Shown: positions 1 to 35,944 of the stretch, piece after piece
How the letters are laid out: every line of letters begins with the position of its first letter
How positions within the stretch are numbered: position 1 is the first letter of the stretch
Assembly (NCBI GenBank): GCA_905182235.1
Contig: CAJJAM010000034.1
Span: forward strand, 1 to 35,944
Length of the DNA stretch: 35,944 nucleotides
Direction of reading: 5' to 3'
Source of the DNA: SAR86 cluster bacterium SAR86B
Lineage (GTDB): Bacteria; Pseudomonadota; Gammaproteobacteria; Magnimaribacterales; Magnimaribacteraceae
Notes under the pieces: generated by a model
The model's database searches: none
Seen by the model: only the letters and a program-made list of their open reading frames with translations
What the model was told of the DNA's origin: nothing
Position numbers and translations under genes: made by a program

Positions 1-298
1 TCTCTCCAGGCTTTATTAAACCTAATTCAGATCTTGCAAGACCTTCAATAGTCTCTCTTCCTGAACTGAGTTTAATCTTCTCTTCTTCTAACAATTTATT
101 TTTATTTTCAAGTCTTGTCCTTTCTTCAGTTAGAGCTAATATCTCTTTTTCTAAGTCTCTTAAATCAGATCTACTCTGTTCGCCAAACCAGATATTTTTT
201 TGAGTAAAGGCAATAACTAAAAATAAAATAGAAATAGCTGCATAAAATCTTAGGTCTTTAAACTTAGTATTTTGTAAAAATTTAATTAACCGAAGCAT
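1..298 (-). CDS. ftsB: Cell division protein FtsB (partial, C-terminus beyond window)
   Basis: A frame opening with ATG at 298 stays open to the left edge and gives 99 residues. It shows a short cytoplasmic N-terminus, one membrane segment (about residues 18-33), a charged coiled coil rich in Glu and Lys (about 43-78), and the FtsB/DivIC signature ARSELGLIKPGE at the visible end. FtsB joins FtsL and FtsQ in the divisome and helps activate FtsWI. Its start lies inside the last 13 bases of eno, so the two are probably translationally coupled; eno-ftsB is the usual gammaproteobacterial order. The C-terminal FtsQ-binding part lies outside the window. Identification rests on topology, the terminal motif and the neighbour. 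Confidence 0.88.
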   Translation of the reverse strand, partial: MLRLIKFLQNTKFKDLRFYAAISILFLVIAFTQKNIWFGEQSRSDLRDLEKEILALTEERTRLENKNKLLEEEKIKLSSGRETIEGLARSELGLIKPGE

Positions 299-1566
299 AA
301 AGAAGTTTGTTTCTCAATTATAAGAAGTCTGTTGTATTTTGCCACCCTGTCTGACCTTGAAGGTGCGCCGGTTTTGATCTGGCCACTTCCCATGCCTACT
401 GAAAAATCAGCAATAAATGAGTCTTCTGTCTCACCTGAGCGATGAGAAATAATAGAGTTAAAGTTATGGCTTGAGGCAGTTTGAATGGCATCTATCGCCT
501 CAGTAAGAGTTCCGATCTGATTGACCTTAACTAAAACAGCATTAGCTGCTTTTTTTTCGATACCTTCAGTTATTCTTAAAGGATTAGTCACAAACAAGTC
601 ATCTCCCACTATCTGCGTATCCGCTCCTATTTCCGAAGTTAAATTTACCCACCCTTCCCAATCATCTTCATTAAGGCCATCTTCTATAGATGAGATAGGG
701 TAATTTGATCTTAGGTCTTTTAAATATGAAACCATATCACTTGATGAGAACTTTTGATCCAGACCATCTAAGTTATAGATTGAGTTTTTATAAAACTCTG
801 TAGCTGCAACATCAAGACAAAGGAAAACCTGCTCTCCTGGTACATAACCCGCCTTCTCAATGGATTCCATGATTAGATCTAATGCTACTGGAGGTGAATC
901 TAGGTTTGGTGCAAAACCCCCCTCATCACCGACTGCAGTATTTAAATTATTTTTCTTAAGTATCTCCTTCAAGGTGTGAAAGATTTCTACTCCAGAGCGT
1001 AAGGAATCAGAGAAAGACTCAAAGCCACTTGGTTGTATCATAAACTCTTGGAAATCAATTGGGTTATCTGCATGAGCCCCTCCGTTAAGAATATTCATCA
1101 TGGGAATTGGAAGTTTTTTATTAACATCAGCACCTAAATTTTCTTTAGCTTGGAGGTGAATAAAATCATATAACTCTAAATTAAGCATTTGGGCTGCTAC
1201 TTTAGAACAAGCCATAGAGACACCCAGGATAGCATTTGCTCCAAAATTACTTTTATTTGAGGTGCCATCCGATTCTATTAATAAAGTATCTATTTCTTTT
1301 GTATTAGAAGGGTCTTTACCTTCAAGGATAGAATTAATTTCAGTGTTTATTGCCTCAACTGCTCCTAAGACACCTTTACCTAAATACCTTGAATCATCAT
1401 TATCTCTTTTTTCACTGGCCTCATACTTACCCGTTGAGGCTCCTGAAGGAACAAAAGCCATTGATTTTTCATCGCTATTAAGTATGACTTCTGCCGCAAC
1501 AGTTGGGTTACCTCTTGAGTCTAATACCTCGTATGCCCTAACTTGCTTAATTAAATTATTAGTCAT
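286..1566 (-). CDS. eno: Enolase
   Basis: Full-length enolase (426 residues; E. coli has 432). It interconverts 2-phosphoglycerate and phosphoenolpyruvate in glycolysis and gluconeogenesis and needs Mg2+. Visible signatures are the N-terminal loop PSGASTGKYEA, the GDEGGFAP segment with the catalytic Glu, the metal-binding EDGLNEDDW region, the lysine in VKVNQIGTL, and SHRSGETEDS followed by IKTGAPSRSDR. The start is ATG at 1566, one base after the kdsA stop, and the 3' end overlaps ftsB. The pyrG-kdsA-eno-ftsB series has no room for separate promoters, so it is probably one operon. PEP made here is also the co-substrate of KdsA and MurA in this window. Confidence 0.98.
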   Translation of the reverse strand: MTNNLIKQVRAYEVLDSRGNPTVAAEVILNSDEKSMAFVPSGASTGKYEASEKRDNDDSRYLGKGVLGAVEAINTEINSILEGKDPSNTKEIDTLLIESDGTSNKSNFGANAILGVSMACSKVAAQMLNLELYDFIHLQAKENLGADVNKKLPIPMMNILNGGAHADNPIDFQEFMIQPSGFESFSDSLRSGVEIFHTLKEILKKNNLNTAVGDEGGFAPNLDSPPVALDLIMESIEKAGYVPGEQVFLCLDVAATEFYKNSIYNLDGLDQKFSSSDMVSYLKDLRSNYPISSIEDGLNEDDWEGWVNLTSEIGADTQIVGDDLFVTNPLRITEGIEKKAANAVLVKVNQIGTLTEAIDAIQTASSHNFNSIISHRSGETEDSFIADFSVGMGSGQIKTGAPSRSDRVAKYNRLLIIEKQTSLCFG

Positions 1567-1567
1567 A

Positions 1568-4043
<2,476 letters not shown>

Positions 4044-4140
4044 CTAATATAGCCATAAGAAGTGTAGTAAATAAATCTTCTTAAAGATGGGAGGACAGGT
4101 TAACAAAAACCTTTCAGTACAACAAGAAAAAGCTATTCTT

Positions 4141-5217
4141 TTAACCAGTTAAATCTAATGGTTTTTCTAATTCCGCCCAAGAAATATCACCGTCGGGGGA
4201 ATTCGACTCAAACCCAAGAACTCCAAGCTTATCATAGAGGGGTCTTACCTTGTCCGTTAATAATCCTATCCTTGATAGGTTTGGAATGACCCTTGAAAAA
4301 AGTAATCTTTGAAATTCAAAAGCAAAGCCAGCATTGTTTGAGAAATCTCTTGCTTCATTCTCATCCCAGCCAAACCTTCTAAATACATCGGTAGGAAATA
4401 ATCTTTCTTTACTAATAACGCAAGCTTCATAAGCAAACATAGCTCTATCTTCTTTTTCTTCTTCTGATAAATTCTCGATGTATTCTTCAAGATAATTTAC
4501 TCCGAAAGTAACATGTCTAGCTTCGTCTCTAATAATGAGATGAAGAATATCTTTTAATACTGGGTCTGGAGTGACTGCTTTGGCAGTATTAAAAGCTGCT
4601 AAAGCTAGACCTTCAATAATAATTTGCATACCTATAAGTTTCAGATCCCATCTTTCATCAGTTAAGATCTTATCAAGGAGACTTTTTAAGCCCGACCCTA
4701 TTGGGTACATGAGCTTAGATCGTTCTTGGATATACCTATTAAAAGCCTCTACGTGTCTTGCTTCATCAAATGCTTGCGAAGCAGCATATAATTTTGCTTG
4801 ATACGTTGGAGCGCAAGATACTAACTGAGAAGCTACCAAGAGAGCTCCTTGCTCCCCATGAAGGAATTGACTAAATTGACTGGCTCCTCTGTGTCTAAGA
4901 AATTCTCTTTTTTTATCATCACTTAAATTCTTGTAAGGAGGGTACTCGTCCCAAAACATCTCCGGAATATCATCAGAAACTATAAGGGGCCTATCCCAGT
5001 CTATATCTAGCGAAACATTCCAATTAAGTTTTTTACCTAATTCATAAAGTTTTGCAATCCTATTATCTTGGATGGTGTAATCCCAATTATAGGCTCCTGT
5101 TAAAGGAGTCTTGAATATCTCTGCTACGTCTTCGACATCTTGCGCGCTTAAGTCAAGCTCTTGTTCGTTGTAGTCTTGTATTTGTCTTGGCGTCTCTTTT
5201 GTGTACTTTACTTTCAT
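4141..5217 (-). CDS. Ferritin-like diiron protein of unknown function
   Basis: A 358-residue protein with no signal peptide or membrane segment. It has two copies of a carboxylate/ExxH metal-binding pattern: Glu122 (in HGEQGA) then Glu152 and His155 (DEARHVEAF), and Glu202 (IIEGLAL) then Glu232 and His235 (RDEARHVTF). This is the four-helix diiron arrangement of the ferritin-like superfamily (R2-like reductases, fatty-acyl desaturases, N-oxygenases such as AurF), so an O2-activating oxidase or oxygenase is plausible. The N-terminal 100 residues are Trp- and Asp-rich and not recognised. No substrate can be inferred: the neighbours pyrG and dnaB are housekeeping genes. It stands alone between gaps of 97 and 158 bases and may have its own promoter. 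Confidence 0.72.
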   Translation of the reverse strand: MKVKYTKETPRQIQDYNEQELDLSAQDVEDVAEIFKTPLTGAYNWDYTIQDNRIAKLYELGKKLNWNVSLDIDWDRPLIVSDDIPEMFWDEYPPYKNLSDDKKREFLRHRGASQFSQFLHGEQGALLVASQLVSCAPTYQAKLYAASQAFDEARHVEAFNRYIQERSKLMYPIGSGLKSLLDKILTDERWDLKLIGMQIIIEGLALAAFNTAKAVTPDPVLKDILHLIIRDEARHVTFGVNYLEEYIENLSEEEKEDRAMFAYEACVISKERLFPTDVFRRFGWDENEARDFSNNAGFAFEFQRLLFSRVIPNLSRIGLLTDKVRPLYDKLGVLGFESNSPDGDISWAELEKPLDLTG

Positions 5218-5375
5218 AATCTAATTTAGACTTTTACCTTCTGTTGATTAATATATAGAACTTTTTAGTTTTGGTTTTTTGATAATTTAACAATTAAAGA
5301 GATTTCTGGAAAGAGGAGAATTAGTCACGATACTGACACTATAGTTATATCTTTTATTGATAATGAATATTATTT
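5218..5375. other. Intergenic spacer upstream of the ferritin-like gene
   Basis: A 158-base AT-rich spacer between dnaB (ending 5376) and the ferritin-like gene (starting 5217). It is among the largest spacers inside the minus-strand block, so it probably carries the promoter of the ferritin-like gene. I see AT-rich -10-like words but no convincing -35/-10 pair, no strong hairpin followed by a T-run, and no convincing small gene. Confidence 0.4.
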
Positions 5376-6773
5376 CTAGTCATCTTCATTTTCATCATAA
5401 AACTGGCCTGGAAATCTATCACTCTTAGCTAAATTTTGGAAAGTAGCTATTTCTCTTCTAAAAGCTAATTTGACTGTACCAGTAGGACCATTCCTTTGTT
5501 TGGCTATGTTAATCTCAGCTTGACCTCTGCTTTCCAAGTCACTCTCATCATAATACTCATGTCTATAGACAAATGCTATTAGGTCAGCATCTTGCTCAAT
5601 AGCTCCTGAATCTCTTAAATCTGCAAGAATTGGTCTTTTATTAGGTCGAGATTCAACCGCCCTGTTTAATTGAGAAAGTGCTACAACAGGAACATTTAAC
5701 TCTTTAGCCAACGCCTTTAAAGATCTGCTTATCTCACTAACTTCTTGCACCCGATTATCTCCTCTTCCAGGGACTTGCATTAAGCCTATATAATCAATAA
5801 CTATTAGTGCTAAATCTGGATTTTCACGCTTTACTCTTCTTGCTCTTGCTCTTACTTCAGAAGGAGATAAAGCAGGAGTGTCATCAAGTAAAAACTTCTT
5901 TTGACTTAAAATTGATAAAGCCCTGTCAATTCCTTCCCAGTCTGCTTCTTTTAATTGCCCTCTCATTATTCTTTGTATGTCTATATTTGAAATACTTGCA
6001 ATAAACCTCCTTATAACTTGCTCAGAGGACATTTCCATAGTGAAGAGGAGAACCGTTTGGTCGGTTTGTTTAGCAACATTCTCAGCTATATTAAATCCTA
6101 AAGCACTCTTTCCCATGGAGGGCCTTCCTGCAATAATAATTAGATCTGATTTCTGCAATCCTAAAGTTATCTCATCAATATCTGCAAAGCCAGTGCTTAC
6201 TCCAACCAGTGAATTGCCACTCTCAGCTGATTCTTGAATCTCAGCATACACTGGTCCTAATAGTTCTTTAGCTGTCCTTGGACCTATCGATCTACTTACA
6301 TCATCTCTTAAGCTTAAAATGCTTTCTTCAGCTTCATCAATAACTCTATCGCTACCTGATGCATCAGATTCTTTTGCAATCTGTGAGATATTTTCAGCAG
6401 TAATTATCAGCCTTCTTAGATTTGATCTCTGTTTAATTATATCTGCATAACTCTCAATATTTGCTACGCTTGGGGTTTCTCTTGCCAATAGAGTCAAGTA
6501 GTCTTTTCCACCAGAATTTATTAACTTTGGAAGATCTCCATTACCTTCAATAGCTTCTTGAACCGTTATAACGTCTACAGGCTTGCCTTGATCTTGAAGG
6601 TTGTAAATAGTCTTAAAGATTAACTTATGTTCATCTTTATAAAAGTCATCCTCTCTAATAAGAACATGGACTAAATCCCAAGCCTCATTCTTCAGCATAA
6701 TTCCACCCAAAACGGCTTTTTCTGCTTCAATTGAGAAGGGTAATTCTTTATTTTTAAATATTTCTTGGGCCAT
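5376..6773 (-). CDS. dnaB: Replicative DNA helicase DnaB
   Basis: 465 residues, a standard DnaB that unwinds the chromosomal replication fork as a hexameric ring and contacts primase. The N-terminal domain (about 10-110, starting LPFSIEAEKAVLGGIML) is followed by the RecA-like ATPase. The Walker A motif is GRPSMGKSA (Lys about 222), Walker B is LIVIDYIGLMQ, and conserved segments LADLRDSGAIEQDADLI and AKQRNGPTG near the C-terminus include the arginine-finger region. There is no intein, although dnaB is a common intein site. The rpsF-rpsR-rplI-dnaB order is common in gammaproteobacteria. Seventy-eight bases containing a hairpin separate it from rplI. Confidence 0.97.
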   Translation of the reverse strand: MAQEIFKNKELPFSIEAEKAVLGGIMLKNEAWDLVHVLIREDDFYKDEHKLIFKTIYNLQDQGKPVDVITVQEAIEGNGDLPKLINSGGKDYLTLLARETPSVANIESYADIIKQRSNLRRLIITAENISQIAKESDASGSDRVIDEAEESILSLRDDVSRSIGPRTAKELLGPVYAEIQESAESGNSLVGVSTGFADIDEITLGLQKSDLIIIAGRPSMGKSALGFNIAENVAKQTDQTVLLFTMEMSSEQVIRRFIASISNIDIQRIMRGQLKEADWEGIDRALSILSQKKFLLDDTPALSPSEVRARARRVKRENPDLALIVIDYIGLMQVPGRGDNRVQEVSEISRSLKALAKELNVPVVALSQLNRAVESRPNKRPILADLRDSGAIEQDADLIAFVYRHEYYDESDLESRGQAEINIAKQRNGPTGTVKLAFRREIATFQNLAKSDRFPGQFYDENEDD

Positions 6774-6806
6774 AAAACAGAAGAGAAGTTATTTCAGTGA
6801 CGATCT

Positions 6807-6833
6807 TTTATTCTCCCATTCATAGAGAATAAA
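6807..6833 (-). repeat. Hairpin in the rplI-dnaB spacer
   Basis: On the minus strand, TTTATTCTC (6825-6833) is followed after 9 bases by its exact reverse complement GAGAATAAA (6807-6815), a 9-bp perfect stem. No T-run follows, so a classic intrinsic terminator is not supported. It could be an mRNA processing or stability element that lowers dnaB expression relative to the ribosomal genes upstream; that role is inference. Confidence 0.5.
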
Positions 6834-6851
6834 TCAATGAATATTTAATAC

Positions 6852-7307
6852 TTATTCTTCTACAGTAGCTTCGATGGTAATTGAAATCGATTGAACAACT
6901 TCAGGGTGAAGCTCTATGTCTATTCTAAAGTCTCCAACTTCTTTCAAGGCACCTTCAGGAAGTCTTACAGAACTCTTCTCAACTTCCAGTCCTTGCTCAA
7001 TTATTGCATCTGAAATCTCTCTTGTCCCTATAGATCCATAGAGCGTTCCTTCTTCAGACACCGGAACAACAAGTTTTATTTTTATACCCTCTAATTGAGT
7101 GGCCAATTTCAAGGCAATTTCTTTTCTATCTGATTCTGCAGATAAAAGGGCTGCTTTTCTTGCTTCGTATTCTGCTTTATTATTTTCATCGGCCCTAATA
7201 GCCTTACCTGAAGGAATTAAAAAATTTCTGCCATAGCCAGACTTAACATTAACTAGATCTCCTGGCTCTCCTAATTTTGAAACTTGTTGTAATAATATTA
7301 ATTCCAT
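6852..7307 (-). CDS. rplI: 50S ribosomal protein L9
   Basis: 151 residues (E. coli L9 has 149). The N-terminal rRNA-binding domain is clear: MELILLQQVSKLGEPGDLVNV followed by GYGRNFLIPSGKA. A long charged connecting helix (about 40-75) leads to the C-terminal domain with LYGSIGTREI. L9 binds 23S rRNA near the L1 stalk and affects frame maintenance. It lies 5 bases downstream of rpsR and is co-transcribed with rpsF and rpsR in the usual order. Confidence 0.96.
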   Translation of the reverse strand: MELILLQQVSKLGEPGDLVNVKSGYGRNFLIPSGKAIRADENNKAEYEARKAALLSAESDRKEIALKLATQLEGIKIKLVVPVSEEGTLYGSIGTREISDAIIEQGLEVEKSSVRLPEGALKEVGDFRIDIELHPEVVQSISITIEATVEE

Positions 7308-7312
7308 AATTC

Positions 7313-7579
7313 TTAATGATAGTGTGAATCTGTGTAAGGTATGAGAGCTAAGTGACGTGCTCTTTTAACCGCTTTGTTTAATTGTCTTTGGTATTTAGCT
7401 GAAGTACCTGTCATTCTCGCAGGAATAATTTTACCAGTTTCAGTAATATATTCTTTCAGTAGTTTAATATCTTTAAAATCTACTTCCTTAATACCCAGGG
7501 ATGTAAATTTACAATATTTAGGGCGATTATCAAAATCCGTTCTTCTTCTTTTAAAATTTTTCTTTTGCTTTTTTGCCAT
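7313..7579 (-). CDS. rpsR: 30S ribosomal protein S18
   Basis: 88 residues. Typical S18 segments are [40 protein letters not shown] split across the central region, and [11 protein letters not shown] near the C-terminus. S18 pairs with S6 on the 30S platform and binds 16S rRNA. The basic N-terminus ([13 protein letters not shown]) makes it slightly longer than E. coli S18 (75 residues). It starts one base after the rpsF stop, so the S6 and S18 partners are translated from adjacent cistrons. Confidence 0.97.
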
Positions 7580-7580
7580 T

Positions 7581-8243
7581 TTATTTCTCTGTTTCAGATG
7601 CTTCTGGTACTACTTCTGCTTGGGCTTCTACTTCTGCTTCTGCTGTTTCTTTCTTAGCTTCTGCTTCTGGCGCTACTTCTGCTTGGGCTTCTACTTCTGC
7701 TTCTTCAGTTTCTTTTTTAGCTTCTGCTTCTGGTGCTGCTTCTGCTTCTGCTGTTTCTTTCTTAGCTTCTGCTTCTGGTGCTGCTTCTGCTATTTCTTTC
7801 TTAGCATCTGCATCAGCTGCTCTGCGAGCAGTTTCTTTCATCCTGCTCTTTTCTTTCAATGCTTTTTCTTCTTGATATTTTCTTTGTTTTTCTTCTTCGT
7901 AGCTCTCTTTTTCGCTGTCTTCTCTAGTTTGGGCTAATAAAGCTGAAGAGTCTGAATGTGCTTCTTTAGTATTAAGAACTAGATTTCTTATGACCGAATC
8001 ATTAAATTTAAAAGAATTCTTAATTTCATCAATAGCAGTCTGACCGCATTCTATATTTAAAAGTGCATAAGCTGCTTTAAATTGATCCTGTATTGGATAG
8101 GCAAGCCTTCTATTGCCTATATTTTCAGAGCGATGAACCGTGCCTCCAGAATCTGTAACTATTGATGAAAGCTTTGTTATTATCGTAGGTGCTTGATCAG
8201 ATTGATCAGGATGAACTAGAAATACTATTTCGTAATGTCGCAT
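7581..8243 (-). CDS. rpsF: 30S ribosomal protein S6 with long Ala/Glu-rich C-terminal tail
   Basis: 220 residues, whereas S6 is usually about 95-135. Residues 1-95 are a normal S6 ferredoxin-like domain ([33 protein letters not shown], and [14 protein letters not shown]). The rest is a highly charged extension: a Glu/Lys/Arg-rich segment (about 105-140), then an Ala/Glu/Lys repeat region (about 144-213) with APEAEAKKE at 155-163, 170-178 and 191-199, and AEVEAQAEV at 182-190 and 203-211. E. coli S6 also ends in a short acidic tail extended by RimK, so tail variation is known, but not at this length. The start is ATG 8243 with AAGGGG just upstream. Confidence 0.95.
7611..7814 (-). repeat. In-frame 63-bp tandem repeat encoding the S6 tail
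   Basis: The tail of rpsF is built from near-identical DNA units. Positions 7611-7640 and 7674-7703 are identical over 30 bases at a 63-bp offset, equal to 21 codons. Further degenerate copies extend to about 7814, so the region probably expands and contracts by slippage or recombination while keeping frame. Confidence 0.85.
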
Positions 8244-8259
8244 GTGTACCCCTTGGTTA

Positions 8260-8285
8260 TTAACTCCCGCTTAAGCGTAGAGTAA
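8260..8285 (-). promoter_or_regulatory. rpsF leader hairpin (possible S6:S18 autoregulatory site)
   Basis: In the 71-base leader on the minus strand, TTACTC (8280-8285) can pair with GAGTTAA (8260-8266, one bulged T), enclosing an inner CGC/GCG stem with loop TTAA. It sits 16 bases upstream of the rpsF start, next to the ribosome-binding site. Bacterial rpsF leaders are known to fold into an S6:S18-binding structure. I cannot show that the specific recognition motif is present. Confidence 0.35.
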
Positions 8286-8312
8286 GGTATTAAAAATGGG
8301 CATTCTATTTGA

Positions 8313-8327
8313 CGCTAAGACTTAGCG
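8313..8327. repeat. Palindrome across the ddl stop codon
   Basis: CGCTAAG and CTTAGCG flank one central base, a near-perfect 15-bp palindrome spanning the TAG of ddl. It marks the end of the dcw cluster just before the rpsF operon leader. No T-run follows directly, so terminator function is weakly supported; a partial terminator or a protein-binding site are both possible. Confidence 0.4.
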
Positions 8328-9280
8328 CAAGCCAAATGTAGTATCTCAAGTATTAATTCATTAAAGCTAATGCCTTCTAGTGCAGCTGATTTTGGTACAA
8401 GGCTAGTCTCAGTTAATCCAGGTACAGTATTAATCTCTATGAGCTGAAAGTTATTATTATTATCTTTTATTAGATCCACTCTGCCCCATCCTTCGCATCC
8501 TAAAGATTTAAAAGCATGCCAACAAAAATTTTTAAGTGTAATTAAGTTATCAGGATCTAAGTTTGCCAAAGAATATTTAGTTTCATTGCTTAGGTATTTT
8601 GCCTCGTAGTCATAAAAAGCTCCTTTTGCCTCTATAGCAACAGGAGGTAGTACGCGATCTCCTAGTATTGTTACTGTAATCTCAATACCATCAACAAAGG
8701 CTTCAGCAAGGACTGTTTCATCGTATTTTACCGCCTCTATAATTGCCTCTTCTAGGCTTCCCTCTCCGGGTTTAACTATACTAATACCATAGCTTGAACC
8801 TTCGTTAGCTGGTTTTACTACGAAAGATTTATCTAGAGCAGTAATATCATCAGAGCCGGATAAGAATGGAGTTATTTTCATATCTGATTTACCCGCTTTT
8901 GTAATTTCTACAAAATCAGGAGTTGGCAAAGAAAACTCTCTCCAAACTTTCTTTGTTTCAACTTTATTCATTGCCAACTTGCAAGCTTCAGTCTTACTGC
9001 CGGTAAACAATATTTCCTTATCAGTTAATAACTCTTGAATAAAACCGTCTTCACCGCCTCGACCATGAAGAGCTATAAATGCAATATCAAAATCTTCTAG
9101 TTGTAATTTAGATCCTTCAGGAGAAACAAGGTCTATTGCTTTAGCATTTATTTGCATCTCTTTAAGACTTTTTAAGACAGCATTTCCGGATCTTAATGAT
9201 ATTTCTCTTTCTGCAGACCAACCGCCCATAAGGACAGCTACTTTCTTATTACCTAAAAAAGATGAATCTCGATTCTTCAT
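8315..9280 (-). CDS. ddl: D-alanine--D-alanine ligase
   Basis: 321 residues, the normal length for DdlB-type enzymes. It makes the D-Ala-D-Ala dipeptide used by MurF. ATP-grasp features are visible: VAVLMGGWSAEREISLRSG at the N-terminus, ALHGRGGEDGFIQ, FVVKPANEGSSYGISIV, AEAFVDGIEITV, GWGRVDLI and IEINTVPGLTETSLVPKSA, the last holding Mg-binding Glu and Asn. Its ATG directly abuts the murC stop. Unlike the common gammaproteobacterial order, where ddlB is followed by ftsQ, this ddl ends the dcw cluster and is followed by rpsF. Confidence 0.96.
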   Translation of the reverse strand: MKNRDSSFLGNKKVAVLMGGWSAEREISLRSGNAVLKSLKEMQINAKAIDLVSPEGSKLQLEDFDIAFIALHGRGGEDGFIQELLTDKEILFTGSKTEACKLAMNKVETKKVWREFSLPTPDFVEITKAGKSDMKITPFLSGSDDITALDKSFVVKPANEGSSYGISIVKPGEGSLEEAIIEAVKYDETVLAEAFVDGIEITVTILGDRVLPPVAIEAKGAFYDYEAKYLSNETKYSLANLDPDNLITLKNFCWHAFKSLGCEGWGRVDLIKDNNNNFQLIEINTVPGLTETSLVPKSAALEGISFNELILEILHLACAKS

Positions 9281-10672
9281 CTAATTGCCATAAGTCTTCA
9301 TCAGAGACTCTGAAATTTTTGAAATATTTCCAGCACCTTGCATTAAAATAATACCTTCACCTTTTTCTAGAGACTCCTCTATAGCGATATTTACTTTTGA
9401 TTCTTCTGAAAGGCAAACATTTAGAGTTGTACCTTTTAATCTTTCTAATAAATCCTTACTTTCGTAATTCTTAATTAAATCTTCACCCGCAGGATAAACA
9501 TCCAACAATATCAATTGATCAACTAATTGCAGAACCTCTACAAACTCTTCAAACAAGTCTTTAGTTCTAGAATATCTATGAGGCTGAAACACCATAGTCA
9601 GTTTCTTTTTAGGGTGAGACTCTCTTATAGATTCAATTGTATTTTTGATTTCTGAAGGATGATGACCATAATCATCTATTAGTATTAGATTAGAGTCTTT
9701 AACTGTCATAATGCCCAATACCTGCATACGCCTATTAATACCCATAAAACTCTTCAGAGCACCTTGAATGATTGATGTATTAATCCCTTCTTCTATTGCC
9801 AATACACAAGCCGCAGATGCGTTGAGGGCGTTATGCCTTCCAAGCATATTAAGATCAATTTGAATTGATTGACCTGCATAAGTTAATAAGAAATTGGATC
9901 TAAATTCAAAAGGCTCATAATTGCTTATAACGTAATCATTTGTTTCTTCGAAACCGTAAGTCACATTAGGCCTTGAACATTGAGGTAAAAGCTTCTTAAT
10001 CTCAGGATCATCACCACAGGCTATTAGAAGTCCATCAAAAGGAAGTTTTTTAACAAATGCCAAGAAAGCTTGGCGCAGATTCTCAAAATCATTTCCATAA
10101 TTAATAAGATGGTCTTCCTCTATATTAGTAATAATAGACACTGAGGGTTGTAACATTAAAAAAGACTGATCGCTCTCATCAGCTTCTGCAACAAGGTAGT
10201 CTCCTTTCCCCAATTTAGCGTTTGAAGCAAAACTATTAATAATTCCTCCGTTAATAAAAGTAGGATCTAAGCTTGCTTCTGTAAAGATAGATGCCACCAA
10301 ACTTGTTGTGGTTGTTTTTCCATGGGTACCCGCTATTGCTATACCTCTTTTCATGTTCATTAAACTAGATAACATTTCAGCTCTAGCCAGAACGGGTATT
10401 CCCCTTAACTTGGCTTCAATTAGCTCTGGATTCCCATCATCTATGGCGCTTGATATTACTATCATGTCTGCTTTATCTATATTCGTAGCCTTGTGACCTA
10501 TGTGAATCTCAGCACCCATGGATCTCAACCTATCAATTATTTCTGAATCAGAAATATCAGAACCAGAAACTTCGTAATTTAAATTTATTAAAACTTCAGC
10601 TATGCCGCTCATGCCACTGCCACCTATTCCAACAAAAAAAATCTTTGATAATCTTGATCTATATTTTTTCAT
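9281..10672 (-). CDS. murC: UDP-N-acetylmuramate--L-alanine ligase
   Basis: 463 residues. It adds L-Ala to UDP-MurNAc, the first amino acid of the peptidoglycan stem. The Mur-ligase order is visible: N-terminal Rossmann domain (FFVGIGGSGMSGIAEVL), the ATP P-loop GTHGKTTTTSL (about 115-125), EADESDQSFL, the central NIEEDHLINYG, HNALNASAACVLA, and the C-terminal domain with DDYGHHPSEI and FQPHRYSRT, diagnostic for MurC. Its first 14 bases overlap the end of murG, implying coupled translation. Confidence 0.97.
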   Translation of the reverse strand: MKKYRSRLSKIFFVGIGGSGMSGIAEVLINLNYEVSGSDISDSEIIDRLRSMGAEIHIGHKATNIDKADMIVISSAIDDGNPELIEAKLRGIPVLARAEMLSSLMNMKRGIAIAGTHGKTTTTSLVASIFTEASLDPTFINGGIINSFASNAKLGKGDYLVAEADESDQSFLMLQPSVSIITNIEEDHLINYGNDFENLRQAFLAFVKKLPFDGLLIACGDDPEIKKLLPQCSRPNVTYGFEETNDYVISNYEPFEFRSNFLLTYAGQSIQIDLNMLGRHNALNASAACVLAIEEGINTSIIQGALKSFMGINRRMQVLGIMTVKDSNLILIDDYGHHPSEIKNTIESIRESHPKKKLTMVFQPHRYSRTKDLFEEFVEVLQLVDQLILLDVYPAGEDLIKNYESKDLLERLKGTTLNVCLSEESKVNIAIEESLEKGEGIILMQGAGNISKISESLMKTYGN

Positions 10673-11717
10673 TAATAATTTTATATATATCTTTTACCGA
10701 TGAAGTACTAAAAGCTTTTTTGGCATTCAAGCCCATTTCTGCTCTTCTTTTAGTATCTTTTTCTATATTTAAGATCAGATCAAGTAAAGACGAAGAATTA
10801 TCTAATTTTGACTCTACTATTTCTGCTCCACCTAAGCTCTTTAGATACAGTGCATTATAGTACTGATGATTATCTGTAGCCCATGGAAGAGGCATTAATA
10901 TTGCGGCTTTACCGAAGGCTGCTATTTCACTGATTGTCATTGCTCCTGATCTGGCTATTATTAAATCAGCCTTCTCGTATTCTTGACCGATATTCTTAAT
11001 GTAATCTAAAACTTCATGTTTTATTGATAACCCTAGATATGCTTGCTTTAAAGAAGCAAAATCAGTTGGGCCAGATTGATGAACAATATTCCAATGCTCA
11101 TAATCATCAGCTTCTTCTAGTGCTTGAATGAAAATCTTATTTAATTGCGAAGAACCTTGACTCCCGCCCAGAACAAGAACATTGAATTCTTGACTAACCT
11201 TATTCACACCTTGGGATTGTATAAAAAGTTCATCCCTAAGAGGATTGCCCACAAACTCAGTTCTGTGATCCGTCTTGAAGGTGTCTGGGAAACCTTCAAA
11301 AGTTATCCTTGAGAATTTATTTAGAATTCTATTTGATAAACCAGCCACACTATTCTGCTCATGAATAAAAAGTGGAATTCTTAAAAGAGGAGCAGCTAAA
11401 CCAACCGGCAGGCTTATATAGCCTCCCGTAGAAAAAATAGCATCTGGTTTAAAACTAATTAATAAGGAAATAGCCTTAATATAAGAAACACAGAGCTCAA
11501 ATATCGCTTTAATTTTTTCAATAACTTTTTTTCCTAAGAAACCTGATACAGAAAGCGCTATAAAGTTAAAACCTTCTTCTCTGGCAATGCCCTCCTCAAG
11601 AGATTTTTTTCTTCCTACCCAAATAACTTCTGCTGAGTTTTCCTTAAATTCCCTGGCAACAGACAACGCCGGATAAACGTGCCCACCTGTTCCTCCGGCC
11701 ACAATAATAATCTTCAT
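10659..11717 (-). CDS. murG: Lipid II-forming GlcNAc transferase MurG
   Basis: 352 residues. A peripheral membrane GT-B glycosyltransferase that adds GlcNAc from UDP-GlcNAc to lipid I, giving lipid II. The N-terminal glycine-rich loop GGTGGHVYPALS, the conserved FIHEQNSVAGLSNR, the second glycine loop LVLGGSQGSS and the donor-binding segment ARSGAMTISEIAAFGKA are all present. Its ATG overlaps the last base of ftsW (TAATG), which ties MurG output to the septal polymerase in the same operon. Confidence 0.97.
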   Translation of the reverse strand: MKIIIVAGGTGGHVYPALSVAREFKENSAEVIWVGRKKSLEEGIAREEGFNFIALSVSGFLGKKVIEKIKAIFELCVSYIKAISLLISFKPDAIFSTGGYISLPVGLAAPLLRIPLFIHEQNSVAGLSNRILNKFSRITFEGFPDTFKTDHRTEFVGNPLRDELFIQSQGVNKVSQEFNVLVLGGSQGSSQLNKIFIQALEEADDYEHWNIVHQSGPTDFASLKQAYLGLSIKHEVLDYIKNIGQEYEKADLIIARSGAMTISEIAAFGKAAILMPLPWATDNHQYYNALYLKSLGGAEIVESKLDNSSSLLDLILNIEKDTKRRAEMGLNAKKAFSTSSVKDIYKIINEKI

Positions 11718-12889
11718 TAAAAAGCTGCTCTTCTAGAAACATGAGCTACAGGCATTGCTACTTTTGTTTCATAATCAATTCTCAATACCAACCCTATAAG
11801 AGAACACATCACCAACAAATTTGTTCCTCCATAGCTGATAAAAGGGAGAGTTAATCCTTTTGTTGGTAGAAGGCCTGTAGCAACACCAACGTTTATAAAT
11901 GTATGCAGACCTAAGATGATGGCTACTCCATAGGCTGCAAAAAAACCAAAATACTGGTTTTTTATTAAAGCTTGTTTTGCTATGTAAAAACACCTAAAAG
12001 CCAAACCAAATAAAAGGCTTATGATTACTATTCCTCCGAGCAGACCCATTTCTTCAACTAACACAGAATAAATAAAATCTGTGTGAGCATCAGGAAGATA
12101 CCCCATTTTCATTAAACCTTCTCCAAGACCTACTCCAAACCAGTCTCCTCTTCCTATAGACATTAAAGACAGTGTTAATTGATATCCAGTTCCAAAGGGG
12201 TCACTCCATGGGTCAGTAAAAGAAATTATTCTTTCCCACCTCCATGGTACAAAGATAATAAGAGCCGAGATTCCTATTAAAGCCAGAAAAAGAACTAATA
12301 AGAATTGTCTTAAATGGACTCCTGCTAAAAATAGTATTCCTAAGACGGTCGCAAGAATTACAGCAGAAGTTCCTAAATCTGGCTGAAGAAGTATTAAAGA
12401 AACTACTAAGATTATAAGAAAAGCGGGCTTAAAAAACCCAAACCAATGCGTTTGTAAATCAGTAATTCTTCTTACCGAGTAGGCAGATATATAAACAATG
12501 CTTATGAACTTCATCACTTCTGAAGGCTGCAATCCGAGACCGCCCATCCTTATCCATCTATTTGCTCCGTTTACTTCCACTCCGATCCCTGGCACAAAAA
12601 CAAGAAGCAACAAAAGCATACCAAAAAAAAGTAACCACTTATCAAACCTTTCCCAGAAAGAGAGTGGTGTAAAGCTAATTAAGATTAATAATAAACAGCC
12701 AGCAATAAAATGAAATAACTGCTTAATTAGCATGCTAAATGGATAGCCAGAAATAGAATCTGAGAACTGCACAGAAGCAGAAGCCAGTATTATTAATCCG
12801 CATATTGAGACTAAAAAGAATATAGATAAAAAGAAAAAATCTACTTTGGAAAAATCAATAGACTCAAGAAGGCTTTTGAAGTTTATCAT
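11717..12889 (-). CDS. ftsW: Septal peptidoglycan glycosyltransferase FtsW
   Basis: 390 residues, a SEDS-family polytopic membrane protein with about ten hydrophobic segments after a short N-terminal tail. Conserved SEDS segments are GANRWIRMGGLGLQPSE, LLQPDLGTSAVI, the large periplasmic loop (WRWERIISFTDPWSDPFG then GYQLTLSLMSIGRGDWFGVGLG), HTDFIYSVLVEE and PTKGLTLPFISYGG. FtsW polymerises lipid II at the septum with FtsI. Position next to murG and ftsI favours FtsW over the elongation paralogue RodA. Confidence 0.95.
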   Translation of the reverse strand: MINFKSLLESIDFSKVDFFFLSIFFLVSICGLIILASASVQFSDSISGYPFSMLIKQLFHFIAGCLLLILISFTPLSFWERFDKWLLFFGMLLLLLVFVPGIGVEVNGANRWIRMGGLGLQPSEVMKFISIVYISAYSVRRITDLQTHWFGFFKPAFLIILVVSLILLQPDLGTSAVILATVLGILFLAGVHLRQFLLVLFLALIGISALIIFVPWRWERIISFTDPWSDPFGTGYQLTLSLMSIGRGDWFGVGLGEGLMKMGYLPDAHTDFIYSVLVEEMGLLGGIVIISLLFGLAFRCFYIAKQALIKNQYFGFFAAYGVAIILGLHTFINVGVATGLLPTKGLTLPFISYGGTNLLVMCSLIGLVLRIDYETKVAMPVAHVSRRAAF

Positions 12890-12893
12890 TTAA

Positions 12894-14192
12894 TTAGATA
12901 GAACCTACCAATCTACGAAAATCCTCTCCTCTCTCTTCATAGTCTTTGTACATGTCTATACTAGAACAAGCAGGCGAGAGGATAACTACATCTCCATTGA
13001 CAGCATCTATTGTTATTTTTTTCATAGCTTCTTGCATATCTTCTACCAATTCAACATCTGTAAGATTAATTAAGAAAGGAGCAATTAAATCTTTGTGTAT
13101 TCCAAAAATATAAGCTTTCTTTAGTAACTTTTCTGAGATATTTGTTAGTTCTTCAAAATCCTGCCCCTTAGAATCGCCTCCACAAATTAAGATTGTCCTA
13201 CCCTCTCCGAACTTATCATAAACTGATTCCAAAGCCTTTAAAACGGAAGCCACGTTAGTTGCCTTCGAATCATTGATGAAAGTTACACCATCTTTTAAAT
13301 CAAGAATTTCATACCTATGAGGCAGCCTCTGGAATGAATTAAGAATCCTCAAACAATCTTTTATAAAAGATTCCCTTTCTGATTTGTCATAGAAACTCAC
13401 CTCTTGGTTAAGAACTAAATAAGCAAAGAGTATAGATATTGCAGCTTTAATATTCTCTATATCATGCAAAGGCCATTCCTCCTTAAGGACATCAAAACAA
13501 TAATCATAGTCTTTAAAGATTTCTTGGAAATAAATACATTCTTCAGTGCTTGAAATTGATTGACCACCTTTAATTACTAATTTACTTTGGGTAAATACCT
13601 TGTTCTTAATAGCCTTGTATTCTTCAAAAGAAGTATGTCTATCTAGATGATCTTGAGTGACATTCAGGAGGACAGCAATATCTGAAGAAATTGAAGAGCT
13701 CAACTCTAGTTGATAGCTGGAAACCTCTATAAGAGCTATATCAATACCTTCATCAGTATTATCTAAAACCGGGTTTCCTATATTGCCTAAAGCTTCAACT
13801 CTTTTTTTATCTAAGTAGTCAGAAAAGAGTTTATGTGACATTGATGTGACAGTTGTTTTTCCATTAGTTCCTGTTATTAAAATCTTAGTACAAGAATGGA
13901 GTTTTAAAAAAATATCAATATCTGTTTCAATCTCTATATTTAAGAAATCTGCCTGCTTTAAGATAGGGTTATTTTTTGGGATTCCCGGGCTTACATATAC
14001 TTTAGAAATCTTTTCTAGAGCGTCAACATCAAATTTACTAGAGCATTTATAACCATGATCTGAAAGCCATTGAATTCCCTTTAGGTCTTTCCTGGACTCC
14101 ATCACTTCAAAAGAGATTCCCAGCTTGTGTAAATACTTTGCAATACTTACACCAGTCTGGCCAAAGCCCAGAATTAAATGTTTTTTGTTCAA
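12894..14192 (-). CDS. murD: UDP-N-acetylmuramoyl-L-alanine--D-glutamate ligase
   Basis: 432 residues. It adds D-Glu to UDP-MurNAc-L-Ala. Visible are the N-terminal UDP-binding fold (LILGFGQTGVSIAKYL), ATP loop ITGTNGKTTVTSM, ALIEVSSYQLE, LNVTQDHLDRH, the MurD-typical RLPHRYEIL followed by FINDSKATN, and C-terminal LSPACSSIDMYKDYEERG. The only suitable start is a TTG at 14192, 12 bases after the mraY stop and without a recognisable ribosome-binding site; coupled reinitiation from mraY is likely. Confidence 0.95.
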   Translation of the reverse strand: MNKKHLILGFGQTGVSIAKYLHKLGISFEVMESRKDLKGIQWLSDHGYKCSSKFDVDALEKISKVYVSPGIPKNNPILKQADFLNIEIETDIDIFLKLHSCTKILITGTNGKTTVTSMSHKLFSDYLDKKRVEALGNIGNPVLDNTDEGIDIALIEVSSYQLELSSSISSDIAVLLNVTQDHLDRHTSFEEYKAIKNKVFTQSKLVIKGGQSISSTEECIYFQEIFKDYDYCFDVLKEEWPLHDIENIKAAISILFAYLVLNQEVSFYDKSERESFIKDCLRILNSFQRLPHRYEILDLKDGVTFINDSKATNVASVLKALESVYDKFGEGRTILICGGDSKGQDFEELTNISEKLLKKAYIFGIHKDLIAPFLINLTDVELVEDMQEAMKKITIDAVNGDVVILSPACSSIDMYKDYEERGEDFRRLVGSI

Positions 14193-14204
14193 ATGACTAA
14201 GGGG

Positions 14205-15287
14205 TTAACGTAATCTCAACATGGCTAAGCCCAAAAGAACTAACATAAAAGTTATGATCCAAAACCTAACTATTACTCTAGGTTCCGGCCAGCCTTTCAG
14301 CTCATAATGATGGTGCAGAGGGGCCATTTTAAAAACTCTTTTACCTGTTAATTTAAATGAGATAACTTGAACTATCACAGATAGGGCCTCAATAACAAAC
14401 AATCCGCCCATGATAATCAGCACATATTCATGTCTTATAATTACGGCAACGGTGCCTAAGGCAGCTCCGAGAGACAAGGAACCCACATCTCCCATAAAAA
14501 CTTGTGCAGGGTAAGTGTTAAACCACAAAAACCCAATTCCAGAGCCCATTAAAGCTCCACAAAAAACTAACATTTCTCCGGTACCAGGCAGGTATGGGAT
14601 ATTTAAATAACCCGAATAAATTACATTTCCAGAGACGTACCCTATTAGACCCAGGCCTGCAGCAACCATAACGCAAGGTAGAATTGCCAAGCCATCCAAG
14701 CCATCAGTTAAATTAACTGCATTACTAGTCCCAACAATAACAAAATAAGAAAGTACAACAAAGCCAATTCCAAGTGCAATAGAAATGTCTTTGAAGAAAG
14801 GGACTATTAAACTTACCTCTTCAATATTTGTATGGCTATAAAAAAGATAAGAACAGCCTATTAAAGCAAAGATACTCTGCCAAAGTATCTTTTGCCTTGC
14901 TGAAATTCCATCACTTGATTTGTGTTTAATCTTCAATTTGTCATCAAACCAACCTAAGACTCCGAAAGAGGTCGTCATTCCTATTGCCACCCATAAATAT
15001 CTATTCCATAAATCACCCCATAAAAGTGAGCTGATTAGTATTGAACTAAGTATTAAAGTGCCTCCCATTGTGGGTGTACCTTGTTTTATTAAATGAGTTT
15101 CGGGACCCTCTTCTCTCACTACTTGTCCCACTTGATTATCTCTCATTTTATTAATAAACCTTGGCCCTAATAATAATGAAAAAAGTAAAGCGGTTAATGT
15201 AGCTGCAATAGCTCTAACGGAGATGAATTCAAAAACCCTGAAGGGTCCAAAAAAATTGGCGAGATAATCGAATAAAGGTAGTAGCAT
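14205..15287 (-). CDS. mraY: Phospho-N-acetylmuramoyl-pentapeptide transferase MraY
   Basis: 360 residues, exactly the length of E. coli MraY, with about ten membrane segments. It transfers phospho-MurNAc-pentapeptide to undecaprenyl phosphate, producing lipid I at the inner membrane. Active-site signatures are [48 protein letters not shown] and the C-terminal [14 protein letters not shown]. Its ATG overlaps the murF stop (TAATG). Confidence 0.98.
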
Positions 15288-16639
15288 TAGAATTCCTTTA
15301 ATTTATCAGCAACTATATCCATTCTAGTGGATCTAGAGCCCTTAACTAGAATAACTGTATCAGTTTCTAGTATAGAAGACACATGATCAACAAGTTCTTC
15401 TTGAGATGAAAATACAATTCCTTTTTCTCCAAAAAGTTTTACACCTTCTTGCCACGAACCACCTAAACATAAAAAATTATCTACTCTTGTTTTTGCATAT
15501 TCAGATATTTCTTTATGAAGTTTAGCAGCATCATTACCAAGTTCTCTCATCTCTCCTAAAACCACTATTTTTTTATTCATGCCTGAAACACACATGGTAT
15601 CTATTGATTGTTTTACTGATTCAGGATTTGCGTTATAAGAGTCATCTATTAATAAAGACCCATTGGACATCCTAAAAAGCGATAATCTTCTTTGGGGCAA
15701 TTCGATCCTCTCTAAATTATCTATAATCTCATCTAAAGCTAAGCCCATGGCACTGCAAACAGCTAAAGCTCCCGCAGCATTTACTGAATTATGTAAACCC
15801 ACTCCATTCATAGTGCATTTAAATTCTTTATATTGATGCGCAAGAACAAAAGAAGTCAGATTTTTATTAAAATCTACATCAGTTGAAAGGACTTGGAAAT
15901 CGCAGCCTTCCTTGGTACCAAAGCTAATCACTTTGTTAGCATTGGTAGTATTACCCCAAAAGTCAAAGTACCTTGAATCTTTATTGAGTACCAACACACC
16001 TTTATCATTCTCAAAACAACCAATATCGCCTTTTTCTTTAGCAATTAACTCTAAACTCCCTAATCCGCTAAGATGACTTTCAAATACATTTGTTATAAGC
16101 GCTATATCAGGTTTAGCTATAGCACTAAGGACTCCAATCTCGCCTGGGAAGCTTGTTCCTAATTCTAAGATAGAGCAATCATAAGAACTGTCTAAGTCAG
16201 CTAAAGAAAAAGGAAGCCCTATTTGGTTGTTCTTATTTCCAATTGTTTTGTGGCACTTCTTTTTTGAAGAAAGTAAAGAAGCCACTATTTCTTTAGAAGA
16301 AGTTTTTCCATTACTACCTGTTATTCCTATAACCGGACCTTCAAATGCCAATCTATTCATTATTGCCAAATTCTTTAAAAAAGCTTCAGTATTATCCACA
16401 ACCAACAAAGGCACCTTAGATTCAAAGTAATGATCCGCTACTATGGCATTAGCTCCTTTGGTAATAGCCTCATTTATGAAATCAGTACCATTAAAATTTT
16501 TACCTTTTAGCGCTATATACAGATCTCCATTCAATAACGTTCTTGTGTCGATACTAAAACCATTTACTTCTACAGATTTACCATGCAACTCAGCTTTGCC
16601 CTTATTCGCAATCTCAGAAATATTAAACTTACTCAACAT
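15287..16639 (-). CDS. murF: UDP-MurNAc-tripeptide--D-Ala-D-Ala ligase MurF
   Basis: About 450 residues. It adds D-Ala-D-Ala to the tripeptide, finishing the cytoplasmic precursor. Evidence: [19 protein letters not shown] in the N-terminal domain, the P-loop [48 protein letters not shown] and [13 protein letters not shown], the last typical of MurF. I prefer ATG at 16639 (11-base overlap with murE); an in-frame GTG at 16648 would add three residues, and the local sequence does not settle this. Confidence 0.95.
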
Positions 16640-18098
16640 TCTGCTCACTCAGGTATTTATCAATAACTTCTCTATCATCAAACAAAAAAGTTTTATCATT
16701 GATTTCTTGATATGTTTCGTGTCCTTTTCCTGCTACCAATACAATATTTCTTGAATTATTCTGATCCGCACTATCAAGACTATAAAGTATGGCTTCTCTT
16801 CTATCAGCAAGAGTTAAAACATTGTTGGGTTCTTTTACACCGGATAAAATTTCCTTGAATATTAGATTTTCATCTTCCAACCTAGGGTTATCATTAGTTA
16901 AAACAGTTACATCAGCATATTCCTCTGCAATAGCACCCATCAATGGTCTTTTTAATTTGTCTCTATTTCCCCCACACCCAAAGACACACCATAATTTTCC
17001 ATCAAAAGACTGTCTAAGTTCCTTAAGAGCAGATTCTAAAGCATCAGGAGTATGGGCATAATCTATACAACAATAATTGTTGTTGTTAAGTTTTATTAAT
17101 TCCATGCGACCTTTGGGGAGCTCCAGATTTTTAACATTTTTAATCAAATTACTAATATTAAGGCCGTTAAGTGTAAGTGCTGCAATTGAACAAATAATAT
17201 TGGAAGCTAGAACACTTGATAACGTATTTAAAGAAAAAGAAAAATTCCCTGCAATCGAGATTAATTCTATATCTAATCTATTTTCACTATTTCTAGTAAA
17301 TGAATACTTAAAATCAGCTGCTTGCTTATTAGAAACACTATAAACAGCTTTATCTTTGTTCAATAATTCTGTGTATATCTCATTTCCGCAATCATTATCA
17401 ATTTGGATAATCGATATTTCAGGATTTAAGTCTCTAAATAGAGATAATTTTGAATTCTTATAGTCTTCTGTACTTAAATGGTAGTCCAAATGATCATGTG
17501 AGAAACTAGTTAAAATTGCAGTTTTAACAAATGTACCTCCTAGTCTTTTTTGTTGCAGACCATGGGAAGAGGCCTCTAAAGCAACAAATTTTGACCCGAA
17601 ATCAAGAATCTCAGAAAATGTTTTTTGTAAATTAATAGAATCAGGTGTTGTGAGTACTGAATCTCTTATTACATCAAAACCATCCAAAGAAACGCCTATA
17701 GTGCTTAAGTAGCCACAATTATATCCTGATTTGTAAGCAAGTTTAGCAAGAGATTCGACACAAGATGTTTTACCATTAGTGCCAGTTACACAGATCGTCT
17801 TAAGTTCTTTAGAAGGTTCACCATAAAACCTAGAGGCCACCTCTCCCATGTAATTTCTTAAATTGTTAACCTGTATAACTTTACTAACTTCAATATGGTC
17901 TTCTGAGAGGATTAATTTGGCACCCTTTATTTTGGCTTCTGAAATGTAATCTTTTCCGTTTTCATTACTTCCCTTAAGAGCAAAGAAGATATCTCCATGC
18001 TCTACATCACGACTATCAAAGCTCAATGCTCTAACATCAAAATCTATGAATTCTTTATTATTTGAAAGTTCTCTTAATAATATTCGTGATTGAACCAA
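16629..18098 (-). CDS. murE: UDP-MurNAc-L-Ala-D-Glu--2,6-diaminopimelate ligase MurE
   Basis: 489 residues. It adds the third stem residue. The N-terminal domain has ALSFDSRDVEHGDIFFALKG, the ATP loop is CVTGTNGKTSCVESLA, and FTSFSHDHLDYH and DYAHTPDALESAL follow. The motif DNPR (in TNDNPRLEDE) marks meso-diaminopimelate specificity in this family, so the wall should be DAP-type as expected for a Gram-negative. No ATG lies near the N-terminus; the start is a TTG at 18098 with GGGGAA about 5-9 bases upstream, overlapping the end of ftsI closely. Confidence 0.95.
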   Translation of the reverse strand: MVQSRILLRELSNNKEFIDFDVRALSFDSRDVEHGDIFFALKGSNENGKDYISEAKIKGAKLILSEDHIEVSKVIQVNNLRNYMGEVASRFYGEPSKELKTICVTGTNGKTSCVESLAKLAYKSGYNCGYLSTIGVSLDGFDVIRDSVLTTPDSINLQKTFSEILDFGSKFVALEASSHGLQQKRLGGTFVKTAILTSFSHDHLDYHLSTEDYKNSKLSLFRDLNPEISIIQIDNDCGNEIYTELLNKDKAVYSVSNKQAADFKYSFTRNSENRLDIELISIAGNFSFSLNTLSSVLASNIICSIAALTLNGLNISNLIKNVKNLELPKGRMELIKLNNNNYCCIDYAHTPDALESALKELRQSFDGKLWCVFGCGGNRDKLKRPLMGAIAEEYADVTVLTNDNPRLEDENLIFKEILSGVKEPNNVLTLADRREAILYSLDSADQNNSRNIVLVAGKGHETYQEINDKTFLFDDREVIDKYLSEQNVE

Positions 18099-18099
18099 T

Positions 18100-19752
18100 T
18101 CAATTCCCCGCTTTCAAGACATGCAACGACTGGCCTACTATTTTTGAAAAGACAGGGGCTGCTACTCTGCCTCCTGAGTGGTCTTCACCCTGCAATCCAT
18201 GTAAAACAATTACAGCCAATAATTCAGGATTTATTGCTGGAACAAAGCCAGCAAATGTAGCCGTGTATGAAAGATCTTTAGAATTCTCAATAGCCGTTCC
18301 TGTTTTACCCGCAACGACTGTTCCTTTTATTTTAGCATTTCTTGCTGTACCAGTTGGAGCATTAACTGTCTTAATCAACATATCTCTAACTATACTAGCT
18401 GTCTCTATACTTATAACTCTTTCTTCAAAAAAGTTAGATAAAATTTGATCATCTAAAAATAAAGTTAACTCTTTAAAAATTCCTTCATTTGCAAATACAG
18501 AATAAGCTTGGGCAATCTGGATAGCAGACATCGTCAAACCGTAGCCATAACAAGAGCTTACTTTATCTCTAAGAGTGTACTCTGAAGGGTGCGCCAGAAA
18601 ACCTTCTCTAGAAGGAATTAATAAATTAACAGGGTACCTGCCGATTCCAAAAGATTTAAAAAATTTAGTTAAGTGTTTAATGTCTTGTTTGGCACAAAGT
18701 TTTACCATTCCGACATTACTTGAAAAAGAAATTATCTCACTTAGGCTTAGCACTCCATAATCCTTAAAATCACTTGTTTTATAACCTCCAAGCTCAACCC
18801 ATCCAGGGCTTGTATCAACAGTATCGTTTAACTCAACTCTTTTGGATTCCAAAATAGCTGACATTGCTATGGGTTTTAAGACGGAACCTGGTTCAAAAAC
18901 ATCTATGGTAGCTCTGTTTCTAAAAACAGAATGATCATTAATGTTTTTTCTGTCAGAAGGGTTAAATGATGGATAATTTGACAGAGCTAATATTTCAGCA
19001 GACTGTGGATTTATTATTATTACTGAGCCTGACTCAGCACCAGTTTCCTCTATTGCTTTAGATAATTCTTCAAACGCTATTGACTGCAATCGAATATCTA
19101 TAGTCAGAAATAAATCTTTTCCATTTTGAGGTTCTATTCGGTTACCTTCTATTTTTTTATTTCCACTACTCTTAATACCTGTAAATTTACCCTTTTTGCC
19201 TTGTAGAGTATTATCAAATACTAATTCAGAACCCTGTATGCCCTTGCGGTCAATATCAGTAATACCTACCACATGAGAACTTACTTCTTTTTGTGGATAA
19301 CTTCTTCTTAGATTCTCCCTAAAAAAAACACCCTTCAGTTCAAGATTTTCAATATCTTTTCTTAAAGTTCCTGAAACATGGCGTTTTATTTCTTTAAACC
19401 CTGTATTCTTATTTTTAATTAAATTACCTATAGTTTCTTTCTTGATATCTAAGATTTGTTCTAAAGACTTTATGTTAAGAATATTGCCTTTAAAATTCTT
19501 TAAATCAATGCCTACAGAAAAACTTCTGACATCTAAGGCCAAAATATTATTATTTCTATCTAATATTTTTCCTCTACTTGCTAAGAGAGAATATTCAGAA
19601 TGTGATCGACTTATTACTTGTTCATCTAAGAAGGTATCTTGATAAATTTGTAAAAATATCAACCTTGCAACCAGAATAAAAAAAGCTCCTAATAGAAGTA
19701 ATCTGATGAAGAGCATCCGCCCCGAGAAAAGAGCAACTCTAGATGGAGGCAT
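18100..19752 (-). CDS. ftsI: Septal transpeptidase FtsI (PBP3)
   Basis: 550 residues, a class B penicillin-binding protein that crosslinks septal peptidoglycan with FtsW. One N-terminal membrane anchor (about 14-35) is followed by the pedestal domain (SRGKILDRNNNILA; ENLRRSYPQKEVSSHVVG). The transpeptidase domain has all three motifs: SVLK with catalytic Ser290, SSN at 344-346 and KTG at 483-485. In E. coli-like clusters ftsI follows ftsL; here it follows ftsZ after an 11-base gap. No purine-rich ribosome-binding site precedes the ATG. Confidence 0.97.
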   Translation of the reverse strand: MPPSRVALFSGRMLFIRLLLLGAFFILVARLIFLQIYQDTFLDEQVISRSHSEYSLLASRGKILDRNNNILALDVRSFSVGIDLKNFKGNILNIKSLEQILDIKKETIGNLIKNKNTGFKEIKRHVSGTLRKDIENLELKGVFFRENLRRSYPQKEVSSHVVGITDIDRKGIQGSELVFDNTLQGKKGKFTGIKSSGNKKIEGNRIEPQNGKDLFLTIDIRLQSIAFEELSKAIEETGAESGSVIIINPQSAEILALSNYPSFNPSDRKNINDHSVFRNRATIDVFEPGSVLKPIAMSAILESKRVELNDTVDTSPGWVELGGYKTSDFKDYGVLSLSEIISFSSNVGMVKLCAKQDIKHLTKFFKSFGIGRYPVNLLIPSREGFLAHPSEYTLRDKVSSCYGYGLTMSAIQIAQAYSVFANEGIFKELTLFLDDQILSNFFEERVISIETASIVRDMLIKTVNAPTGTARNAKIKGTVVAGKTGTAIENSKDLSYTATFAGFVPAINPELLAVIVLHGLQGEDHSGGRVAAPVFSKIVGQSLHVLKAGN

Positions 19753-19763
19753 TCTTTAGGAGG

Positions 19764-20912
19764 TTAATCTAATTGAGTTCTTACAAAAGAAGGAATGTCC
19801 AAGTAATCCTCTTCATCTTTATTCTTTTCTTCAATTTTCTCAACTTTAGGTGGGTTTTCAAGCATTTTCCTAGCAGCATCACTTAAAGGAAGGGGTTTCC
19901 TCTCGTTCAGCATATTGACTTGTCTTGAAGGTTTTGAAATTGTTTGTAGAGAGGAGCTAAGACCTGTAGCTATTACAGTAACAATAAGATCGTTACCCTT
20001 TGTGTCATCCAAGACAGTTCCGGTTACTATGATTGCTTCTTCTGACGCGAAGTCACTAATACAATCTCCTACTGCTTTTATTTCGCCAAGAGACAGTTCT
20101 GGACCGGCCGTAATATTAACCAAAACGCCTTTAGCGTCTTGCAAACTGATGTCTTCTAAAAGTTTACTTGCAACAGCATGCTCTGCAGCTATTCTTGCCC
20201 TATCTGGTCCACTTGCAGTTCCTGTTCCCATCATTGCAGTTCCCTTCTCGGACATTACTGTTTTCACATCTGCAAAATCTACATTTATAAGACCGGGTTT
20301 AATAATAATATCTGATATACCTCTTACTGCTCCAGCCAAAACATCATTGGCTTGTTTGAAGGCCTCCAACATACTGCAATCTTCGCCTAATACTTCTAAA
20401 AGTTTTTGATTGGGTATTGTTATAAGAGAATCAACCTCTTCTATCAGCTCTTTAATACCTTCTTGAGCAATTTTCATCCTTTTAGAGCCTTCTAATTCAA
20501 AAGGCTTAGTAACTACTGCAACCGTAAGAATGCCTAATTCTTTAGCAACTTGGGCAACTATTGGGGCGGCTCCTGTTCCTGTTCCACCTCCCATTCCTGC
20601 AGTAACAAAAACCATGTCAGTTCCTTTTAGCATTTCTCTTAACTTGTCTCTATCTTCTAAAGCAGCTTCTCTACCAACCTGCGGGTTAGCTCCAGCACCT
20701 AGTCCGTCAGTAATTTCCATACCTAATACTAATTTAGTTCCAGCTCCGTTCTTATCGAGTGCTTGTTTATCCGTATTTACAGAAATGAAGTTTGCTCCTT
20801 CAATTCCTACATCTACCATGTGTTGAACGGCATTACCCCCTCCGCCACCAACGCCCACTACTTTAATTGAAGCATTACCCGTACTTTCTTCTACTATTTC
20901 CCATTCACTCAT
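19764..20912 (-). CDS. ftsZ: Cell division GTPase FtsZ
   Basis: 382 residues from ATG 20912, chosen because AGGAGAGG lies 6 bases upstream; a longer in-frame reading would overlap ftsA. FtsZ polymerises into the Z-ring. The tubulin signature GGGTGTGAAP is at about 108-117, preceded by VGVGGGGGNAV; the T7 loop segment is GLINVDFADVKTVM. A short linker (about 345-370) leads to the conserved C-terminal peptide DIPSFVRTQLD, which binds FtsA and ZipA. The linker is rich in Lys and Glu and shorter than in E. coli (whose FtsZ is 383 residues in total). It is not followed by lpxC. Confidence 0.98.
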   Translation of the reverse strand: MSEWEIVEESTGNASIKVVGVGGGGGNAVQHMVDVGIEGANFISVNTDKQALDKNGAGTKLVLGMEITDGLGAGANPQVGREAALEDRDKLREMLKGTDMVFVTAGMGGGTGTGAAPIVAQVAKELGILTVAVVTKPFELEGSKRMKIAQEGIKELIEEVDSLITIPNQKLLEVLGEDCSMLEAFKQANDVLAGAVRGISDIIIKPGLINVDFADVKTVMSEKGTAMMGTGTASGPDRARIAAEHAVASKLLEDISLQDAKGVLVNITAGPELSLGEIKAVGDCISDFASEEAIIVTGTVLDDTKGNDLIVTVIATGLSSSLQTISKPSRQVNMLNERKPLPLSDAARKMLENPPKVEKIEEKNKDEEDYLDIPSFVRTQLD

Positions 20913-20926
20913 TTGGTACCTCTCCT

Positions 20927-22156
20927 TTATAGATTTCCGCCAAACCATCTAGATAGTCTGTTAAGAATATTCTTATCTCTATGGATATAATTTAAATGAT
21001 CTTCTTGTAATTGTTTTTGTCCGTACAAAAGCAGTCCAACTGATGTTGCATAAATAGGATTATTAATGATCTCCGAAAATCCTTCTATCGAATGAGGGGA
21101 ACCCAATCTAACGGGAGCATGAAAAATTTCTTCTGCTAGCTCGGCAGCTCCTTCTACCTTAGCAGCTCCACCTGTTAAAACTACTCCTGCAGGAATCAAA
21201 GATTCAAATCCGCTGAGGCTCAATTTCTGCTGAGCCATACTAAATATTTCTACATACCTTCTTTCTAAAACATCCGCCAAGGCCTGTCTTGATAGTTCTC
21301 TTTCAGGTCTTCCTCCCATTCCTGGTACCATCATTACTTCTTCAGGTTTTGTTAATGAACTTACAGCACAACCATACATTTGTTTTATATGCTCTGCTTG
21401 TGTCGGAGGGGTTCTGAGTGCTTGTGCAATATCATTAGTTACATGGTCTCCAGCTATTGGTATGACATCCGTAAACGCAATTGAACCATCCATAAAAACA
21501 GCCATGTCCGTTGTTCCACCACCGATGTCTATTAAACAGACACCTAAATCTCTTTCATCATGCGTCAAAACAGAATAACTAGAAGCTAACTGTTCAAGCA
21601 CAAAAGCCTCCACATCAAGTCCAGAGGCATTAATACATTTATGAATATTTTGAGATGAATTTTCACTGCAGGTCACTAAATGAACCTTAGCTTCCAACCT
21701 TGACCCTGCCATTCCAAGAGGTTCTTTTATTCCATCTTGTTTATCGATTATGTAATCGCGAGGTAACACATGCAGAAGTCTTTGATCGGCAGGTATAGCC
21801 ATTGCTTGGGCTGTTTCTATAACCCTATCTACATCCCCATATCTAACTTCACCATCTTTTATAGGTACAACTCCTTCTGAGTTCAACCCTCTTATGTGAC
21901 TGCCCGAAATACCCACATAACATGAACCTATATGACATCCAGCCATAGACTCTGCTTCAGCAATAGATTTCTTTATAGCTTGGGTTGTTGACTCTATATC
22001 CACAACAACACCATTTTTTAAACCTTTTGAAGGGTGTGTTCCTAGGCCTATTATCTCAATGTTATCCTCGCCTCTTGTTTCAGCTACTATCGCTACTACT
22101 TTAGAGGTTCCAATATCTACTCCAACTAACATTTCATTTTTACTTAAATTATTCAT
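20927..22156 (-). CDS. ftsA: Cell division protein FtsA
   Basis: 409 residues. An actin-like ATPase that tethers FtsZ to the membrane and recruits late divisome proteins. Actin-fold phosphate loops are visible: VGVDIGTSKVVAIVAE and LIDIGGGTTDMAVF. The SHS2-like 1C domain lies at about 85-165 and VVLTGGAAKVEGA marks the adenosine motif. The C-terminal NILNRLSRWFGGNL is an amphipathic membrane-targeting helix. AAGGAATAG precedes the ATG. It lies between ftsQ and ftsZ, preserving the local QAZ order. Confidence 0.97.
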   Translation of the reverse strand: MNNLSKNEMLVGVDIGTSKVVAIVAETRGEDNIEIIGLGTHPSKGLKNGVVVDIESTTQAIKKSIAEAESMAGCHIGSCYVGISGSHIRGLNSEGVVPIKDGEVRYGDVDRVIETAQAMAIPADQRLLHVLPRDYIIDKQDGIKEPLGMAGSRLEAKVHLVTCSENSSQNIHKCINASGLDVEAFVLEQLASSYSVLTHDERDLGVCLIDIGGGTTDMAVFMDGSIAFTDVIPIAGDHVTNDIAQALRTPPTQAEHIKQMYGCAVSSLTKPEEVMMVPGMGGRPERELSRQALADVLERRYVEIFSMAQQKLSLSGFESLIPAGVVLTGGAAKVEGAAELAEEIFHAPVRLGSPHSIEGFSEIINNPIYATSVGLLLYGQKQLQEDHLNYIHRDKNILNRLSRWFGGNL

Positions 22157-22169
22157 TTCTATTCCTTCT

Positions 22170-22841
22170 TTAACTAAAATTTACGGCGATTGCGTTGTTA
22201 TACCTAAAATCTATACTTCTAATATGGTTCAATTTTCCTGAGCTCAGCTCGAACGAGATAAAATCCTCGAGACGTTCGAGCTGAACCCGGAAATTCTTTT
22301 TAGAAAATACGAAGGTTGCTCCTTCGTCATCTGTTACTTCAATTAGACCGTTATTTTGTGACTCTATCTTTTTTAACTTTCTTTTTAGCTTATTGAATAA
22401 AGATTGAAGATCTCTAGACAAATACAGTAATTCTAGAGTTTCATCATCTGGAGCATCTATATATAGAACATTAATGGTTGTATCGGTTTTCTCTGGAAAA
22501 ATGATATGGCCACTATGAGTAAGGTAATTACTGTTAGATAATCTAGCAAATGGCTGGTGTTCTTCAATCTCAACATCTAAAACATTTGGCCATCTCTTTT
22601 TATAGTGGAAAGAATGGACCCAGGTATTTGTAAAAATCTCAGAATTTGAATTTAAATCTAAAAGTCCTAATTCTATAAAGTCTAAAACACGTTGATTAAC
22701 TTGAACATAATCTGAAATAAAAGCATGTTTTGAAAAAATATTTATATCTTTACTGTGTTTGATATCAAAACCATCTGCTTTAGAACATCCCAATACCATA
22801 TTTAAAATTAGAATTAATAAAATATAATTTAGTTTATTCAT
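22170..22841 (-). CDS. ftsQ: FtsQ-like divisome protein with lipobox-like N-terminus
   Basis: About 223 residues from ATG 22841, which overlaps the ftsL end by 8 bases. The body matches FtsQ: a POTRA-like part, then NTWVHSFHYKKRWPNVLDV with the conserved RRWP-like motif, EEHQPFARL, HSGHIIFPE and C-terminal IRSIDFRYNNAIAVNF. FtsQ normally has a long cytoplasmic tail and a membrane anchor. Here only about five residues (MNKLN) precede a hydrophobic stretch ending VLGC, resembling a type II signal peptide. It may be a lipoprotein or simply a short-tailed bitopic protein. Position between ftsL and ftsA supports FtsQ. Confidence 0.85.
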   Translation of the reverse strand: MNKLNYILLILILNMVLGCSKADGFDIKHSKDINIFSKHAFISDYVQVNQRVLDFIELGLLDLNSNSEIFTNTWVHSFHYKKRWPNVLDVEIEEHQPFARLSNSNYLTHSGHIIFPEKTDTTINVLYIDAPDDETLELLYLSRDLQSLFNKLKRKLKKIESQNNGLIEVTDDEGATFVFSKKNFRVQLERLEDFISFELSSGKLNHIRSIDFRYNNAIAVNFS

Positions 22842-23118
22842 AGCCGGGTACCCTGATGATAACTTTTTCACTCAATTTTGGAGCTCTCATGCCTAAGTTA
22901 TTTTGTGCCACTCGTCTCAAGGTCAATTGATTCCTAGAATATTGGACCTCTTCTATAAGAATATTTGATTGAAAAGATAGTTCGTTATTATTAATTTTAA
23001 GATCGTCTACTAAAGAAAATGCAATCTTATATTCATAGGTTTGCCAAATAGCTATTAAGGAACCTAAAACGGCTAATATAGAAAGACTAACAAAAAGAGA
23101 GGCTCTTAATACATTCAT
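22834..23118 (-). CDS. ftsL: Cell division protein FtsL
   Basis: 94 residues: one membrane segment (about 6-25), then a periplasmic coiled coil (about 35-70) and the FtsL-typical ending AQNNLGMRAP. FtsL pairs with FtsB and FtsQ and activates FtsWI. It begins two bases after the rsmH stop, its classical place, but is followed by ftsQ instead of ftsI. Assignment rests on topology, the LGMRAP motif and position, since FtsL sequences diverge strongly. Confidence 0.88.
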   Translation of the reverse strand: MNVLRASLFVSLSILAVLGSLIAIWQTYEYKIAFSLVDDLKINNNELSFQSNILIEEVQYSRNQLTLRRVAQNNLGMRAPKLSEKVIIRVPGYE

Positions 23119-23119
23119 C

Positions 23120-24004
23120 CTATGCCACCTTCTCTGCTACTCTTAGAATCGCACTTCTGCTTCTCGGATTTTCCTTTATCTCTTCTTTACTTGGCTTTAG
23201 ATGTTTTCCACCTACTGTTTTAAAATTAACGGAAGATGATATTCTGTCTTTCCCTTGAATAAATCTTTTTACTACTCTGTCTTCAATAGAATGAAAACTG
23301 ATAATAGCCAACCTGCCGCCATCTCTAAGAAGAAAACTTGCAACTTCAAGAACAGAGTATAGCTCTTTTATCTCTTCATTAACTTGCATCCGAATAGCTC
23401 TAAAAATATTAGTTGCAGGATGTTTCTTGCCTCTCCTTGGGATGCATGAAAGGACTATTTCAGTAAGCTCCTGCGTAGAAGTGATGGGTTGTTTAATTCG
23501 TCTTTCACAAATAATCTTTGCAACTCTCCTTGAAGCCCTCTCTTCACCTAAAATCCAAAAGACATCTTCTATTTCTTTTTTTGATGCAGTATTAATCCAT
23601 TGTTCAGCTGAAATGCCAGTTGATTGATCCATTCTCATATCCAAAGGTCCTTTAGATTGGAAACTAAAGCCTCTTTCAGAATCATCTAGTTGGGTAGATG
23701 AGATCCCTAAATCAACGAGAATTCCATCTATTGAATCTTTCTTAACGTGATCTTTTAAATTGCTAAACCTATCACTTATCAAGGAGAATCTTTTATCACT
23801 CTTTAAATTTAATGGGACCTTATCTCTTACATTAACGTCTCTATCAATACCTATAAGTCTACCTTCATCTTGAAGTTCTTTTAATATTTCTTGAGAGTGT
23901 CCTCCTGCCCCAAAAGTACAATCAATATAAATGCCATTCTTATCGATAACCAGGTAGGTTAGAACTTCTTCAACCATTACAGCTTCATGCGTCTTATTAA
24001 TCAA
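23120..24004 (-). CDS. rsmH: 16S rRNA (cytosine1402-N4)-methyltransferase RsmH
   Basis: About 294 residues. It N4-methylates C1402 of 16S rRNA with S-adenosylmethionine. Evidence: HEAVMVEEVLTYL, SAM-binding DCTFGAGGHSQEIL, DGILVDLGISSTQLD, RGFSFQSKGPLDMRMD, IFRAIRMQVNEE and IISFHSIEDRVVKRF. The frame is open further upstream, but RsmH homology begins near HEAV. A TTG at 24004, overlapping the mraZ TGA and preceded by GAGGAG 8 bases away, is the best start. RsmI, encoded 1 kb upstream, modifies the same nucleotide (2'-O). Confidence 0.95.
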   Translation of the reverse strand: MINKTHEAVMVEEVLTYLVIDKNGIYIDCTFGAGGHSQEILKELQDEGRLIGIDRDVNVRDKVPLNLKSDKRFSLISDRFSNLKDHVKKDSIDGILVDLGISSTQLDDSERGFSFQSKGPLDMRMDQSTGISAEQWINTASKKEIEDVFWILGEERASRRVAKIICERRIKQPITSTQELTEIVLSCIPRRGKKHPATNIFRAIRMQVNEEIKELYSVLEVASFLLRDGGRLAIISFHSIEDRVVKRFIQGKDRISSSVNFKTVGGKHLKPSKEEIKENPRSRSAILRVAEKVA

Positions 24005-24480
24005 AAAGGTATCTCCTCTAAGCTTGTTGGTAAATCTGAAGACAGATCCTCTCCTTCTACCTGGAGCCCAATTTGTTTCTTTTCCCAATTTTCTAAACTC
24101 CAAAGTTCAAATTTAGAGCCCATCCCTACAAGCGCAACCTGCTCCTTTGCTTTTAAACCTGCAAAATCTCTTAGAATCTGTGGAATTAACAATGTCATTC
24201 TTTCAGAAACCTCAAATTCTGTGACGGAAGCATTTCCTAATATCTTCCATTGAATAGTTCTTACCTTCTGATTAAGGCCTCCTAAGGCTTCAAATTTAGC
24301 AGATATATCCTTCCATAACTTTCCTGGATATATCATAAGTGCAGGGTATTGAGGGTCTTTTGTTATAACTATACTGCCCTCACAATTTTGCCTCAACAGA
24401 TCTCGATAACGAGCAGGGATAGCTATTCTTCCCTTAGTATCCAAGGTAAGCGCGCTGGATCCATAAATACCTAAACTCAC
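24001..24480 (-). CDS. mraZ: Transcriptional regulator MraZ
   Basis: About 159 residues from GTG 24480, chosen because AAGGA lies 8 bases upstream; a TTG at 24507 would add nine residues. MraZ is an AbrB-fold ring-forming DNA-binding protein that represses the dcw promoter in E. coli. It shows two SpoVT/AbrB-like repeats: ALTLDTKGRIAIPARYRDLL (about 8-28) and VSERMTLLIPQILRDFA (about 85-105). It is the first gene of the dcw cluster, and 10-bp-spaced repeats fitting its own operator lie 44-79 bases upstream. Confidence 0.95.
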   Translation of the reverse strand: MSLGIYGSSALTLDTKGRIAIPARYRDLLRQNCEGSIVITKDPQYPALMIYPGKLWKDISAKFEALGGLNQKVRTIQWKILGNASVTEFEVSERMTLLIPQILRDFAGLKAKEQVALVGMGSKFELWSLENWEKKQIGLQVEGEDLSSDLPTSLEEIPF

Positions 24481-24523
24481 TTTTATTATCCTTTTTTTAA
24501 TAACCAATTAAAAAATATTGGTT

Positions 24524-24559
24524 CATTTTCTTCCACTTTAGAACACTTTTACACACTTT
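24524..24559 (-). promoter_or_regulatory. MraZ operator: direct repeats with 10-bp period
   Basis: Read on the minus strand, AAAGTG occurs exactly at 24554-24559, 24544-24549 and 24534-24539, and a fourth copy AAAATG follows at 24524-24529, all in 10-bp register. MraZ is known to bind short GTG-containing direct repeats separated by 5-bp spacers upstream of mraZ. Location, spacing and core fit; binding itself is inferred. Confidence 0.72.
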
Positions 24560-24583
24560 TTTGTTAATTACTAGGACTTGTTC

Positions 24584-24607
24584 CTATTTCGTTACACTCA
24601 GAAATAG
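24584..24607. repeat. Inverted repeat near the mraZ promoter
   Basis: CTATTTC and GAAATAG flank a 10-base centre. The outer arm lies 4 bases below a TATAAT hexamer (24611-24616), so it would overlap the transcription start. It could be an operator for a dimeric regulator, but no partner can be named. As RNA it forms a 9-bp stem with one G-U pair, but no T-run follows. Confidence 0.4.
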
Positions 24608-24610
24608 AAC

Positions 24611-24616
24611 ATTATA
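24611..24616 (-). promoter_or_regulatory. Candidate -10 element of the mraZ/dcw promoter
   Basis: Minus-strand TATAAT matches the sigma70 -10 consensus exactly. The -35 region at suitable distance (CTTATA or TTATAC) is weak. It lies between the rnpB 3' end and the MraZ-type repeats, 131 bases upstream of the chosen mraZ start, where the main dcw promoter would be expected. Confidence 0.45.
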
Positions 24617-24642
24617 AAAATTTTGAATTTAGGTATAAGAAA

Positions 24643-24977
24643 GGAGTGAGCTAACCGGTAAGCCGGGTTCTGTCTAGGATAATCATTCATCTAGGTTTTA
24701 CGTCACCATAAAACTCAAGCAACCTACCCAGGTTCAGCCAGGACTGACTAAAGAACCTCTATTTGGTCTTGCTCCAGACGGGGTTTGCAATGCCGTAAAA
24801 TGTTACCAATTACGCGGTGCGCTTTTACCGCACCTTTTCACCCTTACCTAACTAATAGGCGGTTTATTTTCTGCTGCACTTTCCGTAGACTCACGTCTCC
24901 CAGGTGTTACCTGGCATCTTGTCCAATGGAGCCCGGACTTTCCTCTCTTAAAAAGAGCGATTATCTAGTTAGCTCAG
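24643..24977 (-). ncRNA. rnpB: RNase P RNA (type A), compact form
   Basis: The catalytic RNA that cuts 5' leaders from pre-tRNA. Recognised by the universal segments (5' to 3' on the minus strand) GAGGAAAGTCCGGGCTCCA, AGGTAAGGGTGAAA, GGAGCAAGACCAAATAG, GGTAGGTTGCTTGAG, AGATGAATGATTATC and GACAGAACCCGGCTTACCGG. The ends pair as P1: TGAGCTAAC at 24968-24976 with GTTAGCTCA at 24647-24655. P2 pairs TAGATAATC with GATTATCCTA. The RNA is about 335 bases against 377 in E. coli: P3 is only CTCTT/AAGAG with a 3-base loop (24945-24957) and P12 only 4 bp with a 5-base loop (24847-24859). The exact 3' end is uncertain by a few bases; no intrinsic terminator follows. Confidence 0.97.
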
Positions 24978-24981
24978 ATAA

Positions 24982-25011
24982 ATTATAACTTATCTAAAGA
25001 GAGAATCTCAA
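24982..25011 (-). promoter_or_regulatory. Sigma70-type promoter of rnpB
   Basis: Minus-strand TTGAGA (25006-25011) and TATAAT (24982-24987) are separated by 18 bases. The predicted transcription start, about 7 bases downstream, coincides with the first base of helix P1 near 24976. The -35 box covers the rsmI stop codon, so the promoter is embedded in the end of rsmI. Confidence 0.8.
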
Positions 25012-25853
25012 TCGTATTTTATTAACTCTTTATAAAGAATATTCTTTTTAATATTTAATATTTTAGAGGCAAGGACCATGGCATCATTGTTAGGAAGGTG
25101 GTCAACTAGCAGGTGTAAGATTCTAGCTCCTTCTTCAGACAACTCGCTGTCGAAGTTCTGTTTTTTGCTAATTTCATCAAATACCAGAACAAATTCACCT
25201 TTTGATCCAAATTTAGAATTACTTAATTCATCAATAACCTCTTTAATTTCACCTCTATAAAAAGTTTCATACATTTTGCTTATTTCTCTAGCAATAAAGA
25301 TATTCTTTTGAGGAGAATTTTCTGAAATATCTTCAAGAAGCTTTTTAATGCGCACACCGGACTCAAATAAGATCGATGTCTTTTGTTCTTTTACTAAATT
25401 TTTTATAAAGTTAAGTCTTTCGTTTTTCTTTCGTGGAGGAAATCCCATAAATATAAAATTATCAGAATTAAAACCTGAAACAGACAATGCAGATGTAACA
25501 GATGAAGGTCCTGGTAAAGGACTTATTTTTATACCAAGAGAAATAGCTTCTTTAACTAACAACAGTCCTGGATCTGATATTAATGGTGTGCCTGCATCAC
25601 TAACAAGCGCCAAATCATTGCCGTCTTTCAATAAACCTATTAAATAATTAAGTTTTTTTCTCTCAGAAAACCTGTGGTATGAAGTTAGTTTTGTTTTAAT
25701 TTGATGGTGATTAAAAAGAATTTTTGTTTTTCTTGTATCTTCAGCTGCGCAGATAAAAACTTCTGATAGAATCTTTAAAGCTCTTAAAGATATATCTTCA
25801 AGATTTCCTATAGGAGTTGCTACTATATAAAGAGTGCCTGATTTAGAATTCAT
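25008..25853 (-). CDS. rsmI: 16S rRNA (cytidine1402-2'-O)-methyltransferase RsmI
   Basis: 281 residues, a tetrapyrrole-methylase-fold enzyme that 2'-O-methylates C1402 of 16S rRNA. Signatures: GTLYIVATPIGNLEDISLRALKIL, AAEDTRKTKILF, LVSDAGTPLISDPG, PLPGPSSVTSALSVSGF and FMGFPPRKKNER. It ends at the rnpB promoter. Its ATG at 25853 is separated by only 5 bases from the start codon of the divergent lpoA-like gene, and no ribosome-binding site is visible upstream, so the transcript may be leaderless or start inside lpoA. Confidence 0.95.
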   Translation of the reverse strand: MNSKSGTLYIVATPIGNLEDISLRALKILSEVFICAAEDTRKTKILFNHHQIKTKLTSYHRFSERKKLNYLIGLLKDGNDLALVSDAGTPLISDPGLLLVKEAISLGIKISPLPGPSSVTSALSVSGFNSDNFIFMGFPPRKKNERLNFIKNLVKEQKTSILFESGVRIKKLLEDISENSPQKNIFIAREISKMYETFYRGEIKEVIDELSNSKFGSKGEFVLVFDEISKKQNFDSELSEEGARILHLLVDHLPNNDAMVLASKILNIKKNILYKELIKYD

Positions 25854-25858
25854 GAGTT

Positions 25859-27022
25859 ATGTTTAAACTTAAACAAAATATTATCTTATTTCTTTTATTT
25901 TTATGCTTATTAAGCTGTTCTTCTAATCCTGTATCACCAATTGATCCAAAAAAAAATATCTTCATTACAAAGCCTGAAGTTGCATTTAATATCAAAAACC
26001 TTCCAAAACAAATAAATGTATTTTATTTTAATTCAAATATTGACGCAGAAGATAGCTCACCTCTGCTTCAAGGCATTACAGATAATTACTATTATTACAA
26101 AGAAGAAATTGGGTATGCTCCAGAATTAAATTTTATTGATTTCTCTGATAATATTTATTGCATGGAAAATATGACTCTATTAAAAGAGTCATTCTCAATA
26201 GGCCTGCTTTTCAATCAAGATTACTCTCTGCTTGATAATAATTGCTACCAAAGGTTCCTAAAATTAAAAGGCCTTGTAGTCACAAAAAATAAAATCATGG
26301 GGGTTAAAGAACTAAAATTAAGAGAATTCAATATTAACAGAGAGGTGGATATAAAGAACTTACTCAATATTGCAAAGAATAACGGAGGCTTGAGAGCAAT
26401 AATTATTGATGACTCTACAACAAAAGATAAGGCGTTGGTTGAGAAAATATGGAAGAACATGGATGGTGAAGTAGTCTCATCTGTCTCATCAGAGAAGAAA
26501 ATAAGCAGTCAAAAGTTGCTCTCAGAAATTCTTCTAATGGAGCAAAGTAAAGTAAGAGGTAGAAAGATTTCTCGGATAATAGGCCTTCCAATTAAGACTG
26601 AACCTCGAAAACGAGAAGACATTGATTCTATATTCTTCTCTACATCTCTTTCAAATGCCAGGAGTCTCAAGCCAGCACTTGAATATAACTTTGCCGATAA
26701 TATATCTGTGTATTTAATCCCAAGCTGGAGTGAAGATGAACACTTAACAGATAATGAGTTAGATTTAGAGAAAGTGATGATTAGTGAAATGCCCTTCCTA
26801 CTTAATACAAATACAAGTTTTCAAAAAACTAATTCTAGAAATTTTGCAATTGGTTATGATGCTTATGAGTTAGTACTTTTATTGAATACTAGCTCCAGAA
26901 GAAATTTTAATTATTTTGGTTTAACAGGTCTTATAACCAACGAATACCCTTCAATTCAAAAAAAATCTCTGCATGCAAAAGTGATAAAAGGGAAATTAGA
27001 ATATCAAGGTTACGACTACTAA
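25859..27022 (+). CDS. lpoA: LpoA-like outer-membrane lipoprotein, N-terminal domain missing
   Basis: 387 residues; E. coli LpoA is about 680. The N-terminus is a clear type II signal peptide with lipobox LLSC (Cys20). The C-terminal half resembles the periplasmic-binding-like domain of LpoA/LppC: RKREDIDSIFFSTSLSNARSLKPALEYNFA, SVYLIPSWSE, FAIGYDAYELVLLL and FNYFGLTGLI. LpoA activates the bifunctional peptidoglycan synthase PBP1a from the outer membrane. The helical TPR-like N-terminal domain seems to be absent. It is divergent from rsmI, as in other gammaproteobacteria, which supports the name. The stop overlaps the sspA stop by 4 bases. Confidence 0.78.
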   Translation: MFKLKQNIILFLLFLCLLSCSSNPVSPIDPKKNIFITKPEVAFNIKNLPKQINVFYFNSNIDAEDSSPLLQGITDNYYYYKEEIGYAPELNFIDFSDNIYCMENMTLLKESFSIGLLFNQDYSLLDNNCYQRFLKLKGLVVTKNKIMGVKELKLREFNINREVDIKNLLNIAKNNGGLRAIIIDDSTTKDKALVEKIWKNMDGEVVSSVSSEKKISSQKLLSEILLMEQSKVRGRKISRIIGLPIKTEPRKREDIDSIFFSTSLSNARSLKPALEYNFADNISVYLIPSWSEDEHLTDNELDLEKVMISEMPFLLNTNTSFQKTNSRNFAIGYDAYELVLLLNTSSRRNFNYFGLTGLITNEYPSIQKKSLHAKVIKGKLEYQGYDY

Positions 27023-27657
27023 GACCTCATGTCTCTCTCGAGTTCAGATAAACTTTCTATAAAGCACGGTCTAGTAAAAACTCTTTGCATATATGCATAA
27101 ACAGGTTTAGTTTTAGTATCCTTTGGTAATTCAATACCTACTAAAGGCAAACGCCATAATATTGGCGCTATACAGCAGTCAACAAGACTAAAATCTTCTG
27201 ACATGAAGAATGGCTTTTCTTTAAGAATTGGCGATAAGCCTAAGATTTTAGATTTAAACTCTTGTCTGGCTTTTTTTGATTGAGATTCTGTTAATTTTCC
27301 TCCCAGAAGGTCATCAAATATTTTACACCAATCTTTTTGAACTCTTTGAATAAAGAGTCTAATTTGCGCTCTTGAAACAGGGTAGACAGGCAATAAAGGT
27401 GGATGCGGAAAGCGTTCATCTAAATATTCCATCAGCACCACAGAATCATATAAACAGACATCTCTATCAACAAGCACTGGAAGTTCTCCATAAGGGCTTA
27501 CTTCAAAAAGTTCACTACTTAAATCATCAATATCAGAATCAATGATTTCACCGGTGATACCTTTTTCAGCCATTACTATTCTCACTCTGTGGCAGTAATG
27601 ATCCAAAGGGTCAGAAAAAAGGGCCATAGATGTTCTATTACTTAGTAGGGATGTCAT
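27019..27657 (-). CDS. sspA: Stringent starvation protein A
   Basis: 212 residues with a glutathione S-transferase fold. SspA binds RNA polymerase and alters promoter use under starvation or acid stress. Matching segments are MALFSDPLDHYCHRVRIVMAEKG, VSPYGELPVLVDRDVCLYDS, MEYLDERFPHPPLLPVYPV and the helical domain with RVQKDWCKIFDDLL. ATG 27657 has AGGAG 5 bases upstream, favouring it over the internal ATG. It follows petC, the usual order. No sspB follows: the next gene downstream is lpoA on the other strand. Confidence 0.94.
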   Translation of the reverse strand: MTSLLSNRTSMALFSDPLDHYCHRVRIVMAEKGITGEIIDSDIDDLSSELFEVSPYGELPVLVDRDVCLYDSVVLMEYLDERFPHPPLLPVYPVSRAQIRLFIQRVQKDWCKIFDDLLGGKLTESQSKKARQEFKSKILGLSPILKEKPFFMSEDFSLVDCCIAPILWRLPLVGIELPKDTKTKPVYAYMQRVFTRPCFIESLSELERDMRS

Positions 27658-27673
27658 AAAAACTCCTGATTGA

Positions 27674-28489
27674 TTAGTGTAAGTCTTTTTTGAATTCCCT
27701 ATAAAGCATAAAAGCTAATATAGTGAACATTATTAAATAAAGGATAACGTAAAAACCAACCGTTTCTCTCTCTACTTTTGCCGGATCAGTCATATAAGCC
27801 ATGAAATTGGCAAGGTCTCTCATGCTTTCATCAAATTCTTCTTTTGTTACCTCTCCGGTACCTGCAACTATTTCTAAGAAACCACACTTCTCTATTGACA
27901 GAATCTTACCCGTTAGAGGGTCTTGTTTTAAACCTCCATTAGAAGCCTTAGAAGGAACTTCTCTGCAGACGCTCCGCTGCTCGCCCTGCATGTTAAACAA
28001 GACATTAGGCATGCCTACATTCTCATAGACCATGTTATTGACACCCAACGGTCTAGATTCATCTACATAAAAGCTTTTAAGGTAAGTGTAAATCCAATCT
28101 GGTCCTCTTAAACCAGCTTCGAGTGTTAAATCTGGCGGGGTATTTCCAAACCAAGCCTTCGCCTCTTTAGGTTCCATACCAATGGTAATTAAGTCTCCTA
28201 ATTTTTGATCTCCAAAAATAAGGTTTTCTTTAAATAACTCAAGAGGAATATCCAGATCTTCCGCAACTCTTTTATATCTAGAATATTTAAGTGAGTGACA
28301 GCCCAAGCAATAGTTCATGTAGAGTTGAGCACCTCTTTGAAGAGATGCTATATCTGTAGCGTCAACCTTAGCATCATCACATGTTCCAATATGATCTAAA
28401 TCATCGCCAATGTAATTACCACATGGAGCTGAACTTTCAGCAACAAAATTAGCTGAAAACAATAACAAAACAAGAGTTAGAAGTCTCAT
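27674..28489 (-). CDS. petC: Cytochrome c1 of the bc1 complex
   Basis: 271 residues. N-terminal signal peptide (about 1-20), one haem c site CLGCH (Cys61, Cys64, His65), a Met ligand candidate at about 160 (NVGMPN) and a C-terminal anchor (about 244-262) followed by basic residues. It passes electrons from the Rieske protein to soluble cytochrome c on the periplasmic side. The start overlaps the petB stop by 4 bases (ATGA). Extra cysteines at about 23, 37, 174 and 202 could form disulfides. Confidence 0.96.
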   Translation of the reverse strand: MRLLTLVLLLFSANFVAESSAPCGNYIGDDLDHIGTCDDAKVDATDIASLQRGAQLYMNYCLGCHSLKYSRYKRVAEDLDIPLELFKENLIFGDQKLGDLITIGMEPKEAKAWFGNTPPDLTLEAGLRGPDWIYTYLKSFYVDESRPLGVNNMVYENVGMPNVLFNMQGEQRSVCREVPSKASNGGLKQDPLTGKILSIEKCGFLEIVAGTGEVTKEEFDESMRDLANFMAYMTDPAKVERETVGFYVILYLIMFTILAFMLYREFKKDLH

Positions 28490-29724
28490 GATAGAGTTAC
28501 TCTTTCAGGAACGGGTTTGCATTTTTCATACTTTGAGTAAATTGGCATTAACAAGAAATAAGCAAAGTAAGTAAAAGTAAAAAACTGTGCCAATACAGTT
28601 CTAATTGGGCTTGGAGCTACAGAGCCTAAATATCCTAAAACAAAAAAACTTAAAACGAATAATGCTAAGAAGAATCTACTATAGACTCCCTTGTAGCGTA
28701 TTGACTTCACTGGACTCCTATCAAGCCAAGGTAAAGCAACAAAAATAGCTATTCCCGCTGCCATTACCACAAAGCCTAAGAATTTAGCTGATAAACCAAA
28801 GAGAGGAAAGGTTATTGCTCTAAGCATTGCATAGTAAGGCGTGTAGTACCATGAAGGAACTATGTGATCTGGTGTTTTTAGATTATCAGCTGGTTCATAG
28901 TTAACATATTCTATGACGTATCCTCCACCATCAGGATAAAAGAACATGATGAAACAAAAGAAGATTAAGAATACACCAATTGCATAGAGATCATGCATGA
29001 TGTCGTAAGGAAAGAAAGGTTTGGTATCTAGAGGCACTCCATCTTCATCTTTAAATTTCTTAACATCAACTCCATCTGGATTATTAGAACCTACTTCGTG
29101 TAATGCAAGAATATGAACAAAAATGACTGCTATTAGAGCTAGAGGAAGTAAAACTACATGCAAAGCAAATAATCTAGTTAGGGTAATACCAGAAATTAAA
29201 TAGTCACCTCTGATCCATGTTAATAACTCTTCTCCAATAAAAGGAATAGAGCCAAATAGTGACATGATTACTTGTGCTGCCCAGAAAGACATTTGACCCC
29301 ATGGCAAAACATACCCTGTAAAACCAAGAGCGCATAACAGAAGGTAGGTAAACCAGCCTACTACCCATAATAATTCTCTAGGTTTTTGGTAGGAACCGTA
29401 CATCATTCCTCTAAACATATGCAGATAAATCAGAGCGAAAAAAGCTGAAGCTCCTGTAGTATGCATGTAACGAATCATCCAGCCGTACTGAACATCTCTC
29501 ATGATGTACTGAATAGATGCAAAAGCACCTTCTGCTGTTGGCTCATAGTTCATTAAAAGCCAAATACCAGAGAGCAACTGTATAACCAGAACCACTATTA
29601 ACAAGAATCCGGCTAAGTACCAGATATTCATGTTTATAGGCGCAGGGTATTTAGTTAGATGTCTTTCAATTGTTGCAGTTATAGGCAATCTTTCATCAAA
29701 CCAACTCATTATCTTAGTTACCAT
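28486..29724 (-). CDS. petB: Cytochrome b of the bc1 complex
   Basis: 412 residues, with about eight membrane helices. It oxidises quinol at the Qo site and reduces quinone at Qi. Four haem-ligand histidines are visible: His88 and His102 (YMHTTGA; IYLHMFRG) and His189 and His204 (ALHVVLL; FVHILALHE). The Qo-site motif, usually PEWY, reads PSWY at 290-293, confirmed in the codons. A C-terminal extension (about 380-412) ends in charged residues. The gene overlaps petA by one base and petC by four. Confidence 0.97.
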   Translation of the reverse strand: MVTKIMSWFDERLPITATIERHLTKYPAPINMNIWYLAGFLLIVVLVIQLLSGIWLLMNYEPTAEGAFASIQYIMRDVQYGWMIRYMHTTGASAFFALIYLHMFRGMMYGSYQKPRELLWVVGWFTYLLLCALGFTGYVLPWGQMSFWAAQVIMSLFGSIPFIGEELLTWIRGDYLISGITLTRLFALHVVLLPLALIAVIFVHILALHEVGSNNPDGVDVKKFKDEDGVPLDTKPFFPYDIMHDLYAIGVFLIFFCFIMFFYPDGGGYVIEYVNYEPADNLKTPDHIVPSWYYTPYYAMLRAITFPLFGLSAKFLGFVVMAAGIAIFVALPWLDRSPVKSIRYKGVYSRFFLALFVLSFFVLGYLGSVAPSPIRTVLAQFFTFTYFAYFLLMPIYSKYEKCKPVPERVTLS

Positions 29725-30323
29725 TAAACAGCACCTCCATCTTCTCCAATGATAAGAATGTCTTCACTTTGAAAGTAATGAGGAGGTATAGGTAGATTTG
29801 TTGGAGCAGGAACACCTGCATAAACTCTACCAACCAAATCAAATTTAGAACCATGACAAGGACAGAAGAAACCCCCCTGCCAATCAGAATCAAAATCCGT
29901 AGCGCCTAATTCAGGGTAAAACTTTGGAGCACAAGATAAGTGTGTACACACTGCAGTAAGCACTGATATACCTTTCTTTCGTGATCTCAATTCATTTCTT
30001 GCGTAATCAGGTTGTTGATCTTCCAGAGAGTCTGGATCCGAAAGTCTTGATAAATTCTTGTCAAGAACTGACATAGATTCTTGAGTGTGTTTTACAACAT
30101 AAACTGGGACCCCTCTCCATTCTACTATCATCATCTCACCGGGGAGTAACTTACTAAGATCTGCTCTCGCAGGTGCCCCTGCAGCCTCTGCTTTAGCACT
30201 TGGATTCCATGAACCTATGAAAGGCACCACCGCTCCTGCAACTGCACCTGCACCTACAACGGAGGTTGCATTAATTAGAAATTTTCTTCGGCCAGGGTTA
30301 GAAGGGGCTTTAGGCTGAACCAT
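29724..30323 (-). CDS. petA: Rieske iron-sulfur subunit of the bc1 complex
   Basis: 199 residues. The N-terminus has a twin-arginine motif GRRKFL (about 11-16) and a hydrophobic anchor (about 18-37), consistent with Tat export of the folded [2Fe-2S] protein. Cluster motifs are CTHLSC (Cys126, His128, Cys131) and CPCHGS (Cys154, Cys156, His157); the first Cys and the His of each motif bind iron and the other Cys form a disulfide. It moves electrons from quinol to cytochrome c1. The rpsI-petABC arrangement is typical of gammaproteobacteria. Confidence 0.97.
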   Translation of the reverse strand: MVQPKAPSNPGRRKFLINATSVVGAGAVAGAVVPFIGSWNPSAKAEAAGAPARADLSKLLPGEMMIVEWRGVPVYVVKHTQESMSVLDKNLSRLSDPDSLEDQQPDYARNELRSRKKGISVLTAVCTHLSCAPKFYPELGATDFDSDWQGGFFCPCHGSKFDLVGRVYAGVPAPTNLPIPPHYFQSEDILIIGEDGGAV

Positions 30324-30329
30324 TTAATT

Positions 30330-30716
30330 TTATCTTTTACTGAATTGTTTAGATTTTCTCGCCTTAACTAAACCAACTTTCTTTCTCTCTACTTTTCTTG
30401 AATCTCTAGTAAGAAAACCTTCTTTCTTCAAGGCAGGTTTAAGATTTTCATCATATTTTACTAAAGCCCTTGCTATTCCTAAACGAATCGCACCGGCCTG
30501 ACCAAAGCTACCTCCTCCGGCAACTGTAGCCTTTATATTAAAACCATCTAACATCTCGACAGTTTCTAATGGCTGTTTTACTACCATTTGAGCAACCTCT
30601 CTTCCAAAATATTCTTCAAGCTTCTTTTTGTTTACAATTATTGAACCAGTACCTTTTTCTAAAAAGACCCTAGCTGTTGAAGTTTTTCTTCTTCCTACTG
30701 TTAAAATTTGATCCAA
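30330..30716 (-). CDS. rpsI: 30S ribosomal protein S9
   Basis: 128 residues. Signatures are [40 protein letters not shown] and the C-terminal [20 protein letters not shown], whose final Arg contacts P-site tRNA in the ribosome. It is cotranscribed with rplM, 10 bases upstream, and followed after 6 bases by petA. Confidence 0.97.
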
Positions 30717-30726
30717 TTTATTTACC

Positions 30727-31155
30727 TTATATATCTAATAGTTGTGGGTTTTGCGCTTGATGAGGATGAACATCATCAGCATATATCTTCAATTTTTTTA
30801 TCATCTGTCTTCCAAGTTTATTTTTTGGGAGCATTCCTTTAACTGCAGCTCTTATAACATCTTCAGGAGAAGAGGCTAAAAGCTCCTTTAAGGGTTTTGA
30901 CTTAATGCCTCCAGGATAACCTGAATGCCTATAATACATCTTCTGAGTCAATTTTTTTCCAGTTACATGAATATCTTTTGCATTTACTACGACAATAAAA
31001 TCACCGAGGTCAGCGTTTGAGGAATATTCTGGTTTATGTTTACCACGTAATCGGAATGCAAGCTTTGTAGCAAGCCTACCCAGCGTCTGTTCCTTGGCAT
31101 CAACCATGATCCAAGACTCTTCAATATCTGACTGTTTAAAACTTTGTGTATTCAT
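30727..31155 (-). CDS. rplM: 50S ribosomal protein L13
   Basis: 142 residues, the same length as E. coli L13. Segments [57 protein letters not shown] and [14 protein letters not shown] are characteristic. L13 is an early-assembly 50S protein. It heads the rplM-rpsI-petABC-sspA transcription unit and has a good promoter just upstream with a GC-rich discriminator. Confidence 0.98.
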
Positions 31156-31177
31156 TAAGGAATTGCCTGTAATTGTA

Positions 31178-31215
31178 GCGCGCGCATTTTAATCTACTAC
31201 ATGGGTTGTATTCAA
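31178..31215 (-). promoter_or_regulatory. Promoter of rplM with GC-rich discriminator
   Basis: Minus-strand TTGAAT (31210-31215), 18-base spacer, TAAAAT (31186-31191), then GCGCGCGC (31178-31185). In AT-rich DNA this 8-base alternating GC block stands out. GC-rich discriminators are known in ppGpp-repressed ribosomal promoters, so growth-rate or stringent control of this operon is likely. Confidence 0.7.
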
Positions 31216-31280
31216 CTAGAACTTCACTTTAATTGTGTTATTTTTTAAATTGAGTTTAAGGAAATTTCTCTTTGTTCTTT

Positions 31281-31286
31281 TATAAT
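31281..31286 (+). promoter_or_regulatory. Candidate -10 of the degS promoter
   Basis: TATAAT lies 22 bases before the ATG at 31308, implying a leader of roughly 15 bases. The -35 region is poor, and no ribosome-binding site is visible before the ATG. Confidence 0.4.
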
Positions 31287-31307
31287 TTTTACATTAGTCT
31301 TACTTTA

Positions 31308-32390
31308 ATGAAGTTTTTTACATCAAAATTGAGCTACCAAATCTTGTCAGCATTCTTGATTGGGTGTTTTATAGGGTTGATTAGCTTATATATCTTTGAT
31401 TCTAGTAATTCATATACTGTTGTTGAAGGATCGAATGATATCAATAACAATAGTTATAACTCTGCAGTAAAAAAAGCTGCTCCTGCTGTAGTAAATATTT
31501 ATACAGAACAAATTACACCATCTCTTACAAAAGATAGATCTAGAAGAAATAATTCTATTTTCGGTAAGAATATCTCAAAAAAGTCTTCTAGCTTAGGTTC
31601 TGGGGTGATATTCAGTTCAAATGGATATATTCTTACCAATCAACATGTTATTGGAAATGAAGCATCAAATATTACAATAGAACTCTTAGATGGCAGCAAG
31701 ACTCAAGCAAGGGTAGTGGGAATTGATAGAGAAACAGACCTTGCGGTTCTTAAAATTGAACCAGAAAATATAGACCTCCCTGCAATAGAGATTGGTAATT
31801 CTGATGCTTTATTAATTGGTGACATAGTTCTTGCTGTTGGCAACCCCTACGGGTTGGGTCAATCTGTAAGCATGGGAATAATTAGTGCCACTGGAAGAGA
31901 GTTTAATAACCCTTACTCAAACTACTTACAAACTGATGCTTCAATTAACAAAGGAAACTCTGGGGGAGCCCTCATAGATACACAGGGTAAATTGATTGGT
32001 ATTAATACTCTCATAAGATCTTCTTCCGGAGGTTCTGAAGGAATTGGACTGGCCATCCCTTCTGTTACCGTGCTTCAAATTATTAATGACCTAATACAAT
32101 TCGGGGAAGTAAAAAGGGGGTGGCTTGGCTTTTCAATAGATAGAAAGCAACTTGTTCAAAAAAATATACTGGTGATAGAACAAATCGTAGAAAACGGTCC
32201 TGCAAACAAGGGTGGTATTAAAGCTAAAGACAGAATAATTAAGATTAATGATGCAGAGGCTAGTTATAGTGAATTATTTAAAGAATTTGCTAGATTAAAA
32301 CCTGGAAATATTATTAATTTATCTTTACTAAGACAAGATGAAGTAGTGAATATAGAGTTGATTGCGGAATCTAATTCTAATAAAGACTAA
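31308..32390 (+). CDS. degS: DegS-type membrane-anchored serine endoprotease
   Basis: 360 residues from ATG 31308 (E. coli DegS has 355). One N-terminal membrane anchor (about 10-30), a trypsin-like domain with triad His113 (TNQHVIG), Asp144 (RETDLAVL) and Ser218 (NKGNSGGAL), and a single PDZ domain (about 265-350). One PDZ plus an anchor indicates DegS/AlgW, not two-PDZ DegP. Such proteases cut the anti-sigma factor RseA when misfolded porins bind the PDZ domain, starting the sigmaE response. Location beside hisD matches algW of pseudomonads, but hisC is not between them. Rse genes are not in the window. Confidence 0.88.
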   Translation: MKFFTSKLSYQILSAFLIGCFIGLISLYIFDSSNSYTVVEGSNDINNNSYNSAVKKAAPAVVNIYTEQITPSLTKDRSRRNNSIFGKNISKKSSSLGSGVIFSSNGYILTNQHVIGNEASNITIELLDGSKTQARVVGIDRETDLAVLKIEPENIDLPAIEIGNSDALLIGDIVLAVGNPYGLGQSVSMGIISATGREFNNPYSNYLQTDASINKGNSGGALIDTQGKLIGINTLIRSSSGGSEGIGLAIPSVTVLQIINDLIQFGEVKRGWLGFSIDRKQLVQKNILVIEQIVENGPANKGGIKAKDRIIKINDAEASYSELFKEFARLKPGNIINLSLLRQDEVVNIELIAESNSNKD

Positions 32391-33694
32391 TCTTTCTTTT
32401 TTCTTATCTCCGCTGAAATAGCATGGGCTGTTAAACCTTCGGCCCTAGCAAGAATAGATGTGTTCTTTACAAGTTCGTCATACTCCTGAAGTTTAGAGCT
32501 CTCACCAAGGTTAATGAAACTAGAGTGAACTATAAAATCTTCAACAGATAAAGGAGAGCTGAAAACTGAAGAACCGTTAGTAGGCAGAATATGACTAGGT
32601 CCAAGAACATAATCTGACAGAGCATTAGCCGAATCTTTTCCAGAAAGAATTAACCCCGCATTAATTATACTTCTTGAATCTTTCAAGGGATTTTCAGTAA
32701 CTATATGAACATGCTCAGGAGCAATCTGATTAACAAGACTTATAGCTTGCTCAGTGTCCTCTGCCAATATAACAACCCCTCTGTTTCTTAAAGATTTTTG
32801 GATAATATTGGACCTGGAAAGTAATGGAACTTCTTTTTTAATCAAGCTCTTAACCTCATTAATCAGTTCTTGTGAAGTTGAAACCAAGATTGAAGAAGCC
32901 ATTTCATCATGCTCAGCTTGTGCCATTAAATCCCAAGATATAGTTATTGGATCAGAGAGAGAATCAGCCAGTACCGTTAATTCAGAAGGACCTGCTATTG
33001 AATCTATACCCACTTCTCCGTACAACTGTCTTTTCGCTTCAGCGACAAATTGGTTTCCTGGGCCTATAATTTTTTGTACTTTAGGTATTGATTCTGTGCC
33101 CAAGGCAAAAGCTGCAATTGCTTGAGCACCTCCTATAGAATAAACACATTCAATTCCCGCAACATAAGCTGCCGCTATTGTAAGGTCATTTATAGAACCA
33201 TGAGGAAAAGGTGTTGTAAGAAAAATCTTTTCAACACCAGCTGATATAGCAGGTCCTGCTGCCATTAGAACAGTTGAAGGGTAAGAGGCCTTCCCTCCTG
33301 GTACATACATTGCCACTCTTTCAAGAGACCTTGATCTTCTCCCAATAGGACCTTTAGAAGAATTTAGGTTAGTGCTAGAGACCTGATCTTTATGAAAATC
33401 TAATACCCTCTCAAAGGAGTAATACATAGCATCAACAATTTTTTTATCAACGCGGTTTAGGCTTGAAGCAATAACCTCTTTAGAGACCTTTAAATCATCA
33501 ATTGTTAGGACCCCTCTATAATCAAATTTATTTGTAGTGTTTATAACTGCTTGGTCTCCTTCATTTCTCACTGACTCAATAATTTGATGCACATCATCTT
33601 TTACAGAATTGTTAAGGGAATTCTTGTTTTGCAAGAAGGCGTTAAATTTTTCTTTAAAACCTCTATCTTTACTTTTTAAGCTTAATCCAAACAC
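32387..33694 (-). CDS. hisD: Histidinol dehydrogenase
   Basis: 435 residues. It oxidises L-histidinol to histidine in two NAD-dependent steps, with zinc. Signatures: ERVAMYVPGGKASYPSTVLM, SIGGAQAIAAFALGTESIP, KIIGPGNQFVAEAKRQ, IDSIAGPSELTVLAD, DLMAQAEHDEMASS and APEHVHIV. The start is GTG 33694 with AGGA 7 bases upstream. It lies 9 bases after hisG. Its stop overlaps that of degS by 4 bases, and the hisC often found downstream is absent. Confidence 0.96.
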   Translation of the reverse strand: MFGLSLKSKDRGFKEKFNAFLQNKNSLNNSVKDDVHQIIESVRNEGDQAVINTTNKFDYRGVLTIDDLKVSKEVIASSLNRVDKKIVDAMYYSFERVLDFHKDQVSSTNLNSSKGPIGRRSRSLERVAMYVPGGKASYPSTVLMAAGPAISAGVEKIFLTTPFPHGSINDLTIAAAYVAGIECVYSIGGAQAIAAFALGTESIPKVQKIIGPGNQFVAEAKRQLYGEVGIDSIAGPSELTVLADSLSDPITISWDLMAQAEHDEMASSILVSTSQELINEVKSLIKKEVPLLSRSNIIQKSLRNRGVVILAEDTEQAISLVNQIAPEHVHIVTENPLKDSRSIINAGLILSGKDSANALSDYVLGPSHILPTNGSSVFSSPLSVEDFIVHSSFINLGESSKLQEYDELVKNTSILARAEGLTAHAISAEIRKKKD

Positions 33695-33703
33695 AAATAA
33701 TTC

Positions 33704-34333
33704 CTAAGATACTAGAATTGAATGTATTTCTTTTATCAATTCATTCTTTGTTTTTAATGCAGCTTTATTGACTATCATTCTCGAAGATATGTCTCGAATT
33801 ATTTCTATTTCTTCTAAGCCATTTTCTTTTAACGTCTTACCGGAATCAACTAAATCAACAATTGCTTCGGATAGGCCTATTAACGGTGCGATTTCCTGTG
33901 AGCCATGCAGATAAACTATTTCGGCTTGGATGCCTAATGATTCAAGGTATTTTTCTGCAGTTTCCGGATATTTGGTGGCTACTTTTAATCTTTTTTTACC
34001 TTCAATCATTTCTTTTTTTCCGGCAAGAGAGATCCTACATTTTCCTATATTTAAGTCTTCTAATTCTATAAATTCTTCAGAACTTTTCTCTAAAAGAATA
34101 TCTTTCCCAACAACACCGACATGTGCTGCTCCTGAGGTAACATAAGTTGGAACATCCCAGCCCCTGATAAGCAAAACTTTAACTTCAGGCGTTGCAGTAT
34201 CTAAAAGGATCTTTCTTGTTTCCTTTGGATCGTCTAAAAGTTTAAATCTACTAGTCTGAATTAAAGGCAGGCAGTCTTCTAATACCCTTCCCTTAGGGAG
34301 AGCAACTATTAAATTATCTTGAGTTGAAATCAT
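33704..34333 (-). CDS. hisG: ATP phosphoribosyltransferase, short form (HisG-S)
   Basis: About 209 residues, the short form without the C-terminal regulatory domain of E. coli HisG (299 residues). It condenses ATP with PRPP in the first step of histidine synthesis. Motifs: LIVALPKGRVLEDCLPL, RGWDVPTYVTSGAAHVGVVGKDIL and the PRPP-binding IVDLVDSGKTLKENG. Short HisG proteins need the HisRS-like partner HisZ, which is not in this window. I use ATG 34333; a TTG immediately after the murA stop would add two residues. murA-hisG-hisD is a common gammaproteobacterial order. Confidence 0.94.
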   Translation of the reverse strand: MISTQDNLIVALPKGRVLEDCLPLIQTSRFKLLDDPKETRKILLDTATPEVKVLLIRGWDVPTYVTSGAAHVGVVGKDILLEKSSEEFIELEDLNIGKCRISLAGKKEMIEGKKRLKVATKYPETAEKYLESLGIQAEIVYLHGSQEIAPLIGLSEAIVDLVDSGKTLKENGLEEIEIIRDISSRMIVNKAALKTKNELIKEIHSILVS

Positions 34334-34339
34334 CGGCAA

Positions 34340-35944
<1,605 letters not shown>

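Follow-up and report, generated by a model that had tools for sequence, protein, structure and literature searches.

Across bacteria, ribosomal proteins often bear terminal extensions, and the function of these is largely obscure in the parts of the literature that describe them (PMC9534751, PMC6821194). In the section of one account that counts low-complexity regions (LCRs), those of bacterial ribosomal proteins are mostly C-terminal and rich in Ala, Glu and Lys (PMC6821194). The same section lists S6 among the ribosomal proteins with at least 20 LCR-containing orthologues and also names S2. The S6 of Mycoplasma pneumoniae has a long C-terminal extension, described as a helix and a long loop, that has been partly built and seen on ribosomes in cells (PMC9534751, in its part on extensions). 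S6 of E. coli and Pseudomonas carries an acidic C-terminus with glutamates added by RimK. In Pseudomonas fluorescens, Lys at the penultimate position is reported to block RimK, in the part of that study that treats the S6 end (PMC4741518). Hybrid RimBK proteins have been described as well, and most were placed in Flavobacteriales and Rhodobacterales (PMC11957791). According to the main text of that study, in which the word SAR86 does not occur, RimB needs about six Glu and a RimBK from Desulfotalea failed to glutamylate P. fluorescens RpsF. Among the titles listed in our searches of the open-licence literature, none concerned SAR86 S6 tails, which is no proof of absence.

We identified one S6 match in the SAR86 assembly that contains the window (the whole stretch of 35,944 nucleotides that was analysed). 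This assembly comprises 1.06 Mb in 44 contigs and is 82.55% complete. The encoded protein matches the S6 models of Pfam (PF01250, residues 3-90, E 2.8e-25, 88.7 bits against a cut-off of 27) and NCBIfam (TIGR00166, residues 1-93, 92.4 bits against a cut-off of 42.9), which bears out the S6 identity given in an earlier note on this DNA. Directly after rpsF come rpsR and then rplI, a gene order that we took to mark bS6. The minus-strand block of the window reads murG, murC, ddl, rpsF, rpsR, rplI and dnaB, where two genes are what we take, from their translations, to be murC and murG. The features of the locus are as follows.

7581..8243, minus strand: rpsF, ribosomal protein bS6 (220 aa ORF; PF01250, TIGR00166)
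7968..8243, minus strand: S6 core fold, residues 1-92 (Pfam/NCBIfam match; predicted strands and helices)
7818..7967, minus strand: proximal tail, residues 93-142 (conserved; net charge 0; modelled as one unbroken helix)
7584..7817, minus strand: distal tail, residues 143-220 (acidic Ala/Glu repeats, net charge -18)
7313..7579, minus strand: rpsR, ribosomal protein S18 (PF01084; start one base past the S6 stop codon)
6852..7307, minus strand: rplI, ribosomal protein L9 (PF03948, PF01281)

Beyond the S6 fold, the window protein carries a 128-residue extension in two parts. The earlier note had reported a charged tail of about 110 residues at 7584-7930. That interval encodes residues 105-220 (116 aa), and only residues 143-220 are acidic. 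Ala and Glu make up 64% of these residues, as in low-complexity terminal extensions. The two-part structure, the distribution of tails across the order and a repetitive S2 tail in the same genome are additions to that note.

An AlphaFold2 model built from 23 sequences shows the S6 core followed by a helix at residues 101-167. In blocks of ten residues, pLDDT is 86-97 in the core (residues 1-90), 89 at 101-110, 95-98 at 111-150 and 78 at 151-160; it falls to 42-58, or low confidence, past residue 160. The input held 22 relatives, 16 of which were supplied to codon 120 only (the six others were 124-165 aa), and the helix past residue 120 thus rests largely on the window sequence. AlphaFold tends to render charged stretches as long helices. 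In a salt-bridge (single-alpha-helix) test, the proximal segment gave a marginal result (p = 0.035) and the distal segment fell short of significance (p = 0.09).

Codon comparisons separate the same two parts. The S6 of one sister species (G002) is identical to the window protein up to residue 142, a stretch in which 27 codons differ synonymously: 16 synonymous and no nonsynonymous changes in residues 1-95, and 11 and none in residues 96-142. From residue 143 to the end there are 6 synonymous changes, 19 nonsynonymous changes and 30 gap codons. The other same-genus relative (G001) shows a similar, less sharp pattern, with 31 synonymous and 12 nonsynonymous changes in residues 1-95, 14 and 9 in residues 96-142, and 3 and 15 plus 51 gaps in the remaining tail. 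When 21 non-overlapping same-genus pairs are taken together, pN/pS is 0.06 in the core, 0.17 in residues 93-122 and 0.38 in the distal tail, with regions set by the residue numbers of one member per pair and several pairs saturated at synonymous sites. All 80 gap codons in these pairs are distal. Individual pairs deviate, with distal dN lower than proximal dN: G072-G054, from genus g12 (0.042 against 0.104), and G069-G060 (0.017 against 0.058). The proximal segment is also less conserved in families f2 and f3 (mean majority 0.50 and 0.53) than in f1, the family of the window (0.72). A tail made of a conserved neutral segment and then a hypervariable acidic repeat is well supported, as the two parts separate independently by charge, by model confidence and by selection.

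The distal tail opens with a degenerate 12-residue stretch, which is followed by units of 15, 21 and 21 residues of the repeat type APEAEAKKE. Units were defined on the protein.

7737..7781, minus strand: repeat unit of 15 aa (45 bp)
7674..7736, minus strand: repeat unit of 21 aa (63 bp), also from Tandem Repeats Finder
7611..7673, minus strand: repeat unit of 21 aa (63 bp), also from Tandem Repeats Finder
7584..7610, minus strand: partial unit and C-terminus VPEASETEK (9 residues)

Tandem Repeats Finder reports a period of 63 with 2.4 copies and 91% matches at 7599-7747, in agreement with the long Ala/Glu/Lys tail and 63-bp repeat described before, and other periods (45 and 39) over the remaining tail DNA. 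The 45- and 63-bp repeats keep the reading frame. An exact copy between units, previously put at 30 bases, does exist, and the longest within the distal tail spans 40 bases. We recoded the protein 300 times with local codon usage (maximum 35 bases) and shuffled its codons 300 times (maximum 23 bases), and no such sequence reached this length. The 40-base copy thus points to duplication at the DNA level and not to protein composition alone. A search of the distal tail against the other proteins of the same genome returned only itself (E up to 1). The open frames on the plus strand opposite the tail probably just mirror the repeat and are no genes.

We identified S6 in 90 of the 101 genomes of the order. 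The window core had a tblastn match at 79 of these loci; the 11 others comprise seven loci in family f4 (frames of 95-101 aa) and four in f2 (G035, G041, G050 and G092; frames of 155-178 aa). Five of the 79 were excluded from counts, three from g12 because a contig end truncates the tail and two because of ambiguous residues, leaving 74 complete proteins. The length survey of relatives that the earlier note proposed finds tails of 44-198 residues in 63 of these. Every one of the 63 tails carries a net negative charge (-3 to -44, median -9). When only the last 30 residues are counted, this holds for 58; the five exceptions are four g12 sequences (+1 to +3) and G003 (0). The 11 tail-less proteins end at 93-96 residues and all belong to genus g10 of family f4. 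The tail is therefore dispensable in that genus.

The earlier note expected in-frame variation in repeat number among strains. Between related species, length does vary in frame: the three species seen of the window's genus (g1) encode S6 proteins of 220, 190 and 171 aa, all with the C-terminus TEK. By length, the window protein ranks first among 27 in its family and fifth among 74 in the order. Genus g13 has a constant 186 residues in the six members seen. Repeat units differ by lineage, with KEEP in two of three g4 members and EKSE/EKPE in some g6 members. The S6 tails of g12 are 137-198 residues long and consist of amphipathic helical repeats of the type EEVVEEVKE (L075, L088, L091, L059; L076, L089, L072). 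A near-invariant basic segment, AKGVFAKVKNVFKSD, ends these tails (ASGVF... in L059).

We also surveyed S6 across the class (46 sequences from 271 genomes with an S6 match, 30 of them the best-scoring and 16 chosen for long frames) and at 80 further named loci, of which L149-L151 again belong to the order under study. The 121 complete proteins among these 126 have a median length of 143 and a maximum of 244 residues, in a sample that is enriched for long frames and includes two SAR86 records. At named loci outside the order set, 68 of 74 tails are net negative and six are not. S6 tail length is thus hypervariable, and the window lies in the upper range without being unique. In three other gammaproteobacterial genomes (L128, L131, L134), S6 carries a similar C-terminal segment of about 65 residues (HELNYVLKKYGKRQT...) after an acidic linker; in the two tested, this segment had no Pfam match above cut-off.

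The window protein looks like an unusually long example of the known C-terminal low-complexity extensions of ribosomal proteins, and not like a new system. It shares with the LCR class a terminal and presumed surface location, a composition rich in Ala, Glu and Lys, and the naming of S6 and S2 (PMC6821194). The LCR-counting section of that account does not contain a two-part S6 tail, a selection profile of one, or this order. S2 of the window genome (L237, G000:C6, match 33111-33758) ends in five acidic, Ala-rich 10-residue repeats; S16 was not found in this incomplete assembly.

The S6 extension of M. pneumoniae is likewise long, C-terminal and made of a helix and a long loop. Residues 1-167 of that S6 could be resolved on the ribosome (PMC9534751, in part). 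A sequence search with the window S6 matches PDB chain 7ooc_E (215 residues, E 6.5e-4) over query residues 4-125, and the distal repeats are thus not shared. This chain presumably comes from Mycoplasma pneumoniae. The S6 of E. coli and Pseudomonas shares the core and the acidic C-terminus with the window protein, but its acidic end is short and partly post-translational, whereas the long, repetitive end of the window protein is encoded in the gene, with Ala and Lys between its acidic residues. A PDB entry for a 'fully modified isoform' of S6, which we take to be the E. coli protein, has 135 residues.

On balance, we favour a reading in which an ordinary bS6 carries a stalk and an acidic brush, both within the known class of C-terminal low-complexity extensions. 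From the structure model we infer that the conserved proximal segment may be a rigid helical stalk that leaves S6 on the 30S platform. The distal acidic repeats would form a flexible polyanionic brush kept off the ribosome surface, as is suggested by a charge sign that is kept despite changing sequence. Such a brush would act through charge and length, not sequence, and may repel other ribosomes, RNA or nucleic-acid-binding proteins, or tune factor access on that side of the 30S subunit. RNA binding by the acidic part, which the earlier note had raised, would be implausible on charge grounds. In-frame slippage or unequal recombination would generate the repeats, which would be tolerated while net negative charge is kept. 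A distal pN/pS of 0.38 points against the brush, as it indicates weak constraint only, and tail charge could also persist through mutational bias of purine-rich repeats.

The distal repeats may instead be a tolerated by-product, a possible but less probable reading that we rank close behind the charge brush. Slippage would lengthen the tail of a peripheral protein with no positive function, and selection would remove only frameshifts and hydrophobic or strongly basic versions. The distal position of all gap codons and of the highest pooled pN/pS, the DNA-level duplication and the tail-less S6 of g10 are consistent with this, as is the non-essential status of E. coli S6 reported in the LCR account (PMC6821194, in part). 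The uniformly negative charge of the 63 tails despite differing repeats argues against it, as do a pooled distal pN/pS below 1 and the constrained distal tail of the g12 pair G072-G054. A costly tail on an abundant protein would also be expected to be lost from small genomes. Least likely of all the readings is that the exact repeat copy number reflects collapse or expansion in assembly. Such tails can break assemblies, and three of the seven g12 assemblies with an S6 match stop inside the tail at a contig end. The window array, however, is shorter than 200 bp, with units that differ by point changes and an intact frame. The tail class as such is not an assembly artefact, because G001 and G002 bear their own tail versions in other assemblies.

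The earlier note had proposed that the encoded tail takes the place of RimK-added glutamates. A first RimK search (PF08443, in 61 genomes) was too broad; its weaker matches mostly resemble other ATP-grasp enzymes, and we therefore used Rimk_N (PF18030) in 101 genomes. We identified RimK in 24 of the 101 genomes, always in frames of 455-478 aa: 20 in the 35 genomes of f1, two in f2 and two in f4. The copies read are RimB-RimK fusions with the RimB-type protease part first (L032-L034; L147:2280-3647, minus strand; L148:3807-5174, plus strand). They resemble in this order of parts the described hybrid (PMC11957791, in part), but none was found in the window's own assembly. In the two RimBK proteins scanned, the RimK part exceeds the NCBIfam cut-off for S6 ligases, and the RimB domain (PF05618) scores about 100-102 bits against an NCBIfam cut-off of 200. 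One RimBK flanking gene was not found in the window assembly, in a search that, unlike the RimK searches, had no positive control; for the second, matches there reach no more than 32% identity. We take these neighbours to be DUF169-like and SDR genes, respectively. Since RimBK and a neighbour are missing together from an incomplete assembly, the absence of RimK in the window genome is uninformative, and the RimBK locus of the species was probably not assembled.

Replacement of the RimK-added tail is very unlikely. In its favour, both tails are acidic and C-terminal on S6, the window assembly yielded no RimK, and the window S6 ends in Lys (ETEK), although the published block concerns a penultimate Lys in P. 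fluorescens and is not directly transferable to a terminal one (PMC4741518, in part). Both same-genus relatives, however, encode a RimBK fusion together with a tailed S6 ending in TEK, and the window genome lacks RimBK together with at least one flanking gene. Within f1, tail length is unrelated to RimK: medians are 67 in 15 genomes with RimK and 68.5 in 12 without (Mann-Whitney p = 0.29), a comparison of the 27 of 35 genomes with a complete S6 that is indicative only, given their relatedness. C-terminal residues do not sort by RimK either (E 7, K 3, A 3, D 1 and N 1 with RimK; A 5, E 4, S 2 and K 1 without). G037 (f4, 97% complete) encodes RimBK and a tail-less S6, and G055 encodes RimBK with no S6 found.

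Only slightly better placed is a reading in which the tail serves as a platform for RimBK, with glutamates added and trimmed at its end so that repeat length would set reach and RimBK would set charge. The fusion-length frames concentrated in f1 and the S6-ligase scores of their RimK parts are consistent with this. Glu runs reach at most 3 residues in the window tail and at most 4 across the 63 tails, counted on encoded residues to which glutamates may be added after translation. The encoded runs are shorter than the stretch of about six that RimB needs, and RimB, as it has been described, would not be expected to cleave them. The terminal Lys of the window protein, the low RimB score and the inactivity of the Desulfotalea enzyme on P. 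fluorescens RpsF likewise argue against a platform, as do two tailed genomes in which RimK was not found (G007 and G008, 95 and 96% complete).

It is also doubtful, though less so than either RimK-based reading, that S6 of this order is a ribosome-borne outrigger, with a rigid helical stalk that carries an adjustable tip. For most lineages this tip would be an acidic brush, with repeat slippage tuning its length. In g12 it would consist of the 137-198 residues of amphipathic helical repeats, and the conserved basic end (AKGVFAKVKNVFKSD) would anchor ribosomes to a membrane, to the nucleoid or to a partner. The single g12 pair examined (G072-G054) shows purifying selection on the tail, with 37 synonymous and 16 nonsynonymous changes in a clearly constrained distal part. 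The salt-bridge test was not significant on three g12 tails (p = 0.86, 0.95 and 0.26). The amphipathic moment of the g12 tip exceeds the shuffle mean in each of four sequences, yet 8-9% of shuffles reach it.

The order offers a natural S6 length series, from no tail up to 198 residues, with a conserved putative stalk and a fast-changing tip, and it includes genomes with and without RimK. The question of charge versus sequence is thereby open to test by tail swap in a strain where S6 is non-essential.

The sole Rfam match at the rpsF locus is rli49, on the opposite strand and at 25.7 bits (below 40), which we treated as chance. The window has no SD-like motif before the S18 start (7579-7600). 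Among 74 relatives, 38 have such a motif, placed within the final codons of the tail or directly behind them. The S18 start was located in 60 of the 74 relatives and not in 14, and in 48 of the 60 it lies within offsets of -4 to +2 of the S6 stop.
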